From: Natrialba magadii ATCC 43099
GTDB taxonomy: Archaea; Halobacteriota; Halobacteria; Halobacteriales; Natrialbaceae
Direction: 5' to 3'
NCBI RefSeq assembly: GCF_000025625.1
Contig: NC_013922.1
Span: forward strand, 1,054,001-1,118,000
Length of the DNA stretch: 64,000 nt
Shown: piece by piece, positions 1 through 64,000 of the stretch
Position numbering within the stretch: the stretch's first letter is position 1
Layout of the letters: each line of letters starts with the position of its first letter
Position numbers and translations under genes: made by a program
Notes under the pieces: model-generated
Database searches by the model: none
Seen by the model: the letters and a program-made list of their open reading frames with translations, nothing else
What the model was told of the DNA's origin: nothing

Positions 1-449
1 AACTCTCCTCGCGCGAACTCACGACCGTACTCGAGGAGCAGTACGACATCGACGTCTCTCACGTCACCGTCAGCGAGTCCATTCGCCGGATGCGTGACGA
101 GGGCGTGTTCCGTGAGGCAATCATCCCGAACGAGGAGTACTACATTTTTGCGCTCTTCGAGTTCAAGTTCAACGCGGAGAACTTCGCTGACCGCTGGCGG
201 GACGCGATGGAGCACATCAAGCAGGACAAGCACACGCTGTTTTTCTTCCTCTCGGACGGCGAGTACCAGTGGAAGACGGTGATGATGTTCCGCAACCGCG
301 AGGAGGTCTCGCGGTGGATTCACGACTGTTACACGGAGTACGGTGATGTAATCGCGAACGTGCGCAACTCGGCGGTGCACAACGTCCTCAAGTTCAAGAC
401 GGATCCGCGAATCTACGAGGATCTGGGAGAGGAGCGAGCTGACGAGTAA
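1..449 (+). CDS. Winged-helix DNA-binding protein, 5'-truncated
   Basis: The reading frame is open from base 3, so the true start lies before the window. The visible N-terminal part (LTTVLEEQYDIDVSHVTVSE, then SIRRMRDEG) has the look of a winged helix-turn-helix with its recognition helix, and it is followed by about 110 residues rich in aromatic and acidic residues (FALFEFKFNAENF, FFFLSDGEYQWK). That arrangement suits a haloarchaeal one-component regulator with an Lrp/AsnC-like effector part, but I cannot name the ligand. It ends 15 bases before the convergent fatty-acid gene. The family assignment is inference from the HTH only. Confidence 0.7.
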   Translation, partial: LSSRELTTVLEEQYDIDVSHVTVSESIRRMRDEGVFREAIIPNEEYYIFALFEFKFNAENFADRWRDAMEHIKQDKHTLFFFLSDGEYQWKTVMMFRNREEVSRWIHDCYTEYGDVIANVRNSAVHNVLKFKTDPRIYEDLGEERADE

Positions 450-464
450 CAAGTAACGAGTCCG

Positions 465-2423
465 TTACTTTCCGTCGAACTCAGGCTCGCGATCCTCCGC
501 GAACGCAGCCGTCCCCTCACGCATGTCCTCGGTCGTAAACAGGAGTCCAAAGCCCTGGCTCTCCATCGCGAGCGCAGCCTCCAGACTCGCGTCCTGGCCC
601 TCGTTCATCACCTTCTTTGCGACCTTGAGGCCGATCGGCGGGCCGGTTCGCAAGTCGTCGAGGAACTCGCCGACCACGTCGTCGAACTCCTCGCGAGCGA
701 CCGCGCGGTTGACCAGCCCCCACTGCTCGGCGCGGTCGGCGTCGATGTGGTTCCCACGGAAGACGAGTTCCTTTGCCCGCGTTTCGCCGAGTACGCGCAT
801 AAGGCGCTGCGTGCCGCCCCCGCCGGGAATCAGTCCGAGACCAATCTCTGGCGCGCCGAACGACGAGCGCTCGGTCGCAAGGCGCAGGTCACAGGCAAGT
901 GCGAGCTCGAGTCCAGCCCCAAGGCAGTAGCCGTCGATCTTGGCCACGACGGGCCGCGGGAAGTCGTTGACCGTCTCGAAGGCGGGCGTCACGTCCATCA
1001 TGTCAGTTGGCTCCGTCCCGCCGAAGCCACCGATGTCCGCACCGGCGCTGAACGCGCGGTCGCCGACGCCCTCGATGGTGACACAGCGCACGTCGTCGGT
1101 GTCGACCGTCGAGAACAGGTCGTCGACCTCCTCGAGTAGGTCGCCTGAGATGGCGTTCATCCGGGAGGGGCGGTCGAGTTCGAGTGCGAGCACGCCGTCC
1201 GCGAGGTCGACATTGATGTTGTGGTACGAATCCAGCGCGCCGTCGTCGGTGTCGTACTCGTAGAAGCCCTGTCCGGCGTCTTCGCCGGTTTTGTCCTCCT
1301 CGACGAGGTCCTCGAGATAGGAGTGTGGTTCGAATCGGTCTGCGCCGGTCTCCTCGTGGAGCGTTTCGAGTTTCCCGAGAACGGTGTCCAGTCCGATCTT
1401 GTCCGCGCGGCGGCAGATCCCCTCAGGGAAGCCAAGGCCAAGCTGGACGCCGGTGTCGACCTCCTCGGGTTTGGCGACGCCCTCGCCGACGAGGAACGCG
1501 GCGCGGTTGACCATGCGCGCTTCGACGCGGAGCCAGTCGAAGTCGCCCGCGTCCTCGGGCTGGTAGTCCGCGCCGTCGCCGTTTGCGTAGTCGTAGAATC
1601 CCTTCCCGGTCTTCTGGCCGAGTTCCTCGGCCTCGACTTTCTCCTCGGTGATCGGCGGGATCGGGCTTCCGCCCTCCTTGCGGACGTGGTAACCCACGTC
1701 GATCCCGGTCAGGTCAGCGAGTTCGAACGGTCCCATCGGGTAGCCGCGCTCGTGAGCCATCGTGGCGTCGGCCCCTCGGATGGTCGCCTCGCCCTCCGAG
1801 ACCATGAACGCGGGCTCGCCGCCGAACGGACCGACGATGGTGTTGACGACGAAACCGCGGACGTCCTTGCGGACGTAGATCGGCGTCTTGTCGATCGACT
1901 CGACCCACTCGTAGCCGGCGTCAGCGACCTCGTCCGTCGTCTCCTGACCGTAGATGACCTCGACCAGGTCCATTTTCACCGGCGGATTGAAGAAGTGCAG
2001 GCCAAGCACGCGCTCGGGTGTGTCGAGGACTTCCGCGATGTCCGAAATCGGCAGGCTGGAAGTGTTCGTCGCGAGCAGCGTGTCTTCCGTCGTGAACTCC
2101 TCCAGATCGCTGAAGATGTCGTGTTTCAGTTCGAGATTTTCGGGTGCGGCCTCGATGACGAGATCCGCGTCGGCGACTGCCTCCTTCAGGTCAGTCGTCG
2201 TGTCGATCCGGCCGAGGACGGTGTCGGCCGACTCGGCGAGCAGGTCCTTCTCCTCGAGTTTCTCGAGGCTCCAGGCGATCTGCTCGTAGCCGTCGTCGAC
2301 GAGGTCCTGCTCGATGTCGCGCATCGTGACCTCGTAGCCGCCCATGGCGGTGACTTCGGTGATGCCGTGTCCCATGTTCCCCGCGCCGAGGACGGTGACG
2401 CGGTCGATGCTGTCGAATGACAT
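465..2423 (-). CDS. Bifunctional 3-hydroxyacyl-CoA dehydrogenase / enoyl-CoA hydratase
   Basis: Catalyses two beta-oxidation steps: hydration of enoyl-CoA and NAD-dependent oxidation of 3-hydroxyacyl-CoA. The start is placed at MSFDSIDRV because the Rossmann motif VLGAGNMGHG follows at once; the open frame extends 17 codons further upstream. The dehydrogenase part comes first, with the catalytic-region motif LHFFNPP and two C-terminal-domain signatures (TGKGFYDY and GQGFYEY). The crotonase domain forms the last ~250 residues, with FSAGADIGGF and CLGAGLELALACDLRLA contributing the oxyanion hole. This order, dehydrogenase then hydratase, is the archaeal arrangement and the reverse of bacterial FadB. 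At 652 aa it is full length. It is probably cytosolic fatty-acid degradation or hydroxybutyrate metabolism. The adjacent kinase-like gene is on the same strand. Confidence 0.93.
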   Translation of the reverse strand: MSFDSIDRVTVLGAGNMGHGITEVTAMGGYEVTMRDIEQDLVDDGYEQIAWSLEKLEEKDLLAESADTVLGRIDTTTDLKEAVADADLVIEAAPENLELKHDIFSDLEEFTTEDTLLATNTSSLPISDIAEVLDTPERVLGLHFFNPPVKMDLVEVIYGQETTDEVADAGYEWVESIDKTPIYVRKDVRGFVVNTIVGPFGGEPAFMVSEGEATIRGADATMAHERGYPMGPFELADLTGIDVGYHVRKEGGSPIPPITEEKVEAEELGQKTGKGFYDYANGDGADYQPEDAGDFDWLRVEARMVNRAAFLVGEGVAKPEEVDTGVQLGLGFPEGICRRADKIGLDTVLGKLETLHEETGADRFEPHSYLEDLVEEDKTGEDAGQGFYEYDTDDGALDSYHNINVDLADGVLALELDRPSRMNAISGDLLEEVDDLFSTVDTDDVRCVTIEGVGDRAFSAGADIGGFGGTEPTDMMDVTPAFETVNDFPRPVVAKIDGYCLGAGLELALACDLRLATERSSFGAPEIGLGLIPGGGGTQRLMRVLGETRAKELVFRGNHIDADRAEQWGLVNRAVAREEFDDVVGEFLDDLRTGPPIGLKVAKKVMNEGQDASLEAALAMESQGFGLLFTTEDMREGTAAFAEDREPEFDGK

Positions 2424-2576
2424 ACGCGATTCGTCGACCGGGAGTGCCTTAACTCCACCGGCGAAAGTTACCATCGTTAAGTCCGGGGAGTCCAGTGTAA
2501 CAGCTGTTCGCTGTCGGCGCGCTTGTGTGAACTTGAGTAAGACTGCTCTGGGATGACGGGCTGATCGACGGCGCGG

Positions 2577-3638
2577 TCAGAGCGGTTCCTCTCCGTCGAT
2601 GATTCGCTGTGCGCGCGCGGCGAGTGCGGGAACGCGGTCTTCCATCTTCGGGTACATCGGATCGTCGCTGTTTCCTTCGAGGAACCGCCGGAAGAACATC
2701 TCGCCGAGGCCGGCGAGCTTGTACACCGCGAGTGCACGGTAGAAGCGCTCGTGTTCGAACTCGAAGCCGGTTTGAGCCTCCCAGCGGTCGACGAGTTCGC
2801 GGCGTGTCGAGTACCCCTCACGTTCCATGAATCGGGTCGTCAACTCCGGAATCGCCGGCTCGGGATCCTTCGCGTCCCGCCAGTAGGAGAGCATCCAGCC
2901 AAGGTCGGCCCGTGGATCACCGAGCGTCGCCATCTCCCAGTCGAAGACGCCGATCAGCTCCGGCAAGTCGCCGGGACCGAACATCACGTTGTCGAGTTTG
3001 TAATCGCCGTGGACGAGCGTGTGCGGGTGCTCGTCGGGCGCGTTCTCCTGGAGCCACGAGCCGACCTCGTAGAGGGCCGGCACCTCGCGCTCCTCGGCCG
3101 TCACCTCGAAGGCCCACATCAGTTGCTGGCCCCAACGTTCGACCTGCCGGTCGGTGTAGCCCGGTGGATAACCGAACTCCTCGAGACCGACGCCCTCGTA
3201 GTCAACGGCGTGGATCGACGCCAGCGTGTCGACAAGTTCCTCACCGATCCGTGCTCGCCTGTCGGGGTCGGCGAACCGCTCCGGTTCGCCCGCCCGGAGC
3301 ACGTCGCCCTCGAGTTGGTCCATGACGTAGAAGTCGCTCCCGATGACGTCGTGGTCGTCACAGGCGAGCAACGGTTCGGGAACGGGCACGTCGGTGTCGA
3401 CGAGGGCGTTCGTGACGCGATACTCCCGGAGGACATCGTGTGCGGTGTCAGCGGTTTCGCCCGGTGGCGGCCGGCGGATGACGAGATCGCGGTCGCCCCA
3501 GGTGACGAACAGCGTTTCGTTCGAGTGGCCCTCCTGGTGTCGCTCGACCGCGTAGTCGTCGACCTCGCCGAGGTGCTCCGTGAGGTAGGCCGCCAGTGCG
3601 TTCTCGTCGACGAGTCGCTCGTAGTAGTTCTCGCTCAT
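2577..3638 (-). CDS. APH-family phosphotransferase (ACAD10/11-like kinase)
   Basis: This is an aminoglycoside-phosphotransferase/choline-kinase fold protein of 353 aa. The start chosen is MSENYYERLVDE; a longer frame exists upstream, but its composition is not haloarchaeal. Visible motifs are the catalytic loop LVHGDYKLDNVMF (HGDxxxxN) and the metal-binding DWEMATLGDPRADLGW. An N-lobe nucleotide-binding region includes GHSNETLFVTWGDRDLVIRR. Proteins of this subgroup occur beside acyl-CoA dehydrogenases and other beta-oxidation genes, and in animals the homologous domain of ACAD10/11 phosphorylates 4-hydroxyacyl-CoAs. The neighbouring dehydrogenase/hydratase fusion fits such a role in acyl-CoA catabolism, which is inference here. 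Confidence 0.85.
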   Translation of the reverse strand: MSENYYERLVDENALAAYLTEHLGEVDDYAVERHQEGHSNETLFVTWGDRDLVIRRPPPGETADTAHDVLREYRVTNALVDTDVPVPEPLLACDDHDVIGSDFYVMDQLEGDVLRAGEPERFADPDRRARIGEELVDTLASIHAVDYEGVGLEEFGYPPGYTDRQVERWGQQLMWAFEVTAEEREVPALYEVGSWLQENAPDEHPHTLVHGDYKLDNVMFGPGDLPELIGVFDWEMATLGDPRADLGWMLSYWRDAKDPEPAIPELTTRFMEREGYSTRRELVDRWEAQTGFEFEHERFYRALAVYKLAGLGEMFFRRFLEGNSDDPMYPKMEDRVPALAARAQRIIDGEEPL

Positions 3639-4381
3639 GATGTGCAGGTAGGTGTCTTGGCGCGATGGCCGCTCAGCACGGTCGTCTCCGTTGGATCCCG
3701 GTTCACAAATGCCATGGATATGTACGGTACTACCTCCACTCTCCTTAACGAAAATAGTTACGACGAGAATTTGCCTTACAATGTTTATGGTGGGGTGGGG
3801 CGTGAGATCACGACAACGATCGGGCACGCAAACTCACCGAGACATCCGTGAATTCGTCGACGGGGAGCCCAACTCCGTCGGCGCGAGCGACCTGGGTTGG
3901 GCGACTTCGGCTTGATCAGTCATCAAATAGTGGTTAGTCGCATCACTGCTCAGACCGAGAGAGCGGCTAAAGAACAGTTACGAAATCATATAAACACAGT
4001 ATAATGACTGAAACACGATATATTCTGGATAGGGCTGGTCGACAAGCGTACCTCTGACCGAAAATCGCCACCAAACCGCTTGAAATACAGATTTCGCCCG
4101 ACGGCAATTTGATGTCCCTCGCTTGTTTAGAAACGATGCAATTGAAACGCTGTGCAATCAAAGAATGCAAAACAGAGAGGTAAAGACGTTTGTTGCCACG
4201 CTTTCTCTGATAAGTGCCCGGGAATCGCTGTACGCCTTTCTTACTAGACTAACATAATAATGTTCGATATTACATCTCTGGCTTCGACTATCGACTGTCT
4301 CGGTCCCGACCAGCGGGGTGTAGCCGGCGGTCTGCTCGCACCCCGTCGTTCGAACGCCGATTCGATCGGGCCCGAATCGAT
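3639..4381. other. 743-bp intergenic region, A/T-rich, no convincing gene
   Basis: This gap separates the phosphotransferase start (minus strand) from the cydB stop (minus strand). It is clearly more A/T-rich than its surroundings, especially 3700-3800 and 3960-4270. The short frames in it have odd composition (Cys, Ser and Arg rich, few acidic residues) and look like chance. The right-hand edge must hold the cydB terminator, the left-hand edge the phosphotransferase promoter. I see no repeat or RNA gene in it. Confidence 0.5.
4358..4379 (-). terminator. Possible hairpin after cydB
   Basis: Two base pairs past the cydB stop codon the inverted repeat CGATTCG ... CGAATCG with an 8-base loop could form a small stem. 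There is no obvious U-run on the minus-strand transcript, so this is a weak candidate for a 3'-end structure. Confidence 0.25.
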
Positions 4382-5377
4382 TTACCCGTAACTCTGTTCG
4401 GGCGTCGCCGGTCCGCTGAAGAGGGAGTACAGAAACAGGAAGTAGCCAACGATGATCGGCATGAAGATGGCCGCAAAGATCGTCGTCATGTTGAGCGGGA
4501 GCGGAGAGACGACGGCATCACGGACCGAGAGTCCGGCTGCGGGATCGATCGCAGGGTAGAGCAGCGTTCCGACGAAGACGACGAACGCGGCCGCGAGTCC
4601 TGCCGCTCCGAGAAACGCCGCGTGGTAGCGCTCGCGGAACGCGGCGAAGACGGTGGCAATCGAAAACACGACCGTGGCGACAACGATCGCTGCAGTCGAC
4701 GCCGACAGCAATACGGTGTGGAGGCCAGGGTACTGGACGAACAGCGTGATCGCCGTCAGTACGAACAGGCCGACGTAAATTCCCGTTGCTTGACGCCCAC
4801 GTCGCGTGACGTGATCACGGAGTTCCCCCCGCGTTTTGACGCCGAGAAACGCTGCACCGAGAACGATCGAGAGCGCGACGACCGTCACGCCGACGACGAG
4901 TGGGGCGATCGCCAGCGCGGAGGCCTCGCCAAGCACCCAACTCGCGACGAACACGCCGAGCAAGAAGGGTGACGCGATGCTCCCGGCAACGAAACAGGCA
5001 TCCCAGAAGCGAACCCACTCCTCGTCGTCGCGTTCCTCCCGGAGTTTCGATCCCAGTCCGCGCAGGGAAAGCGCCAGCAAGATCGCAAACACCAGCAGGT
5101 AGTGACGCGACAGAATGTTGGCGTAGACCGCGGGAAAGCCGGCGAACAGCACCGTCCCGAACAGGACGAGCCAGACTTCGTTGGCCTTCCACAGCGGGCC
5201 GAAAGCCGCGAGCAGCACCTCTCGGTCCGACTCGTCAGCCTCGGCAAACAGGATGCCGAGCCCGAAGTCGAAGCCGTCTAGCAGGAGGTACACGCCGAGC
5301 GCGAAGACGACCAGCCCGAACCATACCTCTGGCAACGACTCGATCATGTACGACGAGTCCGAGAGTATCTCAGTCAT
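4382..5377 (-). CDS. cydB: Cytochrome bd ubiquinol oxidase subunit II
   Basis: Membrane subunit of the high-affinity terminal quinol oxidase that reduces O2 to water. The 331-aa protein has about eight or nine hydrophobic segments and the family's N-terminal signature YLLLDGFDFGLGILF, then GPLWKANEVWLVLFG, both near-diagnostic for CydB. Its start codon lies inside the end of cydA (8-base overlap), so the two are translationally coupled in one operon, cydA first. The C terminus is ordinary. A bd oxidase would let the cell respire at low oxygen or in the presence of sulfide, which inhibits haem-copper oxidases; that is of interest given the sulfide-oxidation genes a few kilobases away. Confidence 0.96.
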   Translation of the reverse strand: MTEILSDSSYMIESLPEVWFGLVVFALGVYLLLDGFDFGLGILFAEADESDREVLLAAFGPLWKANEVWLVLFGTVLFAGFPAVYANILSRHYLLVFAILLALSLRGLGSKLREERDDEEWVRFWDACFVAGSIASPFLLGVFVASWVLGEASALAIAPLVVGVTVVALSIVLGAAFLGVKTRGELRDHVTRRGRQATGIYVGLFVLTAITLFVQYPGLHTVLLSASTAAIVVATVVFSIATVFAAFRERYHAAFLGAAGLAAAFVVFVGTLLYPAIDPAAGLSVRDAVVSPLPLNMTTIFAAIFMPIIVGYFLFLYSLFSGPATPEQSYG

Positions 5378-6842
5378 CGGCGGTCACCCCCGGTGAGTCT
5401 GGGCGATTGTCCTCTTCGATCCCAACCTCGTGTCGGGACGCTTCCTCGTCCACGATCCGTTTCAGGACGTACAGGAAGACGCTGAACAGCAGTACGTAAC
5501 CGATCACGAACGCGATCAGTGTCAGCGTCGCCTCCGTGCCTGAAAGCGGCGGTGAGACCCCCTCTGCGGTCGTGAGCACGTCCTGTATGATCCAGGGCTG
5601 GCGACCGATCTCGGCGACGTACCAGCCGGTGATCAGGGCGATGAACCCGAGTGGTGAAGAGACCATCAGCGCCTTCAGGAGCCGATCATCGTCGGCGAGC
5701 CCACCGCGCCAGAGCCGGTAGGTCCCCCAGGCCCCGAGCGCGATGAACCAGAAGCCAAGTCCGACCATGACCCGGAACGACCAGAACACCCAGGCGACGG
5801 GCGGTGACTCGTACTCGAAGTCGTTGAGCCCGGTGATCTCGGCGGTCGGATCACCCTCCGCCAGGAACGACGCCAGGTGCGGGATACTGATCGTATAGAG
5901 ATTATCCGCTCGCGGATCAGTAATCGACTCAAGTTCAGTTGGAATCGCGATCAGGTGGAGGTCGGCCTGACCGGTCTCGTAGTGGGCCTCCATGGCGGCA
6001 AACTTGTGGGGTTGGGTTTCGGCGACGTGACGGCCGTACATGTCGCCGTGGATGGCCTGGAACGCCGATGTCAGGAGCAAGACGACGACGGTAACGCGGA
6101 GGGCGGTCTTCCAGACCTCGCTGTCGCGGTTCTTCCAGACGAAGTAGGCGGCGATGCCAGCGATCAGCAGGGTCACCGAGATGACCGCGGCATTTTGCAT
6201 GTGGACGTACATCCAGGGGAATCGTGGATTGAAAAACGCCGCCATCGGATCGGTAAGCTGGGCGATCGGGAGGCCGTCTTCCATCACGACCTCGTACCCG
6301 CGTGGCGTCTGCATCCAGGAGTTGACGACGAGAATCCAGAACGCAGAGAGCCAGGCACCGAGTGCGACCATGAACGACGAGAGCGCGTAGAACCAGTCGG
6401 AGACGCGCTCACGGCCGAACAGTAAGACGCCAAGAAAGACGGCCTCCATCATGAACGCCATCTTGGCCTCGAAGGAAAGCGGGCCGCCGATCAGTTCGCC
6501 GGCGGTCTGTGAGAACGCCGCGAAGTTCGTCCCGAACATGAAGCCCATCGGGATGCCGGTGACGGTTCCCATAATGAATCCGACGGCGAAAATTTTCGTC
6601 CAGAACTTTCTGAGACGCGCGTAGCGTTGCTTTCCCGTCCGAACCTCCTGGACGGTGAAATAGACGAGAAACGGTGCGAGTCCGACCGAGAGTGCAGCGA
6701 AGATGATATGGATCGTAATCGTCCAGCCGAACTGGATCCGGCTGGCGAGTTCCGGCGTGAGAAACGCCAGTATCGGCCAGATCTCGGTCGTTAAAACCGT
6801 AAGTACGGCGTCGGTTGCCGACGTCGGTTGGCTAGCGTGCAT
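5370..6842 (-). CDS. cydA: Cytochrome bd ubiquinol oxidase subunit I
   Basis: Haem-bearing catalytic subunit (490 aa) of cytochrome bd. Family features visible: an early haem-ligand His in FGWTITIHIIFAALSVG (about residue 45), the acidic pair in SFEAKMAFMMEAVFLG (E125, E133) on the proton path, NSWMQTPRG at about 174-182, and GWYVAEIGRQPWII near the C terminus. The quinol-binding loop is of the short type. Start at the ATG giving MHASQPTSATDA; this leaves a ~30-residue extension before the first membrane helix, so a slightly later start is possible. It is the first gene of cydAB; regulatory candidates lie ~100-140 bases upstream. Confidence 0.96.
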   Translation of the reverse strand: MHASQPTSATDAVLTVLTTEIWPILAFLTPELASRIQFGWTITIHIIFAALSVGLAPFLVYFTVQEVRTGKQRYARLRKFWTKIFAVGFIMGTVTGIPMGFMFGTNFAAFSQTAGELIGGPLSFEAKMAFMMEAVFLGVLLFGRERVSDWFYALSSFMVALGAWLSAFWILVVNSWMQTPRGYEVVMEDGLPIAQLTDPMAAFFNPRFPWMYVHMQNAAVISVTLLIAGIAAYFVWKNRDSEVWKTALRVTVVVLLLTSAFQAIHGDMYGRHVAETQPHKFAAMEAHYETGQADLHLIAIPTELESITDPRADNLYTISIPHLASFLAEGDPTAEITGLNDFEYESPPVAWVFWSFRVMVGLGFWFIALGAWGTYRLWRGGLADDDRLLKALMVSSPLGFIALITGWYVAEIGRQPWIIQDVLTTAEGVSPPLSGTEATLTLIAFVIGYVLLFSVFLYVLKRIVDEEASRHEVGIEEDNRPDSPGVTADD

Positions 6843-6938
6843 ATGGTGTCACTCGATATCCGTGCGTAGCGGTTCAGCCATGGTAAGTAATTCTTCGTCT
6901 ATGTCCAAGTTTCGATACCCAAACCACGCTAATCATTC

Positions 6939-6982
6939 GGATAAAAGCACATTCGATTGCCGAACCACAACCTAGTGTTGTG
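6939..6982 (-). promoter_or_regulatory. Candidate cydAB promoter with operator-like inverted repeat
   Basis: Read on the minus strand, a TATA-like GCTTTTATCC sits at 6948-6939, about 100 bases before the cydA ATG, which would give a leader of roughly 75 nt. Just upstream of it (6966-6982) is CACAAC-N5-GTTGTG, a 6-bp inverted repeat at a position typical for an archaeal activator. Inference; no mapped transcript. Confidence 0.35.
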
Positions 6983-7092
6983 AAATTTTGGTAATTATAG
7001 CGGAGAATGAACCACGATGTGACGATACCGATCAGACAGCCGCCTCAGAGTTGATCTGCGGGTGTATCGACGATGAAACAACAGGGACAGCT

Positions 7093-7193
7093 ATTCGCGG
7101 TCTGGGCACGCGTTGGCCATTCGCGGTCTGGGTACGCGTTGGCCATTCGCGGTCTGGGCACGCGTTGGCCATTCGCGGTCTGGGTACGCGTTG
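7093..7193. repeat. Tandem 26-bp repeat, four copies, between regulator and cydA
   Basis: Copies begin at 7093, 7119, 7145 and 7171; the fourth lacks its last three bases. Copies 1 and 3 carry GGGCACG, copies 2 and 4 carry GGGTACG, so the array looks like a 52-bp unit that duplicated. Each unit contains the palindromes ACGCGT and, in the complete copies, TGGCCA. The period is not a multiple of three and no gene spans it. It lies 66 bases past the stop of the Bat-type regulator and 250 bases upstream of cydA. Confidence 0.95.
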
Positions 7194-7258
7194 TGGCAGC
7201 GACGTCGACTCCGAACGGGGACCGATAACTGTTCTGAGCAGGGTCGCGAAGACGAACG

Positions 7259-8023
7259 TCAACTTCCCAGAGCGTCGTCAGTCTCGGCATCGGTATACCG
7301 GCCCAGATACCGCTTGACAAGTTTCGACTCGGCCATCCGAAGTCGATAGGAGAGCGTCGACTTCGGGATATCGAGTTCGGCCGAAAGCTCCCCAACCGTG
7401 ACTTCACGGGGCCGTTCGTAGTACCCACGTGCAGCCGCCTGTGCGACTGCCTCTCGTTGTGACCCGGTCAACTCGTCATCGACGAACGCGTCTCCGTGCC
7501 ACTCGGTCGCTTCTCCGAGCTGTCCAGCCTCGACGGTGACACCGTTCCTGCAGGCCGTTTCGATGTGTTCGAACAGCTCACCGACCGCTTCGTCGGACCG
7601 CATCAGGAGCCGCCACCGTTCCCGACCATCGTGCTGTCTTCGCTCGATAATCGTTCCCCGCTGGAGGTGTTCCGAGGCGATATTGTAGACTGACTGACAG
7701 TCGCAGATGTCTTCGACGTAGACGTATATTAGCCGCTGTCTCGGTGCACACTCGAGGCGATAGGAGGTACTCGTCCCACAACATCGATCCGTTCCGATTG
7801 CTCGCGGGAGATAATCACGGTCCTCGAGGACCGTCTGGAGGCGGTCGGCCACTTCCGGTGGGCCCCTGAGCTGGACGAGTCGCACGAACGACGTCCGACC
7901 GGTCGTGACGTCGATCGTTAGTGCTTCGAGATTCGGGTGGCTGTGATACATGTCTGCCACCGGGTCTTCGCCTTCGTCGTACGTCAGCGTGAACGTGAAC
8001 TCGCGAAGACGATCCGTCTTCAT
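7259..8023 (-). CDS. Bat-type (HTH_10) transcriptional regulator with cysteine cluster
   Basis: 254-aa haloarchaeal one-component regulator. The C-terminal HTH_10 domain of the bacterio-opsin-activator family is clear (about residues 185-243: LTGSQREAVAQAAARGYYE, then VGELSAELDIPKSTLSYRLR). The N-terminal ~180 residues form a sensor region with a striking cysteine set: C81-C82, C92, C107, C109 (DRCCG, LECAP, DICDC), plus C158. Such a cluster could bind a metal or sense redox state, oxygen or sulfur species. It is transcribed toward cydAB, so control of the bd oxidase is a reasonable inference; the 26-bp repeat lies between. The divergent neighbour is a Usp gene. No PAS or GAF domain is evident. 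Confidence 0.85.
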   Translation of the reverse strand: MKTDRLREFTFTLTYDEGEDPVADMYHSHPNLEALTIDVTTGRTSFVRLVQLRGPPEVADRLQTVLEDRDYLPRAIGTDRCCGTSTSYRLECAPRQRLIYVYVEDICDCQSVYNIASEHLQRGTIIERRQHDGRERWRLLMRSDEAVGELFEHIETACRNGVTVEAGQLGEATEWHGDAFVDDELTGSQREAVAQAAARGYYERPREVTVGELSAELDIPKSTLSYRLRMAESKLVKRYLGRYTDAETDDALGS

Positions 8024-8302
8024 CGTTCTGGACAGAGAGCCCGTAGTACAGTCTGGACCCGATTCGGCGTCGGTCGTGACGGGTGGTCAGACCGGCTGTC
8101 GGGCGTAACGGTAGTGATCATACAGGTTGTGGCTAGGGAGTTGCGACGCCTAAAGGAGTCGAACGGGACGATTTTCGGTCAATTGCGGAGTGGATCGTCG
8201 AGTAGCGGAAAATGTTGACGGAAGGATGGGCGACGATCGACCAGGGTCGCTCTAGATGCGTGAACCATCACAAATAGGTAGTGCCCGAGCCGAGTAGAAC
8301 GT

Positions 8303-9148
8303 ATGAAAGCAGTCTACGCGACAGACCTGTCTGCAGCCAGTGAAGCCGCGATCGAAACCGAGACGTGTCTCGACTGTCTCGGCCGAATCGGCGTCGATGA
8401 ACTCCATCTCGTCACGGTCGTTCCGGACAACGTCCACGCCGGAACGCCTGGCATCGATCACGTGAAGCGGCGGCGACGAACACTCGAGCGCTATCAGCAG
8501 GTGATCGAAGCGGTCGGACTCGGTGTCGAAACCCACGTCGTCCGTGGGACACCCCATCGTCGGATCAACGGCATCGCGGAATCGATCGGAGCCGACCTGT
8601 CGATCGTCGGGTCACGTGGGAAGAGTCCACTCGAGAACCGACTTATCGGATCGACGACGCGGAACCTCGCACGGACGACGGTCGTTCCGTTGCTCGTCAA
8701 CCGAATCGAACGCGGGGTCGATGAGCCACAACTCGTCGAGAAACACCTGTTCGAACGAACGCTGTACGCGACGGACTTCTCCGAGAACGCGGACCGCGCC
8801 TTCGAGTCGTTCTCCTATCTCCATCACGCGACCCAGGAGGCGACGCTCGTCCACGTCCAGACAGAAACCAGTCCAGGTCCTGACGGGGATGACGACCCCG
8901 AGCAGCGACTCGCCGAACTAGCTGGTCGACTCGAGGAGTGGGGTGTCGATGCCACCACGGACGTTCGAGACGGTGATCCCGTCGACGAAATCCTCGCGGC
9001 CGAGACCGAATACGAACCGACGACGACCTTGCTCGGCTCGCGTGGCCGGAGTCGGATCCGGCGACTGCTGCTTGGGAGCGTCTCCGAATCGGTCATCGCG
9101 AACGCAGACGGGAACGTCCTCCTCGTTCCGCCGGGACGAACCGCCTGA
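8303..9148 (+). CDS. Tandem universal stress protein (two Usp domains)
   Basis: 281-aa protein made of two UspA-like domains, about residues 1-140 and 150-280. Each ends in the ATP-binding signature G-x2-G-x9-G-S/T: GSRGKSPLENRLIGSTT in the first and GSRGRSRIRRLLLGSVSE in the second. Both halves begin with the typical VYATDLS / LYATDFSE strand. Soluble, presumably nucleotide-binding, stress related. It is divergently oriented to the Bat-type regulator with 279 bases between, a region in which I saw no clear TATA box. Confidence 0.92.
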   Translation: MKAVYATDLSAASEAAIETETCLDCLGRIGVDELHLVTVVPDNVHAGTPGIDHVKRRRRTLERYQQVIEAVGLGVETHVVRGTPHRRINGIAESIGADLSIVGSRGKSPLENRLIGSTTRNLARTTVVPLLVNRIERGVDEPQLVEKHLFERTLYATDFSENADRAFESFSYLHHATQEATLVHVQTETSPGPDGDDDPEQRLAELAGRLEEWGVDATTDVRDGDPVDEILAAETEYEPTTTLLGSRGRSRIRRLLLGSVSESVIANADGNVLLVPPGRTA

Positions 9149-9328
9149 TCGACTCGCTTTCTGGTTACACCGACTGCAGCCGCTACTTGCGCAATCTGCG
9201 GACGACGGATAGTTGATGAGGCGGACGAGGCTGTCGGAGAAGGAGTTCCATCGTGTTCCTATCGTTCTCTCGAGACCGATCCACCCGTTCACTGCAGCTA
9301 CGAACTGCTCAGCAATTAGTTACAAACG

Positions 9329-9601
9329 TTAAGCCTCCTCTACTGTCAATTTGGAATTTGTCATTTCCACCTGGTACCCCTCAATATCGAGGCGCACAGA
9401 AACGTCTCCATCGCCGGACACTAGTTTATCGAGGGCATCAGGATCAACGTGGTCGTATAATCTAATTCCACGATCTATTGAAAGCGATTCTGGTTCGACC
9501 TCTTCAAACGTTGCAATCGCTTCGGTAGTTACGAGACTCGGTTTCGAGTTTCTGTTCTCATCTCGCAGGCTAACCTCTATTGTCTCGCTAGACTCCCCCA
9601 T
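9329..9601 (-). CDS. HalOD1 domain protein
   Basis: 90-aa protein from the ATG at 9601 (MGESSETIEVS); an in-frame ATG five codons upstream is possible. Its body matches the halobacterial output domain 1 pattern: an N-terminal strand, a helix (TEAIATFEEVEPESLS), then RLYDHVDPDALDKLV and a final pair of strands (VSVRLDIEGYQVEMT). HalOD1 is often attached to receiver domains in haloarchaeal signalling; here it stands alone, so it may be a downstream partner of a response regulator. Molecular function is not established. Confidence 0.75.
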   Translation of the reverse strand: MGESSETIEVSLRDENRNSKPSLVTTEAIATFEEVEPESLSIDRGIRLYDHVDPDALDKLVSGDGDVSVRLDIEGYQVEMTNSKLTVEEA

Positions 9602-9789
9602 GACTAGTGGTATCATCGGCGGCGGATTGTTTGTTCTGGTTTGACCATCGAAACCGGTCTCTGGTCCACTGTACTACCTGTAAGTACCGTTTGATGGGAA
9701 TTATGAGGAGACAGACGAACGGTTGCCTTCAGGCTGTGTCAGATATTAACACGGACCGAGACAGAAAAACCACGAAGGGACGGTGGTCG

Positions 9790-12111
9790 TCAGTTGAACA
9801 GATGATTCATCAACAGCCGCTGGAGAAGGCCGGAACGACGGCCGTCGTGGGTCTGGACCATAACGGCAGTCGTGTCCACACGTTCGACGAGTCGATTACC
9901 CGGACGCCCGAGGAGCCGTGCGCTCATTCCGGTGCGGTCGATGCCAGTTACGAGCAGGTCGGCATCGCCGACGAATCGCGCCAGGCCAGCGATCTCGTCG
10001 TCGGTCTCGATGACGGTCGATCGGGCCGGTACCGTCAGTATCGAGAACAGTTCTTCGTGATACCGTTCGATCGTCTCGCGCTGGCTCTCCGGGGCGTCCG
10101 CCGAAATCGCCTGCAAGAGATTGATTTCGGCACCCGTCTCCTCGGCGACCGCGTCGGCGAACAGCAACTTCAGTGGATCGTAGGCCCCGCGGTTGGCGAC
10201 GACGGTAACTTCGTCCGCGCCGTCGAAGCCGTCGTCGTCGACCAGCAGCACGTCACAGGGTGCGTTCTCGAGTAGCCAGTCAGTACCACCGCCGAACAGC
10301 CGCTGGTGGAACTGTGCCCGGTCGCGTTCGGCAACGATCAGATCGTAGTTGCCGTAGGTAGCGAAGTCGACGATTGCCCGGTTGTGATCTTCGCTGTCGA
10401 TCTCCCGGTACTCGATACGCGTGTCCGTCACCGGTCGCCGATCGTCGTCCGTGGCTCCGCCGGACGTGCGTGCCGGTCGATGGACGTCGTGATTCTCGGG
10501 GAACCACGACGGGGTCTCGTCACCGGAGGGAAGCCACTCGGGCGGATCGTCCGCGAACACGTCGGCGTGATCGCCGTCGAACATCCGATGGGGGACGTCG
10601 ACGAACTCCACGACCGAAACCGTCGTCGACCGGAGCCGTCCCATGTCGGTTGCCATCCGAAGCAGATCACGTCTGGCATCGGGAGACGTATTATCGGTAA
10701 TCGCCACGAGAACGTCGTACTCCTCGTCCGACTCGAACAGTTCTCGCGTTCGGTCGAGCGCACTTCGGCTGACGTTCTCTCGAGCGCCGGCCCGTGCTGC
10801 TCCTTCCCGGTCGATCCGTGGTCGGGCGTAGCCAACGTACCAGGCAATCGAGACGAGCGTGATGGCGACTGCGCCGAGGAACGGGACCGTTCCCATCTGC
10901 GTGAGGACGATCACGCCGCCGCCCATCCCGACGAGTTGGGTCCAGGGATACAGCGGCGCGACGAACTCGGGATCGTAGTCGTCGACAACACCTTCACGGA
11001 AGCCCACGACGGCCAGGTTTACGAGGATGAACACGAGGATCTGGAACGCCGATCCGAACTTCGCGACCTGTTCGATCGGCAGCGTCGCGATCATGACCAT
11101 CATCACGCCGCCAGTGACGGCGACCGCGAATGCGGGGGTCTTGAATCGGTCGTGAAGGTGTTCGAATCGTTCGGGAACGAGGCCGTCGCGGGCCATCGCG
11201 AACGGGAATCGCGAGGCAGACAGCAGGCCTGCATTCGCCGTCGATGCCAGTGCTAGCAGCGCCGCGATAACGATTATCACCGCACCAAACTCGCCCAGGA
11301 CAGCCTCGGCCGCGTACGCGATCGACGCGACCTCTTCACCACCCTCGGGAACGAACCCGCCACCGGGTGAGAGGTCGGGTGCGACACCGATGGCGACGTA
11401 GACGATCAGCACGTAGAGGGCGGTCGTTACCAGCAGCGAACCGATCATCGCTCGCGGAATCGTCGTTCCGGGGTCTTTGACCTCTTCGGCGACCGCAGCG
11501 ACCTTGATCACCCCAGCGTAGGAGACGAACACGAGTCCCGTCGCTGCGAGGATTCCCTCGGATGCGAGATCGAACGAGCCAGCAGTCTGCGATGGCGTCA
11601 CGTCGGGGAGGCCACCGACCACGAAGTACCCCATAGCCAGCACCATCACGCCGACGATCGCAAACTGGAGGCTGCCGGTGCTTTTCGTACTGACGACGTT
11701 CAGGATCGTAAACAGCAGCGCCAGCCCGAGCGCGATCGGAAGAATGTACTCCGCGAGCCCGGGTGCGACGTAGACGAGGTACGGGATGCCGCCGATCAGC
11801 GCGAGTGCGCCTTTGAACGAGAGCATGAACCAGTTCCCGATACCGGCGATCGTCCCGAGCAATGGCCCCATTCCCCGCTCGACGTAGACGTACGAGCCGC
11901 CGTCTTCCGGCATCGCCGTTGCCATCTCGGACGCCGACAACGCTGCCGGCAACACGAGCAGTCCTGCGATCAGGTAGGCGAGGACCACTGCCGGGCCAGC
12001 CGACGCATACGCGATTCCCGGGAGGATGAAGATGCCGCTCCCGACCATCGCACCGATCGCGATCGCTGTCGTCGCTGGGAGACCGAGATCGCGCTGCAAA
12101 TCGCTCGTCAT
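9790..12111 (-). CDS. APC-family amino-acid transporter fused to Usp domains
   Basis: 773-aa integral membrane transporter with a cytoplasmic regulatory tail. Residues ~10-430 are a 12-helix amino acid-polyamine-cation permease, with the family's helix-1 motif AIGAMVGSGIFILPG and GGSYVYVERGMG. Residues ~475-770 hold two Usp-type alpha/beta domains (EYDVLVAITDN; DEVTVVANRGAYD; near the end LLVTGIDRTGMSARLLGRPG). Such fusions are common in haloarchaea and may gate transport by nucleotide binding. The substrate (probably a cationic or branched amino acid) cannot be read from the sequence. The stress-protein and HalOD1 genes lie just downstream. The 617 bases before its start contain two hairpin repeats. 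Confidence 0.9.
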   Translation of the reverse strand: MTSDLQRDLGLPATTAIAIGAMVGSGIFILPGIAYASAGPAVVLAYLIAGLLVLPAALSASEMATAMPEDGGSYVYVERGMGPLLGTIAGIGNWFMLSFKGALALIGGIPYLVYVAPGLAEYILPIALGLALLFTILNVVSTKSTGSLQFAIVGVMVLAMGYFVVGGLPDVTPSQTAGSFDLASEGILAATGLVFVSYAGVIKVAAVAEEVKDPGTTIPRAMIGSLLVTTALYVLIVYVAIGVAPDLSPGGGFVPEGGEEVASIAYAAEAVLGEFGAVIIVIAALLALASTANAGLLSASRFPFAMARDGLVPERFEHLHDRFKTPAFAVAVTGGVMMVMIATLPIEQVAKFGSAFQILVFILVNLAVVGFREGVVDDYDPEFVAPLYPWTQLVGMGGGVIVLTQMGTVPFLGAVAITLVSIAWYVGYARPRIDREGAARAGARENVSRSALDRTRELFESDEEYDVLVAITDNTSPDARRDLLRMATDMGRLRSTTVSVVEFVDVPHRMFDGDHADVFADDPPEWLPSGDETPSWFPENHDVHRPARTSGGATDDDRRPVTDTRIEYREIDSEDHNRAIVDFATYGNYDLIVAERDRAQFHQRLFGGGTDWLLENAPCDVLLVDDDGFDGADEVTVVANRGAYDPLKLLFADAVAEETGAEINLLQAISADAPESQRETIERYHEELFSILTVPARSTVIETDDEIAGLARFVGDADLLVTGIDRTGMSARLLGRPGNRLVERVDTTAVMVQTHDGRRSGLLQRLLMNHLFN

Positions 12112-12195
12112 CGCTTGCCATCACCTCGCCTGGAGCTGCCGGTCGTGACTCTCCGGTCTCTCGTCGGCCGTTGCTGGCACAGTCGTCCCCACTCG

Positions 12196-12264
12196 TACTG
12201 CCGGATCTGGGGGTTCGCTGTTCCAACCTGTCGAACGCTCGTCAGTGGTCTCTGTCCGGCAGTA
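12196..12264. repeat. Short hairpin element with TACTGCCGGA ends
   Basis: A perfect 10-bp inverted repeat: TACTGCCGGA at 12196-12205 and TCCGGCAGTA at 12255-12264, enclosing 49 bases. The same terminal sequence bounds the longer elements at 12589-12698 and 50727-50835, so this may be an internally deleted relative. Confidence 0.6.
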
Positions 12265-12588
12265 TCACTACGAGACCGGAAGTAACAGGTCGTGCACCGA
12301 TTCCATCGTGTTCGTGTCATTGTATATGAGTGTGTGTCTAGATTCGTTCTGATTACAGCGTTGAGTCTGTGAAGTGGGCGCTCAATCGTGTGGCATGAAA
12401 CCGCTTGATAGCCTTATCGTCCGCGTCCGTCTGCGCGAGTAACGTCGTGCAGTCACTGCCCTGCAATCCGTGATCGCTGGCCCACACATCAGCCGTGCCG
12501 TTCTGGTGGGTGTACAGGCCAACGATACAGCCGACGGGAATCACGGCGAAACACGCAGCAGTGCGGTATCGATGGCCCCGGGTAGTTC

Positions 12589-12698
12589 ATACTGCCGGAC
12601 AAAACGATACATACGCCGATCGCACTCGAGACGCCGTCGCGGGACGCGACAGGTGCCGAGACGTGATCGAATGTATGCTGGCTGTTGTCCGGTAGTAG
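12589..12698. mobile_element. MITE-like hairpin element, TACTGCCGGAC type, copy 1
   Basis: Left end ATACTGCCGGACAA and right end TTGTCCGGTAGTAG (12685-12698) are inverted repeats with few mismatches. Internal segments (CATAC near the left, GTATG near the right, and CGATCGC/GTGATCG) also pair, so the entire ~110 bp can fold. Length and ends match the element at 50727-50835 while the interiors differ. There is no coding capacity and no convincing target-site duplication. Confidence 0.5.
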
Positions 12699-12728
12699 CA
12701 GTGCTGTGCTGTCGTCCCCGCGGAGACA

Positions 12729-13778
12729 TCAGTCGCCTCCGTCAAGGGTCGTTTGCGCGTGTGATTCGTCCGATCCGGTTTGCTGAACGACCTGGTAGAG
12801 GATCATCGCGGCGACGAAAAACGACGACCCGACTAACAGGAGGACGCTCACGAACTCGAGCGAACCGGTGCCGAGCCAGTCGGAGAGTTCGGAAAGCGCG
12901 ATGCCGATACTGGCAAACACCATCATGAGCCCGAAGTAGACGATCACGTCGTTCTCCTCGACGATCGTCGTCGCCGCGGAGCCGATCTTGGCGCCGAGGG
13001 CGCTGCCGACCAGCAACAGCGAGACGACTGTCAGGTCGACGCTGCCGGACATGCCGTAGGTGAAGGTTCCGAACGCACCCGAGAACAGCCCGGCGAACAG
13101 GCTCGTCCCAACCGCGGCCGTCAGGGGTGTGCCGATCAGGTAGTGGATGGCGGGCATGCGGATGAAGCCGCCACCGACGCCGATCAGCCCCGAGACGAGA
13201 CCGACGCCGCCGCCCGCGCCGGAGATCGTCCACACCGAGGCCCGACCGCCGGAGGTCAACGAGATCATTGGTGGCACGTTGTACGACTGGATCTTCTGTC
13301 CGATCGCTGGGATCTCGTCGTTCGCGTCGCTCTCGTCGTCCGTGTCGCTCTCGTCGTTCGCGTCGCTCTCGTCGTTCTCGAGGTTGTAGGCGCGTCGCAG
13401 GAACAGCGCCCCAATCCCAGCGAGCAGGACAATGTACGCGATTCCTGTGACGACTTCGGCGATCCCCAGTGCCTCGAGGGCGAAGACGAGCCGACTGCCG
13501 AGTTCGATCCCGACCGAGAGGACGACGAACAGAATCGCACCGAGTTTGTAGTCGACCTGGCCGATGTCGTAGTGTTTCAATACGGCGATGACGGAGGTGC
13601 CGAAGTAAAACGCCAGCCCGCTGCCAATCGCAACCGAGGCCGGGTAGTCGAGGATCAACAGGGTCGGCGTGATCAGGAAGGATCCGCCCATCCCGAAGAA
13701 GCCGAATAACACGCCGACCATGAAGCCGAAGCTCACGAACAACGCGAGCAGCGGCAGGCTGAGTCCGAGTATCTCCAT
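12729..13778 (-). CDS. TSUP (TauE/SafE) family exporter, probably sulfite or other sulfur anion
   Basis: 349-aa membrane protein with two four-helix halves, each opened by a glycine-rich motif: GVLFGFFGMGGSFLITP at ~22-38 and GLVSGLIGVGGGFIRMP at ~190-206. This is the TauE/SafE fold, whose members export sulfite, sulfoacetate or related anions. The cytoplasmic linker contains a repeated acidic hexapeptide, DESDAN / DESDTD / DESDAN, encoded by an 18-bp tandem repeat at ~13316-13378. It is the last gene of a unit that begins with the rhodanese-dioxygenase fusion, and sulfite is that enzyme's expected product, which supports sulfite export. Starts at ATG 13778, three bases after the preceding stop. 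Confidence 0.88.
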   Translation of the reverse strand: MEILGLSLPLLALFVSFGFMVGVLFGFFGMGGSFLITPTLLILDYPASVAIGSGLAFYFGTSVIAVLKHYDIGQVDYKLGAILFVVLSVGIELGSRLVFALEALGIAEVVTGIAYIVLLAGIGALFLRRAYNLENDESDANDESDTDDESDANDEIPAIGQKIQSYNVPPMISLTSGGRASVWTISGAGGGVGLVSGLIGVGGGFIRMPAIHYLIGTPLTAAVGTSLFAGLFSGAFGTFTYGMSGSVDLTVVSLLLVGSALGAKIGSAATTIVEENDVIVYFGLMMVFASIGIALSELSDWLGTGSLEFVSVLLLVGSSFFVAAMILYQVVQQTGSDESHAQTTLDGGD

Positions 13779-13781
13779 CGA

Positions 13782-13919
13782 TTAGTTCACCTTGTCGGAG
13801 CGGATCGTCTTGATGATCGACTCGAGCCAGCCGTAGGCGACATAGAGGGCGATCGCCTGTACGAGGATGAAACCGACGACAGCGAACGCGCCGATGATTC
13901 CCCCTTCGATTCCGATCAT
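13782..13919 (-). CDS. 45-aa single-helix membrane protein in the sulfur operon
   Basis: Tiny protein MIGIEGGIIG...SDKVN: an N-terminal hydrophobic span (GAFAVVGFILVQAIALYVAY) followed by a basic amphipathic tail (ESIIKTIRSDK). It sits between the rhodanese-dioxygenase gene (stop 13947) and the TauE-like exporter (start 13778), with gaps of 27 and 3 bases, so it is certainly co-transcribed. Similar tiny membrane proteins recur next to TSUP exporters in haloarchaea (I believe DUF7512, not verified). A transporter subunit or stabiliser is a guess. Confidence 0.75.
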   Translation of the reverse strand: MIGIEGGIIGAFAVVGFILVQAIALYVAYGWLESIIKTIRSDKVN

Positions 13920-13946
13920 AGTCGTGTAGATAGGCGTGTCCTCGAA

Positions 13947-15122
13947 TTAATCGTCAGCGACAGCGCTGTCTTCGGTCGCGGCACAGCGGTTGGGACCAAG
14001 CTCGAGTTCGTTACGCTCGTCCTCGTCGTCGGGTTCGTAGACGCCGAGGTTCGTCTTGATGACCTTCTCGTAGTTCGGAGGCTTGGATGGGAGGTTGTCG
14101 AACATGTGTTCGACGAACTCGTCTTCCTCGAGTTGGATGATTTCGTTTTTCGCCCAGATCTCGCCGACGGTCGAGAACATCGGCATGCCGGGTTCGACGT
14201 CGATGTACTCGCCGCAGTTGGTCAGCGAGAAGTGTCCGGGCAGGATTTTGACGTGATCGGGCATCGTGGCGATCTTGTGCTGGAGCGTCTCGTACTGGAC
14301 GCGAGCGCCGGATTTGGCGTCTTCGCCGGCGAACTGGAGTTCGGTGCGCCCGATCGATTCGACGAACAACGTATCACCGGTCAGCAGTGCCTCGTCCTCG
14401 ACGAGATAGGCGGTCATACCGGTCGTGTGGCCCGGCGTATGAACCGCCTTGATGGACACGTCGCCGACCTCGACGGTCTCGTTGGGTTCGATCGGGTCGA
14501 ACTCGAACTGTGGATCACGTGTGTTGGCGGGCTCGCCGAGGTGGTACGGAACGCCATACTTCTCGGCAAGGCCTCGTCCCGCGGAGATGTGATCGGCGTG
14601 GATATGGGTGTCGAAGACGCGATCGATCTCGTAGCCGCGTTCGGCGGCAGCGTCCTCGAAGGCGTCGGTCGCACGGGTGACGTCGACGAGCGCGGCCTTG
14701 CCGGTGCGCTTCGAACCGATCAGGTAGCCCAGACAGCCCTTCGCACGACGCTGCAACTGGAGGAGTTCGAGGTCATCCCGCGTGGTCGCGATTGGGACGA
14801 CATCGTAGACCAGGCTCCAGTCTTCCATCCCGCCCTCGACGTGGGCGACGTTCTCGAATCCCTCGACCTCATCGAGGTACGCGGCGAACTTGCCAGCCGA
14901 GCGCCCCGTTGCACACGTGACGACGATCTCGTCGTTCGTGTCGTACGCTTCGGGGTCGAAGTCACCAACGAGTTCGTCGTCACTACCGGAGTACTCGACG
15001 TTTTCAGCCTCGGCGATGCGCCAGTCCTCGTAGTCTTCCGGTGCTCGCGTGTCAAAGAGCACGTCGAGGTTGTCAGCTTCGATTCGGTCTCGTAGCTCTG
15101 CTGCCGAAATGGCCTCTGGCAT
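13947..15122 (-). CDS. Rhodanese-persulfide dioxygenase (ETHE1-like MBL) fusion
   Basis: 391-aa two-domain enzyme. Residues ~1-110 are a rhodanese domain with catalytic C70 in VVTCATGRSAG. Residues ~115-360 are a metallo-beta-lactamase domain with DTHIHADHISAG (H173, H175, D177, H178), HTPGHTTG (H232), LLTGD (D250) and LPGHFS (H297). In ETHE1-type enzymes the equivalents of H173, H232 and D250 hold the iron. The expected reaction is oxidation of glutathione-like or low-molecular-weight persulfide to sulfite, with sulfur transfer by the rhodanese. Start taken at MPEAISAAEL; a start three codons earlier is equally possible. A TATA-like CTTAATATT on the minus strand (15158-15149) is ~30 bases before the ATG. 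Confidence 0.9.
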   Translation of the reverse strand: MPEAISAAELRDRIEADNLDVLFDTRAPEDYEDWRIAEAENVEYSGSDDELVGDFDPEAYDTNDEIVVTCATGRSAGKFAAYLDEVEGFENVAHVEGGMEDWSLVYDVVPIATTRDDLELLQLQRRAKGCLGYLIGSKRTGKAALVDVTRATDAFEDAAAERGYEIDRVFDTHIHADHISAGRGLAEKYGVPYHLGEPANTRDPQFEFDPIEPNETVEVGDVSIKAVHTPGHTTGMTAYLVEDEALLTGDTLFVESIGRTELQFAGEDAKSGARVQYETLQHKIATMPDHVKILPGHFSLTNCGEYIDVEPGMPMFSTVGEIWAKNEIIQLEEDEFVEHMFDNLPSKPPNYEKVIKTNLGVYEPDDEDERNELELGPNRCAATEDSAVADD

Positions 15123-15234
15123 ACAGTACAAACCTCGAACTGCCCAATATTAAGACTTCGAGCAGCCAGAATAATTGGTCCTTTCGGGCAGTCTGTGACG
15201 AACTCGGGGCAAGAAGGGACAGAAGTTGCCGACA

Positions 15235-15320
15235 CTATAGTAGCCACTGCAAGTCAATGCACACCTGATCGCCAGCCTGCTCGGCGATCAGTGTGTAAAT
15301 AGTTGCAGTTGTTACTATAG
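15235..15320. mobile_element. 86-bp MITE-like inverted-repeat element
   Basis: The two ends are CTATAGTAGCCACTGCAA and TTGCAGTTGTTACTATAG (16 of 18 positions pair). The centre is the perfect stem CTGATCGCC ... GGCGATCAG, so nearly all 86 bases fold into one hairpin. There is no coding capacity. It lies 4 bases after the flavoprotein stop codon and ~75 bases upstream of the TATA box of the rhodanese-dioxygenase gene. It resembles dispersed miniature elements of haloarchaea. The family and a target duplication could not be confirmed. Confidence 0.7.
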
Positions 15321-15324
15321 AATG

Positions 15325-16371
15325 TTACTTGGTATCAGGGTCGTCCGGAGAGTGTGCGTGACCGTCGTGTTCGACTGCCGTTGTGGCGAGTTCAGCGGAG
15401 AGTGCCGGCACGTCCGCATCAGTAACCGAACCCTCCGTCTCGAACTCCTCGAGTGAACGCGGAAATGCTCGTAGTTCTTTGTGGATGGTAATGCCGGCGA
15501 TTGCGCCCTCACCCATCGCAACCGGAATCTGGCTGTATCCCGGCGTGAGGTCACCGACCGCGTAGACGCCGTCGACCGACGTCTGGCCGTGGTCGTCGAC
15601 GGCGACGGAACCGTCTTCGGTGCGCTCTATGTCGAGTCCCTCGACGACCTCGTCGTGGTAGTCTGAACCATACATTGGGAAGCCGCCGCTGTAGGCACGA
15701 ACCTGCCCGTCTTCGAACTCGAAGGATTCGAGCCAGCCGTCGTCGTTCTTGTTCATCCCTGTTATTTCTGCAGTGACGACATCGACAGGATGGTACTCGA
15801 GCATCGTCGCCGTCTCGTCGCTCCAGGACGGGTCCTCGCCTCGGGTGAGCAAGTCGACGTCGTCGGTGAAGTTCAACAGAATCATCGCGACGTGTGCGCC
15901 AGCCTCGCCCGCCCCCATCACGTAGACCGGTTCGTCGACGAACATGAAGGCATCACAGAGGAGGCAGTAGTGCAGTCCCCGACCGGTCGGCGGGAGCGGT
16001 GGATCGGGCCGTTTGTCGGCAAAGCCCGTTGCGAGAACGACCCGAGAGACCCGATAGGATTCAGCATCCGTCTCGACGCGGAAGCCGTCATCGGCCGCCT
16101 CGCCGAGTGGCGTCACCGACTCGACGAACCCCCGTTCGACATCGGCGCCATATCCCTGTACCTGTTCGCGGGCGGTCTGTAGCAGTTCGTTGCCCGAGAC
16201 CGCTTCCGTGATCCCGATCACGTTGTGCGTCTCTTGCATCATTGCGGCACGTCCACCGCCCCGGTCGATGACCACTGTATCGAGTGCCAACCGTGTCGTG
16301 TACAGCGCACTCGTCAACCCAGCGGGCCCGCCACCGACGACTGCAACGTCGTAATCGAATCCCGTATGCAT
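15325..16371 (-). CDS. Thioredoxin-reductase-like FAD/NAD(P) oxidoreductase
   Basis: 348-aa class-II pyridine nucleotide-disulfide oxidoreductase. N-terminal FAD motif VAVVGGGPAGLTSALYT (about 9-25), central redox motif YCLLCDAF with C136 and C139 as CxxC, NAD(P) site VYVMGAGEAGAHVA, and the closing FAD motif GVYAVGDLTPGYSQIP. The tail after residue ~310 is His/Asp rich. Thioredoxin reductases have CATC at the active site; CLLC is unusual. It may reduce a thioredoxin-like partner or persulfide-type substrate. It stands between peroxiredoxin and rhodanese-dioxygenase genes on the same strand. A/T-rich ATTTTTAC ~28 bases upstream could be its TATA box. Confidence 0.88.
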   Translation of the reverse strand: MHTGFDYDVAVVGGGPAGLTSALYTTRLALDTVVIDRGGGRAAMMQETHNVIGITEAVSGNELLQTAREQVQGYGADVERGFVESVTPLGEAADDGFRVETDAESYRVSRVVLATGFADKRPDPPLPPTGRGLHYCLLCDAFMFVDEPVYVMGAGEAGAHVAMILLNFTDDVDLLTRGEDPSWSDETATMLEYHPVDVVTAEITGMNKNDDGWLESFEFEDGQVRAYSGGFPMYGSDYHDEVVEGLDIERTEDGSVAVDDHGQTSVDGVYAVGDLTPGYSQIPVAMGEGAIAGITIHKELRAFPRSLEEFETEGSVTDADVPALSAELATTAVEHDGHAHSPDDPDTK

Positions 16372-16474
16372 GTGTCGAAAGATGTCGTCGGACAGGTAAA
16401 AATGTATCCTAACGGGTGTCTAGTCCCTTCTCACGCGCCCTGCAACATCAGCGCAACCTCCACCTGGCGACGTG

Positions 16475-16777
16475 TTACTCGAGACACGCAGTTACCATCC
16501 GTTCGGAAACGTCTGGCCGACCCGTCGCGCTCATGGCCAGAACAATGCCGGCTGTCGAGAGGCCAGCTTCGTCGAGCGTGCGGGCCTCTGCTTCGGCGTC
16601 CGAGAGACCACGTTCGTAGTAGTGTTCGTTGATCCGATCGTGGTGCTGCCGGACGAGTTCGAGTGCGAACTGTTTGACTGACGACTGTTGGCCGTCAGTC
16701 GACGGGCCGCCGGCTGCAAGCTCGTTAATCCGTTCGACCAGCTCATCAGGGTCGCTGCTCACGGTAGCTTCACCCAT
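16475..16777 (-). CDS. Hypothetical 100-aa protein
   Basis: Acidic, helical protein (MGEATVSSDPDELVERINEL ... ) with a His-rich middle (RQHHDRINEHYYERG). No family recognised. The case for a real gene: haloarchaeal amino-acid composition, a TATA-like CGTATAAGT on the minus strand (16808-16800) ~27 bases before the ATG, and good fit between flavoprotein and peroxiredoxin genes on the same strand. A regulatory or partner role in the thiol/sulfur cluster is possible but unsupported. Confidence 0.6.
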   Translation of the reverse strand: MGEATVSSDPDELVERINELAAGGPSTDGQQSSVKQFALELVRQHHDRINEHYYERGLSDAEAEARTLDEAGLSTAGIVLAMSATGRPDVSERMVTACLE

Positions 16778-16935
16778 ACATCACTCTCGGTGGTGAAGCT
16801 ACTTATACGCTTTCGACAGACTGGCGGCTCAGACTCGTGTTGTCGCCGACAAAAATGAAACTGGCAGGGAGTGAGCCCGGTCTATCGTGGAACAGACTCA
16901 GCCGGGCAACTCACCGTCTCGTCACAGCGATTCGC

Positions 16936-17613
16936 TTACGACTCGAGTTCTTTCAGCGTGAACCACCAATCGTAGGACTCGTAGCCCTCCTCGTCAGCCT
17001 CGGCAGTTCGTGCTTCAGCCTCGTCGACGGTTCCTGGCGGTGAGAGCAGGACCTTATCGCCGAAGTTCTCGTTCTCGGGCCAGTTGGCCGGCAGTGCGAC
17101 ACCTTCCTGGTCGGACGTCTGGAGTGCTTCGAGCGAGCGCAGCACCTCGTCGACGTTGCGGCCGATCTCCTTGGGGTAGTAGAGAACCTGGCGCGTGATC
17201 CCATCAGGGTCGACGATGAAGACCGCACGGACAGTCGATGACCCCTGGCCGGGATGGACCATCCCGAGCGCGTCGGCGACATCGCCGCTTTCGTCGGCAA
17301 TAATTGGGAAGTCGATCTTCTCGTCGATCTCCTCGTCGATCCACTCGGTCCACTTGATGTGTGAGTGGACGCGGTCGATCGAGAGGCCGATCAGTTCGGT
17401 GTTCAGCTCTTCGAACGCCTCGCGGCGCTGTTCGAAGCCGACGAACTCCGTCGTACAGACCGGCGTGAAGTCACCGGGGTGACTGAAGAGGATAAACCAC
17501 TTACCCTCGTAGTCGTCCGGAATCGACTTTGGACCGTGGGTCGTCTCTACCTCGAGTTCAGGGAACTGGTCGCCGATGAGTGGGAATCCACTCTCGTCGC
17601 TTTCGTCAGTCAT
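16936..17613 (-). CDS. 1-Cys peroxiredoxin (Prx6-like)
   Basis: 225-aa peroxidase that reduces peroxides through C53 in the motif [13 protein letters not shown]. That is the only cysteine in the protein, so it lacks a resolving cysteine and must be recycled by an external thiol. Other family features: [30 protein letters not shown] and the long C-terminal dimerisation domain ([19 protein letters not shown]). The TATA-like GTTATAG ~30 bases upstream (17646-17640) suggests its own leaderless promoter. Its place inside the sulfide island fits protection against reactive oxygen and persulfide species; the neighbouring CxxC flavoprotein could supply electrons (inference). Confidence 0.93.
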
Positions 17614-17762
17614 TGCGTTTTGGCTTACGGACCCACCAACTATAACTCCTATTCAAAAAGAAATCTTTTCCCTTTCCTCATTCAGGTCCGGGAATACGGG
17701 TGGTTTTTTCTCCATTCGAAAACGGCTCCGTGGGTGGCAATAACGTACGCTGGTGGGACATA

Positions 17763-17806
17763 GGGCCGAAAACAAAACGAAACAAACGAAACAAACGAAA
17801 CGATCT
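17763..17806 (-). terminator. U-rich terminator region after the SQR-DUF1641 unit
   Basis: The minus-strand transcript leaving the DUF1641 gene runs through repeated GUUUC/GUUUG blocks (plus strand: repeats of GAAACAAAC, period 9). Archaeal termination uses such U-tracts without needing a hairpin. It starts about 10 bases after the stop codon. Confidence 0.5.
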
Positions 17807-17815
17807 GCACTGCAC

Positions 17816-18661
17816 CTAGTTCGACCGTGCCGACCCCATCCGCCGAAGGAACTCGACGAGAACACCGAGCCCCTGCCGGACGTCGTCGTCGCGAAGCGCA
17901 CCGAGCATCCCCAGCAGACCGATCTTTTTCGGTGGTTCCTCCTCGGTGAACGCACCGAGACCCGACTCGACGGAGTTGATGAGTTCCTCATCGCCGAGCT
18001 GACACCCTAACACGAGCATATTCCCGAGATTCTGTCCGAGCTGATAGGGCTCGAGGTCGGCGTCGGTGTAGGCGTGGCTGAACCCAGCGACCATCATCCG
18101 AAGCTCCGTGATCGGCTGGCGGTTCTCCTGGACGACCGCCACAGCCTCGGGCACCAGGTCCTCCGCGAGTTCGTAGGTTACGTCGAGCAACTCGAGTAGT
18201 TCGATCAACGTCTCCTCGTTCTCACCGAGTCGTTCGAGCAGCGTGAGCGTCTCCTCACGTTCCAGTGCGACCCGGATCCGCGCGATCGTCTCGCGGTTCT
18301 CGCGAACGATCGTCTTGAGTTCCGGAACCAGATCGCCCACGAGTTCGTCGACGACCTCGAGCAGTTCGAGGAGTTCGACGAGCGTATCGGCGTTCTCGCC
18401 GACCCGCTGGACGAGCACGAGCGTTTCCTCTTGCTCTAGGGCCGTCCGTAACTCGGCGATGGGCTCGCGGGAGTCGTGGGCTGCCTCGCGGAGTTCGGGC
18501 GCGAGATCAGCCGACAGCTCCTGGACGACGACGAGCGTCTCGAGAAGTTCGGCGAGTTCCTCGTCGTTTTCCTCGAGCGTCTCAGCGAGTTCGTTTACTT
18601 CGGCGGCCTCGAAGGGCGTATCGTCGAAGTCACCGTCTACCGATTGGTCTTTCTGAGCCAT
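17816..18661 (-). CDS. DUF1641 protein, partner of sulfide:quinone oxidoreductase
   Basis: 281-aa highly acidic helical protein built of three similar ~45-residue helical repeats, each with ELLE.L.VV.EL and a later R..LE.EETL.L..R.GEN segment. It ends in the DUF1641 signature KKIGLLGMLGALRDDDVRQG and LGVLVEFLRRMG. Its ATG is one base after the SQR stop codon, so it is co-translated with SQR. DUF1641 proteins are regularly found beside SQR-like flavoproteins; they may tether or regulate them at the membrane, though no mechanism is established. The repeat count of three is my reading of the sequence. Confidence 0.85.
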   Translation of the reverse strand: MAQKDQSVDGDFDDTPFEAAEVNELAETLEENDEELAELLETLVVVQELSADLAPELREAAHDSREPIAELRTALEQEETLVLVQRVGENADTLVELLELLEVVDELVGDLVPELKTIVRENRETIARIRVALEREETLTLLERLGENEETLIELLELLDVTYELAEDLVPEAVAVVQENRQPITELRMMVAGFSHAYTDADLEPYQLGQNLGNMLVLGCQLGDEELINSVESGLGAFTEEEPPKKIGLLGMLGALRDDDVRQGLGVLVEFLRRMGSARSN

Positions 18662-18662
18662 G

Positions 18663-19835
18663 TTACGGAAGTGGATCGTAGCCTTTCATCCAGGCGTCCC
18701 AGTAGACCGACGGGAGGACGTTGACGTCCATGATCCAGTTCATCTTGCTCTCGACGGGCGCGGAGATTGGCCCCTCGTAATCGAACTCGGCGATCAACGC
18801 CTTGCCCTTCTTGGTGAGCAACGGACAGGCAGCGTAGCCGTCGTACTCCGCGAGCATCGGCTGATCGTTTAGCAGCGACGTCAGATTCTTCGAGACGACG
18901 TGTGCCTGTTTGCGTGCGGCCGCGGCCGTCTTCGAGTGAGGGGCGTTCTCACAGTCTCCCAGCGCGAAGACGTTGTCGTAGTCGTCGTGCTGGCAGGTGT
19001 GTTGGTCTATAGTGATGTACTCGCCGGACTCGGAGCCGTCCGCAAGCGGCGATTCCTCGGTAATCGCTTTCTGGCCGAACTGTGGAGTGACCGGCGCGTA
19101 GAGGTCGTATTCGATTTCTTCACCGTCAGCACCGTAGACGACGCCCGCGTCGGGGTCGACCCGGTCGACGGAGAAGTTCTCGACGAACTCGATATCACGG
19201 TCGTCCCAGATCTCGTACAGTTTGTCGCGGTAGGGCTGCACGCCGAAGTGGTGTTCGGCGTTTCGGGTCATGATTACCTCGACATCGTCGCGAATACCCT
19301 GTCGACGGAAGTAGTCCTCCGCGAGCATCGTCAGTTTCAACGGGGCACCCGGACACTTGATCGGCGTATCGGGCTGGGTGACGAGGAACGTCCCACCGTC
19401 GAAATTCTCGAGGGCCTCGCGCATCTGGAGGGCAGCCTCGTAGTGGTAGAACGGGTAGACGTCATCGTGTTCTTCCCAGGCTTCGACCAGTCCCGGCATC
19501 GCGCTCGGATCGAGTCGATGTCCGGTCGCGACGACGAGGTAATCGTACTCGAGTTCGCCCCCGTCCTCGAGCGAGACGGTTTCCTCGCTAGGGTCGATGC
19601 CGGTGACGGCGTCGTGAACGAACTCGACGCCCGGCTTGAGGAGCTCATCGACGTCTCGCGACTGATCGGGTTCGAGGTAGCCAAACGGGATGAGGTAAAA
19701 CGACGGTTGGTAGTAGTGATCGGTGCTCTTGTCGACGACGGTGATGTCGGCCTCGTCCGCGTCCAGTTTTCGGCGGAGAAGGTTCGCGGTCATCGCACCG
19801 CCGGAACCAGAACCTGCAACGACTATCTTAGCCAT
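18663..19835 (-). CDS. sqr: Sulfide:quinone oxidoreductase (type II-like)
   Basis: 390-aa peripheral membrane flavoprotein oxidising sulfide to zero-valent sulfur/persulfide and passing electrons to quinone. FAD motif IVVAGSGSGGAMTANLL at the N terminus, LVVATGHRLDP, and VFALGDCENAPHSKTAAA near residue 289-306. The two active-site cysteines of the eukaryotic/type II group are recognisable: C161 in DTPIKCPGAPLK and C337 in YDGYAACPLLT. C-terminal residues include hydrophobic/aromatic stretches (MNWIMDVNVLPSVYWDAW) for membrane contact. It is the first gene of an SQR-DUF1641 operon; TATA-like GTTATAG lies ~23 bases before the ATG, so the mRNA is probably leaderless or nearly so. Confidence 0.93.
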   Translation of the reverse strand: MAKIVVAGSGSGGAMTANLLRRKLDADEADITVVDKSTDHYYQPSFYLIPFGYLEPDQSRDVDELLKPGVEFVHDAVTGIDPSEETVSLEDGGELEYDYLVVATGHRLDPSAMPGLVEAWEEHDDVYPFYHYEAALQMREALENFDGGTFLVTQPDTPIKCPGAPLKLTMLAEDYFRRQGIRDDVEVIMTRNAEHHFGVQPYRDKLYEIWDDRDIEFVENFSVDRVDPDAGVVYGADGEEIEYDLYAPVTPQFGQKAITEESPLADGSESGEYITIDQHTCQHDDYDNVFALGDCENAPHSKTAAAARKQAHVVSKNLTSLLNDQPMLAEYDGYAACPLLTKKGKALIAEFDYEGPISAPVESKMNWIMDVNVLPSVYWDAWMKGYDPLP

Positions 19836-19854
19836 ACATCATCGAATAAGGGTG

Positions 19855-19861
19855 CTATAAC
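19855..19861 (-). promoter_or_regulatory. TATA-like box of sqr
   Basis: GTTATAG on the minus strand, centred ~23 bases before the sqr ATG, within the usual distance for a leaderless haloarchaeal transcript. Confidence 0.45.
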
Positions 19862-19967
19862 ACCTAAGTCTGTACGTAGGCGAAATAATGCCGACTGACA
19901 AACGACAACTGGCTCGTTAGTGAAAATATTGCGGGAACCTGGATGGGTCGCCCCGGCGCGATCACAG

Positions 19968-20007
19968 CGTGGGTACTCGAGGGACGACGTGGGTACTCGA
20001 GGGACGA
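19968..20007. repeat. Two perfect tandem copies of a 20-bp unit upstream of sqr
   Basis: The unit CGTGGGTACTCGAGGGACGA occurs at 19968-19987 and 19988-20007 without a mismatch. It lies ~110-150 bases upstream of the sqr TATA box and 52 bases after the stop of the HTH-rhodanese gene. It could be a duplicated regulator site or a slippage product. Confidence 0.9.
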
Positions 20008-20059
20008 GACGCCGGGCGGTGATCGGGAGTGGAAAATCAGACCGTCGGTCACGTGCCGA

Positions 20060-21160
20060 TCACTCGTCTGTCTCCGTTTCGACGGGGACGTCGATGAGGT
20101 TCCCCCATTCGATCCACGACCCGTCGTAGTTGGAAACAGTGTCGTAGCCGATCAGTTCGGAGAGGACGAACCAGACGATCGACGATCGTTCGCCGACGTG
20201 GCAGTACACGATCGTCTCCGTGTCCGGGTCGACGCCGTGGTGGTGGAACAGTCGTTCGAGTTCGGATCGATCCTTGAACCGGCTGTTCTCGTCGATTACT
20301 TCCGACCACGTAATATGGACGGTGCCGGGGATGTGGCCCCCAACACGGGCCTCAGGGAGGACTTTGTCTGGTGGCTTCGTTCGGTCGCCCTCGTACTCGA
20401 GTTCCGATCGAACGTCGACGATCGTCACGTTTTGTGCGAGCGCCGCTTCCACGTCGGTTCGGTAGGCGCGGATCTGTTCGTTGGGAGTGGGTGCCTCGTA
20501 CGTCTGCTGGGACACGTCCGGTTCGTCGGTCGTCATCGGACCGCCGATTTCCTCCCATCGGTGCTTGCCACCGTCGAGGAGCCGAACCTCGGTATGGCGG
20601 TAGTATTTGAGCAGCCAGAACAGATAGGCTGCATACTGGTTCTGGTGCGTGCTGTAGACGACGATCGTACTCTCGTCCGTGATCCCACGGTTGCCGAGGT
20701 ACTCTTCGAAACACCGCCTGTCGGCGATTCCGCAACCGTCGACGTCGACGAGGTCGGCGAGGACATCGATTTGCACGGCGCCTGGAACGTGGCCGTCGTC
20801 GTACTCACCGTCAGCTTCGACGAGTCGAAGGGACGGATCGTCCCGTTTGAACTCCTGGAGTCGCTCCTCGACCCACTCGGGAGAGACGAGCACTGTCGAG
20901 TCGCTTTCGTCACCGGCACCGGCGGATGTCCCGGTCAGTTTGTAACACGTCTGCCGGCCGTCGTGAAGCGCTGGCGACGAATCGAGGAGTTCGGCTTCCT
21001 CGAGCTGGTCGAGTCCATAGCGGGCCGTCCGTGACGAGAGCATCGTCTCCTCGGTCAGCCCCTTGAGGGTCATCGGCCCGTTATCTGCGAGCGTTTTGTA
21101 GATGAATTTTGAACTCGGTGGGAGGTCGTCGAGCGCCTCATCGGGTTGGGTTTCCGCCAT
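20060..21160 (-). CDS. Winged-helix domain fused to tandem rhodanese (thiosulfate sulfurtransferase)
   Basis: 366-aa fusion. Residues ~15-75 are a winged HTH (KTLADNGPMTLKGLTEETM, SSRTARYGLDQLEE, then a wing ending CYKL). Residues ~88-215 form a rhodanese domain without the catalytic cysteine (VVYSTHQNQYAAY, Ser170 at that place). Residues ~220-360 are an active rhodanese domain with C320 in VYCHVGERSS. The two-rhodanese part is a classic thiosulfate:cyanide sulfurtransferase layout. Joining it to a DNA-binding head suggests a regulator that reads sulfane sulfur on C320, or an enzyme that controls its own operon; this is inference. It lies upstream of sqr on the same strand. TATA-like CTGTATAGGTAC lies ~34 bases before the ATG. 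Confidence 0.87.
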   Translation of the reverse strand: MAETQPDEALDDLPPSSKFIYKTLADNGPMTLKGLTEETMLSSRTARYGLDQLEEAELLDSSPALHDGRQTCYKLTGTSAGAGDESDSTVLVSPEWVEERLQEFKRDDPSLRLVEADGEYDDGHVPGAVQIDVLADLVDVDGCGIADRRCFEEYLGNRGITDESTIVVYSTHQNQYAAYLFWLLKYYRHTEVRLLDGGKHRWEEIGGPMTTDEPDVSQQTYEAPTPNEQIRAYRTDVEAALAQNVTIVDVRSELEYEGDRTKPPDKVLPEARVGGHIPGTVHITWSEVIDENSRFKDRSELERLFHHHGVDPDTETIVYCHVGERSSIVWFVLSELIGYDTVSNYDGSWIEWGNLIDVPVETETDE

Positions 21161-22083
21161 GGCTGAACTAGATGTGCCTACGGTTTGTACCTATACAGCT
21201 TTTTCGTCCCGACAACGAGCGCGGCGCCACGACCGTTCCAGTCAGCCGGCTCGGGCGCTTGTTCCCACGAATATTGCGATACCGTTTACAATAGTATGTC
21301 TGTAAATGGCGTAAGTACGATCAATAATTGCTCGTTCGGTCAACGAGCGCTCTGGTATTGACTGCGAGGCGTCGTTCGCATCCCTCCGCACGATTTCCAT
21401 TGATAGGCCAATATAACAAATTCAAACTATAGTATGTATACGAACATATACTGGGTCGCTCACCTGTGTGGATAATTAGTACTGAAATGGATTTATGGGG
21501 CGCAGAGGCGGCTCTAACGGCAGAAATGGTCTTTCTACCGACGTGCGAGGGATCCTCTGTCGACGGCTCGGAAATCAATACCGTTCCTGGATAATCTAGC
21601 GAAGGTATCGATCTACAGCCGTCATTTTGCATTCGAGGCCAGGATGTGTGTTTTGGGGACTCACCGAAATCCCCAGCGTGACTCACAGGCCAATATTGAT
21701 TATCTAAACAGTATATTTAGAAAAGTACCAGAATGAGTTCATTTATTGAATGGGTATACTACCTCCACGTGCGCTCGTCCAGAAAGGGCGTTGTTCCCGT
21801 CAGTGAGGACGTCCGCTTTCCCACGCGCAGGTGGCCCCAGGCATCTTCATAGCCGTGACAGTAGTTACAGCGTATCGAGGCGAAAGCCGTGGGAGGTGGT
21901 CACTGCCGGGATCTGTTGCGAGAGCGGGCAGTAATGCCGTCCGCCGAATCGTCGGTTTCCGTGATCGCGCCCGCCGCGTCGACGGCACGATCAACGTTGT
22001 CGAGGCGGTACTCGAGAACCGCCACGAGGAACGAGCTTTCGTGCGGGTTCTATGGCGTCGAAATATCGACCGCCGAAGCCGAT
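21161..22083. other. 923-bp intergenic region, A/T-rich in its left part
   Basis: Lies between the HTH-rhodanese start (minus) and the HAD gene stop (minus). 21280-21730 is much more A/T-rich than the window average; 21790-22083 returns to normal GC. The 10-mer AGGCCAATAT occurs at about 21405 and again at about 21686 in direct orientation. Frames in it (for example 21321-21686, minus) lack acidic composition and show no family features, so I call no gene. It could be decayed foreign DNA. Confidence 0.5.
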
Positions 22084-22824
22084 TCAGCGATCGCCTTCGA
22101 CAATTGCAAGCACCTCCTTCGGAGACTCGATCCGGTAGGAAACGGCGGGACCCTCCTTGGCCCCGAAAGCGACGCCGTGAATGTTCATCCGCGCGGCGCC
22201 ACGCACGTCGTGATCGTATCGATCACCGATCATGAGCGATCGTTCGGGGGTGACGTCGGCCTTTGTGAGGGCCGTCTCGAACATCGCGGGGTGAGGTTTG
22301 GTGTGGCCGACCTCCTCGGAGGTCGTAATCGAGTCGACGTGCCGGCGCACGCCGACGTACTCGAGTATCTCCTTTCCCTCTCGGTCGTCGACATCGCTGA
22401 CGACGCCAACGTGGAGGTCACGCTCGGCCAGCCGTGCGATCGTCTCCGGTGCGCTGGGGACAGGTTCAATCGACGCCTGTACGGCCTCCTGGAACGGTGG
22501 CTTCCACTCGTCCATCGGTACTTCCTCACCGACGATGGCCTCGATGCCCCGGTGGTAGCCCTCGCGGGCGGCCCGGAACGCCGTGCCATCGCGCTCGCGG
22601 AAGTAGTCGCCGACGGTCGTGCGCCAGATATCGATCGCTTCCTCGAGCGAGAGAGCGACCTCGTGGCGCTCGATGAGGTCGGCGACGAACTCGGCGTGGG
22701 CGGCCTGTACGGACTCGAGTTCGAGGATGACGCCGCCGATGTCCCAGAAGACGGCCTCCCAGTCGTCCGGGTCCGCGGGCGGGTCGGGTGGCTGGACCAC
22801 CGCCTCGTCGCGGTCGCCGCTCAT
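22084..22824 (-). CDS. HAD-superfamily hydrolase
   Basis: 246-aa phosphatase-like protein of the HAD-IA group. Motif I is AVFWDIGGVIL: the nucleophile Asp is present, while the usual second Asp is Gly, as in many DxGG-type HAD-IA members. Motif II is VGVVSDVDDR, motif III KPHPAMFE, and motif IV LMIGDRYDHDVRGA. A helical cap lies between motifs I and II (residues ~40-135). The substrate is unknown. Its ATG overlaps the stop of the 56-aa gene by one base, so the two are translationally coupled. Confidence 0.88.
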   Translation of the reverse strand: MSGDRDEAVVQPPDPPADPDDWEAVFWDIGGVILELESVQAAHAEFVADLIERHEVALSLEEAIDIWRTTVGDYFRERDGTAFRAAREGYHRGIEAIVGEEVPMDEWKPPFQEAVQASIEPVPSAPETIARLAERDLHVGVVSDVDDREGKEILEYVGVRRHVDSITTSEEVGHTKPHPAMFETALTKADVTPERSLMIGDRYDHDVRGAARMNIHGVAFGAKEGPAVSYRIESPKEVLAIVEGDR

Positions 22825-22994
22825 CAGTCCGCCCTCCGGATCGTCGGTCGATCGACCTCGTCGACTTTCTCGCGGGCCTGCTCAACGCGGTGTTCGTAAG
22901 AGGCGTGAAACGCCGGCTGTTCCGCTTCGAGCATGCCGCGGCGTGACACCTCAACCTGTCTGTTCGGTCCGTACTGTGGATTGTCTGTGGTCAT
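22824..22994 (-). CDS. 56-aa protein translationally coupled to HAD hydrolase
   Basis: Encodes MTTDNPQYGPNRQVEVSRRG ... PTIRRAD, a charged, soluble mini-protein with no cysteines and no membrane span. Its TGA shares one base with the ATG of the HAD gene (TGATG), the clearest argument that it is real. No family recognised. It could be a small regulator of the hydrolase or an unrelated leader gene. Confidence 0.7.
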   Translation of the reverse strand: MTTDNPQYGPNRQVEVSRRGMLEAEQPAFHASYEHRVEQAREKVDEVDRPTIRRAD

Positions 22995-23230
22995 GGGTCC
23001 GTTCGTAAACGGGTCGGGTCGTTGAGTACTCGTCCCCGACCGTCGTCATACGTCGTCACTTACTCGTCTCCGACCGTCGTCACCCCGTTTATGCGTGCGT
23101 ATGGCTGACAGTGGCTACCCGGACACTTAACAATAGGGCACACACAATCATCTTTATTAACAGTGTCTCCGTATTGTCTTCTACAACTAACAATGGTAAT
23201 GGAAACGGCCGCAGTTGCGGGTGTTCGGAC

Positions 23231-24007
23231 GTGAGTACGAGCCAGTTCAGTGTCGACGGCGATGTCGCCATCATCACCGGCTCCTCGAGTGGCATCGGGA
23301 AGGGGATCGCAGAGCGCTTCGCTGCGGACGGTGTCGACGTGGTGGTCTGCTCACGCGAGCAGGAGAACGTCGATCCGGTCGCTGCGGCGATCAACGACAG
23401 TGAACTGCCCGGTGAGGCACTCGCACTCGAGTGTGACGTGACCGACCGCGAGGCCGTCGAGGCGCTCGTGGAGGCAACTGTCGAGCAGTTCGGCGGCCTC
23501 GACGTGCTGGTGAACAACGCGGGTGCGTCGTTCATGGCCGACTTCGACGATATTTCCCCGAACGGCTGGAAGACGATCGTCGACATCAACCTCCACGGGA
23601 CCTACCACTGCACTCACGCGGCAGCGGAGTACCTCAAAGACGGTGGCGGCTCCGTCATCAACTTCGCGAGCGTCGCCGGCCAGCGCGGCTCGCCGCTGAT
23701 GAGCCCCTACGGCGCGGCCAAGGCGGCGGTCGTCAACCTTACGACGACGCTGTCCTACGAGTGGGCTCACGACGATGTGCGCGTCAACTGCATCGCGCCG
23801 GGCTTCGTCGCGACGCCGGGCGTCGAGAGCCAGATGAGCGTCTCCGCCGAGAACATCGACCGCGAGGAGGTCGCGCGGCGTATCGGCACCGTCGACGAGA
23901 TCGCGGACATCACCCAGTTCCTCGCCAGTCCGGCCGCCTCCTACGTCGTCGGTGAGACGATCACTGCACAGGGTGTTCCACAGATTAGCGAGGATCACGA
24001 GGTGTGA
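23231..24007 (+). CDS. Short-chain dehydrogenase/reductase (FabG-like)
   Basis: 258-aa NAD(P)-dependent SDR. The start is the GTG at 23231 (STSQFSVDGDVAIITG follows); the frame runs 40 codons further up, but that part is Asn/Ser rich and unlike a protein N terminus. Motifs: cofactor site TGSSSGIGKG, CDVTDREAV, NNAGASF, catalytic Ser region NFASVAGQRG and YGAAKAAV (Tyr and Lys of YxxxK), and IAPGFVATPG. Possibly 3-oxoacyl reduction, but SDR substrates cannot be read from sequence. TATA-like CTTTATTAA at ~23152. Confidence 0.9.
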   Translation: MSTSQFSVDGDVAIITGSSSGIGKGIAERFAADGVDVVVCSREQENVDPVAAAINDSELPGEALALECDVTDREAVEALVEATVEQFGGLDVLVNNAGASFMADFDDISPNGWKTIVDINLHGTYHCTHAAAEYLKDGGGSVINFASVAGQRGSPLMSPYGAAKAAVVNLTTTLSYEWAHDDVRVNCIAPGFVATPGVESQMSVSAENIDREEVARRIGTVDEIADITQFLASPAASYVVGETITAQGVPQISEDHEV

Positions 24008-24078
24008 ACGCCGCCCGCTATCATCACCAGTTCCCACACACTCAAATCACTGTCAGTCGATTATGAACCAGATCTAGC

Positions 24079-25089
24079 ATGACTGAGAGAGACGTTCACC
24101 TGCCAGTCGCCGCCCAGCCGAGCGTCGATTCGCTCGTCGAGTACGCCCAAACGGCCGAAGCGGGCGGCTACGATTGTGCCTGGCTCCCCGAAACCTGGGG
24201 TCGGGACGCAGTGACGGTTCTGACCGCGATCGCCGAGCGCACCGACGAAATCGACCTCGGCTCGAGCATCGTCAACACCTACTCGCGCTCGCCCGCGCTG
24301 CTCGGCCAGACCGCTGCCACGCTGCAAGAGGTCTCCGACGGCCGTTTCCGTCTCGGCCTCGGACCGAGCGGTCCCGTCGTGATCGAGAACTGGCACGGCA
24401 TCGAGTACGGCAACCCGCTCAAGCGAACGCGTGAGACCGTCGACATCGTCCGTGCGGTGCTCTCGGGCGAACCAGTCGAGTACGACGGCGACTACTTCTC
24501 GCTGTCCGGCTTCCGGCTTCGCTGTGAGGTGCCCGACCCGTCCCCGCCCGTCGAGGTGACCGGGATGGGTCCCAAGGCGGTCGAACTCGCTGGCCGCTTC
24601 GCCGACGGCTGGCACGGCATCATGCTCACCCCAGAGGGAGTGGCGGATCGGATCGAGGACATCGAACGCGGTGCCGACCTCGGCGACCGCGACCCAGACG
24701 ACGTGCAGGTCACGATCGGTGTCACCTGCTGTGCACTCGACGACGCCTCCCGTGCCCGCGACCTCGCACGCCAGCACACCGCGTTCTACATCGGCGGGAT
24801 GGGAACGTTCTATCGGGATGCACTCGAGCGCCAGGGGTACGACGAGGCATCCGAGATCCACAATGCCTGGCAGGCGGGTGACCGCGAGCGCGCGCTCTCC
24901 CTCGTCGACGAGGCGATTCTGGACGATCTCTGTGCGGCCGGCACCCCAGAGGACGTCCGCGAGCAGGTCGAACGCTACGAGGCGGTCGACGGTATCGACG
25001 CGGTTGCAGTGAGTTTCCCGCGCGGGGCCGACGAAGCGGACGTGACGCAGACGATGGACGTGCTCGCGCCCGCAGAAAGCGGGCACTGA
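24079..25089 (+). CDS. LLM-class F420-dependent oxidoreductase
   Basis: 336-aa TIM-barrel protein of the luciferase-like/F420 group. Recognisable pieces: AEAGGYDCAWLPETWGRDA at the first strands, DLGSSIVNTYSRSP with the bulge typical of F420 enzymes, GRFRLGLGPSGP, and VEVTGMGPKAVELAGRFADG. Related to methylene-H4MPT reductase-like haloarchaeal enzymes (I believe TIGR04024, not verified). It would use coenzyme F420, whose use is also hinted at by the F420-associated metalloprotease at 33.7 kb. Seventy bases separate it from the SDR, so co-transcription is likely. Substrate unknown. Confidence 0.88.
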   Translation: MTERDVHLPVAAQPSVDSLVEYAQTAEAGGYDCAWLPETWGRDAVTVLTAIAERTDEIDLGSSIVNTYSRSPALLGQTAATLQEVSDGRFRLGLGPSGPVVIENWHGIEYGNPLKRTRETVDIVRAVLSGEPVEYDGDYFSLSGFRLRCEVPDPSPPVEVTGMGPKAVELAGRFADGWHGIMLTPEGVADRIEDIERGADLGDRDPDDVQVTIGVTCCALDDASRARDLARQHTAFYIGGMGTFYRDALERQGYDEASEIHNAWQAGDRERALSLVDEAILDDLCAAGTPEDVREQVERYEAVDGIDAVAVSFPRGADEADVTQTMDVLAPAESGH

Positions 25090-25233
25090 GCTGTCACTGG
25101 GGCTGAACACAGTGCGTTCGGACGTCGGCCCACAGAGCGACTGTCGAGCCGCCTTCCGGAATCCAGCCATTGGGAGAACGAGTCCATTGTAAACGTCGAC
25201 AGGTACAAGCCGTCGATCCTCCCATTTCGTGGT

Positions 25234-26226
25234 ATGCCCGGAAAGGTATCGCCGGACGACTTGCTCGCACACGTCTTCGATCGGACGGGGGCCGACGCGG
25301 ACGAAACGATCCTGCAGGGGCCTGCAGACGGCGAGGACGCCGCTGCCGTCGACTGGCCCGGCGGGGCACTGGTCGTCAGCTCCGATCCAATCTCGCTCGC
25401 GGCCTCGCAGGTCGGCTCGCTCGGCGTCTACGTCGCCTGCAACGATGTCGCCGCTTCCGGCGCGGACCCACGCTGGCTGACCGTCGTCATCCTGCTGCCC
25501 GACGAGAGCGTGTCGCTCGAGACGATCACGACTGATCTGGACACCGCTGCACGGGCGGTCGGGGCCACCATCGTCGGCGGCCACTCCGAGTACGTCGACC
25601 AACTCGAGCGCCCGCTGATTTCGCTGACCGCGATGGGTGCCGCCGAGCGGTTCGTCCCAACCGGTGGTGCCGAACCCGGCGACCGGGTCATCGTCACGAA
25701 AGCCGCCGGCGTCGAGGGCACCGCGATTCTCGCCGCCGACTTCGGTGACGAACTCGGCGTAGACGAAGAGACCAGAACGAAAGCTGAATCGTTCCTCGAG
25801 GAGATCAGCGTCGTCCCCGACGCTCGCATCGTCCGGGAGTTCGCGACGGCGATGCACGACCCGACCGAGGGCGGCGTCGCCGCGGGGCTACTCGAGCTCG
25901 CCCGCGCGTCGGACGCTCGGCTCGAGGTGGACGCGGACGCGATTCCGGTTCGCGAGGAGACCGCGACACTGTGTGAAGCCGCGGGCGTCGATCCACTGCG
26001 GATCTTCGGCTCTGGTGCGTTGCTCGCGACCGTTCCGGACGGCTCGGCCGAAAAGTGTCTGCAAACGCTCTCGGAGGCGGGTATCGAGGCCGAATCGATC
26101 GGTGTCGTTCGCGATAGTGACGACGGCAGCGAACCAGCACTCGACCTCGACGTCGAGACGATCACGGAGCCGATTCAGGACGAGCTCTATCCACTCTGGG
26201 AAGCCGCTGACGCCGACGACGAATAA
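25234..26226 (+). CDS. AIR synthase / HypE-like ATP-binding protein
   Basis: 330-aa protein of the PurM/HypE/ThiL/SelD superfamily. N-terminal half: GPADGEDAAAVDWPGG, VACNDVAASGADPRWLTVV (the Asn/Asp cluster that binds Mg-ATP), and GGHSEYVDQ. C-terminal half: HDPTEGGVAAGLLELA, IFGSGALLATVP. True HypE ends in a reactive cysteine; this one ends in an acidic tail (EAADADDE), so it is not a hydrogenase maturation protein. Its real substrate is not known. Its last 40 bases overlap the convergent channel gene. Confidence 0.85.
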   Translation: MPGKVSPDDLLAHVFDRTGADADETILQGPADGEDAAAVDWPGGALVVSSDPISLAASQVGSLGVYVACNDVAASGADPRWLTVVILLPDESVSLETITTDLDTAARAVGATIVGGHSEYVDQLERPLISLTAMGAAERFVPTGGAEPGDRVIVTKAAGVEGTAILAADFGDELGVDEETRTKAESFLEEISVVPDARIVREFATAMHDPTEGGVAAGLLELARASDARLEVDADAIPVREETATLCEAAGVDPLRIFGSGALLATVPDGSAEKCLQTLSEAGIEAESIGVVRDSDDGSEPALDLDVETITEPIQDELYPLWEAADADDE

Positions 26227-27386
26227 CCCTCCTCTTCCGTCCCGAGCGTCGCGTCGACCGCCGCGTTCGTCAGTACCTGCGCGGGAGAGAGGACCACGTC
26301 AGCGCCGGCCCGCTCGAGTGCCCCCGTCGACGCATCGTCGGTAATCGCAACGATTCTCGCGTCTGTCCTGTCGCGCGCCAGCAACACAGCGTAGCTATCC
26401 TGAGCAGGCTCGCCCGTCGCCACCAGCACTGCATCGGCCTCGTCGAGGCGGGCGGACTCGAGTACCTCTTCATCGGTTGGATCACCGATGCGGACGGTAG
26501 TTTCACCTGTTCGGTCCTCAGTTGTCTGTTTAGCCCCGTTCTCGTCGTCGGCCGTCACCACGAGCACTGACGACTCCCGACTCGCGAGTTCGGCTACGAC
26601 GTTCGAGACCAGGCCGGCGGTTCCAAGGACGACGACGCGCTCGCGTGGCAGTTCCGCTCTCGCGTGTGCCGTCGCCCGCCGGCCGGTTCTCGTGAGACGG
26701 GCCTGCAGGCCGGGACCGAACAGGCTGCCGGCAGCGACGGCGACGGTCGTCGGGCCGAGGATGGCGAGCGAGATGGCGAACAGGCGGCCGGCCTCGCTCG
26801 TCGGGTGCACGTCGCCGTAGCCGACCGTGCTCGCTGTCACAACCGTGAAGTACGCCGCGTCGACGACGGTGTGCAGTTCGCTGAACTCGTGTCTGAGCGT
26901 GTACCCACCAGCGATTCCGTAACAGCCGACGCCGACGATGGCGACGAGACTGCCCAGCTGCGTCGGCGTGAGTGCACTCGAGCGGGTGAACCGCGTACTC
27001 GTAAATGCCAGGACGACCAGTCCGCCGATCGAGAGGATGATCAGTGGAATCGACAGCAGCCGGAACTGGACGACACCGTGGGCGACTGCGAGGGCAATGA
27101 GGGTCGCCGCGGCGAGATAGGCGATTCGGTAGCCCCGGCGCATTCCCCAGGCGGTGATCAGAAGGGCAAAGCCGAGGACAGTGCCGCTGAACTCGGCGGC
27201 CGACTGGAGGAGACCGACCGTGCCGCCGGCATCGACCAACGGCTGTGTGATGATCGCGAGCAGACCAGTTGCGATGGAAACCACTGCGATGGTGGTGACG
27301 AGCCAGACGACGACCCGTACACTGGGCTGGTGCTGTGTGGTCACCCGCCGAAGGGAACGGCGCGTCCGATCGAGCATAGCAATCAC
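26187..27386 (-). CDS. Two-pore-type K+ channel with TrkA-N (RCK) domain
   Basis: 399-aa potassium channel. Several hydrophobic helices precede the pore; the selectivity filter TASTVGYGD is at ~184-192. A cytoplasmic RCK/TrkA-N Rossmann domain follows (VVVLGTAGLVSNVVAELA, VRIGDPTDEEVLESARL, ADAVLVATG). The N terminus has extra membrane spans (residues ~24-130), more than a minimal two-helix channel. Start at 27386 or at the third-codon-later ATG at 27377; both are plausible. Its 3' end overlaps the AIR-synthase-like gene on the other strand by 40 bases, a tight convergent arrangement. Confidence 0.9.
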   Translation of the reverse strand: MIAMLDRTRRSLRRVTTQHQPSVRVVVWLVTTIAVVSIATGLLAIITQPLVDAGGTVGLLQSAAEFSGTVLGFALLITAWGMRRGYRIAYLAAATLIALAVAHGVVQFRLLSIPLIILSIGGLVVLAFTSTRFTRSSALTPTQLGSLVAIVGVGCYGIAGGYTLRHEFSELHTVVDAAYFTVVTASTVGYGDVHPTSEAGRLFAISLAILGPTTVAVAAGSLFGPGLQARLTRTGRRATAHARAELPRERVVVLGTAGLVSNVVAELASRESSVLVVTADDENGAKQTTEDRTGETTVRIGDPTDEEVLESARLDEADAVLVATGEPAQDSYAVLLARDRTDARIVAITDDASTGALERAGADVVLSPAQVLTNAAVDATLGTEEEGYSSSASAASQSG

Positions 27387-27474
27387 ACACCACCGAGCGC
27401 GGTAAAACTAGTCCTGCGTCCAGCTGCCTACCGTGAGTTCGTGAACCCCGATCGAAATCGCAACCAGTCCGCTG

Positions 27475-30435
27475 TCAGCGCCGCGCCCACTCGAGCATCC
27501 GTGCGTACACCGGGTCCGTCTCGAGTGCGTTCGGATCGCCGACGAGCACGAGCGCGCGCTTCGGTCGGGTGAGGGCGACGTTGATCCGCCGGTAGTCGTC
27601 GAAGATGGGGCCCTCGAGTGTCCCCGTCGCGGTGAACGAGACGATGATGACCTCCTGACTCGAGCCCTGGAAGCGGTCGACGGTGTCGACGGCAACCGCC
27701 TCGGGGACGTGTCTCGAAATCTCCGAGACCTGTGCGCGGAAGGGAGCGATAACGCCGATATCCGACGGGTCGAGTCCGGCAGCGCGATAGTCTTCGATGA
27801 GGTCAGCGATGCGAGTGGCCTCGGCGCTGTCCGTGTATCGACTGCTCTCGCCCTCGACTGCGACGAAGGAGACGGCGTCTCGGATTCTGGTTGGCAGGTC
27901 CTCGCGTGAGACACCGGCAAGGTCGTCGAGCGTCCGCCCCGCGACCGCGCCGTTCGCGGGCCGGAGCTTGCCGTCGTAGAACTCCTGCGAGGCGAACGCC
28001 TGAATGCGCTGGTTCATCCGGTACTGCTGGGTGAGCATGACGCCGGCCTCGGGGTGGAGTTCGACGAGGCGCTCGAACAGCGATTCTGTAAGGTCGTTCT
28101 CGGCACGGACAACCGGCGGAAGCTGCTCGTGATCGCCGACGAGCACGAACCGGTCCGCGAGGTTGACCGCCGCGAAGGTCCCCGGCTCCGTTAACTGCGC
28201 GGCCTCGTCGACCAGCGCAACGTCGAACGCCTGCTCCTTCATGACTCGTGAGCCGCAGGTCGCGGTGGTCGCGGCGACGACCTGCGCGTTCTGCAACGCG
28301 GCAGCGCGGTCGCCGGGGTCGCCCGAGCGGTCGAACCGGTAGGGCTGCATATCCTCGCGGACGCCGCTCTCGGAGCCGACGCGGACAATCCGATCCTCGT
28401 CGATGACGCCCTCGAGTTGGTCGAGCAGCGCCTCCAGCGCGTTGTCGACCGCGCGGTTCGTAAACGCCGAGAGAAGGACGCGCTCGCCGCGTTCGACCAT
28501 CGCGCGGATCGCGCGAGCGATAGTGTAGGTTTTTCCAGTGCCGGGTGGCCCGTGGATCAGCGCGCAGTCTTCCGCCCCGACGGCCTTCCGCACGGCCTCG
28601 TCCTGGGCCTCGTTGTTGTCGATAAACACCTCGTCTGGCGAATCAAACTCGGGTTCTTCCCGGCCGAACAGCACGTCCTTGCGCCGCTTGTCTCCCTTCA
28701 GGAGCGCGTCGTGGAGCGCGGCGAGAAGGCGGTCAGTAGTGAGTTCGGACGGATAGACGTCGAGGCGACTCACTTCGACCCGCTCGTCGGCCGTGAGGAC
28801 CACCTCGTCCTCTCCCAGCCGTTCGATTCGGGCGAGTTCGGAACTCCCGCGAACCGGATGCCCGTCGCTCGCGAGTACCAGATCCCCCTCCCGGAGCTTC
28901 GAGGTCGCACTTCCGGTCCGGCGCGCGCGGAGTTCCCAGCGGCCCTCCTCGAGTGCTCGACTCTCCTCGAACGCGAGGTCGATCAGCGCGCGGTCGTCGT
29001 CGGCGCGTTCCTGGGCGTCCTGCTCCCAGAGTTTGGCGAACTCGCGGTGGACTTCTCGACGCTCCTCTTCGATAGCGTGATAGAAACGTTCGAAGAACTC
29101 GCGTTCCTCCGCGGGGAGTGGCTGCCCGATCTGGCCGGCCTTCGACTCCTGGTCGAGGCGGCCCGAGACGACCATGCAGGTGTCCTGCTCGAAACAGTAC
29201 TCGCACTTCGCGCTGCCCTCGTAGCCGGTCGGAATGTCGCCCGTGACCTCCATCGCGGCGATTTCGTTGCGCAGGCGGACGACGAACTTGAGCAGCCCGC
29301 TGCCCATCGAGAACTCCTTTGCGGGCGTGAGGTCGCCGGTTTCCTCGTTTCGGTCGAGCGCCGAGTTCTTGGTGTAGAGAAGCGTGCCGGTGTCGACGTC
29401 GCCGCCGTGCTCCTCGAGTAGCAGGGCGTAGCAGGCGGCCTGCACCTTGTCCTTGAACCGGGGTTCTTTCTTGAGGTTCTTCCCGGTCTTGAGTTCGACC
29501 GGCGCGCCGCGGCGGATGGCGTCAGCGCGCCCGCGGATGCCGAACGTCTCGCTGATGAGCAGTTGTTCAGAGCGCCAGCTCCCCTCCGCGGGCTCGAACG
29601 CCCGCTCCGGGTTGTCGGCGGCTGTCGCCGCCCTATCCTTGTCGGTCAGGCGACCCTGCTCGAGCCAGCCCTCGATCGCTTTCGCGTTCTCGCGGACGTC
29701 CTCGGCAGCACCGTCGGCCGTCTCACCGAGCAGGCCGAGTTCGAGGCCGCGCTCGTCGACACGGGCGTCGATGGACTCTTCCAGGTCGCGCCCGCGAAGC
29801 AGGTCGCCGAACACCTCGTGGACGAGGGTCCCCTTCACGACGGGGTAGTTCAGCGGCACGCCGGAGAGCTTGTTCAGGAAGTAGAGGCGTGGACACTCCA
29901 CCCAGTTGCGGATCGAGGTGACGTTGACGTGGAAGCTTGGCTCGACGACGACGTAGGAGTCGCCGGTCGTCTTGTACCGCTGCTCACCCTGGTACTCGTC
30001 TTCCGCGGCGTTCGTCACGAGCAGTTCCATGCCCGGCTCGAGTAGCTCGGCGGATTCGGTCCACTTGTTCCACAGCGTGACGGTGGTTGGCTCGATTTCG
30101 CCGTCGGCGTCGGCGTCGGCGTCTGAACCCGTGTCCGCACCGATATCGGTGTCGGTGGTGGGGCCAGAGCTTGAATCGAGGTCCGGTCCAGGCTCAGAAT
30201 CGGACTCGAGTTCCCCGAGCGTTACCTGCCCGCTGCGATCTGTGATTTGCGCGCGATTCTCTTCGAACGTCGTCGCGTCGCTTTCGTTGTTTCCGTCGTC
30301 CTTGTTGTTCCCGTCGTCGAGTCCGTCGGCCGCTGTCGCCAGTCGAACGGGGACCTCGGCGAGATCACTCTCGCCGTAACTGGTCGATACCGTTCGCACC
30401 TCGACCTCACCCGCGACGGTTCCGCGTACGTGCAC
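27475..30435 (-). CDS. Dna2-like nuclease-helicase with Fe-S cluster
   Basis: 986-aa protein. N-terminal ~165 residues look like an OB-type region broken by long acidic low-complexity stretches (DDGNNKDDGNNESD; DADADADGE). Residues ~170-425 form a Cas4/Dna2-type PD-(D/E)XK nuclease: D305, and E314-L-K316 as the catalytic (D/E)xK. Its four cluster cysteines are C181 (VECPRLYF) and C411, C414, C420 (CEYCFEQDTC). The SF1 helicase follows: Walker A GPPGTGKT at ~629-636, VDEAAQLTEP as Walker B, LVGDHEQLPPV, and VDTVDRFQGSSQEV near the end. Expected role: processing of DNA flaps and broken ends in replication and repair. Confidence 0.92.
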   Translation of the reverse strand: MHVRGTVAGEVEVRTVSTSYGESDLAEVPVRLATAADGLDDGNNKDDGNNESDATTFEENRAQITDRSGQVTLGELESDSEPGPDLDSSSGPTTDTDIGADTGSDADADADGEIEPTTVTLWNKWTESAELLEPGMELLVTNAAEDEYQGEQRYKTTGDSYVVVEPSFHVNVTSIRNWVECPRLYFLNKLSGVPLNYPVVKGTLVHEVFGDLLRGRDLEESIDARVDERGLELGLLGETADGAAEDVRENAKAIEGWLEQGRLTDKDRAATAADNPERAFEPAEGSWRSEQLLISETFGIRGRADAIRRGAPVELKTGKNLKKEPRFKDKVQAACYALLLEEHGGDVDTGTLLYTKNSALDRNEETGDLTPAKEFSMGSGLLKFVVRLRNEIAAMEVTGDIPTGYEGSAKCEYCFEQDTCMVVSGRLDQESKAGQIGQPLPAEEREFFERFYHAIEEERREVHREFAKLWEQDAQERADDDRALIDLAFEESRALEEGRWELRARRTGSATSKLREGDLVLASDGHPVRGSSELARIERLGEDEVVLTADERVEVSRLDVYPSELTTDRLLAALHDALLKGDKRRKDVLFGREEPEFDSPDEVFIDNNEAQDEAVRKAVGAEDCALIHGPPGTGKTYTIARAIRAMVERGERVLLSAFTNRAVDNALEALLDQLEGVIDEDRIVRVGSESGVREDMQPYRFDRSGDPGDRAAALQNAQVVAATTATCGSRVMKEQAFDVALVDEAAQLTEPGTFAAVNLADRFVLVGDHEQLPPVVRAENDLTESLFERLVELHPEAGVMLTQQYRMNQRIQAFASQEFYDGKLRPANGAVAGRTLDDLAGVSREDLPTRIRDAVSFVAVEGESSRYTDSAEATRIADLIEDYRAAGLDPSDIGVIAPFRAQVSEISRHVPEAVAVDTVDRFQGSSQEVIIVSFTATGTLEGPIFDDYRRINVALTRPKRALVLVGDPNALETDPVYARMLEWARR

Positions 30436-30693
30436 GGCTCTCTAGCAGTACCGAACGATCAAAAACGCTATCGGTCGCGACTCGGTGTCGGTCCGCGCTG
30501 CGTACGACGACCCACTCCCTTTTCCCAGCTCCCGACGACACGGGTCGACCGTCAATTCACCCCAGTTTGGGTGTCTTGGCGAACACGGATCCGGCCGCCG
30601 TCACCGTAAGAGTCGCTTACTCGCGACGGGTTGAACCCGCACAATCGAAACGGTCGTGACCGCTTTTGCCCGTCGACCGAGTCAACAGTGACG

Positions 30694-31569
30694 ATGAGTG
30701 ACCCCGACCAAGATCCGTCCGACACCGACCGGTCCGAGTCGAACGCGGACCAGCCGTCGGATCGAGACCGTCCTCCTGCAGATTCCGGTCCAGGCGACGC
30801 CCACGCATCGGACCATGAGCGTGAGCACAAGAACCAGAGCGAGAACGAGAACGAGAACGAGAGCGAACGCCACCAGTCCGAGCAGGAGTCGGCGGCGGAG
30901 GCAGCGATAACGGCGAACTCGGATTCAGATCCAGACCCAGGCCCAGACTCAGACTCAGATCCAGATCCGGACACGAGCACAGGCACAGAAACAGAGATGG
31001 ACAGGGATGCGGACGCGGACGCGGACGCGGACACGAACACAAACACGGACTCGAGAACCAACACCAACATCGACTCGAGTGCAGACGTCGAAGCCGACGC
31101 CGATCCAGTCTCCGAGGTCGACTCCGGAACCGGCGTTGGCGACAACCCAGACGACCGCGACCCGCGGGATCAGAGCACGCAAATCGTCAGCGAGGAGCGA
31201 CGCCGAAACATCTCGCTTATTAGCGCCGTCGTCGCCGTGCTCGGCCTCTGGGTGGCGGCCTCACTGCTCATCTACGACGCAACAGAAGCTGCGTTCTGGA
31301 ACAACGTCCTCGTCGGCGCAGTCATCTTCGTCGCCGGCGCGTACAACTACTACCGGCTCGCGACCGACGTGCCGCTGAGTGTCGGCGTTGCGACGCTTGC
31401 TGCAGTGCTTGGCATCTGGCTCATCATCTCCGCGGCACTGTTCGAGATGCTCGGCGGGCTCTTCTGGAGCACGCTCGCCACCGGCCTGCTCATCGCCGCG
31501 TTATCCGGATACAACGCCTACGAAGCGCGTGAAGCGCAGCTCGTGACTGGTGAGGGAACGGGGTCCTGA
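30694..31569 (+). CDS. SPW-repeat membrane protein with acidic low-complexity N terminus
   Basis: 291 aa from the ATG at 30694 (MSDPDQDPSDTDRSES). The first ~165 residues are disordered and built from simple repeats (DSDSDPDPD, DADADADADTNTNTD, ENENENESE). The C-terminal ~125 residues carry four hydrophobic helices in two matching pairs, AVLGLWVAASLLIYDATEA then AVLGIWLIISAALFEMLGG, which is the SPW repeat. The function of SPW proteins is unknown. The repetitive N terminus may be a slippage-generated expansion; it reads in one frame with no stop, so it is probably translated. Confidence 0.8.
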   Translation: MSDPDQDPSDTDRSESNADQPSDRDRPPADSGPGDAHASDHEREHKNQSENENENESERHQSEQESAAEAAITANSDSDPDPGPDSDSDPDPDTSTGTETEMDRDADADADADTNTNTDSRTNTNIDSSADVEADADPVSEVDSGTGVGDNPDDRDPRDQSTQIVSEERRRNISLISAVVAVLGLWVAASLLIYDATEAAFWNNVLVGAVIFVAGAYNYYRLATDVPLSVGVATLAAVLGIWLIISAALFEMLGGLFWSTLATGLLIAALSGYNAYEAREAQLVTGEGTGS

Positions 31570-31611
31570 CACTGCGCTGCTCGGGACGACCACGCTGTTT
31601 ATGTTCGTCTC

Positions 31612-31633
31612 TGACGTGGCCCCGGTCACGTCA
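31612..31633. terminator. Hairpin between convergent membrane-protein genes
   Basis: TGACGTG ... CACGTCA (7-bp stem, 8-base loop) lies midway between the SPW gene stop and the stop of the convergent 97-aa gene. A bidirectional 3'-end structure is plausible. Confidence 0.35.
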
Positions 31634-31675
31634 CTGTTCGCTCGTTCCTCCCGCTTCTCGCGCCTGTGTGGATTA

Positions 31676-31969
31676 TTACTGCGCCGATTTCGAGTCCGGT
31701 TCCTGCTCGGTCTCGAGTGCCCCCCCGAATCGCGCACCCGACTCGAGTTGTCGCAGGCGATACTCGGCGGCGTGGTGGCCCATTGCGACGACTGAAAAGC
31801 CGATCATACCGATCGCGAAAACGATCGAAACGATCGGTGAAACACCGTTTATGTAGCTGTTCCCGAGCTGTCCGACCGCAAGTGCAAGCGGCGCGAGGGA
31901 GAGTAATGAACTCGTCACTGGTGTCGCGCGAAACAGTTCGAGGAGAGACGTAGTGTGAGTTCCTGCCAT
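31676..31969 (-). CDS. 97-aa two-helix membrane protein
   Basis: Starts MAGTHTTSLLELFRATPVTS. Hydrophobic spans at ~20-35 (SLLSLAPLALAVGQLG) and ~43-63 (VSPIVSIVFAIGMIGFSVVA), then a charged cytoplasmic tail with the sequence HHAAEYRLRQLESGARFGG. No family recognised. The open frame continues 91 codons upstream of this ATG but loses protein-like character, so the internal ATG is preferred. Convergent with the SPW gene. Confidence 0.65.
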   Translation of the reverse strand: MAGTHTTSLLELFRATPVTSSLLSLAPLALAVGQLGNSYINGVSPIVSIVFAIGMIGFSVVAMGHHAAEYRLRQLESGARFGGALETEQEPDSKSAQ

Positions 31970-32090
31970 ACGAAACCGTTCGTTACGTGTCCTGTCTTGG
32001 GGAGCGCTGTATCCCTTTTGATTTTCACTGCCTGACGTTCGCCGGGACCGATACGTTCTTTCTCCCGCCGTCCCAACAACACACGATAGT

Positions 32091-32642
32091 ATGCGGATTC
32101 GCGAGTGGCAGGACATACTCGAGGACGTCACCGACCGAGCTGTCGACCCCGACGACTGGCGCGCAGTCGCCGGCGACCGGGCCGGCGGCGTCGGCGAGGA
32201 TATGTACCTCGCACACCCTCGTGCCGGCGTCTTCTTCCTCAAGACGTACGCGAAGAACCCCTACGAGGTCCGCGGCGTCGGCACACAGGTCGCCCGCAAG
32301 CTCGACGACGAGATTGGCTCGTTCATGCCCCAGCAGGAGTCGGGCGGCCGCTTCGCCGTCCAGTCCCCGCCAGCGGACGAAGAACAGGCCGAGACGGTCT
32401 CGAAGCGTCTCAAGACGGTTCTCGAGACGCACTCGGACGCACCGACCCGGCCGCAAGATCTGTTCGACGACGTGATGGAAGCACTCGAGAGCCCCGCGTT
32501 CGGACCGATGGAGTACGACCAGTACGACCGCCCCGAAGCGCTTGAGGATCTTGCGGATCGGTTCGAAGAGGCCGACGAGCTGTTGCACGCCGAACTCGAT
32601 GAGTTGATCGAGACGGACGAGGTCGATCGGGGCTTTATGTGA
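32091..32642 (+). CDS. Conserved-looking haloarchaeal hypothetical protein
   Basis: 183-aa soluble acidic protein, MRIREWQDILEDVTD at the start. A central segment, MYLAHPRAGVFFLKTYAKNP then YEVRGVGTQVARKLDDEIG, has the look of a compact alpha/beta fold, followed by two long acidic helices (LEDLADRFEEADELLHAELD). No domain recognised. Codon pattern and amino-acid composition match the neighbours. Confidence 0.7.
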   Translation: MRIREWQDILEDVTDRAVDPDDWRAVAGDRAGGVGEDMYLAHPRAGVFFLKTYAKNPYEVRGVGTQVARKLDDEIGSFMPQQESGGRFAVQSPPADEEQAETVSKRLKTVLETHSDAPTRPQDLFDDVMEALESPAFGPMEYDQYDRPEALEDLADRFEEADELLHAELDELIETDEVDRGFM

Positions 32643-32790
32643 GCTGGGCGGCATCCCTTCCGGCTTCTTCCCGCTTCTTCCCACCCTCCCCGTTCCGTCC
32701 CTCTCCGACCTTCTCCTGACACCCATCCCTGCAATCGCGTCCAGCGCACCTTTGCAGCCAGCGGGCCGAGAGTGAGAATGGCTACGAGCT

Positions 32791-33333
32791 ATGTCGACGA
32801 CACCAGCACCGACCGACGACCCCAAGACGACCGTTCGTGCGTACTACAACGCCCTGCGGAACGGCGACCCACTTGAGTCCTTTTTCCTGAAAGACGAGTC
32901 GACAGTTAAATTCGGCATCAGTGAGCGGCTATTCGGCTACGAGGCGGTCGCGAATGCGCTGCAGGAACAGACTGAGACGACCGAGGGCTGGACCGTCGAG
33001 AGTTCGAATCTCACGGTCACCGAACACGGAGACCGGGGATGTGCGATGTTCGGAGACGAGGTGACGATGGCGTGGACGGACTCGAGTAGCGGAGCGCGCC
33101 GGGGGTTTCGAACTCGATGGAGTGGAACGTTGATTCGGCTTCCGGTGGCGGACGCGGAGCGTGAGGGCGAGGGAGAGGTGGACAGAAGTGAAGAAGGGAG
33201 CGGAGGAGTGGACAGAAGTGAAGAAGGGAGCGGAGGGGTGGACGGAGATGGTGGGAGTGAAACGGAGCACGCGCCGGACGAAAGTGAATGGGTATTTGGG
33301 TCGATGCACGTGAGTACTGACGACGAGGTATGA
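32791..33333 (+). CDS. NTF2/SnoaL-like domain protein with internal repeat
   Basis: 180 aa. Residues ~8-110 match an NTF2-like (SnoaL/AtzH type) fold: TVRAYYNALRNGDPLESFF, then FGYEAVANALQEQ, and strands through WTVESSNLTVTEHGDRGCAM and the GFRTRWSGTLIRLP strand. The final strand EWVFGSMHVS is separated from the rest by an insert of low-complexity residues with a perfectly repeated decapeptide (VDRSEEGSGG). The fold serves as a ligand pocket or subunit-interaction module; the function here is unknown. Its TGA overlaps the ATG of the next gene. Confidence 0.75.
   Translation: MSTTPAPTDDPKTTVRAYYNALRNGDPLESFFLKDESTVKFGISERLFGYEAVANALQEQTETTEGWTVESSNLTVTEHGDRGCAMFGDEVTMAWTDSSSGARRGFRTRWSGTLIRLPVADAEREGEGEVDRSEEGSGGVDRSEEGSGGVDGDGGSETEHAPDESEWVFGSMHVSTDDEV
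33181..33240 (+). repeat. 30-bp tandem repeat inside the NTF2-like gene
   Basis: Two copies (33181-33210 and 33211-33240) differing at a single base, in frame, each adding ten residues (DRSEEGSGGV). It lies in a loop before the last strand. Confidence 0.9.
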
Positions 33334-33545
33334 GCGGGCGACGCGACCCACGGCGACAGGCAGCGCACGGAAACAAGCAACAGCTCCGGCGACTCGGACT
33401 CGGTTTCGTGTTACTGGTCGGGCTCTCGGGTGGGACGATGGCGCTGCAAGGTGGTGCGTCACTCCAGATGGTCGCCCTCTCGACGCTCGGCTTTCTGGTC
33501 GCTGGCGGTGCGTTGCTCTGGTATCTGCAGTGGATCGTGAGCTAG
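33330..33545 (+). CDS. 71-aa two-helix membrane protein
   Basis: ATG overlaps the stop of the NTF2-like gene (ATGA), so the two are translationally coupled. A basic N terminus (MSGRRDPRRQAAHGNKQQ) is followed by two hydrophobic spans, LGLGFVLLVGLSGGTMAL and MVALSTLGFLVAGGALLWYL. The positive-inside rule puts the N terminus in the cytoplasm. No family recognised. Confidence 0.75.
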   Translation: MSGRRDPRRQAAHGNKQQLRRLGLGFVLLVGLSGGTMALQGGASLQMVALSTLGFLVAGGALLWYLQWIVS

Positions 33546-33674
33546 CGCAGATTGGAGACGACGAATCTGCCGGATGTGACGGATGTAAACCAGTGACGAC
33601 AGCGAGGATGGTGAAGGTAGTGCCACCAGTGACAACAATGTCCACTGTGCTGACAGCAAAGCCAGAAGAAACGC

Positions 33675-34664
33675 TCAGCGCTCAACCCGCCGAATCCACA
33701 GCCCCGGCGAGTCCAGTTCGTCGTGCGTCGGCAGGTTCTCGGGCTGTTCCCAGACCAGACTCGCCGTCTCGAGGTCGCGGGTGGCGATGACGTGCTCGAA
33801 GAACTCCTTACCGCGCTCGTACTGGCGCTGCTTGAGACCCAGACCGAGCAGTTGTCGGAAGAGCTTCTGCAGCGGACCACGACCCTGCCGACGCGCATCG
33901 AGTTTCCGGCGCAGATCCTCGTACTCGTCGTCGAAGGCGTGGTCCATCAGAAGTTCGGCATAGCCCTCGACGACCGTCATCGCCGCATCCAGATCGCGGA
34001 ACGCATCCCGGTCGAACGAGCCGTCTGAGAGCGCGGCGATGCCCGACTCCATTCGATCCTCGAGGTGGTCCGAGAGCCACGGCGCGGCACCGAACTCGGC
34101 GGCGTGGGTCACCTCGTGGAACGCGATCCAGCGGCGGAATCGGTCTGGGTCGACCTCGAGTGTCTCCGCCGCGTTGCGGATATTCGGCCGGACGAAGTAC
34201 AGTGCGTGGTCGTCCGCCGGACGCTCGGCGAGTAAGAGTGGATCGTACTGTCCCAACACGTTCCGTCCGAGAAACGCGAGGAGAACGGTCATGGTGCCCG
34301 TGTTGATTGTCCGGGCGATTCCCGGGAACGTCTCGGTATGGGTCTCGAGCGTGCCCATCACGCGCTCGAAGGTGGCGACGTTGGCGTCGATCCAGTGATG
34401 GCGGTTCTGGATTTCGACCGTCTCTGGCACGTCGAACTCCATGTCGGCGACCGATCGAACAGCCGCGCGAGCATCACGAACGTCGCGTGCATAGCCCTCG
34501 CGCTCGCCGGACTCGAGTGCGAGTGAGCCGGGCTCGGTCGCCGCCTTCGCAGCGTCGGCCGCGGACTGCCAGTCGATCGCGTCGTCACCGGTCCCGGATG
34601 CGCCGGCGACGGTCCGGGCGCTACGATAGAGGTTCACGCAGGTCAGTACGACCGGGAGGCGCAA
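33675..34664 (-). CDS. Zinc metalloprotease-like, F420-biosynthesis-associated (DUF2342) protein
   Basis: 329 aa. The HExxH zinc motif is WIAFHEVTHAAEFGAAPWL (about residues 188-206), with a further conserved acidic residue in VVEGYAELLMDHAFD. N-terminal markers: IDWQSAADAAKAAT and FPGIARTINTGTMTVLLAFLG. Homologues in actinobacteria and haloarchaea are annotated as F420-biosynthesis associated, based on phylogenetic co-occurrence; catalytic activity is not proven. The first ~25 residues may be an over-long start. F420-type enzymes occur elsewhere in the window. Confidence 0.82.
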   Translation of the reverse strand: MRLPVVLTCVNLYRSARTVAGASGTGDDAIDWQSAADAAKAATEPGSLALESGEREGYARDVRDARAAVRSVADMEFDVPETVEIQNRHHWIDANVATFERVMGTLETHTETFPGIARTINTGTMTVLLAFLGRNVLGQYDPLLLAERPADDHALYFVRPNIRNAAETLEVDPDRFRRWIAFHEVTHAAEFGAAPWLSDHLEDRMESGIAALSDGSFDRDAFRDLDAAMTVVEGYAELLMDHAFDDEYEDLRRKLDARRQGRGPLQKLFRQLLGLGLKQRQYERGKEFFEHVIATRDLETASLVWEQPENLPTHDELDSPGLWIRRVER

Positions 34665-34730
34665 AAGCGTTCGGCTGCGGTGGGATGGACCGGTTGGCCC
34701 CTGGCAGATCCCACCGAAGTATATGACGGC

Positions 34731-35087
34731 TCAGTCGACGACGACGTCGGGTTCAGTTTCGGATTCGTACTCCGGTGGCTCCTCGTCACCGCCGCGATAC
34801 TTCTTCACGGCGACGCCCGCAGCGACGAGCAGCGCGAGTGCGATAAGCGCGCCGATGAGACTCGAGCCGGAGTCGTCATCGTCGGTGTCCATCTCGGCCT
34901 CGGCGTCGAACTCGGACTCGGACTCGGACTCGAGTACGCCTTTTTCTCCTTCCGCTGCGGCCTCGGAAAGCTCGGCCTGTTCTTCGCCTGTGACGGTGCC
35001 GAAGGGGAGGAGGGAGCCGATGGAGCGCGGTCCGACCTGTTCGCCGTCGACGTACAACTCGATGACTGTGAACTTGACGTCACCCAT
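34731..35087 (-). CDS. 118-aa membrane-anchored protein
   Basis: From ATG 35087 (MGDVKFTVIELYVDGEQVGP). An N-terminal beta-rich part of ~45 residues is followed by an acidic spacer with ESESESEFDAEAEMDTDDDD, one hydrophobic helix (SSLIGALIALALLVAAGVAV) and a basic-then-acidic tail. The arrangement suggests a small extracellular or cytoplasmic domain tethered by a C-terminal helix. No family recognised. The frame is open for 27 more codons upstream, but the internal ATG is the better start. Confidence 0.7.
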   Translation of the reverse strand: MGDVKFTVIELYVDGEQVGPRSIGSLLPFGTVTGEEQAELSEAAAEGEKGVLESESESEFDAEAEMDTDDDDSGSSLIGALIALALLVAAGVAVKKYRGGDEEPPEYESETEPDVVVD

Positions 35088-35288
35088 GGGAGGGGAGTCA
35101 ACGAGCGACCACTTATCGATTCGGTTTGCACGGATCTGAGTGCGAACGTGGAACGTGAGTTGTCTCACGGCGGCGAAAGGGAGTCCTCTGCGTACACCGA
35201 ACAGCCCGATTCACGGGGAGTGAGCGGACCGCACGCATACGGGCACTGGACCGGTACGATTAAGTGTCCGTCAACTGCGGTCTTTCGT

Positions 35289-35543
35289 ATGAGTGGACGA
35301 CCGCTAGACGTCCTCGAGGCGTCGCTCGGCGAACGCGTGACGGTACGACTCAAAAGTGGCGACGAGTTCGCCGGCGAACTCGCTGGCTACGACCAGCACA
35401 TGAATCTCGTTCTCGAGGTTGCCGCGGACGGCGCCGACGGCGCTGACAGCGACGACGAGGCTGAGACGGAATCGCAAGCAGCGGAGCCGGTCGAAGACAC
35501 AACCATTATACGCGGCGATAACGTCGTTTCGATCACTCCATGA
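35289..35543 (+). CDS. lsm: Archaeal Sm-like (Lsm) RNA-binding protein
   Basis: 84 aa. The Sm1 motif [20 protein letters not shown] and [10 protein letters not shown] plus the Sm2 motif [14 protein letters not shown] are intact. Between them lies a haloarchaeal acidic insert ([20 protein letters not shown]). It forms a ring-shaped RNA chaperone in archaea. TATA-like CGATTAAGT ~29 bases upstream implies a leaderless mRNA. Its TGA overlaps the ATG of rpl37e, an arrangement conserved in many haloarchaea. Confidence 0.95.
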
Positions 35544-35716
35544 CTGGTGCAGGAACCCCGAGCCAAGGAAAGAAGAACAAGACGACCCACACCAAGTGTC
35601 GTCGCTGCGGAGAGAAGTCCTACCACACGAAGAAGAAGGTCTGCTCGTCCTGCGGCTTTGGCAAGTCCGCCAAGCGCCGTGAGTACGAGTGGCAGTCGAA
35701 AGCCGGCGACAACTGA
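35540..35716 (+). CDS. rpl37e: 50S ribosomal protein L37e
   Basis: 58 aa, very basic: [20 protein letters not shown] and onwards. Zinc finger of the L37e family: C20-x2-C23 (KCRRCGEKS) and C35-x2-C38 (VCSSCGFG), ending [16 protein letters not shown]. The start overlaps the lsm stop by ATGA, so it is translated by coupling. Confidence 0.97.
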
Positions 35717-35891
35717 CCGACCCGCAGACGATCCTGTCGACATCTGTTTCCTGTTCGACGATTGCGGGTGCCGGTTTTCGGTTTCTGATTCAATCGTGAG
35801 CACTGCGCACTGAGTTTCACCTCTCGGCTACTGACTGGTGACTCGTTCCGGTTTAGTGTCTACTATAGGCCTACACAGCGAACGGCCGCGT

Positions 35892-37217
35892 ATGACTAAC
35901 GAGGCGGACCCGGACCCGGACCCGAGCGCAGAGTCAGAATCGGAATCGGAATCAGAATCAGACCCAGAGTTGGATGCGGAGTCAGTTGCCGAAACGGAAC
36001 CACAGACCAAACCCTCGGTCGAAACCACCAGCACCTTCACCGGACTCGAGTGCTACGACTGTGGCGAAACGTTCAATGCCGACGAGGTGACGCATCGTTG
36101 TCCCGACTGTGACGGCATTCTCGATCCCACCTACGACTACGACGCGATCGGCGCGGAACTCGACCGCGAGACGCTCGAATCGCGATCGTTCGACTCCATG
36201 TGGCGCTACGAGGAGCTGCTGCCGTTCACTCGCGACTCGGCCGTCACGATGGACGAGGGCGCGACCCCGCTCGTCGACTGTCCCAAACTGGCCGAGGAGA
36301 TGGGCGTCGGGCGCGTCCTGATCAAGGACGAAGGCCGGAACCCGACGGGCACCTTCAAGGACCGCGGACAGACGCTCGCCGTCACGGCCGCAGTGCGCCA
36401 CGGCGCAAGCGAGGTCGCCCTCGCCTCCGCTGGCAACGCCGGGCAGTCCGCCGCCGCCTACGCCGGTCGCGCCGGCCTCGAATCGAACGTCTACCTCCCC
36501 GCGCGCTCTGGCTTTACCAACAAGGCGATGGTCAACGTCCACGGCGGCGACATGAACGTCGTCGGCGGTCGGATCGGCGACGCCGGCGCGGCCTTCGAGG
36601 AAGGGCTCGCGGAGCACGACGAGTGGTATCCGCTCCAGACGTTCGTCACGCCCTACCGCCACGAGGGCAAGAAGACGATGTTCTACGAACTCGTCGAGCA
36701 ACTCGAGTGGGAAGTTCCGGACGCGATCTGTTATCCGACCGGCGGCGGCGTTGGCTTGGTCGGGATGTACAAGGCGGCCCAGGAGTACGTCGACCTCGGA
36801 CTCACCGACGAACTGCCGGGCTTCTACGCGGCCCAATCGGCGGGCTGTGCGCCAATCGTCGACGCCTTCGACGAGGGGAAGGATGTCCACGACCCGGTCG
36901 AGACACCGGACACGATCTGCGGCGGGATCGAGATCCCGGACCCCGGCGCGAGCCCGTGGGTACTCGAGGCGCTGCGCGAGAGCGAGGGCGGTGCGGTGGC
37001 GACGGATGACACCGAGATTCTCGACGCGGCGATCCAGGTAGCCCAGCACGAGGGGATCGAGATGGCTCCGACCTGCGCGGCCGCAGCCAGCGGCGCGTGG
37101 GCGCTCGCAGAGCGCGGCGAGTTCGACGGCGACGAGACGGTCGTCATCCTGAATACGGGGACGGGGAACAAGGACGCGGACGTGTTGCGAAGTCACCTGA
37201 TGAGTCAGGGAATATAG
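35892..37217 (+). CDS. thrC: Threonine synthase
   Basis: 441-aa PLP enzyme converting O-phosphohomoserine to threonine. A zinc-ribbon-like head (C54, C57, C70, C73) is followed by the catalytic domain: PLP lysine K156 in NPTGTFKDRGQT, ASAGNAGQSAAAYAGRAG, and a phosphate-binding loop YPTGGGVGLVGMYKA. The N terminus has a ~45-residue acidic extension with the simple repeat ESESESESESD, absent from ordinary threonine synthases. TATA-like TACTATAGG ~25 bases upstream supports the ATG at 35892. Confidence 0.95.
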   Translation: MTNEADPDPDPSAESESESESESDPELDAESVAETEPQTKPSVETTSTFTGLECYDCGETFNADEVTHRCPDCDGILDPTYDYDAIGAELDRETLESRSFDSMWRYEELLPFTRDSAVTMDEGATPLVDCPKLAEEMGVGRVLIKDEGRNPTGTFKDRGQTLAVTAAVRHGASEVALASAGNAGQSAAAYAGRAGLESNVYLPARSGFTNKAMVNVHGGDMNVVGGRIGDAGAAFEEGLAEHDEWYPLQTFVTPYRHEGKKTMFYELVEQLEWEVPDAICYPTGGGVGLVGMYKAAQEYVDLGLTDELPGFYAAQSAGCAPIVDAFDEGKDVHDPVETPDTICGGIEIPDPGASPWVLEALRESEGGAVATDDTEILDAAIQVAQHEGIEMAPTCAAAASGAWALAERGEFDGDETVVILNTGTGNKDADVLRSHLMSQGI

Positions 37218-37260
37218 GGCTGTTTCGCTGTTCGTCTCCGTTTTCGACCTACAGTTGAGC

Positions 37261-37320
37261 GGTGTCGAAAAAAGCGGCGTCGAACCAAAAGGTGTCGAAA
37301 TGAGGGGTGTCGAGAGATGA
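37261..37320. repeat. Degenerate 15-bp tandem repeat after thrC
   Basis: Four units start at 37261, 37276, 37291 and 37306, each beginning GG(T/C)GTCGA and ending variably. It lies 43 bases after the thrC stop. The period 15 preserves reading frame but no gene is evident. Confidence 0.85.
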
Positions 37321-37399
37321 CGAGAGCCGTGCTGGATTCTACTGTTGAATGATAGCACACCACAAACACGTACTTGTCAACGGTGTGTGTTGATCCGGT

Positions 37400-38146
37400 A
37401 TGACCGCTGCCGACTCGTTCGATAGCATCGCACCCTTTTACGACGCAGTACACCAACAGCAGGCCGACATCGAGTTCTACCGTGATCTCGCACTCGAGTG
37501 CGACGGCCCCGTCCTCGAGGTCGGCTGTGGCACCGGCCGGATCTATCTCGAACTCCGTCGGGCTGGTGTCGATGTCACGGGTATCGACATCTCTGCGGAC
37601 TCGCTGGACGCACTCCGCGACAAAGCCACACAGGACGACCTGGCGGTCGATGTTCGACAGGCAGACATGCGCACGTTCGATCCCGAACCCGGCCGCGAGT
37701 ACGCGCTCGTTATCGTCCCCTTCCGGACGTTTCTCTACCTGCAGACGGTCGATGACAGGCTGGCGGCACTCGAGTCCTTCCACAGTGCGCTCGGCCCCGA
37801 CGGCCGACTGGCGCTCAACGCGTTCGTTCCCGATCCGGAAATCGTCGCCGAACACTACGGTGAGTGGCGAGCACGGAAGCTCGAAATCGACGGCGAGCGC
37901 TACACCCACCGGACCAGATCCACCGTCGTCGACGCCGTCGAACAGCGCGTTCGCGTCCAAACGGAGGTTCTCGACGCAGACGAGTCACTGGTCGTCGACA
38001 GCAGCCACGAACTGTCGCTCGTTTCGAAAGCCGAGTTCGAGTTGCTCTTTCGCCTCTCGCCGTTTACCTCGTGGAACGTGTTCGGTGGCTTCGAGTTGGA
38101 GTCACTCGAGACGGCGACACAGGAGATGGTTTGGTTCGCGGAGTGA
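37400..38146 (+). CDS. Class I SAM-dependent methyltransferase
   Basis: 248 aa. Motif I is [19 protein letters not shown] with VTGIDIS following; motif II region [40 protein letters not shown] as the post-motif. A C-terminal beta-rich part of ~80 residues probably shapes the substrate pocket ([18 protein letters not shown]). Similar to small-molecule methyltransferases; no substrate assigned. Confidence 0.88.
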
Positions 38147-38292
38147 GGGCAGGAGTTCACGGAGTGGTGGTAGGAGCGCCGGCTGGTGGCTGGCGGTTGG
38201 CGGCCACGAGAGGCGACAAATCGGTGTTGTCGTTGCTATCAGCGGTGGTTCGTTTCGTAGCGTTTTTCTCACCTCTCGGGAAACGAGGCGGT

Positions 38293-39000
38293 ATGACTGC
38301 CGAGACGCCCTGGGATGAGTGGGACCATATTCTCAAGATAGATCCCGACAAGGAGTTACCTGACGGGGTCACCTACGGGGACCTCTGTGCGACCGGCACC
38401 GACGCAATCGAAGTCGGCGGCACGATGGGAATCACCGAGGAGAAGATGGAAGCCGTCGTCGAGGCCTGTGCCGAACACGACGTGCCGCTCTACCAAGAAC
38501 CATCGAGCCCTGACGTCGTCATCGATAACCGGGCACTGGAGGGCTACCTTATCCCGACCGTCTTCAACGCTGGCTCGCCGTTCTGGATCACCGGTGCACA
38601 CAAGGAGTGGGTCCGCATCGACAACGGTCTGGACTGGGACCGAACCGCGACGGAGGCCTACATCGTGATGAACCCCGACGCGGACGTCGCGACGTACACC
38701 GAAGCCGACTGTGATCTGGACGCCGACGACGTGGCGGCCTACGCCGAGGTCGCAGAACGCATGTTCGGCCAGGAGATCGTCTACGTCGAGTACTCGGGCA
38801 TGCTCGGCGACGAGGACATTGTCGAAGCCGCAAGCGGCGCAGTCGACGACGCGACGCTGTTCTACGGCGGCGGCATCCACGACTATGACTCGGCGTACTC
38901 GATGGCCCAGTACGCCGACGTCATCGTGGTTGGCGATCTCGCACACGACGAGGGCGTCGACGCGGTTCGGGAGACGGTCGAGGCGGCCACCGACGCCTGA
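38293..39000 (+). CDS. Geranylgeranylglyceryl phosphate synthase
   Basis: 235-aa TIM-barrel enzyme forming the first ether bond of archaeal membrane lipids (glycerol-1-phosphate + GGPP). Family signatures: [52 protein letters not shown], and [42 protein letters not shown] at 38293 ([11 protein letters not shown]) chosen by homology of the start region; the frame is open far upstream but carries unrelated Arg-rich sequence. Confidence 0.94.
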
Positions 39001-39083
39001 AATTGGACTGTTCTTCGTAGCCGTACGCTGTCTGTTTCACCTGCGAGACCCGGTTCATCTGCCAGGTCCGTTTCACTCGCGAG

Positions 39084-39911
39084 TTACGTCGATACTGACG
39101 AGTCAACCAGTTCCTGCAACCGCGGCAACACCGTCGTCACATCGTCGCGCAGACAGACGTCCGCCACGCTGTCGACCGGCGTCGACTCGAGATTGACGAT
39201 TCCCACTGTCGCCCCGTTCGACGCGGCGATTCGGGGGAGTGAAGCCGCAGGCTCGACGACCAGCGAGGAGCCAATTGCGAGAAAGACATCGCTCTCGCGT
39301 GCGAGCGACCTGGCGCGCTGGAGGACTGTCTTCGGGAGTTGCTCACCGAACAGCACCACGTCCGGTTTGTAGATCCCACCGCACTCGCAGCGGGGTGGGA
39401 GTTCGCCGTCCTCGGCTCGCTCGACGATCGGATCGCTGCCCACTCGAGTACCACAGTCAGTACAGCGAACGCGCCTCGCGTTGCCGTGCAGTTCGAGGAT
39501 CGACTCGTGGGTTGCGAACTCGTCGGCATCGGTTTCTCTTTCGGCTTCGCCAGTCTCGCCGCCGCTGCTCGCCCGAGTCGCCGCCTTCGCGTGAAGCCCG
39601 TCCGTGTTCTGCGTGAGAACGGACTCCAGCACATCGTCGCGAGCAAACTCGGCGAGCACGCCGTGTGCCGCGTTGGGCTCGTACTCCTCGTCGAACATCG
39701 TTCGGTAGAGGTCAACGCGATCCGCCCAGAAGCCCGCGGGATCGCGCTGGAATCGGCCGTAGGTGAACTGCCCTTCGTCGAACGCATCCCAGACGCCGTC
39801 GTCGCCGCGGAAGGTGGGGACGCCGGAGGGCGCGGAGATTCCGGCACCGGTGAACGCGACTGCCGTCTCCGCGTCGTCGATGCTGGACGCCAGGTGTTCG
39901 AGGTCGGTCAT
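39084..39911 (-). CDS. Sir2 family NAD-dependent protein deacetylase
   Basis: 275 aa. NAD-binding [18 protein letters not shown] (about residues 19-36), TQNTDGLH, catalytic His in [13 protein letters not shown], a zinc module with two pairs (CTDCG and CECGG), and [19 protein letters not shown]. An acidic, Ser/Gly-rich insert ([19 protein letters not shown]) separates the Asp-loop from the catalytic His and is absent in compact bacterial sirtuins. Divergent from aspS across 147 bases. Confidence 0.94.
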
Positions 39912-40058
39912 ACCCGATCACAGTCGGTCGGCGGCAAAAATAGGTCGGACTGTGCGGGTACCTCGGGTTTCGAGTTGCCAATCGCACAGCCACACTCGAG
40001 ACACACCTGCCGACCCAGAACGATTGCGCTTAAGTTGCGGCGACGGGAATCGGGTGGT

Positions 40059-41363
40059 ATGCAGGACAGAACCTACACTGCCGACGCCGAGCCGGGCGAC
40101 GACGCGACCGTCGCCGGCTGGGTGCACGAGATCCGTGACCTCGGCGGCATCGCCTTCCTGATTCTCCGAGACGCAACTGGAAAGATTCAGGTCAAGTTCG
40201 AGAAAGACGAGATGGACGACGAGCTCGTCGACACCGGCCTTGGCGTCTCCCGCGAGAGCGTGGTGAGCGTCACCGGCACCGTCGAGGAAGAGCCTCGCGC
40301 CCCGACGGGCGTCGAGGTCACCCCCGAATCGGTCGACGTCATCTCTGCCGCGGACCCCGAACTGCCACTCGACCCATCGGGCAAGGTCGACGCCGACCTC
40401 TCGACCCGCCTCGACAACCGCACGCTCGACCTGCGCAAAGACGAGGTCCAGGCGGTCTTCGAGATTCGCGCCGAGATCCTGCGCGCGGTCCGCGAGCAGT
40501 TCCGCGAGTTCTACTGTACCGAGATCAACACGCCGAAAATCGTCGCGACGGGTACCGAGGGCGGTACCGAGCTGTTCCCAATCACGTACTTCGGCGAGGA
40601 GGCGTTCATGAACCAGTCCCCACAGCTGTTCAAGCAGCTCATCGCGGGCTCCAACGTCGAGCGCGTCTTCGAGATCGGACCGATCTTCCGCGCCGAGGAG
40701 CACAACACGCCACGCCACCTGAACGAGGCAACCTCGATCGACTTCGAGGGCGCCTTCTGCGACCAGAACGACGCCATGGACGTCGCCGAGGGCATCGTGA
40801 AGGCAGCCTACGAGGCAGTTACCGAGAACTGCAGCGAGGAACTCGAGGCGCTCGGCCTCGAAGAGGAGTTCGAGGTTCCGGAAGGTGACTTCCCACGGCT
40901 CAGCTACGAGGAGGCAATCGAGCGCATCAACGCGACGGGCGAACTCGACGAGCAGCTCGTCTGGGGCGACGACCTGCCGACCGAGGGCGAGAAGGCACTC
41001 GGCGACGACGTCGGCGGCCACTACTTCATTACGGATTGGCCGAGCGAGATCAAGCCGTTCTACATCAAGGACCACGACGACGACGAGCAGCTCTCGACCG
41101 GCTTCGACCTGATGCACCCACGGATGGAGCTCGTTTCGGGTGGCCAGCGTGAGCACCGCCACGAGCACCTGATCGAAGGCTTCGAGCAGCAGGGTCTCGA
41201 CCCCGACCAGTTCGAGTACTACACGAAGATGTTCAAGTACGGCATGCCGCCCCACGCCGGCTTCGGGCTGGGTGGCGAGCGCCTGATCATGACGATTCTC
41301 GGACTGGACAACATCCGGGAGGCTGTGCTCTTCCCGCGTGATCGTCAACGTCTGAGTCCGTAG
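40059..41363 (+). CDS. aspS: Aspartyl-tRNA synthetase
   Basis: 434-aa class IIb archaeal-type AspRS. N-terminal OB-fold anticodon-binding domain ([20 protein letters not shown]), then class II catalytic core: motif 2 [20 protein letters not shown], and motif 3 [20 protein letters not shown] followed by the C terminus [10 protein letters not shown]. It lacks the large bacterial insertion domain. TATA-like GCTTAAGT ~27 bases before the ATG. Oddity: the last nine codons recur twice downstream with only synonymous changes. Whether it is discriminating for tRNA-Asp cannot be judged here. Confidence 0.96.
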
Positions 41364-41515
41364 ACGAAGACGTTGAGAGCTAGCAAGTCGTTGCGAGCGT
41401 CAACGAGTAACGTCTTGCGAGATCGCCAGCGACTGAGTCCGTAGCACGAGGTCTCTGGGAGCAAGCGAGGCGAGTGAAACGAGTCTCGCGTGACCGCCAG
41501 CGGCTGAGCCCGTAA
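41337..41515 (+). repeat. Triplicated 3' end of aspS (candidate attachment-site remnants)
   Basis: The codons for RDRQRLSP plus stop occur at 41337-41363 (the real gene end), 41418-41444 and 41489-41515. Pairwise identities are 21-23 of 27 bases, and every difference is at a third codon position, including the stop (TAG, TAG, TAA). The spacers (54 and 44 bases) are only loosely alike. Such displaced, synonymously diverged gene ends are what repeated site-specific integration at a gene's 3' end would leave. No integrase gene is nearby. Confidence 0.85.
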
Positions 41516-41524
41516 CCAGTATAA

Positions 41525-41559
41525 CGGCCCTCACCACAGGAGGGCCGCAGCTCCATTTT
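41525..41559 (+). terminator. Hairpin-plus-U terminator after the last aspS-end copy
   Basis: Perfect 8-bp stem CGGCCCTC/GAGGGCCG (41525-41532, 41540-41547) with a 7-base loop, then TTTTT about eight bases later. It follows the third, most distal copy of the aspS end, as would be expected if that copy was the original gene end. Confidence 0.6.
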
Positions 41560-41605
41560 TCGATGCAGTCCGACTCGGTAGCGAGGAGTGCGGCCGACGC
41601 CGTCG

Positions 41606-41668
41606 TCACCACCAACCACCGTCATCATCGTCATCGTCGTCATCGTCGTCGCCACCATCACCACAGCC
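41606..41668. repeat. CAT/CGT trinucleotide-rich stretch
   Basis: Imperfect runs of CATCGT/CGTCAT/CACCAT units in the 310 bases between the aspS terminator and pantoate kinase. No gene is called here; a long open frame across it encodes a His/Arg-rich peptide unlike a real protein. Confidence 0.5.
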
Positions 41669-41826
41669 CTCCGAACCGTCGGCCGCAGCGCCCAGCGGCG
41701 CGACCGTCTCGAATACTCCTTCCGGTCGCGAACGGGAAGTGTGATGAGAACGACAAAACGCCAGCAGCAGCGGTCGTAGTCGCCCAAATCCGCAACGTTA
41801 TACTGCCCGAGTCGCAAGGGTCGCCA

Positions 41827-42666
41827 ATGCGCGAGGAGGCGACGGCGTTCGTACCAGGGCACATAACGGGCTTTTTCAGCGCTCATCCGGCCGACGATCC
41901 GACGATAGCCGGATCGCGGGGGGCAGGGCTGACGCTGACCGACGGCGTGACGGTGACAGTCGAACCGGTAGCCGAGGAGGCCTCGGAGTCGATCGTCATT
42001 CTCGACGGGGAAATGATCGAAATCGAACCGGTCGACATCGTCCTCGAAGCGCTCGACGTGGTCGCTCGCGTCGAGGCGGAGTCGGACCTACCGCTCGGGG
42101 CTGGGTTCGGTATTTCGGGTGCGATGGCGCTCGGAACCGCACTCGCGGCGAACGCCGTCTTCGGCTGCAGGCTCTCTCGAAACGAACTCGTCACAATTGC
42201 TCACGGCGCGGAAGTACAGGCTGGGACTGGACTCGGAGATGTCGTTGCACAGGCCTGTGGTGGCGTCCCGATTCGACTCGAACCGGGTGGGCCACAGGAG
42301 AACAAACTCGATGCGATTCCTGCGCGGGCGCGAGTCGAGTACGTTTCGTTCGGCGAATTGTCGACGGCTGACGTGCTCGCGGGCGATACAGACCAGTTGA
42401 CGGCTGCAGGGAAAGAGGCGCTCTCGCGTGTCGTCGAGGAGCCGACCCTGCTGTCGTTCATGTACGCCTCGCGCCTGTTCACGCGCGAAGCAGGGCTGTT
42501 GACTGACCAGGTTGCGAAGACGATCGGCGACGTGACCGACGTCAACGGTCAGGCCTCGATGGCGATGCTTGGGGAGACCGTCTTCGCGCTCGGAACCGGA
42601 CTGTCTGATGCTGGCTACGATCCGTCGGTCTGTGCAACCCATCCCGCAGGTGCGCTGTTGCGATAG
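41827..42666 (+). CDS. Pantoate kinase (archaeal CoA biosynthesis)
   Basis: 279-aa GHMP-superfamily kinase that phosphorylates pantoate to 4-phosphopantoate, the first of the two archaeal-specific CoA steps. Signature N terminus: AFVPGHITGFFSAHPADDPT, with SRGAGLTLTDGVTV; the ATP loop is SDLPLGAGFGISGAMALGTA; C-terminal GQASMAMLGETVFALG. TATA-like GTTATACTG ~27 bases before the ATG. Its partner enzyme is at 46046, so the pair is interrupted here by the DUF1508-repeat gene. Confidence 0.93.
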   Translation: MREEATAFVPGHITGFFSAHPADDPTIAGSRGAGLTLTDGVTVTVEPVAEEASESIVILDGEMIEIEPVDIVLEALDVVARVEAESDLPLGAGFGISGAMALGTALAANAVFGCRLSRNELVTIAHGAEVQAGTGLGDVVAQACGGVPIRLEPGGPQENKLDAIPARARVEYVSFGELSTADVLAGDTDQLTAAGKEALSRVVEEPTLLSFMYASRLFTREAGLLTDQVAKTIGDVTDVNGQASMAMLGETVFALGTGLSDAGYDPSVCATHPAGALLR

Positions 42667-43014
42667 CGGTCGTCATTAGTACACGCAACACTGGAATCGT
42701 CTCGCCGGTTCGTTCCTATCACGTGTGCTGGGACACCACTCGACTGTCAGATTAGTTTGCTGACTTACTTTTACTTCCCAAGATAGTCATAAGACAGACA
42801 CGTTCGTCAACAAGGTGGGCTGGTATTACTTCAAGCAGCCCATTCGTTTCGTAGATGGCTGTTTGACCGGTACTGGCGTCCGAACAGCACGCCGGCTCTA
42901 AAAATCAAAGTTGAAACCGTTGTCGGCCTCACCAAATCATTCATACATATGTCTGTTCTGCCAGGTGGCCGGAGGTTTATTATGATGGGTTGCAGTTCTC
43001 CGCTCACATTTCGA
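42667..43014. other. 348-bp intergenic region before the DUF1508-repeat gene
   Basis: Somewhat A/T-rich. Contains the small inverted repeat TGGGCTG/CAGCCCA (42816-42842) and, near its end, the A/T-rich candidate promoter GTTTATTATG (~36 bases before the ATG). No tRNA-like or coding feature is convincing. Confidence 0.45.
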
Positions 43015-45954
43015 ATGTCTTCACCAAGTGACGTTCACCACAAACTGTACCGGCTGTACGAACGCTACGTCGGCGAACCCGACTCGACGAAGGATGTCTA
43101 CGGCTACTGGCTGTTCATCGTCGGCTACGTCGTTGCTGCGGCGGCCGTATTCACGTTCGTTGCCGGCTATGCGGGGGATGCAGATACGTACGGGCTAATC
43201 AGGGCCTCGGGTGTGACCGCGGCGACAGGGCTTGCACTCTGCCTGTTCGGGATCGTTCTCATGCTTCCAGTTCGAAGACGAGGAATTCAGGCGAGTGTGT
43301 TGGGACTGCTGATTTCGTTTGGTGGCGTTGCGTTCTTCGCGTGGGCGTATCCGTACAATTGGCGAGAACTCGGCACGGACTACAGCGTTCACGTCATCCT
43401 CGTCTACACGGTCGGGATTGGGATCATCGCGGGTGTTACTGCGCTCGTTCCCGTTCTGACCGGCCGGAAAGGGATGTTCGTCGAGGAGGAAGGAGAAACG
43501 GAAGATCCGCCGATTCTCACCGGAGATGCACTGGAGGGTGCACAGTTCGCTGTCTTCCGTGACGACAACGGCGACTGGAAGTGGAACGTTCTCCATCTCG
43601 AAGCGCTGGCGACGAGCAACGAGAGCGCCGTGACTCGACCGAAGGCCACCGAGGGAATTGAACGCGTCCAGTCCCAGATCAGTTCAGCTGGACTGATGGA
43701 GCTCACCACGTCCGCGTTCCGGCTCTACGAGGACAGAGATGGGAGCTGGCAGTGGACGCTCGCCCGAGACGACGGCAGCGTCGTCGGCACCTGTGCTGGC
43801 GAGTTTAGCGAGCGCGATGGGGCTGAGGAGTCCGTGAGCTTCCTCAAAGATCGTGGACCAACGGCAGACGTGATCGAAATCGACGGCGCGGCGTTCACGT
43901 ACGCCGAAGAACGCGACCAGTGGCACTGGCAACTGGTGGACGACGAGCGGTTGCCGCTGGCTTCGGGTGCGAACGGCCACGGCACCCAGGAGAACGCCGA
44001 GACGGCCGCACGCACGTTCGCCGAGCGGTTCGACCAGGCACGCGTACTCGACCTCGAACACGTTGGTGCCGAACTCTACGACCGAACGGACGACAGCGGC
44101 GCGAACGGCTGGTCCTGGCGCTTCGTCGACGAACAGGATTCACCGCTTGCCGCCGCAACCGACGCGTACGACGCCCGGCGCGACGCAGAGGAAGCTGCGG
44201 ATGCACTGCTTTCGGAACTCGGCAGTGCGTCGGTGACGGTGGCTGGCGAACCAACCTACGAACGCTACCAGACCGGCGACCAGTGGCGCTGGCGGCTGGT
44301 CGGCGAGTCCGAACACGTTGTCGCCCAAAGTCCAAGCGACGCCGAAACCGAGGCCGACGCGACTCACGAGACCGACACCTTCGGAGCACACGCCCGCGAC
44401 GCCGACGTCGTCGAAATCGAGGACGCGGAGTACGAGGTCTATCCGACCGACAGCCAGGAACTAACCTACGAGGAGGGCGACGCACTGCCTGCAACGTCCG
44501 ACGAGCAGCAGATGGTGTCGACCGACGGCGGCACGGCGACGGCCGAGGGGGAGGACGGCGCAGACGACGGCCGCTCCTGGCACTGGCGTCTCGTCACCGA
44601 AGACCGCGACGTGATCGCCGGAAGCACCGAACCCCACTACGACGCCGAGACGGCGACCGAAGCGATCCAGCGCGTTCGCGAGCAAGCGAGCGAAGCCGAA
44701 CTCATCGAGTTCGAGGAGGCTGCCTTCCAGGTCTACGAAGCCGATGACGGCGAGTGGCGCTGGCGGCTCATCGACGAGGACGGCAACGTCCTCGCAGACA
44801 GCGGTGCAGAACACACCTCCCGCGGCGAGGCCGCAGAAGCGATGATGACGCTCAAAGAGCAGGCGCCGGACGCCGAACTGCTCGAAATCGAAACGGCAGC
44901 CTTCGAGCTCTTCGTCAACGAGGACAACGAATGGGGCTGGCGACTTATCGACGAAGCCGGTCAGCTCGTCGCCGAAGATCCGTCGACGCACCCAACCCGC
45001 GGTGCCGCGCGCAAGGCGATGAACCGACTCCTCGAGTACCTCGACTCTGACGTGCGGACCATGGAAGATGCGATCTTCCAGCCGTACGCAGCGGACGACT
45101 GGCACTGGCGGTTCGTCCTGCCAACCGGGGAAACGGTCGCCGTTGCCGGTGACACCTACGCGACACGCGACGAACTCGTCGATGCCATCCCTGCCGTTCG
45201 CGACGCAGCCGAATCCGCACAGGACTACACGATCGGCAACGTCACGATCCAGCTCTACCGCAGCGGTGATTGGAGCTTCCGACTCCTCGACCGCGATCGC
45301 AAGGAGATTGCCGACGCGACTGACACCTACGCGGAACGCGACGCCGCACTCGAGATCGTCGAAGATCTCAAAGCACACGCCGACGATGCCCCGATCTTCA
45401 CGATCGAGGACGCCGCGATCCGCGTCACTGACGCTGACACGGACGACGGCTGGACATGGGACCTCGTCGACCGCGAGCGCACCGTCCTCGCAAGCGCCGT
45501 CGACACGGTGGCGAGCCGCGAGGAACTTCACGAGGAGATCGAAACTGTCCGCCAGCTCGCACCGATGGCCGGCCGTGTCGACTTCGACGTTGCCTCGTTC
45601 GAACTCGTCGCCGACGAGGACGACCGCTGGCAGTGGCGGCTCATCGACGAGGACGGCCACACGGTCGCCACCGGCTCCGAATCACACGAATCGAGCGAGG
45701 CCGCTCGTGAGGCACTCGAGAACGTCCGCGAACTGATCGACGCAGCGAGCATCCTCGAGATCGACAGCGTCTCCTTCGAACTCCATACCGCGGAGGACGA
45801 GAACGAGGATGGCTGGGTCTGGCGGCTGGTCGACGAGTACGGCTCGACGATGGCCCAGAGCACGCAGGTTTACGAGTCCCGGACGGACGCCCGTGAGGCG
45901 ATGAACAACGTGAAAGCGGAAGCCCCAGAGGGCTGGATCACGTTCACGGAGTAA
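43015..45954 (+). CDS. Membrane protein with about thirteen DUF1508 (YegP-like) repeats
   Basis: 979 aa. Residues ~30-148 hold four transmembrane helices (for example GYVVAAAAVFTFVAGYAG, VILVYTVGIGIIAGVTALV), with the tail then in the cytoplasm. From ~171 to the end I count thirteen ~57-65-residue repeats, each of the form F.(V/L)(Y/F)..(D)..(W)(R/Q/H)W(R/Q)L(I/V)(D).(D/E)...(V/L)A, a turn, then a helix (R..A..A...(V/L)K..A). Repeat 6 has a long acidic insert. Single or paired DUF1508 domains (HVO_2922/YegP) are usual; thirteen is extreme. Function unknown; possibly a multivalent binding scaffold at the membrane. It sits between the two CoA-pathway genes. Confidence 0.88.
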   Translation: MSSPSDVHHKLYRLYERYVGEPDSTKDVYGYWLFIVGYVVAAAAVFTFVAGYAGDADTYGLIRASGVTAATGLALCLFGIVLMLPVRRRGIQASVLGLLISFGGVAFFAWAYPYNWRELGTDYSVHVILVYTVGIGIIAGVTALVPVLTGRKGMFVEEEGETEDPPILTGDALEGAQFAVFRDDNGDWKWNVLHLEALATSNESAVTRPKATEGIERVQSQISSAGLMELTTSAFRLYEDRDGSWQWTLARDDGSVVGTCAGEFSERDGAEESVSFLKDRGPTADVIEIDGAAFTYAEERDQWHWQLVDDERLPLASGANGHGTQENAETAARTFAERFDQARVLDLEHVGAELYDRTDDSGANGWSWRFVDEQDSPLAAATDAYDARRDAEEAADALLSELGSASVTVAGEPTYERYQTGDQWRWRLVGESEHVVAQSPSDAETEADATHETDTFGAHARDADVVEIEDAEYEVYPTDSQELTYEEGDALPATSDEQQMVSTDGGTATAEGEDGADDGRSWHWRLVTEDRDVIAGSTEPHYDAETATEAIQRVREQASEAELIEFEEAAFQVYEADDGEWRWRLIDEDGNVLADSGAEHTSRGEAAEAMMTLKEQAPDAELLEIETAAFELFVNEDNEWGWRLIDEAGQLVAEDPSTHPTRGAARKAMNRLLEYLDSDVRTMEDAIFQPYAADDWHWRFVLPTGETVAVAGDTYATRDELVDAIPAVRDAAESAQDYTIGNVTIQLYRSGDWSFRLLDRDRKEIADATDTYAERDAALEIVEDLKAHADDAPIFTIEDAAIRVTDADTDDGWTWDLVDRERTVLASAVDTVASREELHEEIETVRQLAPMAGRVDFDVASFELVADEDDRWQWRLIDEDGHTVATGSESHESSEAAREALENVRELIDAASILEIDSVSFELHTAEDENEDGWVWRLVDEYGSTMAQSTQVYESRTDAREAMNNVKAEAPEGWITFTE

Positions 45955-45993
45955 TCGCACTGTAGCACGGTGCCGAACAACTGAGTACGGCCC

Positions 45994-46023
45994 CTGTTTT
46001 TTGCAGATCGGTCTCCTTTTTAT
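45994..46023 (+). promoter_or_regulatory. T-tract terminator followed by TATA-like box
   Basis: TTTTTT (about 45995-46000) ends the DUF1508-repeat transcript. CCTTTTTATCG at ~46013-46023 is ~28 bases before the GTG of the phosphopantothenate synthetase gene, so that gene appears to have its own leaderless promoter despite the close upstream gene. Confidence 0.45.
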
Positions 46024-46045
46024 CGACGCACTCGAGTCTTCGGTC

Positions 46046-46822
46046 GTGAGCGAGTACGACACCGTCTCGGCAGATGTCCAACACGAGGAGGAGATACCGG
46101 AGGACCATCCCAGATATCAGGATCTGATTACCCGCCACCGGATCGAGAACGGTGTCGAGAAAGGGATTACGCACTTGCAGGGGATGCACGCCGAGGGACG
46201 CGGGAGCGCGTTCGACTACTTGTTGGGCGAGGAGACGATTCCGAGCGCCGACGCGGCAGAGCGGGCGGCGGCAGCGCACCTTCTGCTGGCCGAGCAGCCG
46301 GTGTTGTCGATCAACGGGAACGTCGCCGCACTGGTGCCCGGCGAGATGGTCGACCTGGCCGACGCCGTAGATGCTGATCTCGAGGTGAATCTCTTCAACC
46401 GGACGCCGGAGCGAATCGAAGCGATCGCCGAGCACCTGCGCGAGCACGGTGCCGAGGGCGTGAAAGGACTGACTGCGGACGCTCGCATCCCGAATCTTGA
46501 CCACCAGCGGGCGAAAGTCGACGCTGACGGCATCTACGCGGCAGATGTAGTGGTCGTCCCCCTCGAAGACGGCGACCGAGCGGAGGCCCTCCAAGAGATG
46601 GAGAAGACCGAAATCGTGATCGACCTGAATCCGCTCTCGCGCTCGCCGCAGGTCGCCGAGATTCCGATCGTCGACAACATCATTCGAGCGGTGCCGAACA
46701 TGACGGCACACGCAGAGGAGCTTGCGACGGCGAGCGAGGCGGAACTGCGGGCGATTATCGAGGAGTTCGACCGCGAGCACGCGCTGGAGGCGGCCGAGGA
46801 ACGGATCCGGAACGGTGTCTAG
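46046..46822 (+). CDS. 4-phosphopantoate--beta-alanine ligase (archaeal phosphopantothenate synthetase)
   Basis: 258 aa, ATP-dependent ligation of 4-phosphopantoate with beta-alanine to give 4'-phosphopantothenate. Family signatures: HPRYQDLITRHRIENGVEKG, GMHAEGRGSAFDYLLGE, LSINGNVAALVPGEMVDLA, VEVNLF-type strand (DLEVNLFNRTPERIE), and the C-terminal IVIDLNPLSRSPQVAEIPIV, NIIRAVPNMTAHAEEL. Start at GTG 46046 (SEYDTVSADV), supported by the TATA spacing. Partner of the pantoate kinase at 41827. Confidence 0.94.
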   Translation: MSEYDTVSADVQHEEEIPEDHPRYQDLITRHRIENGVEKGITHLQGMHAEGRGSAFDYLLGEETIPSADAAERAAAAHLLLAEQPVLSINGNVAALVPGEMVDLADAVDADLEVNLFNRTPERIEAIAEHLREHGAEGVKGLTADARIPNLDHQRAKVDADGIYAADVVVVPLEDGDRAEALQEMEKTEIVIDLNPLSRSPQVAEIPIVDNIIRAVPNMTAHAEELATASEAELRAIIEEFDREHALEAAEERIRNGV

Positions 46823-46887
46823 ACGGGCAGTCGTGTCGTTTCCATCTTTTGCGTCGCTGTCGCTACACAACTGAGTCTACGGCTTCG

Positions 46888-47085
46888 CTACAGACGTGGG
46901 TCGGTGTCGAACGTATCCATCACCAGCGTCTGTACCGGGTGTATAAGCGAAAGTCCCCAGAGGGCCAGTGACACATATACAAACCCAAAGAACGGACCAC
47001 TGTTTTCGGGCAGAGACTGCAGCGCCAAGATAGCGGCTGTCAGCGCACCTATGCCTAAACAGACCGATTGTGCGTATTTCTCCAC
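46888..47085 (-). CDS. 65-aa two-helix membrane protein (GTG start)
   Basis: MEKYAQSVCLGIGALTAAIL followed by a second span around FFGFVYVSLALWGLSLI. Start is GTG at 47085. A TATA-like GTATTTATG on the minus strand ~27 bases upstream supports it. No family recognised; base composition is slightly more A/T-rich than its neighbours. Faces the phosphopantothenate synthetase gene convergently. Confidence 0.55.
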   Translation of the reverse strand: MEKYAQSVCLGIGALTAAILALQSLPENSGPFFGFVYVSLALWGLSLIHPVQTLVMDTFDTDPRL

Positions 47086-47265
47086 ACTTTACTTCTCTGA
47101 TACAGGCATAAATACATGGCTTATATACTGTTGCACTGGCGCTTTCTACTTCAGCATACGGCTATCCATCATCAGAGCCAACAATTGACGGTTTGTCCGG
47201 TCAGCGCGGAAAGGCCCTCCCCATAATTAATCGAATCACTCGTGGAGACGCCAGTTACTCCTCTC

Positions 47266-47577
47266 TCAACGGAGATGTCGCCACCGAGACGGCCGATCCC
47301 GCCAGAACGTTACCAGTGCCATCCCGAAACTTCCTAGCAGACAGAGCCACAGCAAGCCGCCCACCGTCAGCCCGATGGCGGACGGAATCGAGACGAGCGT
47401 CCCCTCTTCGAGCCTGAGAACGAGCGTAAACACGAACCAGAAGCCAAAGCCCCACGCGAAGTACTTCCAGCTCCTGTGTGGCGTCGTGTACGCCCTGCCC
47501 GCGAACATGAGAAGGAGTCCGACCAGTGGCAGCGCGAGATCCGTGAGACCTGCCGGGCCACCGATCCACTCGAGCAT
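47266..47577 (-). CDS. 103-aa three-helix membrane protein
   Basis: MLEWIGGPAGLTDLALPLVG start; spans at ~10-25, ~43-58 (FAWGFGFWFVFTLVL) and ~68-90 (AIGLTVGGLLWLCLLGSFGM), ending in a basic tail RDRPSRWRHLR. A TATA-like ATTATAAT ~27 bases upstream. No family recognised. Stress or envelope role cannot be inferred. Confidence 0.6.
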   Translation of the reverse strand: MLEWIGGPAGLTDLALPLVGLLLMFAGRAYTTPHRSWKYFAWGFGFWFVFTLVLRLEEGTLVSIPSAIGLTVGGLLWLCLLGSFGMALVTFWRDRPSRWRHLR

Positions 47578-47636
47578 CGACTCTCTGTGTTAGCTCTCTC
47601 ACTATTATAATTGTGGTTGACGGAGACCGCCGGCCA

Positions 47637-48287
47637 CTACTGGTCGACGATCCGCGGCGAAACACCGTCCCGTTCGTCGTCTCGATCGATCGTCAGTGAG
47701 CCGTCGCCGTCCATGAACGGCAGCGTCGACCGTATTGCGGCGAGGTGCTCTTCTATCTGGTAGTACGACAGCGAGAAATACTCACTCGCCTGGCGAGCTG
47801 GCGAGTCGTCGATTTCGAACTCGATCCCCCGTCCCTCGAGTTCCTCGCCCGCGTAGTTCGTGAGCCAGCGCCGGGCGAGGGTAACGCCCTTCTCGGCGTC
47901 GTAGCCGTGTGTAGCGTAGTGTTTGTACGGATGGCGAATCCACGAACACTCCCAGTGAGCGTAGACGTCGACGCCGGCCTCGTTCTCGAGTTCGTGCAAG
48001 ACGATGTGGACCTGGTACGACGAGAGTGGCGACGGTCGCCAGACCCACGACCCCTCGGAGGTGTTGCCGTCGGTACGCACCTTCAGCGCCGCGATGGGAT
48101 TGCGCGAGAAGCCGAGCGAGGAGAGAATCTCCTCGAGCGTCTCCTCCGAGCAGTGGGCGGTGAGCGCGTACTCGTCGGCGGAGGTGTGGCTGATGGCGTA
48201 GCCGTCGAAACTACCCTGCAACAGGTAGTGGATCTGTGGAATGAAACTGCGGCGAACGGCGTTGACGAAGTCCTCGGTGTACCCCAT
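47637..48287 (-). CDS. Haloarchaeal hypothetical protein, 216 aa
   Basis: Starts MGYTEDFVNAVRRSFIPQIH at the ATG 48287. Notable: an aromatic- and His-rich centre (GSWVWRPSPLSSYQVHIVLH, YAHWECSWIRHPYKHY), then ARRWLTNYAGEELEGRGIEF, suggesting a soluble alpha/beta domain. Start chosen because upstream frame residues resemble no protein start. No family recognised. Divergent from the double-HTH gene. Confidence 0.7.
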   Translation of the reverse strand: MGYTEDFVNAVRRSFIPQIHYLLQGSFDGYAISHTSADEYALTAHCSEETLEEILSSLGFSRNPIAALKVRTDGNTSEGSWVWRPSPLSSYQVHIVLHELENEAGVDVYAHWECSWIRHPYKHYATHGYDAEKGVTLARRWLTNYAGEELEGRGIEFEIDDSPARQASEYFSLSYYQIEEHLAAIRSTLPFMDGDGSLTIDRDDERDGVSPRIVDQ

Positions 48288-48458
48288 ACGAGTGAGACTC
48301 CACGCGCTCGATGGGAATGAGTGTTCGGCAGGCAACGGTCACGTGTGGGCTGGGTCCCGGCGTTTTCCTGTGTTGGCGCTGCTGTGAGTCGACGCTTTCG
48401 TCTGTCGCTCCCAGACACAGTCAAGGATTTTTGGCTATTGCGGACAGACCATTGGTTG

Positions 48459-49643
48459 ATGGACTACGGAACCGGACCAACCGGGGACGAGGGCGACTCG
48501 TTATCCGCGCTCTTTGCCTCTCTCGCCCGCGAGCCTCGTCGTCACCTCCTCGGCGTGCTGTACGAGCACGCCTCCGATTCACTCTCACTGTCCGCGTGCG
48601 CAACGCGGGTCGTCTCCAGAACGACGGACACACCGCGTGAAAACGTCTCGGAAACGGCCATACAGCAACTGCGCGTCTCGCTCCATCACGTTCACCTGCC
48701 AAAACTCGCCGACGCCGGATTGATCGACCGCGACACTGCCACTCAGACTGTGACGCTCGCAGATCACTCTGCGTATCGGGATTCAGCGATCGTCAACACG
48801 ATTCGGTCAGCGGACAGGGCACGTGCCGACTCGCTCGATGCGGTGTTCGATGCGCTCGCAGACTCCCGCCGGCGTAGTATCCTCGCCTGTCTCAATCACT
48901 CCTTTCAGGAAATTCACCTCGAAACGCTTGCCCGAGATGTCGCGACGAGAGAGCAGGCCACCACCGACACGACAGCACCCGAGTCCGGACTGGTCACCGA
49001 CCAGCTCCTCGCCAGCCTCGAACACACGCACCTCCCGACGCTTGCGGCAGCAGACCTGATCGACTTCGATACCGATGCGCGGACGGTTTCCTACAGCGGC
49101 CATCCGGCTCTGTGTGTCTCCTGGTTGCACTCTGTTCTCAACCCCGACCTCCGGATGCACCTGACAGAGCCCTCGCCGGACGACGGCGTCCGATCGATCG
49201 ATGGACGCGAGGCGATCGTCGCCTACAGCCAGTCGCTCCTCGAGCGAGCCGACGAGGAACTATTCTCGGTCTTCACGTCGCCGCGGCTACTCGAGTCCGG
49301 TTGCTTTGCGCGCGCTATGGACGCGGCCCGACGTGGAGTCGACGTCTACCTCGGCACGACCGATCCGGTCGTCCGTGAACTCGTCCGAGCGAACGCTCCA
49401 ACAATCTCTCTCTGGGAACCGACCGACGAGTGGCTGTCCCTCTCCGTCCAGGGAGAGACTGTCGGCCGTCTCGTACTCGCCGACCGCGAGTCGCTCCTGT
49501 TCGGGTCGCTCGGCGAACGGCTCGAGAACCACCGCTATGCGGAAACAGCACTAATTGGCGACGGAGAGGCCGCCCACCAGCTTCTGGGAGCCCATTTCGA
49601 CCGGATCGATCAGAAAGTGCAGGAACTCGAGTCGGCTTCGTGA
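48459..49643 (+). CDS. Regulator with two DUF7344-type winged helices and a PLD/TrmB-like sensor domain
   Basis: 394 aa. The N-terminal half repeats one wHTH unit twice: residues ~13-115 (LFASLAREPRRHLLGVLYEH ... HLPKLADAGLIDRDTATQTV) and ~127-215 (VFDALADSRRRSILACLNHS ... HLPTLAAADLIDFDTDARTV). That is the haloarchaeal DUF7344-like pattern. The C-terminal ~160 residues (VFTSPRLLESGCFARAMDAA, VDVYLGTTDP, GRLVLADRESLLFGSLGE) resemble the sensor domain of TrmB-type or phospholipase-D-like regulators. It probably binds DNA as a monomer with two reading heads; ligand unknown. Confidence 0.75.
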   Translation: MDYGTGPTGDEGDSLSALFASLAREPRRHLLGVLYEHASDSLSLSACATRVVSRTTDTPRENVSETAIQQLRVSLHHVHLPKLADAGLIDRDTATQTVTLADHSAYRDSAIVNTIRSADRARADSLDAVFDALADSRRRSILACLNHSFQEIHLETLARDVATREQATTDTTAPESGLVTDQLLASLEHTHLPTLAAADLIDFDTDARTVSYSGHPALCVSWLHSVLNPDLRMHLTEPSPDDGVRSIDGREAIVAYSQSLLERADEELFSVFTSPRLLESGCFARAMDAARRGVDVYLGTTDPVVRELVRANAPTISLWEPTDEWLSLSVQGETVGRLVLADRESLLFGSLGERLENHRYAETALIGDGEAAHQLLGAHFDRIDQKVQELESAS

Positions 49644-49746
49644 TCAGGCCGGCCGTCGTTCGAATCACGACCATCGCGTATCGTCCGCTATGCGAACATC
49701 GTTCAAGAACGCATAAGCCCGTCCGTTGATTCAGGTGAGACAAGCC

Positions 49747-50727
49747 ATGGAGACGTACGATCTGATCACGCGAAACGCCGAGGAAGTCGTGACCGATGAG
49801 GAGGTGCGCGAGCTCGCCGATGAGCCGGACGGAACGCGCGCCTACGTCGGTTACGAGCCCTCGGGCGTGCTCCACCTCGGGCACCTGCTAACTGCGAACA
49901 AACTCATCGACCTTCAGGACGCCGGCATGGAGGTCGTTGTCCTCCTCGCGGACGTCCACGCCTACCTGAACGGGAAGGGAACCTTCGAGGAGATCCGCGA
50001 GACTGCAGAACAGATGAAAGCCCAGTTCATCGCCTACGGACTCGACGAGGACAACACCGAGTTCGTCTACGGCTCCGAGTTCCAGCTCGACGAGGAGTAC
50101 ACCCTCGACCTGCACGAACTCGAACTCGCGACGACGCTCAACCGCGCCCAGCGCGCGATGGCCGAGATTCAGGGCGGCGAGACCGCGAAGGTGAGCCACG
50201 TCGTCTACCCGCTGATGCAGACGCTCGACATCGAGTACCTCGACCTCGATCTGGCCGTCGGCGGTCTGGATCAGCGCAAGGTCCATATGCTCGCCCGCGA
50301 GGAACTCCCAGAGCTGGGCTACGACGTGCGTCCTGCACTCCACACGCCCATCATCGCCGACCTCACCAGCGGCGAGGGCAAGATGTCCTCGAGCGAGGGC
50401 GTCACCATTTCGATGGAAGATTCCACCGAGGAACTCGAGGAGAAGGTCAACTCGGCGTTCTGTCCGCCGACGCGTGATCCCGAGGGTGACCTCGAGAACC
50501 CCGTGCTCGAACTGTTCGAGTACCACGTCTTCCCGCGCTTCGACGAAATCGTCGTCGAGCGCCCCGAGGAGTACGGTGGCGACCTGACCTACGACGACTA
50601 CGAGACGCTGGCGGCTGATCTCGAGTCCGGCGACCTCCATCCGGCCGATGCGAAGGGGACGCTCGCGACGTACCTTGACGAACTCATCGCGCCGGGTCGC
50701 GAGAAGTTGCGCGAGATTCGGGCCTGA
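49747..50727 (+). CDS. tyrS: Tyrosyl-tRNA synthetase
   Basis: 326-aa class Ic archaeal-type TyrRS. Class I signatures HLGH (residues 43-46) in GYEPSGVLHLGHLLTANKL and KMSSS (about 212-216). GGLDQRKVHMLAREELPELG and the tRNA-acceptor region LMQTLDIEYLDLDLAVGG are typical. Starts METYDLITRN at ATG 49747; TATA-like GCATAAGCC ~30 bases upstream. It lacks the bacterial S4 domain, as expected for archaea. Its stop is directly followed by a hairpin element. Confidence 0.96.
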   Translation: METYDLITRNAEEVVTDEEVRELADEPDGTRAYVGYEPSGVLHLGHLLTANKLIDLQDAGMEVVVLLADVHAYLNGKGTFEEIRETAEQMKAQFIAYGLDEDNTEFVYGSEFQLDEEYTLDLHELELATTLNRAQRAMAEIQGGETAKVSHVVYPLMQTLDIEYLDLDLAVGGLDQRKVHMLAREELPELGYDVRPALHTPIIADLTSGEGKMSSSEGVTISMEDSTEELEEKVNSAFCPPTRDPEGDLENPVLELFEYHVFPRFDEIVVERPEEYGGDLTYDDYETLAADLESGDLHPADAKGTLATYLDELIAPGREKLREIRA

Positions 50728-50835
50728 TACTGCCGGACAGAAGTCAGCGAGAAGTCGGTCGCGAAGTCGTGGCCGTCACCTTCGGGGCCGGCCGCAGTAG
50801 CGCGACCGATCTTCGAATAGTTCTGTCGGCAGTAT
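50727..50835. mobile_element. MITE-like hairpin element, TACTGCCGGAC type, copy 2
   Basis: Left end ATACTGCCGGACAGAA and right end TTCTGTCGGCAGTAT (one-base difference) bound 109 bp. Inner segments also pair (TCGGTCGCG with CGCGACCGA, GTGGCCG with CGGCCGC-type), so the whole sequence can fold on itself. It begins on the last base of the tyrS stop codon and lies ~75 bases before birA. Same ends and length as the element at 12589-12698. Confidence 0.6.
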
Positions 50836-50909
50836 GAACGGCGACGAACGAAGCGATTGGCTCGCGTCAATCCTGCTGATTGAAGTACGAGCGCTTCCCG
50901 CGTTCGCGC

Positions 50910-51857
50910 ATGAACGAGACGCGACGTGCAATTCTCGACGCGATTGTTGACGGCCCCGTCTCCGGTCCTGAGCTTGCGGACTCGCTGTCCGTCTCGCGGG
51001 CCGCCGTCTGGAAACACGTCGACGCACTTCGTGAGGCCGGCTTCGAAATCGAGAGCGGCCCGTCGGGGTACGAACTCGTCTCGGCGGACGCCTACAGCGG
51101 TCCCGCAGTCGAGTTCGGCCTTGAAGCCCCCTTCACTGTCGAGTACCACGACGCAGTCGGGAGTACGAACGCCGTAGCGCGTGATCGTGCAACCGACGGC
51201 GCGGCGGACGTGGTCGTCCTCGCAGACGAACAGACGGGCGGTCGCGGCCGACTCGAGCGCGAGTGGTCCTCGCCCGCGGGCGGCGTCTGGCTGAGCATCG
51301 TGACGCGCCCGGCGATCACGCCGGCCCGCGCGCCGCTCTACACGCTCGCCGCCGCAGTTGCGACGACCCGCGCGGCGCGCGAGGCAGGTGTCGATGCTCG
51401 TATCAAGTGGCCCAACGACGTGGTCGTTCCCGTCGACGAGGACGGCGCGTACCGAAAGCTCGCAGGAATCCTCACCGAGATGGAGGGCGAAACTGATCGT
51501 GTCGAGTGGCTCACCGTCGGTATCGGCGTCAACGCGAACCTCGATGCAGACGGATTGCCCGACGGTGCCACGACGATCCGCGACGAAGCCGGCGAGGACG
51601 TCGACCGGCGCGTGTTCGTCCAGCGACTCCTCGAGGAGTTCGACGCTGTGCGGGCCGACCTCGACGGCGTCGTCCCAGCCTGGCGCGAGCTTGCGCTCAC
51701 GCTCGGTCAGCGCGTCCGTGTCGACCGATCATCGGGCGCGCTCGTCGGTGAGGCGGTCGACATTTCCGATTCTGGCGCACTCGTCGTCGAATCCGAGGAG
51801 TCGGGGAAACGAGAAACAGTCGCTGCTGGCGACTGCGAGCATTTACGTCCGGTTTGA
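50910..51857 (+). CDS. birA: Biotin--protein ligase with N-terminal HTH (BirA)
   Basis: 315 aa. Residues ~3-60 are a winged HTH (AILDAIVDGPVSGPELADSL, VSRAAVWKHVDALREAGF), so the protein may also repress biotin genes. The catalytic domain: DAVGSTNAVARDRA, LADEQTGGRGRLEREW (biotin/ATP loop), IKWPNDVVV, and GIGVNANLDA. A C-terminal SH3-like domain (LGQRVRVDRSSGALVGEAVD) closes the family layout. Start at ATG 50910 (MNETRRAILDAI). The hairpin element between tyrS and birA may carry its promoter or separate the two. Confidence 0.93.
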   Translation: MNETRRAILDAIVDGPVSGPELADSLSVSRAAVWKHVDALREAGFEIESGPSGYELVSADAYSGPAVEFGLEAPFTVEYHDAVGSTNAVARDRATDGAADVVVLADEQTGGRGRLEREWSSPAGGVWLSIVTRPAITPARAPLYTLAAAVATTRAAREAGVDARIKWPNDVVVPVDEDGAYRKLAGILTEMEGETDRVEWLTVGIGVNANLDADGLPDGATTIRDEAGEDVDRRVFVQRLLEEFDAVRADLDGVVPAWRELALTLGQRVRVDRSSGALVGEAVDISDSGALVVESEESGKRETVAAGDCEHLRPV

Positions 51858-51932
51858 GCCCGATTGCGAGCATCTGCAACCGGTTTGTGAACGACTCTGT
51901 TCGTCTCTCGCAACTGTCCCTCGCGCTGCGAC

Positions 51933-52409
51933 TCACTCTACCGCAACCTGCGACTCACTCGGCTGCTCTGGCACCTCTGGCGGATCGACCTGCACCGTCA
52001 GCACCGGCACCGGTGCCTGTCGGACCACGCGCTCGGTCACACTGCCGAGAAGTAATCGGTCGATCCCACCTCGTCCATGAGTCCCCATCACCACCAGATC
52101 GCACCTCGACGGTCTCGCTTCGTCGACAATCACCCGGCTCGGCGACCCCTCGAGTATCGCCGTTTCGACATCGAGGTCGTCCGGCGCGAGTTCTCTGACC
52201 CGCTCGACCGCCGCCTCACCCTCGTCTCGCAACGCGTTGCTAATCCCATCCCAGGCAGTCTCCATCGGCAGCCCCCCGTACCCGCTGACGTTCACGACGT
52301 ACAGCGCCCTGATTGTCGCATCGTGGGCGCGAGCCAGGTCGAACGCGTACTCGAGTGCGCGCTCGCCCTCGGCGGAACCGTCCGTCGGAACGAGGATACA
52401 GTCGTACAT
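51933..52409 (-). CDS. Universal stress protein A family
   Basis: 158 aa, single Usp domain. N terminus MYDCILVPTDGSAEGERALE and nucleotide-binding signature GTHGRGGIDRLLLGSVTERV (G-x2-G-x9-G-S). TATA-like boxes lie upstream on the minus strand, ATATACTAT (~18 bases before the ATG) and CTTATAGCG (~31 bases), of which the latter fits leaderless spacing. Stress-related ATP-binding protein; exact role unknown. Confidence 0.92.
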   Translation of the reverse strand: MYDCILVPTDGSAEGERALEYAFDLARAHDATIRALYVVNVSGYGGLPMETAWDGISNALRDEGEAAVERVRELAPDDLDVETAILEGSPSRVIVDEARPSRCDLVVMGTHGRGGIDRLLLGSVTERVVRQAPVPVLTVQVDPPEVPEQPSESQVAVE

Positions 52410-52494
52410 TGTGCTATGATAGTATATGGCATGGGCGCTATAAGAACGTTTTCGTGAAAATCGTGACCCTCAATCCGTCTGAAGTTGGGATAGA

Positions 52495-53532
52495 TTACTC
52501 GGAGGGGGGTGCCGTGTGGACCTCGCGCACGTCGTCGACGCCGGCCCGTCGTACGACGGCGCGGACGAGGTCCTGTGCTCCCGTGAGATTAGCGGAGTCG
52601 CCGTCGAGGACCTGCAGGCGTGCCTCTCGTCCGGGTTCGATCACGCCGTAGTCGAGGCCGGCGATTTCGGCCCCGTTGATCGTCGCCATCCGCAGAATCT
52701 CGGTCGCAGAGAGGTCTGAGAGTTTGGCGAGGAACTCCATCTCACGGAACATCGACGGCGAGTTCAACATGACGTTGTCGGTGCCGAGCGCGAGCGTCGT
52801 CCGCTCGGCGAGTTCAGTGTACGGAGAGAGTCCGACGTCAGTAACCAGATTCGAGCGCGGACAGACGACGATCGGCACGTCCTGTTCGTCGACCCGCTCG
52901 AGATGGTCCGGTTCGGGGTGAACCATGTGAACGAGGAAATCGGGCTCCAGATCGAGCGCCGGGTCGATGTCACTCGCGTCGACCTCGCCGGCGTGAATGC
53001 CGAACGGCTTGTCCGCCTCGCGCGTCGCCGTCCGCTCCTCGCCGAACTCGGAATCGTTGGCCCCGCTCGCGCCGAAGCCGTCCCCGGCGTGCATTGCGTC
53101 GATAGAGCCGCGGGCGAACGCGAGCGCGTCGATGGCCCCAGCTGCGGCGGTGGTCGCCTCTCGGAGCATCTCGACACCCGCCACGTCGCCCTCGCGAAAC
53201 TCGAGACAGGCCGCGGTTCCGCTTCGGTGCATGAACTCGAGTGAGGTGGTCATCGCGGCGACGAGTTCCTCGCGCGAGGCGGCCCGGAGCAGGCGGTGTT
53301 TCAGGCCGTCCGGCGGGGCGACGAGTTCCTCGAGCGAGAGGCCGCCGCCGGCCTCCTTGGCGATGGAGTCGCCGATGTGGGTGTGGGCGTTGACGAACGC
53401 CGGGAGGATGATATCAGTCGAGTCGACGGATTCCTCCTCGATGGCCTCGATTCGGCCGTCGTCGTCGATAACGATCCGTCCCTCGACGGGAGTGAACTCG
53501 CGGCCGCAAAGAATCGTGCCCGTTCGTTCCAT
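52495..53532 (-). CDS. Amidohydrolase-superfamily metal-dependent deaminase-like hydrolase
   Basis: 345 aa. TRZ/ATZ-like fold with metal-binding HxH in FVNAHTHIGDS (about residues 47-57), GIHAGEVDASD, a downstream HPE (VHMVHPEPDHLERV), and TLALGTDNVMLNSP for the final metal-binding Asp. N- and C-terminal beta pieces (GRIVIDDDGRIEAIEEE; LDYGVIEPGREARLQVL) make the composite urease-like domain. Related to haloarchaeal amidohydrolases of unknown substrate, possibly deaminating purine-like compounds. Preceded by a 24-bp tandem repeat. Confidence 0.88.
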   Translation of the reverse strand: MERTGTILCGREFTPVEGRIVIDDDGRIEAIEEESVDSTDIILPAFVNAHTHIGDSIAKEAGGGLSLEELVAPPDGLKHRLLRAASREELVAAMTTSLEFMHRSGTAACLEFREGDVAGVEMLREATTAAAGAIDALAFARGSIDAMHAGDGFGASGANDSEFGEERTATREADKPFGIHAGEVDASDIDPALDLEPDFLVHMVHPEPDHLERVDEQDVPIVVCPRSNLVTDVGLSPYTELAERTTLALGTDNVMLNSPSMFREMEFLAKLSDLSATEILRMATINGAEIAGLDYGVIEPGREARLQVLDGDSANLTGAQDLVRAVVRRAGVDDVREVHTAPPSE

Positions 53533-53559
53533 GCGTGTGTGTTTGTGGGCAGTTCCATC

Positions 53560-53628
53560 AACGGTTCGTTCGATTCCGGGTTGAACGGTTCGTTCGATTC
53601 CGGGTTGAACGGTTCGTTCGATTCCGGA
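53560..53628. repeat. 24-bp tandem repeat between HD and amidohydrolase genes
   Basis: Units begin at 53560, 53584 and 53608 (the last 21 bases long), each starting AACGGTTCGTTCGATTCCGG. It lies 28 bases before the amidohydrolase ATG and 34 bases after the HD stop. It is in frame for an octapeptide on the plus strand, but no plus-strand gene is evident. Confidence 0.95.
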
Positions 53629-53661
53629 CTGGCAGCGAACAGTGCTGGGACGGTTTCCGTT

Positions 53662-54894
53662 CTACTCCGCGAACTGATCCAGCGTCGTATCCAGCCCGTC
53701 CCGAACCTCGCTGACCAGCGCGCCGTCGATATCGAGGCCCAGCACGTCGACTGCGGCGTGGCCGACCTGCTCTTGCAGTTCCGGCGGCGAGTAGACGCCC
53801 AGTCGCCACTGGGAGTACTGCGCCGCCCGCAGCGCCTCGACCAGCGGGGACTGCTGCTCGAGTCGGCGAATGTCCCCGTTCACCATCACGCGCGAGGACG
53901 ACTCAGTCATCGACGGCCGACTCGGCACATCGAGGATGACACTCGACGGATCAACGTCCGCTCGTGCAGCGATATCCTGCTCGAACTCGCGGATTGCCTC
54001 GTGTTCGGCTTCGATGACACCGCCCGGCACGTCGTCGATTTCGGCCCAGACGGCCCGCTTGAACAGGTCCCGCTGGTCGTAGCGCCGGGAAAACTCCTGG
54101 GTCGACTCACACGAGCGCAGTGCGACGATCAGGTCGTAGTCGTCCATCCGCTGCAACGTTGCTGCGTCGACGTCGGTATCAGGGGACTCGAGTAGCCGCT
54201 CGCTGGCACGCCGGAGCATCGCCTTGCTGATCCGGGCGACGCTGTGGCTGTAGACGGTTGGGTTCATCAGTGCGCGGGCGACGAGCAAGCTCTCGGCGGC
54301 CTGGACGTTGCCCTCGTCGAGGACGAGTTCGTCGTCGACGAAGACGAGTTCGCGGATCAGCCGGCCGTGGTCGATGGTGCCGTAGGGGACGCCGGTGTGG
54401 TGGGCGTCGCGTACGAGGTAGTCCATGCGGTCGACGTCGAGTTCGCCGGAGACGAGTTGGCCAAAGCGGCCCTCGCCGGCGACGAGGTCGGCGACGGCGT
54501 CTGGATCGATGTCGTGGTCGCGCAGGACGTCGCCGACTTCGCCGTCCGCGAGGAGGCTGTGGACGTCGTCGTGGTAGCGGCCGGTCCGGCGGTAGGTCAG
54601 CGATTCGAGGTTGTGGCTGAACGGGCCGTGACCGACATCGTGCAGCATGGCTGCGGCCTGGACGCGATCGGCCTGCTTTCCGTCGACGCCGAGGTGATCG
54701 AGGGCCTCACAGGCGATGTGGTAGACGCCGAGGCTGTGTTCGAAGCGGGTGTGATTTGCGGAGGGGTAGACGAGTGAGACAGTGCCCAGTTGGGCGATCC
54801 GCCGAAGTCGCTGGACGGCAGGGGTGTCGACGAGATCCCGGGCGACGCCGTCCACGGAGATGTGGTCGTGGACGCTGTCCTTGATGATCTTCAT
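53662..54894 (-). CDS. HD-domain phosphohydrolase (dGTPase-like)
   Basis: 410 aa from ATG 54894 (MKIIKDSVHDHISVDGVARD). HD motif: H in TRFEHSLGVYHIACEAL and HD in MLHDVGHGPFSHNLES, later DVDRMDYLVRDAHHTG. Layout matches archaeal HD proteins related to dGTP triphosphohydrolases and SAMHD1-type enzymes. C-terminal ~100 residues are an alpha/beta tail with SSSRVMVNGDIRRL. Substrate (deoxynucleoside triphosphate or other phosphoester) is inference. Confidence 0.9.
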   Translation of the reverse strand: MKIIKDSVHDHISVDGVARDLVDTPAVQRLRRIAQLGTVSLVYPSANHTRFEHSLGVYHIACEALDHLGVDGKQADRVQAAAMLHDVGHGPFSHNLESLTYRRTGRYHDDVHSLLADGEVGDVLRDHDIDPDAVADLVAGEGRFGQLVSGELDVDRMDYLVRDAHHTGVPYGTIDHGRLIRELVFVDDELVLDEGNVQAAESLLVARALMNPTVYSHSVARISKAMLRRASERLLESPDTDVDAATLQRMDDYDLIVALRSCESTQEFSRRYDQRDLFKRAVWAEIDDVPGGVIEAEHEAIREFEQDIAARADVDPSSVILDVPSRPSMTESSSRVMVNGDIRRLEQQSPLVEALRAAQYSQWRLGVYSPPELQEQVGHAAVDVLGLDIDGALVSEVRDGLDTTLDQFAE

Positions 54895-54998
54895 ACCCGC
54901 CGTTGCGGCGCTATCGTAGAAAAACTGTCGTGAGCGCCCGAGAGCCCGGTGTACGAATCTGTCGGTTAGTGGTGGTATCAGTTCTGCTGGTCGGACGT

Positions 54999-55271
54999 TC
55001 AGTGAGTACACAGAAGCAACTTCTCGTCAGTTCTGGCGAGACAGAACGGCCGCTCTGCCGGCGTCTCGAACGTTGTGGTCTCCTCCTCGGTAACGAATAG
55101 CCGATCGAACTCGCGGCCACAGGCTGGACATAGCAGACCCTCCCGGTTCTCGAGTGTCCGTGTCGTTCCCGAGTCCTTCAGGAGTTTGAGCTTCGTTCGG
55201 TAGTCGTGCATCGTAAAGCCGTTCTCGAGGTCGATCCGGGCCGTCTCTTGCGTGGCTCGTCGATCCGGCAT
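54999..55271 (-). CDS. Zinc-ribbon mini-protein (DUF7385-like)
   Basis: 90 aa with a helix-turn segment (MHDYRTKLKLLKDSGTTRTL) and a zinc ribbon LLCPACGREFDRLFVTEE; another cysteine lies in ERPFCLARTDEK. This resembles a small haloarchaeal family often labelled DUF7385 or flagella cluster protein. The first 20 residues could be trimmed if the second Met is used. Function unknown. Confidence 0.65.
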   Translation of the reverse strand: MPDRRATQETARIDLENGFTMHDYRTKLKLLKDSGTTRTLENREGLLCPACGREFDRLFVTEEETTTFETPAERPFCLARTDEKLLLCTH

Positions 55272-55439
55272 TTCGTAGTAGTGACTCGTGTGAAATCACA
55301 TAACCGTTCTCGCCGGCGTTGGTGTGTTGTGCTCCTCACGAGCAAACCGAGCCAGTGTGCTGGACCGACACTAACACAAAAGCGGCCGTCACCTGACGCG
55401 TGCGCTTTTACCCGCCTCGCCGTCGTTGAATCAGGTTCG

Positions 55440-55700
55440 ATGACAGAGCTTACCATTCCGCGGGATGCCAACACCGATGAGGCCTCTGCACTGGTCAAAG
55501 AACACGTCGAAGTTGGCGACTACGTCGAAGTCCGCGAAGCGGATCGTACTGGTGGTGACGACCCCTCGATGACCGGCGAGGTAACAGGGGTCGAACCTGG
55601 CTATCTCGAACTCGACGGCAAATCTCCCGACGAGGGCAGTCCCCGGTACGATGAGCTGCGTATTGTGACGAGAGTCGACGCCGACACCGGTGGGCTCTGA
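55440..55700 (+). CDS. 86-aa hypothetical protein
   Basis: Starts MTELTIPRDANTDEASALVK. The core (VGDYVEVREADRTGGDDPSM, TGEVTGVEPGYLELDGKSPD, YDELRIVTRV) reads like an SH3-like beta barrel. Composition is haloarchaeal. It is 44 bases before the RAM-domain gene, so possibly co-transcribed. No family recognised. Confidence 0.7.
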   Translation: MTELTIPRDANTDEASALVKEHVEVGDYVEVREADRTGGDDPSMTGEVTGVEPGYLELDGKSPDEGSPRYDELRIVTRVDADTGGL

Positions 55701-55744
55701 GATGTGGCGCCGTCCAGACGCCGTTTCAGCAGGAGCAGCCACCC

Positions 55745-55975
55745 ATGGTTGAGGCGTACGTGATGATTACGGCTGCCGCCGGAACCGCCCGTACAGTCGC
55801 CGAGACGATCTCCGAACTGGATGAGGTCAGCCGTGCACGCATCATTGCCGGTGAGTTCGATATTATCGCCGAGGTCGAAGCAGCGTCGAACCAGGAACTG
55901 TTGTCGGTGGTCACGGAAGACATCCAATCTATCGAAAACGTCGGCCACACGCGGACGTGCATCGTTCTAGAATAA
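55745..55975 (+). CDS. Lrp/AsnC-type RAM-only protein
   Basis: 76 aa comprising just the ligand-binding RAM domain (MVEAYVMITAAAGTARTVAE, EVSRARIIAGEFDIIAEVE, IQSIENVGHTRTCIVLE). It has no DNA-binding part. Stand-alone RAM proteins form rings that bind amino acids or modulate full-length Lrp regulators. Which partner it serves is unknown. Confidence 0.9.
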   Translation: MVEAYVMITAAAGTARTVAETISELDEVSRARIIAGEFDIIAEVEAASNQELLSVVTEDIQSIENVGHTRTCIVLE

Positions 55976-56021
55976 TGGAGTAAGTGGATAGCGTTTCAGC
56001 GCTTCCCGATCTGGGCTGGTA

Positions 56022-57170
56022 CTATTGCCCGATCGTGACCCACTCCCCGCGCTCGTCGCTCTCCTGGATCGCCGTCAGGACGCGCTGGGCGGCCAGTCCG
56101 TCGGCAAAGCTTGGGCTGAATTCGCGACCCTCCGCAACAGCGCTCAGGAACTCGTAGTTCTCGTGAACGAACGTGTGCTCCCAGCCGAGGACGTGGCCCG
56201 GCGGCCACCAATGGTCGACGTACGGGTCGTCCTCGTCCGTGACGAGAATCGTCTCGTAGCCGCGGTCGCCCTCGCGCAGCACCTCGAGTTCGTTCAGCCG
56301 TTCGAGCGAGAAGCGCAGACTCCCCTTCGAGCCGTGAATCTCGATCGTGTGATCGTTCTTGTGTCCCGTCGCGTAGCGGGTCGCCTCGAGTGTCCCCATC
56401 GCACCGTTTTCGAACTCGAGATGGGCGGCGTAGGCGTCGTCGACGGTGACGGGTCGGGTTTCGTTGCCGTCGTCGTCTCCGTCGCCGCCCCCCTCTACCG
56501 GCCGCTCGTCGACGAACGTCTGTAGATGTCCACTCGCCCGCTCGATATCACCCGCGAGGTCGTCGTCACCCACGAGGAACCGCACCAGATCGACCGTATG
56601 CGAGCCGAGGTCACCGAGCGCGCCCGCACCCGCCATCTCCGCGTCGTTGCGCCACGACCAGGCTGCCTCGGGGTCGACGAGCCAGTCCTGTAGGTAGCTG
56701 CCGCGGACGTGCCGAATCTCGCCGAGCTCGCCCGACTCGAGTACCCCCTTCGCGTACTGGATCGCCGGCACGAATCGGTAGTTGAACGCGGTACCAGCAG
56801 GGACGCTTTCGCCGGCGTCGGCCGCTGCTTCGGCCATCCGCTCGGCATCCTCGAGCGTCGGTGCAAGTGGCTTCTCGCAGAACACTGGCGTGCCGGACTC
56901 GAGTGCGGCGATCGATGGCTCGGGGTGGACGTGATTCGGGCCGAGATTGTAGAAGGCGTCGACGTTGTCAATGACGGCTTCCCAATCCGTCGAAACGGAA
57001 TCGAAGCCGAGTTGGTCGGCGGCTTCGCGCAGACTGTCCTCGTCGCGGCCGACCAGGACGGAGCGTTCGATCTCGGGCGCGTCCGGGAAGAACATTGGCA
57101 GGCGCGCCATCGCGTTTGCGTGTGCTTTTCCCATGAATCGATAGCCGAGAACGCCGACGTCGAGGCTCAT
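56022..57170 (-). CDS. Gfo/Idh/MocA-family oxidoreductase
   Basis: 382 aa. N-terminal Rossmann domain: VGVLGYRFMGKAHANAMARL, then DVDAFYNLGPNHVHPEPSIA-type loop and the catalytic-site signature VFCEKPLAPTLEDAERMAEA. C-terminal Gfo/Idh/MocA domain includes GTAFNYRFVPAIQYAKG, WSWRNDAEMAGAGALGDLGS and SHTVDLVRFLVG. Start at ATG 57170. It is an NAD(P)-dependent sugar or inositol dehydrogenase-type enzyme; the substrate is unknown. An acidic loop (EGGGDGDDDGNETRP) is inserted after the family helix. Confidence 0.9.
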   Translation of the reverse strand: MSLDVGVLGYRFMGKAHANAMARLPMFFPDAPEIERSVLVGRDEDSLREAADQLGFDSVSTDWEAVIDNVDAFYNLGPNHVHPEPSIAALESGTPVFCEKPLAPTLEDAERMAEAAADAGESVPAGTAFNYRFVPAIQYAKGVLESGELGEIRHVRGSYLQDWLVDPEAAWSWRNDAEMAGAGALGDLGSHTVDLVRFLVGDDDLAGDIERASGHLQTFVDERPVEGGGDGDDDGNETRPVTVDDAYAAHLEFENGAMGTLEATRYATGHKNDHTIEIHGSKGSLRFSLERLNELEVLREGDRGYETILVTDEDDPYVDHWWPPGHVLGWEHTFVHENYEFLSAVAEGREFSPSFADGLAAQRVLTAIQESDERGEWVTIGQ

Positions 57171-57262
57171 GGCTGTGCCTTCAGTCGTCGCGCAGTTAGC
57201 CGTTTCCGTCGCGAGTACAGGGCCACGCAATCGCGAAGGCACAAAGAAGTCTACCGACCGCC

Positions 57263-58363
57263 TCAGTCGTCGGCCGGTGCGGGTGCGCCGCGTTCGATAT
57301 CGATGTTGCCCGCGTCGAGGTCTGCCTCGACGTTGCGGGCGGCTTCGACCATGTTCGCCATCTTGCCGTAGGCGACCTCACGGGGAAGCAGCTTCACACC
57401 ACAGTCCGGCGAGACGACGAGCTGTTCCGGTGGGACGACCTCCAGCCCCTTCAAAATGTTCTCCTCGATCTGCTCGACGGACTCAACTTCGGCGACGTGG
57501 GCGTCCGTGACGCCGAGTGCGAGGTCCTTCGAGAACTCGGGGTCTTTGAAGACATCGAGCTGTTCGTAGTCGCCGTTTGCGAGTTCGAGGTCGAACTCGT
57601 CGACGGGGAACTCCAGAATTTCGGGGTAGATACGCGAGTAGTCGCCGTAACAGACGTGGAGGCCGATGCGGACCTCCTCGGGGATGTCGGCGACGATGCG
57701 TTCTAACGCCTCGCCAACGATGGCGTGGTCGTCCGGCGTCGTCGCGAGCGCCGGCTCGTCGATCTGGATGTAGCGCGCGCCGGCCTCGACGAGCTTCTCG
57801 ATCTCTTCGTTGACGAGATCCGCGAGGTCGTAGGTGAGTGCCTCGTCGTCCTCGTAGGCCTCGTTGAACGACCAGTTGGCGAGCGTGTAGGGACCCGTAA
57901 TCGGAACCTTCACCGGGCGGTCGGTTGCGTCCGCGGTGAACTCGTACTCATCGACCAGCCAGCTCTCGTCGTACTCGACTTCGCTCACGACGGAGGGCTT
58001 GTCGAAGTAGTTGTGGCCCCAAACCTTGACCGGGCCGTTGAACTCGTAGCCCTCGATTCGGTGCGCGAAGAACTCGACCATTTCAGTGCGGCGCATCTCA
58101 CCGTCGACGACAGCGTCGAGGCCGGCACGTTCGTGCTCGGCCGTGATGAGGCGGGCGGCGTCGTCTTTCGCTTCCTGCCAGTCGTCCTCGTCGAACTCGT
58201 GGTCAGGGTCCTGGTAGAGTTCCTTCGCGCGGTTCAGCCACTTTGGCTTCGGATAGCTGCCGACGACGGTCGTCAGCAGGAAGTGGTCGTGCTCGTGGTC
58301 CTCCGGTCGGAACTGGTCTTTGTTCTCGTTGACTGTCACGGGTGTGTCCTCGTTTGCGCTCAT
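57263..58363 (-). CDS. Methionine synthase, cobalamin-independent, catalytic (MetE C-terminal type)
   Basis: 366 aa. The vitamin-B12-independent methionine synthase core: TTVVGSYPKPKWL at the N terminus, then VDGEMRRTEMVEFF, YIQIDEPALATTPDD, and the zinc-site region with His/Cys in GLHVCYGDYSRI and C in SPDCGVKLLP. It is the second gene of a two-gene operon; its ATG overlaps the stop of the partner by four bases. Archaeal core MetE proteins accept methyl groups from corrinoid proteins or other carriers rather than methyl-folate; which carrier is used here is unknown. Confidence 0.93.
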   Translation of the reverse strand: MSANEDTPVTVNENKDQFRPEDHEHDHFLLTTVVGSYPKPKWLNRAKELYQDPDHEFDEDDWQEAKDDAARLITAEHERAGLDAVVDGEMRRTEMVEFFAHRIEGYEFNGPVKVWGHNYFDKPSVVSEVEYDESWLVDEYEFTADATDRPVKVPITGPYTLANWSFNEAYEDDEALTYDLADLVNEEIEKLVEAGARYIQIDEPALATTPDDHAIVGEALERIVADIPEEVRIGLHVCYGDYSRIYPEILEFPVDEFDLELANGDYEQLDVFKDPEFSKDLALGVTDAHVAEVESVEQIEENILKGLEVVPPEQLVVSPDCGVKLLPREVAYGKMANMVEAARNVEADLDAGNIDIERGAPAPADD

Positions 58364-59364
58364 GTGGCTTTCACCTCGGCGAGTTCTGCGGCCGCAGCAA
58401 GGGCGGCGAGTTTCTCCTCGAACTTCGCGTACGGCAGGTAGAACGTCTCGGTGTTCGTCGTCAGGTACACCGTCTCGAACTCGGAGACGGGGATCTGGTC
58501 GTATACCCAATCCACGCGGTCGCGGATCGCTTCGGGCTCTTCGACGAGCGTGTTCTGCCCGTCGGCGAGGCCGAGGGAAACGTCATCCGTCGCACCGTAC
58601 TCCTGGATGTTGTAGAGGTTGTCCTCCTGGTTCGCGACGAAGTCGAAGCCAACCGCGTCGACGTCGGCATCGAGCAGGTGTGCGTAGACCTTCTCCTCGA
58701 GTGCACCCCAGTATGGCTGGACGACCACGTCGGCATCGACCGCGCCGGCGACCTGGTCGATCGCTTCGCTTGCGCGTTCGTCGACGCCGTCTTCGGGCGC
58801 GTTCTCGACGAGCGATGGCTCGAGCAGGAACAGCGTCTCGACATCAGGGAAGGCCTCGGCCTCCGCCTCGAGGAAGTCGGCGATCGCGCCGAGGAACGCG
58901 GCCTCGTCACCGTAGTGTTCGTCGGTCGCCAGATCGGCGAGCGAGTATGGGCCGGGGAGGACGGCCTGCAGGGCATCGTCGCCTGCGAGTTCGGCGGCCG
59001 TCTCGAGTTCGGTCGCCACGTCACCGGAGGCCTCCAGGTCGGCGTTGACGACGGGCTCTCGATAGAAGTTGTTGTTGTCGTAGTAGCGGACGATGCCGCG
59101 CGTTTCGACGGCGTCGTTGACGGCCAGCGGGTGGGCGAGCATGTCGTCCCAGCGCAGTTGGCCCTCGCTGATGCGGTCGAGGCCGGCGTCCTGCTGAACC
59201 CCGATCACTTCCTCACGGGCGTCCTCGTAGGCGGCGGTGATTTCACCGCCCTCGTCGCCGCTGATGAGGTCGTGTTTCTGGTGGCCCTTCAGGTCGGAGA
59301 GGTCGTCTTTCGCCCAGTCCGGGAGCGGAAAGAGTCCCGGTGTGGTCGAAACGTACTCAGTCAT
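58360..59364 (-). CDS. MetE-related partner of methionine synthase (split N-like half)
   Basis: 334 aa from ATG 59364 (MTEYVSTTPGLFPLPDWAKD), homologous to the MetE fold: GLDRISEGQLRWDDMLAHPL, VLPGPYSLADLATDEHYGDE, ALEEKVYAHLL, DAVGFDFVANQEDN and SLGLADGQNTLVEE. It has no cysteine that could replace the zinc-binding ones, so it probably is not catalytic alone. It precedes the catalytic gene with a 4-base ATGA overlap, as in other haloarchaea. TATA-like and palindromic sites lie upstream. Confidence 0.88.
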   Translation of the reverse strand: MTEYVSTTPGLFPLPDWAKDDLSDLKGHQKHDLISGDEGGEITAAYEDAREEVIGVQQDAGLDRISEGQLRWDDMLAHPLAVNDAVETRGIVRYYDNNNFYREPVVNADLEASGDVATELETAAELAGDDALQAVLPGPYSLADLATDEHYGDEAAFLGAIADFLEAEAEAFPDVETLFLLEPSLVENAPEDGVDERASEAIDQVAGAVDADVVVQPYWGALEEKVYAHLLDADVDAVGFDFVANQEDNLYNIQEYGATDDVSLGLADGQNTLVEEPEAIRDRVDWVYDQIPVSEFETVYLTTNTETFYLPYAKFEEKLAALAAAAELAEVKAT

Positions 59365-59390
59365 CGTACTGCCGGCTAGGCTATACCGGT

Positions 59391-59425
59391 GCTTAATATT
59401 TTCCATCCTCTGTAATGCATTACAG
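59391..59425 (-). promoter_or_regulatory. Promoter and 16-bp palindromic operator of the met operon
   Basis: On the minus strand GAAAATATTAAG lies ~29-35 bases before the ATG, a good leaderless TATA box. Ten bases or so further upstream is the perfect palindrome CTGTAATGCATTACAG (59410-59425), a spacing typical for an archaeal activator or repressor. The identity of the regulator is unknown. Confidence 0.65.
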
Positions 59426-59579
59426 TAATTTTGTCAGGACGCCGCCGGGGCGGGTTCTTCTCACGGACTGGCATTGGACGGCAGGAGAGGACCCAACAGC
59501 GGGAAACAGCAACGCGGAGATACTGGTAGGAGGCGCTCTCCCGACTGCACGACTGCACGACTCCCGGCTGTGGTTGGTG

Positions 59580-60788
59580 CTACTCGAGTGCAAGCAGTGC
59601 AAACTCCTGTTCGTCGACTTCGGCGACGACGTAGAGCACGCCGTCGTCGAGGACAGGACCGGGGCCGACGCGACCGCCGAACTCTCGACGGAACCGGACC
59701 GCGGGGCCGTCCGAGAGAACCTCGCCAGGTGTCGGATCGAGCGCGTACAGCGCGTCACCACCGACGAACACTGTCTCACGGCCGTACGCGGGCGCGGTGT
59801 GTCGCCAGTCGCCGATGTCGTACTCCCAGTGGGCCGAGCCGGTGTCGGTTTCGAGTGCGGAGAGCGACCCTCTCCCCGCAAGGAAGACGAAGCCGTCCGC
59901 GACAGCGATGCCGCGTTCCGTCCAGCCGGTGTCTGCCGACCAGTAGATGTCGTCCGCGTGGCCGGCATCGTCGGTCAGCGCGTAGGTCATCCCATCCCGG
60001 CAACTGACATAGATCGTGTTCGAGTCGACGCTTGGTGGTGCCATCGGTGCGGCGGGGAGTTGCCACCGGCGGAATCCAGTGCCGCTGTCGCCAACGACGC
60101 AGAGCATTCCCGCTTCCGTCGCGACGACGGTTCCATACCCTCGGTAGAACGCAGCGTGGTCGTGAATCTGCCCGAACAACTCGCGTCGCCACAGTTCCTC
60201 GCCGGTGTCGGACTCGAGTGCGACGAGCGTCTCGCCTGCACCGAAGCGCAGTTCGTCCCCAGCGTCGGTCGCCGGTGCCGTCACGCGTCCTGGCTCGTCG
60301 AACGACTGGTCCCACACCTGTTCGCCGGTGGTCGCGTCGAGCGCGTACATCGCACTCGATGACGGGACGTACGCGACACCGTTGCGGACCAGCGGTGGTG
60401 CTCTGGCGTCCTCGAACGTCCAGAGTTCGTCGCCATCGGCTGTGTCCAGCGCACGAAGCCGCTGTTGTGACTCGAACAAATAGATGATTTCGTCGGCGAC
60501 GATAGGTTCGTGATAGGTCGTCTGTGTGGTTTCGATACGCCAGCGTTCGGTCACACCCTCGACCGGTGCCTCGCCGTCGGCTACCACACGAGTGTTGGCC
60601 GCGTTACAGCCGACGCTCGACCACGAGCCGTTCGCACCGAGAATGTGGTTTCCGGGGTCGGGGAGTTCGTCGACACCAGCGACCGGCGGCTCGCTGGGCG
60701 ACGGTGACCGGACACGCGATAGACAGCCGGCGAGGGCGGCACTACCAACGAGTGCACTCGCCAGCAGGGAGCGACGTGTGGAGGGCAT
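59580..60788 (-). CDS. Tat-exported lipoprotein with PQQ-like beta-propeller
   Basis: 402 aa. Signal STRRSLLASALVGSAALAGC: twin arginine, hydrophobic core and a lipobox (LAGC), so it is exported folded through Tat and anchored by a lipid on Cys. The rest is made of PQQ-type propeller blades, each with A/L-LDT..G...W repeats (ALDTADGDELWTFEDAR, ALDATTGEQVWDQSFDE, ALESDTGEELWRRELFG, ALETDTGSAHWEYDIGD). No PQQ-dependent catalytic residues can be named; it could be a scaffold of the cell surface. Confidence 0.9.
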   Translation of the reverse strand: MPSTRRSLLASALVGSAALAGCLSRVRSPSPSEPPVAGVDELPDPGNHILGANGSWSSVGCNAANTRVVADGEAPVEGVTERWRIETTQTTYHEPIVADEIIYLFESQQRLRALDTADGDELWTFEDARAPPLVRNGVAYVPSSSAMYALDATTGEQVWDQSFDEPGRVTAPATDAGDELRFGAGETLVALESDTGEELWRRELFGQIHDHAAFYRGYGTVVATEAGMLCVVGDSGTGFRRWQLPAAPMAPPSVDSNTIYVSCRDGMTYALTDDAGHADDIYWSADTGWTERGIAVADGFVFLAGRGSLSALETDTGSAHWEYDIGDWRHTAPAYGRETVFVGGDALYALDPTPGEVLSDGPAVRFRREFGGRVGPGPVLDDGVLYVVAEVDEQEFALLALE

Positions 60789-60843
60789 TAGCCGAGAATG
60801 TTAATCCGCCTGAAAAGTAGTTTCGGATTCCAGGTACGGGACT

Positions 60844-61476
60844 TCAGTAGTGTAACTCGAGTACCGTCAGCGTCTCGAAGGGGAACGACTCGTCGGCGAT
60901 GGCGACGGCGCTGAAGCCTTCCTCGCCGGCGCGTTCGACCACTTCGTCGACACCGGTGAGGCTACTGACGAGCAGGTAGACGACGCCATCGGGGGCGAGC
61001 ACGCGGCCGACGGAGGCGAGGAACGGATCGATGACGGCGCGGCCGTCTTCGCCACCCGACAGGGCGTGTTCCATCCAGTCGTCCCACTCGTTTTCGGGTT
61101 CGGTCGGCAGGTACGGCGGGTTGAACAGCACGGCGTCGAAGGTGTCGTCGGCGAACGGTGAGACGAGGTCGGCGCGCACGGTCTCGACGGCCCCGCTCCT
61201 GCCCGTCCCCTTCTCGCTGCTCTCCTCGCTGCCCTCGCTCCGCGCCTGCCGGACGGCGTGTGGGTTCAGATCCGATGCGATCACGCGCGCGCCCGTTTCG
61301 TCGGCGACGCGGTTAGCGACGTAGCCCGAACCGGTGCCGACCTCGAGAATCGTCGCGTCGGGTCCCTCGCGTCCGCGTTTGCTGAGTTGGGAACACGCCG
61401 CCTCGGCGAGGAGTTCCGAATCCTCTGCGGGCTGGTACACCTCCGTCTCCATACCGCGTTGCTCTCGTAGATCCAT
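60844..61476 (-). CDS. HemK2/PrmC-type glutamine methyltransferase
   Basis: 210 aa. SAM-binding ILEVGTGSGYVANRVADETG, SDLNPHAVRQ, and the NPPY motif in VLFNPPYLPTEPENEW, which binds the amide of the target Gln. In archaea this enzyme (Mtq2 type) methylates the GGQ glutamine of aRF1. N terminus METEVYQPAEDSELL is the usual start region; a nine-codon-longer start at 61476 is also possible. The preceding MscS stop is adjacent to the start. A Ser/Glu-rich insert (SEGSEESSEKGTGRSG) is unusual. Confidence 0.9.
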   Translation of the reverse strand: MDLREQRGMETEVYQPAEDSELLAEAACSQLSKRGREGPDATILEVGTGSGYVANRVADETGARVIASDLNPHAVRQARSEGSEESSEKGTGRSGAVETVRADLVSPFADDTFDAVLFNPPYLPTEPENEWDDWMEHALSGGEDGRAVIDPFLASVGRVLAPDGVVYLLVSSLTGVDEVVERAGEEGFSAVAIADESFPFETLTVLELHY

Positions 61477-61477
61477 C

Positions 61478-62647
61478 TCAGTGGTCCTCCGGTTCGGTCA
61501 TCTGGTACTCCGTGCCGCTGTTCTCCTCGTCCGTCGACGAGGTGCCATCCGGTGTTGCGCCGACGCCCGCGAGGGGCACCTCCGTGTCGGGTCGACTCGA
61601 GAGTTCGCGCTGTGGGTACGGGATGCCGATTCCTTCCTCGTCGAACGCCTCCTTGATCGCGTTGATCGCGGCTGTCTGGGTCTGCATGTACCGCCTGGCG
61701 CTTGGCTTGTCGATCCAGAGGCGGACGCCAAGCACGACCGAGGAGTCACCGAGTTGTTTGGTGATGACCTGTGGTCCCGGTGCGGAGAGTGACTGTTCGA
61801 GGTCGTCGACAGTCTCCTCGGCGAGTTCCGCGGCGCGCTCGATATCTGCGTCATAATCCACGCCGACATCGATTTCGACGCGAAGCCGTCCGCGCTTCGA
61901 GCGATTCGTCACCATACTCGAGGAGATGACGTCGTTGGGGATCATAATGTACTCGCCGTCGAAGGAACGGATGCGCGTATTGACGATCGAGATGTCGGTG
62001 ACTATTCCCTGGTTGTCCTCGACTTCGATCCAGTCGCCGATCTCGAACGGGCGGGCGAACATCAGGACGAAGCCGGCGAGGACGGTACCGAGGACCTGTT
62101 GGGCGGCCATCCCAACGACGATGCCGAGGAAGCCGGCACCGACGAGGAGGCCGCCGAGGTCGTCGACCCAGATGCCGAGGATCATCACGAGCGCGACCGA
62201 CCAGATGATGACCTGCGAGACGCGGTGGGTGATCTCGCGCTGGTGGTCCGTCACGGCCGACGCGGAGCCGAGCACCTCGTCCAGCACGCGCTTGACGAAT
62301 CGCGTGACGATGAACGAACCGACGATCAGGATGAACGAGACGATCGCCTGTGCGACGACTGCGCCGCTCAGATCGAGCCGGTCCGAGAGTTCGTATATTT
62401 CGTCCGTCTGCCCCCAGACGCCGAGGACGATCGCGAGCGAGAGGACACAGGTTCCGATCAACACGACCGTCGAGGCGATATCACCGTACAGCGGCCGGCT
62501 GCGGTTGCTAATCCAGGCCTGTAATCGCCTGTAGGTGAGCAACACCGCGACCAGTAACCCGGCGGCTGCGACGGTAACGACGACCCTGAGTTCGGTCGCC
62601 TGGAACGTCTCTGCGAGCCAATCGAACCCCGTTATCCCGACATCCAT
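61478..62647 (-). CDS. MscS-family mechanosensitive channel
   Basis: 389 aa. Five hydrophobic segments; the pore-lining and beta-domain signature is GLLVGAGFLGIVVGMAAQQV, LAGFVLMFARPFEIGDWIEV, then EDNQGIVTDISIVNTRIRSF and MIPNDVISSSMVTNRS. Small-conductance mechanosensitive channel opening under hypo-osmotic shock. C-terminal disordered tail (SSTDEENSGTEYQM). KsgA upstream, HemK-type enzyme downstream. Confidence 0.94.
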   Translation of the reverse strand: MDVGITGFDWLAETFQATELRVVVTVAAAGLLVAVLLTYRRLQAWISNRSRPLYGDIASTVVLIGTCVLSLAIVLGVWGQTDEIYELSDRLDLSGAVVAQAIVSFILIVGSFIVTRFVKRVLDEVLGSASAVTDHQREITHRVSQVIIWSVALVMILGIWVDDLGGLLVGAGFLGIVVGMAAQQVLGTVLAGFVLMFARPFEIGDWIEVEDNQGIVTDISIVNTRIRSFDGEYIMIPNDVISSSMVTNRSKRGRLRVEIDVGVDYDADIERAAELAEETVDDLEQSLSAPGPQVITKQLGDSSVVLGVRLWIDKPSARRYMQTQTAAINAIKEAFDEEGIGIPYPQRELSSRPDTEVPLAGVGATPDGTSSTDEENSGTEYQMTEPEDH

Positions 62648-62765
62648 AGCAATTGTTCGTCTCTCGACTCTCTCATCTGTGCAGCTTTGAGTATCCGTCG
62701 GTCAGTGCCGAATCGACTCGCGTCGGCTACAGTTCCGTACCACGGTGACCCGTTGCACTCACCGA

Positions 62766-63611
62766 TTACGCCTCCGGCTCGCCGACCTCGCTTGCGAGTT
62801 CCGCGAGCGCAGCGAACTCAGCCGGTGCCATCGCACCGGCGCGCTTTTGCAGAACCTCGTCGTCAGCCGCATCGACAACTGCATCTGGCTTCTGGAGCCC
62901 CGAAATGTGGGCCGTGTTCCGAATCCCGTTGCGGATCGTCTTGCGCCGCTGCGTGAACAGCGCCTTGACGAACCGGAGGAAGAACGCCTCGTTCTCTACG
63001 TCGTACTCCGGCTCCCGCGGAACCAGTCGAACCACCGCACTCTGGACCGCTGGCGGCGGCGAGAACGCCTCCTTCGGAATCGACTCGACGAGTTCGGCGT
63101 CGGCGTAGTGCTGGGTTGACACCGACAGCCGGCCGTACTCCGACGTGTTGGGCTCGGCAACCATCCGCTCGGCGAACTCCTGCTGGAACATCAACACGAG
63201 CGGACGCTGTTCGGGTAGCAGCCGGAACGTGATCTCACTCGAGACGCCGTAGGGCAGATTCGACACCGAGGACGTAAACTCGGGCAGGTCGACCTCGAGT
63301 GCGTCGCCCTCGATCACCGTCAGGCGACCCGCGTCGATCGCATCGCTGAACTCTTCCTGCAGGAACTCGGCGAGCGGTGGATCTCGCTCGACGACGGTGA
63401 GCTGGTCATCCGCGCCGATCGTCTCGAGTAGTCGGTCGGTCAGCACGCCGGTGCCGCCGCCGATTTCGAGGACGTGGCTCGTATCGGCGTCGATATCGGT
63501 CAGATAGGTCGGCAGGCGGTCGAGGACGCGATCGTCGACGAGAAAGTGTTGATCGCGGTTCGGATCGCCCCGGACGCCCGCGCGGGCGATCAGTCCGTCT
63601 GGGTCTCTCAT
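62766..63611 (-). CDS. ksgA: 16S rRNA dimethyladenosine transferase
   Basis: 281 aa from ATG 63611 (MRDPDGLIARAGVRGDPNRD). It dimethylates two adjacent adenines at the 3' end of 16S rRNA. SAM motifs: VLEIGGGTGVLTDRLLETIG, VVERDPPLAEFLQEEF, EGDALEVDLPEF and catalytic SNLPYGVSSEITFRLL (NLPY). The C terminus shows FFLRFVKALFTQRRKTIRNG. The frame is open 29 codons further up but without protein character. Ksg-channel-HemK order is a common haloarchaeal operon. Confidence 0.95.
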   Translation of the reverse strand: MRDPDGLIARAGVRGDPNRDQHFLVDDRVLDRLPTYLTDIDADTSHVLEIGGGTGVLTDRLLETIGADDQLTVVERDPPLAEFLQEEFSDAIDAGRLTVIEGDALEVDLPEFTSSVSNLPYGVSSEITFRLLPEQRPLVLMFQQEFAERMVAEPNTSEYGRLSVSTQHYADAELVESIPKEAFSPPPAVQSAVVRLVPREPEYDVENEAFFLRFVKALFTQRRKTIRNGIRNTAHISGLQKPDAVVDAADDEVLQKRAGAMAPAEFAALAELASEVGEPEA

Positions 63612-63698
63612 TGCTGGCTGTATGGATGGCAGTGGTGTAAACGCACCGTCTCGCGGTGTCCAGTTCGGTCGCGGTGGCACTTCGTGTGGTCGACCCAC

Positions 63699-63708
63699 GT
63701 TGTTTTAT
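63699..63708 (+). promoter_or_regulatory. TATA-like box of the response-regulator gene
   Basis: TTGTTTTATT ~28 bases before the ATG at 63732, appropriate for leaderless transcription; no inverted repeat found. Confidence 0.45.
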
Positions 63709-63731
63709 TCTCTCGGTGGGAACGCACTGTA

Positions 63732-64000
63732 ATGACGGCCGCAGACAGTCCGATCGACATCTTACTCATCGAGCCGAACCCTGGTGACTCTCGTCTCTTC
63801 ACGGAATCGTTCCAGGATGCCAGTTTGACTAATACGATTCATACGGTCACGGATGGCGAGTCTGCGCTCGATTTCGTCAACCAGCGCGAGCCCTACGCGG
63901 ACGAGCCGACACCCGATCTAATCCTCCTCGAACCGCAGTTGCCCCGAACAACCGGCTTCGAAGTGCTCGCGGAGTTGAAGGGCGAACCAGCACTGTGTGA
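63732..64000 (+). CDS. Response-regulator-like receiver protein, 3'-truncated
   Basis: The window ends inside this gene. Starts MTAADSPIDILLIEPNPGDS, a CheY/Rcp1-like fold, with DGESALDFVNQREPYADEPT and TTGFEVLAELKG in the expected places. The phospho-acceptor site reads LILLEPQLPRT, where canonical proteins have LLDLxLP, so Asp is replaced by Glu. The acidic-pocket residues are also Glu (IEPN). It may thus be a constitutively active or phosphorylation-independent receiver. The C-terminal part and any output domain are beyond the window. Confidence 0.75.
   Translation, partial: MTAADSPIDILLIEPNPGDSRLFTESFQDASLTNTIHTVTDGESALDFVNQREPYADEPTPDLILLEPQLPRTTGFEVLAELKGEPALC

Follow-up and report, generated by a model that had tools for sequence, protein, structure and literature searches.

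A Winged HTH-Tandem Rhodanese Fusion Encoded beside sqr in Natrialba magadii: A Predicted Regulator and Candidate Sulfane-Sulfur Sensor

Introduction

A gene of Natrialba magadii ATCC 43099 lies next to sqr, the gene of a sulfide:quinone oxidoreductase (SQR), and encodes in one chain a winged HTH and a two-domain rhodanese. The question raised by this locus is whether the protein is a transcription factor that reads sulfur through an enzyme of its own or a sulfurtransferase of the pathway. If the first were true, an enzyme that handles sulfur would have turned into the sensory half of a transcription regulator. We analysed the locus within a stretch of 64,000 nt (NC_013922.1, forward-strand positions 1,054,001-1,118,000), hereafter the window, to which all coordinates refer. 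According to the original prediction, no characterised regulator of such architecture is known, and our search of the open-access literature agrees: we found there no paper on a wHTH-tandem rhodanese fusion, no regulator of haloarchaeal sulfide oxidation that has been characterised, nor any regulator that senses through a complete tandem sulfurtransferase. Databases contain proteins in which a single rhodanese domain is joined to an ArsR head.

Architecture of the Fusion Protein

The gene and its two parts are the following.

20060..21160, minus strand: wHTH-tandem rhodanese fusion gene, 366 aa (ORF, Pfam, PDB, AF2 model)
20933..21133, minus strand: winged HTH domain, residues ~10-76 (AF2 and Foldseek to MarR-type regulators; stand-alone haloarchaeal paralogs)
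20075..20896, minus strand: tandem rhodanese domains, residues 89-362 (Pfam, PDB, Foldseek)

The open reading frame is intact and begins with ATG. In the AF2 model, residues 4-75 form a four-helix winged HTH with a mean pLDDT of 85, in which the recognition helix covers residues ~43-55 and the wing strands residues 59-63 and 71-75. AlphaFold predicted this fold confidently both within the full chain and in the isolated head, and the linker that joins the head to the rhodanese part (residues 78-87) was modelled with low confidence. The top structural matches of the isolated head in the PDB, detected by Foldseek, were MarR-type regulators. By Pfam, the head matched HTH_20 (20-60), MarR (23-70), and HTH_27 (26-76), all weakly (E ~4e-4) and under the curated cut-offs; the MarR score was 20.5 bits against a cut-off of 24.6. 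The modelled head consists of four helices and the wing, and is without the dimerisation helices that canonical MarR proteins have at both termini. The fusion protein gave no Pfam match to HTH_5 (ArsR-type) at E up to 1, and residues 1-90 contain no CXXC.

The rhodanese part was recognised by Pfam as two domains (E 1.1e-28). A phmmer search against the PDB matched Thermus 1uar to residues 89-361 with E 5.8e-65, and the nearest PDB relatives are this protein and the mycobacterial thiosulfate sulfurtransferases; superposition on solved tandem rhodaneses gave Foldseek TMt values of 0.90-0.94. The protein has the layout of the TST/MST type, two rhodanese domains with the catalytic cysteine in the second. 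The predicted order, a winged HTH and then a two-domain rhodanese, is therefore borne out by the reading frame, the PDB matches, and the AF2 fold, and the presence of this architecture beside sqr is confirmed.

Genomic Context

The neighbouring genes that concern us here are listed in their order on the minus strand, beginning with the one that follows the fusion gene.

18663..19835, minus strand: sqr, type III-like sulfide:quinone oxidoreductase (NCBIfam NF049943, E 2.4e-95, under the curated cut-off; conserved neighbour)
17816..18661, minus strand: DUF1641 protein, adjoins sqr (Pfam PF07849)
16936..17613, minus strand: peroxiredoxin, AhpC/TSA and 1-Cys Prx C-terminal domain (domain matches; motif upstream in many relatives)
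16475..16777, minus strand: 100-aa conserved protein (no Pfam family; conserved neighbour)
15325..16371, minus strand: thioredoxin-reductase-like flavoprotein disulfide reductase (TIGR01292, E 1.4e-45, under the curated cut-off)
13947..15131, minus strand: rhodanese and metallo-beta-lactamase protein, persulfide-dioxygenase-like (Pfam)
12729..13778, minus strand: TauE/SafE sulfite exporter (Pfam)
7259..8023, minus strand: second regulator of the island, HVO_2928_N and HTH_10 (Pfam)
4382..6842, minus strand: cydB and cydA, cytochrome bd oxidase (Pfam)

As had been proposed, the fusion gene is located upstream of sqr; it is directly so and on the same strand. The series runs on to the TauE/SafE gene, with the HTH_10 regulator and cydAB beyond. 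This second regulator adjoins cydAB and possibly regulates the oxidase genes. The dioxygenase-like gene and the fusion gene are divergently oriented in other clades. Fusion genes that are away from SQR adjoin dioxygenase-like or cytochrome bd genes, among them two second copies (L048 and L058) which are beside cytochrome bd genes rather than sqr. The sole exception is L045, whose fusion has neither an SQR neighbour nor the wing cysteine described below; it adjoins a Na+/H+ antiporter gene, and a molybdopterin oxidoreductase gene is found some kb away.

Distribution and Origin

Two surveys were carried out. In the first, covering 242 sampled haloarchaeal species, full-length fusions were found in 18 genomes, and stand-alone tandem rhodaneses in nearly all, N. 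magadii included. The SQR subfamily of the window occurred in 23 of the 242 genomes, that is, in all 18 with the fusion and in 5 without it (Fisher 5e-23, a value uncorrected for phylogeny). The second survey, of 84,980 prokaryote species represented by one genome each, gave 22 fusion-type loci, in haloarchaea alone and all beside SQR (one clipped by a contig end); several of these 22 are from species already in the first set. It had been suggested to look for the same fusion next to SQR genes elsewhere, and this arrangement was present in nearly every fusion locus. Named species with close relatives of the fusion include Natronorubrum thiooxidans, N. sulfidifaciens, and Haloferax profundi. 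One bacterial locus (L212) with an apparent match to the HTH region was discarded, as no single open frame ran from the matched start.

The rhodanese parts of the fusions make up one side of a single branch of the tree (support 99/96). This topology supports that the fusion arose once and gives no support to independent fusion events, with less certainty for the long branches L051, L057, and L058. The head also has a stand-alone wHTH paralog (L005, L111-L122), a protein of ~97 aa which is near-universal in haloarchaea and has a recognition helix similar to that of the fusion. Several of these paralogs end in a cysteine-bearing C-terminal tail, CCAE or SCTAD.

Conserved Promoter Site

By placing the upstream regions of the fusion gene and sqr side by side, GCAATWATTGC-like sites were spotted; with the palindromic variant GAAATWATTTC the motif was extended to GMAATWATTKC, an 11-bp near-palindrome. 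Matches were counted with up to 2 mismatches allowed and with shuffled sequences as controls. The motif was present in 31 of 35 sqr promoters (shuffled mean 3.3), 34 of 38 fusion promoters (5.4), 26 of 34 dioxygenase-like promoters (3.8), and 21 of 28 Prx promoters (4.0); at the cydA, TauE, DUF1641, and TrxR promoters 0 or 1 was found. These counts refer to a short and AT-rich motif, first recognised in the same promoters and drawn from sets that overlap those counted. A cleaner test is given by 16 loci that were not used for the first motif, of which 14 had it in the sqr promoter (shuffled 1.25), although some of them were already known when the motif was widened to M/K. Position was conserved as well: measured from the sqr start, the best match fell between -95 and -102 in 33 of 35 loci and in 15 of 16 held out, and whole sqr promoters were only about 50-73% alike to that of the window. 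Because the loci are related by descent, probabilities calculated for the motif overstate independence. At -95 to -102 the SQR genes of fusion-free genomes lacked the motif, and so did second SQR copies. The conserved site is a candidate operator that would tie the fusion gene to sqr and to the persulfide-dioxygenase-like and peroxiredoxin genes.

The elements identified in the window are the following.

19922..19932, minus strand: candidate sqr operator GCAATATTTTC, 97 bp upstream of the sqr start codon
21321..21331, minus strand: candidate operator upstream of the fusion gene GCAATTATTGA (motif match)
21270..21277, minus strand: second site GCAATATT of the fusion-gene upstream region (repeated exactly in the sqr promoter)
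21285..21306, no strand: palindrome TTTACA-N10-TGTAAA between the two candidate fusion-gene sites (retained by several relatives in the clade of the window)
21190..21206, minus strand: core-promoter-like element of the fusion gene CGAAAAAGCTGTATAGG (conserved)
19855..19868, minus strand: core-promoter-like element of sqr CTTAGGTGTTATAG (conserved)
19968..20007, no strand: 2 x 20-bp direct repeat (exact; private to N. magadii among the loci compared)

The octamer of the second site has exactly 2 copies in the 64-kb window, in the fusion and sqr promoters only, against 0.23 expected. The direct repeat between the fusion gene and sqr, to which the original prediction had drawn attention, does exist and is exact. 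It is not the conserved site, which is that at 19922-19932, and we rejected it as operator, given that its unit occurs in no other locus compared and that in the nearest relative the stretch is present once and has diverged.

Could the motif belong to another regulator, either the HTH_10 protein or the stand-alone wHTH paralog, so that the fusion would not be the regulator of sqr? The HTH_10 gene is in the same island, and the paralog, with its similar recognition helix, is present in most haloarchaea. Against this, the SQR genes are without the motif in genomes that have the HTH_10 regulator but no fusion, and the motif is not frequent across the N. magadii genome despite the paralog being there. 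We consider this explanation very unlikely. With up to 1 mismatch, the genome of N. magadii had 22 sites versus 20 for the reversed control, which is no enrichment, and a genome-wide regulon cannot be read from the motif; the lack of enrichment agrees with a local regulator, though it is no proof of one. Pairs of motif sites 123-124 bp apart were seen at two other places in this genome (L133/L134 and L136/L137), where no clear link to sulfur genes was apparent.

Cysteines and the Active-Site Loop

Two codons are of interest in the fusion gene.

20201..20203, minus strand: catalytic Cys320 in CHVGERS (in every fusion reaching that position)
20945..20947, minus strand: Cys72, in the second wing strand (alignment of fusions versus stand-alone HTH paralogs)

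Cys320 is placed in the second rhodanese domain as claimed, and every complete fusion keeps the whole tandem rhodanese with it. The serine at position 170 of the first domain is also located where it had been put, but its reading as a special inactivation was ruled out: Gly occupies this position in 29/29 stand-alone relatives compared, so a residue other than cysteine is usual in the N-terminal domain of this type of enzyme. Cys72 is the one conserved cysteine of the head. It was present in 21/23 fusions of the first set and in 22/22 full-length fusions of the named alignment, and the corresponding residue of the stand-alone HTH paralogs examined was Leu, Ile, or Lys, never Cys. The divergent fusions L045 and L057 are without it, and L057 still adjoins sqr. 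The residue that follows the catalytic cysteine, 321, is Arg in 29/29 stand-alone rhodaneses, and the 31/31 fusions have His, Asn, Ser, or Gly instead; with His321, the N. magadii protein departs from the C-R-x-G-E-R-S loop of its stand-alone relatives. Judging from these alignments, what sets the fusions apart is the wing cysteine and the loss of Arg beside Cys320, rather than Ser170. In bovine rhodanese, basic residues of the active-site loop take part in the handling of thiosulfate. Taking this into account, the loss of Arg321 is likely to have changed the sulfur-donor preference of the fusions with respect to that of stand-alone rhodaneses.

These residues bear on two other explanations. 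One is that the rhodanese serves as an ordinary sulfurtransferase of the pathway and that the head exerts a constitutive or autogenous control without sulfur-dependent switching. It would agree with the intact fold and Cys320, and also with the fact that sulfurtransferases normally accompany SQR and persulfide dioxygenase, as described for Rhodobacter capsulatus (PMC9995734). Against it, all fusions have lost the Arg that is invariant in the stand-alone proteins, and the head has a wing cysteine missing from stand-alone heads. N. magadii, besides, already has tandem rhodaneses of the stand-alone kind. We regard this explanation as unlikely. The other is that Cys72 reacts directly with oxidants or polysulfide, as in a thiol redox sensor, the rhodanese part not being the sensing element. 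The conservation of Cys72 and the motif upstream of Prx genes speak for it, Prx and TrxR-like genes in the cluster would agree with a signal of oxidative nature, and MarR-type proteins are known whose cysteines react with sulfane sulfur and oxidants (PMC11211675). Against it are the entire tandem rhodanese, retained together with Cys320 in every complete fusion, and a neighbourhood that is first of all one of sulfide oxidation; we judge it quite unlikely.

Proposed Mechanism

The fusion protein is predicted, with high likelihood, to act as a regulator. Considering that its gene adjoins the sulfide-oxidation genes and shares a promoter signal with them, it is probably a new sulfur sensor of the on-board type. 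Our model, to which we give about an even chance, is that of a one-component, enzyme-based sulfane-sulfur sensor that controls a haloarchaeal sulfide-oxidation island, and in which the persulfide on Cys320 is signalled to the wing via Cys72. The ligand would be sulfane sulfur, that is, persulfide, polysulfide, or thiosulfate-derived sulfur. The compact MarR-like winged HTH would bind GMAATWATTKC upstream of sqr and of the fusion gene itself, with sites before the persulfide-dioxygenase-like and peroxiredoxin genes as further targets in many species. As SQR makes sulfane sulfur, the rhodanese part would take a sulfur atom onto Cys320, and the state of this residue would be communicated to the head. 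The most likely route is a transfer of the persulfide to Cys72 in the wing, or a disulfide or polysulfide link with it; the sulfur state at Cys72 would in turn alter DNA binding. This route from Cys320 to Cys72 is put forward tentatively, at a little under even probability. More doubtful is a version in which sensing occurs by enzymatic turnover, where the sulfur of Cys320 would be relayed to Cys72 and the flux of sulfane sulfur, not the level alone, would set the transcription of the archaeal genes for sulfide oxidation.

Binding to the palindrome as a dimer is an assumption, since the head is without the canonical dimerisation helices. With regard to the direction of control, the candidate operator sites of the window do not overlap the core-promoter-like elements but precede them by about 54-140 bp, and activation is therefore slightly favoured over repression. 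The conserved site, the two defined cysteines, and the compact set of targets make the model directly testable.

Comparison with Known Systems

SqrR and BigR are bacterial ArsR-type persulfide-responsive repressors that sense through two cysteines of the HTH protein, which become linked when persulfide reacts with them. The likeness lies in a winged-HTH regulator tied to SQR or to persulfide-dioxygenase/sulfurtransferase genes, and in a TauE exporter, a peroxiredoxin, and a disulfide reductase nearby (PMC9995734, PMC5823870); cysteine chemistry as the switch, for the fusion protein a proposal, would be a further one. In contrast, the fusion head is not ArsR-type by Pfam, has a single conserved cysteine in the wing, and is attached to a complete sulfurtransferase. 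Elemental sulfur switches the DNA binding of SurR, an archaeal winged-HTH regulator of Thermococcales (PMC7278568); SurR has a CXXC motif of its own, whereas the fusion head has none and carries a sulfurtransferase. Sulfane sulfur acts on cysteine thiols of MarR, MexR, OhrR, and MgrA (PMC11211675). The head shares with this family the winged-HTH fold of MarR type, which gave its best structural matches, and differs from it in being of ~75 residues without dimerisation helices and in a Pfam MarR score under the cut-off. By function, the fusion protein would be grouped with SqrR, BigR, and SurR; by family, with none of them.

On the enzyme side, the tandem sulfurtransferases (Thermus 1uar, mycobacterial CysA2/SseA) have the same fold, the two-domain layout, and the cysteine in a CxxGERS loop; the fusion adds the N-terminal winged HTH, loses the Arg after the catalytic cysteine, and has Ser for Gly at 170. 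The pair formed by an HTH_10 (HVO_2928-type) regulator and a stand-alone tandem rhodanese is similar in that a regulator accompanies a tandem rhodanese in SQR loci, and different in that there are two separate genes and an unrelated DNA-binding family. It was found in SQR loci without the fusion (L123-L127), where the HVO_2928_N/HTH_10 gene is directly upstream of the stand-alone tandem rhodanese and close to sqr, four of these loci being also near cydAB. The occurrence of this pair in haloarchaea that have SQR and no fusion suggests that a regulator and this enzyme have been paired on more than one occasion.

Follow-up and report, generated by a model that had tools for sequence, protein, structure and literature searches.

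The window analysed here is a stretch of 64,000 nucleotides from Natrialba magadii ATCC 43099 (contig NC_013922.1, positions 1,054,001 to 1,118,000 of the forward strand). It carries a gene for a 979-residue protein with an N-terminal membrane domain followed by thirteen DUF1508 units, which we call X13; an in-frame ATG upstream, at 42949, is a possible alternative start. X13 is flanked by two genes of coenzyme A synthesis. The family match of the upstream one begins at residue 51 of its frame, and its true start is uncertain. An RNA family scan of positions 41000-47000 gave zero matches. The features are as follows, with pairings as predicted from the structural models discussed below.

41680..42666, + strand: upstream neighbour, pantoate kinase-like (183 bits, below the equivalog cut-off of 380)
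43015..45954, + strand: X13, DUF7139-(DUF1508)x13 protein, open reading frame of 979 residues
43042..43473, + strand: DUF7139 membrane domain, residues 10-153 (Pfam match and hydrophobic helices)
43543..43701, + strand: repeat 1, residues 177-229; predicted partner, repeat 13
43714..43878, + strand: repeat 2, residues 234-288; predicted partner, repeat 12
43888..44052, + strand: repeat 3, residues 292-346; predicted partner, repeat 11
44065..44244, + strand: repeat 4, residues 351-410; predicted partner, repeat 10 (from the Haloferax ortholog model)
44254..44409, + strand: repeat 5, residues 414-465; predicted partner, repeat 9
44425..44709, + strand: repeat 6, residues 471-565, insert-bearing; predicted partner, repeat 8 (from the Haloferax ortholog model)
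44452..44565, + strand: lineage-variable insert in repeat 6, residues 480-517 (pLDDT < 50; missing in locus L069 by spacing)
44719..44886, + strand: repeat 7, residues 569-624, predicted unpaired tip; the most conserved and most HVO_2922-like unit
44899..45063, + strand: repeat 8, residues 629-683 (model of the window protein; pairing from the Haloferax ortholog)
45073..45234, + strand: repeat 9, residues 687-740 (model of the window protein)
45241..45405, + strand: repeat 10, residues 743-797 (model of the window protein; pairing from the Haloferax ortholog)
45412..45582, + strand: repeat 11, residues 800-856 (model of the window protein)
45592..45762, + strand: repeat 12, residues 860-916 (model of the window protein)
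45772..45948, + strand: repeat 13, residues 920-978, with the C-terminal strand predicted to lie by repeat 1
46058..46822, + strand: downstream neighbour, 4-phosphopantoate--beta-alanine ligase (309.8 bits, cut-off 300)

The membrane domain is a clear match to Pfam DUF7139 (PF23600; 141.1 bits, cut-off 30), and the array matches DUF1508 (PF07411) at 235.1 bits (cut-off 22), with eight stretches each significant alone. The NCBIfam model HVO_2922 (NF041908) scores 271.3 bits summed over 12 stretches (equivalog cut-off 90); however, a DUF7139-bearing protein of 979 residues is not the small single-domain protein typical of that equivalog. Four hydrophobic helices, near residues 33-51, 66-84, 91-109 and 127-145, all lie N-terminal to the units. 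The loop after helix 2 has two K/R and zero D/E, and that after helix 1 has two D/E and zero K/R. By the positive-inside rule, this charge pattern suggests an N-in, C-in topology with both ends of the protein in the cytoplasm. The soluble part is acidic (200 D/E versus 63 K/R).

A scan for the motif W.[WF] after residue 155 finds exactly 13 cores (residues 188, 245, 303, 366, 424, 522, 581, 640, 696, 753, 813, 872 and 934), and an HMM built from the units likewise finds 13 domains in the window protein. Profile-profile comparison relates each unit position to all others with a probability of at least 86. The first-pass annotation, made from the letters of the window, had counted thirteen mutually diverged DUF1508 copies after four membrane helices. 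These points hold: the units are scored neither as another domain nor as far fewer than thirteen, and their alignment shows strong divergence among them. Cores are spaced 56-63 residues apart, with a single exception of 98 residues that results from the low-confidence insert inside repeat 6. A super-repeat of two or five units was considered and rejected; profile similarity has no parity effect, and its weak rise at offset 5 is driven by conserved units.

X13 is present in several haloarchaeal families. Strong matches occur in 93 of 125 genomes of the window's own family (Natrialbaceae), where full-length orthologs are 66-76% identical, in 22 of 146 of a second family and in 7 of 9 of a third. 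Across the class, 36 of 145 sampled genomes carry a copy that is matched along its length; in one of the 36, the gene is split by a frameshift. Named relatives include Natrialba, Natrinema, Natronorubrum, Halovivax, Halomarina, Salinarchaeum and Haloferax marinum. A plasmid search returned zero records covering 80% of the query.

The number of units is nearly constant. Among 168 relative open reading frames of at least 750 residues, a set in which many of the loci are duplicate entries for a genome already counted, the HMM called 13 units in 139 and 14 in 22; three frames gave 12, a single one, on a short contig, gave 11, and three gave 5. The 14-unit calls, where inspected, reflect a split repeat 6; the 5-unit calls come from five-unit proteins whose open frame is long. 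Each of 17 further proteins, taken from the other families, has 13 units. For alignment we retained proteins of 800 residues or more that have at least 11 units: 183 including the reference, which collapsed to 135 at 98.5% identity. All thirteen cores are present in 132 of these 135; given the filter, this shows constancy at thirteen for long members only. In a comparison of twelve proteins, the window's with eleven diverged ones, the best match in another protein occupies the same position for 141 of the 149 units. This orthology of unit positions rules out recent slippage as the origin of the repeats. With unit number fixed and repeats matching their same-position counterparts across species, the first-pass annotation was right to call this an old expansion, one that, judged by these comparisons, is older than the haloarchaeal families compared and has a unit number that is old and fixed among long members.

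Exceptions to the thirteen-unit frame are a four-unit gene (L204, discussed below) and the genes at L060/L127 and at L139, which each occupy two frames. The gene of Natrinema thermotolerans DSM 11552 (L127:5914-8989 and L060) has its frameshift near repeats 5/6. The Haloferax marinum copy (L125:6001-8793, + strand) is 73% identical to that of an uncultured Halobacteriales MAG (L128) and 48% identical to the window's. It does not lie beside coenzyme A genes, and was perhaps acquired by horizontal transfer.

We modelled the array with AlphaFold in two orthologs. The first model, of the protein encoded in the window, used 45 sequences (mean pLDDT 82.9, pTM 0.56) and has a linker of low confidence at residues 152-173, following the membrane domain. 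The second, built to test mirror pairing, is of the Haloferax marinum ortholog (10 sequences, pLDDT 80.2, pTM 0.53; the other four models of that run were lower, at pLDDT 61-74.5). The two runs have some alignment rows in common. The YegP fold is found in both, with the solved structures 2k49 and 2k8e fitting at Z 14.0-14.4, and units in the first model follow the pattern strand-strand-strand-helix-short strand. A search of a viral structure library gave nothing at E <= 0.001, and its best high-probability rows were ordinary DUF1508 phage proteins.

Pairing was read from the first and last aligned residues in fits to solved structures, not from coordinates. On the first model, two-unit 2k8e covers residues 229..920, that is, repeats 2+12 (Z 14.4, 115 residues, 3.2 A). 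One-domain rows span 172..979 (1+13), 231..916 (2+12), 290..855 (3+11) and 411..740 (5+9), each beginning in one repeat and finishing on the strand after its mirror repeat, while repeat 7 is matched alone with its own strand (566..625). On the Haloferax marinum model, 2k8e covers 463..645, repeats 6+8 (Z 14.3), and 2k49 covers 350..779, repeats 4+10 (Z 14.0; 2k49 rows overhang by ~24 residues into the next repeat). Other rows in that model span 465..641 (6+8), 351..757 (4+10) and 458..690 (5+9). Taken together, the two models contain all six mirror pairs whose numbers sum to 14: 1+13, 2+12, 3+11, 4+10, 5+9 and 6+8. The array thus probably adopts a hairpin architecture in which twelve units pair i with 14-i and repeat 7 is left unpaired; its overall shape is uncertain at pTM 0.53-0.56.

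The first-pass annotation had instead proposed a long multivalent scaffold. In a beads-on-a-string arrangement of this type, DUF1508 units that are separate or adjacently paired would form a flexible membrane scaffold binding many copies of a partner. Thirteen homologous units, an acidic soluble part and a low-confidence linker are all compatible with such a protein, and adjacent units do pair in bacterial YegP. However, neither model has an adjacent-unit pair among its two-domain matches, as judged from their ranges only, so that the pseudo-dimer of adjacent units typical of two-unit YegP proteins is not seen. The fixed number of units is also at odds with beads, which usually vary, as is the concentration of conservation in one unit. 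Moreover, 10 of the 36 X13 genomes seem to be without a single-domain HVO_2922-like partner (best DUF1508 E above 1e-12). We therefore consider beads on a string unlikely. Because twelve of the thirteen units are paired within the chain in both models and one is free, 'multivalent scaffold' is probably wrong; X13 resembles a stalk with a single tip more than a protein with thirteen binding sites.

We lean, by a little, towards X13 being a membrane-anchored cytoplasmic hairpin stalk of paired units that keeps a single conserved domain, its tip, at a distance from the membrane. DUF1508/YegP units would pair in twos, with units 1-6 running out from the membrane, the chain turning at unit 7 and units 8-13 running back. 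Each unit i would pair with unit 14-i by exchange of the strand that follows the helix. Six YegP pseudo-dimers would in this way form a two-stranded rod whose base is closed by units 1 and 13 beside the membrane helices. From the size of a YegP domain, we estimate that such a rod is perhaps 15-20 nm long. Unit 7, unpaired at the tip, would be the working end: a conserved domain for docking, kept at a constant distance from the membrane, that could pair with the tip of a second X13 or bind a partner. A stalk or tether function is plausible, with about an even chance of being right; pairing or docking by the tip is a guess. Mirror pairing around a single unpaired tip would explain why the unit number is odd and fixed.

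Covariation gives moderate support to mirror pairing, with a strength that depends on the test. In a first pass over 121 sequences (effective 57), MI favoured mirror pairs weakly (p 0.064 and 0.076), and DCA on the same sequences did not favour them (p 0.42 and 0.18). When the analysis was limited to the exchanged strand, the helices and the sheets, mirror pairs seemed to stand out. A focused statistic that combined these segments, picked after that segment-restricted result had been seen, was then applied to 135 sequences (effective 63.6); mirror pairing beat random pairings (p 0.00015-0.00045 over three settings), and sum 14 was the highest of thirteen sums. As this statistic followed from an earlier result, the unfocused whole-unit test matters more. 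It was positive in 32 of 32 variants, obtained by combining four subsets with two methods and four depths; p ranged between 0.0002 (MI, all sequences) and 0.25 (MI, orthologs only), and over 0.008-0.25 for orthologs alone. MI peaks also at mirror sum 19.

Conservation is uneven along the array. Mean identity over the 135 sequences is 0.78 for the tip, 0.59 for units 6/8, 0.45-0.48 for the mid-stem and 0.57 for both base pairs. A stalk that works at both its tip and its base would be expected to give this profile, in which repeat 7 is the most conserved unit; a centre of symmetry at 7.5 (sum 15) fits it as well as one at 7 (sum 14). A natural deletion was also found in one genome (L204:1540-2934, - strand), where a single frame encodes the membrane domain with repeats 1, 2, 12 and 13 only, still between the pantoate kinase and phosphopantothenate synthetase genes. 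The missing units are placed symmetrically around the tip, the kind of loss that mirror pairing would favour; this is a single case, and a symmetric loss has a 6-in-66 chance by count.

The most conserved unit is also the one nearest to a solved haloarchaeal protein. HVO_2922 (NF041908; PDB 6q2z), a single 60-residue domain unlike X13, is the closest solved sequence, and its best match is repeat 7 (profile search, E 4e-15). Its structure was solved with two chains, a point that also counts in favour of the hairpin stalk, and the window's genome has one single-domain HVO_2922-like gene. The tip could thus recruit single-domain HVO_2922 proteins to the membrane through a mixed YegP dimer. Against this stand the 10 X13 genomes that appear to have no such protein, and we regard recruitment of this kind as improbable.

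Genomic context offers a different role. In 28 of the 36 X13 genomes, X13 lies between the pantoate kinase and phosphopantothenate synthetase genes, and in 32 of 36 no more than 7 kb separates it from one or the other; this linkage spans four families, as it might if the stalk anchored or regulated these two enzymes. However, all 11 X13-less genomes of the window's family in the 145-genome sample retain both enzymes, and in eight of them the genes are directly adjacent (156-260 bases apart, read from gene coordinates). X13 is found elsewhere in 4 of 36 genomes and in six second copies, with unrelated neighbours where examined and no neighbour in common among the unlinked loci examined. The gap between pantoate kinase and X13, usually a few hundred bases, also speaks against a coenzyme A accessory, which we think has only a slim chance of being correct. 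Since X13-less genomes keep both enzymes, X13 is not required for the coenzyme A operon; on the evidence of gene content, it is dispensable, an old passenger or partner of that operon.

The membrane domain of the predicted hairpin stalk belongs to a much wider family. DUF7139 is present in 280 of the 292 genomes of the class; eight of the 12 without it belong to one genus (family f8, genus g43), which looks like lineage loss in a haloarchaea-wide family. Three architectures occur, with DUF7139 joined to thirteen DUF1508 units, to five, or to a short DUF7140 C-terminus. Other DUF7139 proteins thus have five units or a small cysteine-containing C-terminal domain where X13 has its predicted thirteen-unit stalk. 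The window's genome contains a DUF7139-DUF7140 paralog (L088:7102-8193, + strand; G000:C1:1137140) laid out as membrane domain, low-complexity linker and small cysteine-containing C-terminal domain. Another thirteen-unit gene of this genome (L087:6666-9326, - strand) lies on a 255-kb contig; its product has one hydrophobic helix and no DUF7139 match.

DUF7139 with five DUF1508 units forms a widespread sister family in haloarchaea. Arrays are therefore not exceptional in haloarchaea, contrary to what the first-pass annotation implied, the five-unit version being common on the same membrane domain and the thirteen-unit one present in a quarter of sampled haloarchaeal genomes (36/145). Twelve of the thirteen five-unit loci (L071-L083) are in one frame; the last of them (L082:3111-4928, + strand) is broken into three and two units by a single in-frame stop between units 3 and 4. 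Unit spacing is regular apart from the linkers after unit 1, which is long (~80 residues core to core), and after unit 3, which is short. Conservation in twelve five-unit proteins is 0.65 for unit 3 versus 0.66 for unit 1, without a clear middle peak, and no neighbour is common to most of the five-unit loci examined.

Among known systems, X13 has the domain profile and fold of YegP (UPF0339/DUF1508, PF07411; E. coli YegP 2k8e and SO3888 2k49). Two-unit YegP proteins have adjacent units and no membrane domain, whereas X13 has thirteen units that are predicted to pair across the chain. A second resemblance is to Cis12 of the Anabaena contractile injection system. The full X13-array profile matches Anabaena All3315 (Cis12, 7b5h) in the PDB at E 4.4e-5; with a single-repeat profile, 7b5h is not listed at E up to 1. 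A 202-residue Cis12 piece (7b5h chain AD, residues 960-1161) scores 31.9 bits against DUF1508 (cut-off 22). On the Haloferax marinum 4+10 pair, Cis12 fits at 1.9 A over 97 residues (Z 8.9, chain residues 620..1161); on the first model, its fit is meaningless (36.7 A). The range 620..1161 would imply that Cis12's own first and last units are packed together, as read from the range and not from coordinates, so that the Cis12 arm seems to close its first DUF1508 unit onto its last. Alg12 of another system has a weak similar stretch (E 0.8-1).

The Cis12 extension forms a wide connector from the baseplate to the thylakoid membrane (PMC8894136), and neither 'YegP' nor 'DUF1508' occurs in the main text of that paper. 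Cis12 is thus, as X13 is, a long array with DUF1508 units in a membrane-reaching arm. It is a baseplate subunit without membrane helices, unlike X13, and a Pfam scan, as a sequence-profile test only, found no Cis12-type baseplate core domain in X13. No connection between X13 and an injection system was seen. Within one open-access library, we found no literature linking 'contractile injection' with YegP, DUF1508 or UPF0339. The same library yielded no role for long DUF1508 arrays, nothing on DUF7139 or COG3422 and only passing mentions of DUF1508, in keeping with the earlier statement that such arrays have no assigned function. Further literature consulted comprises PMC8305020, PMC12175516 and PMC8406309.

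Read jointly, the haloarchaeal stalk and the injection-system arm may be two places in which the same solution arose, with long DUF1508/YegP arrays acting as a general one-chain rod of zipped mirror units with one tip; we put this at slightly less than an even chance. An array folded back on itself with one tip unit left over would have an odd number of units, as X13 (13) and its sister family (5) do. The DUF1508/YegP family is widespread and has solved structures, yet it is an orphan for which our literature search found no role. If long arrays zip into hairpin rods, there would be a concrete, testable structural role, an explanation for the fixed odd repeat number maintained across haloarchaeal families and a link to a solved machine (Cis12). 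X13, an unnamed haloarchaeal membrane protein, would also become a tractable target, with an ortholog present in a Haloferax species. If this reading is true, the orphan YegP domain would gain its first general role, as a length-setting tether.
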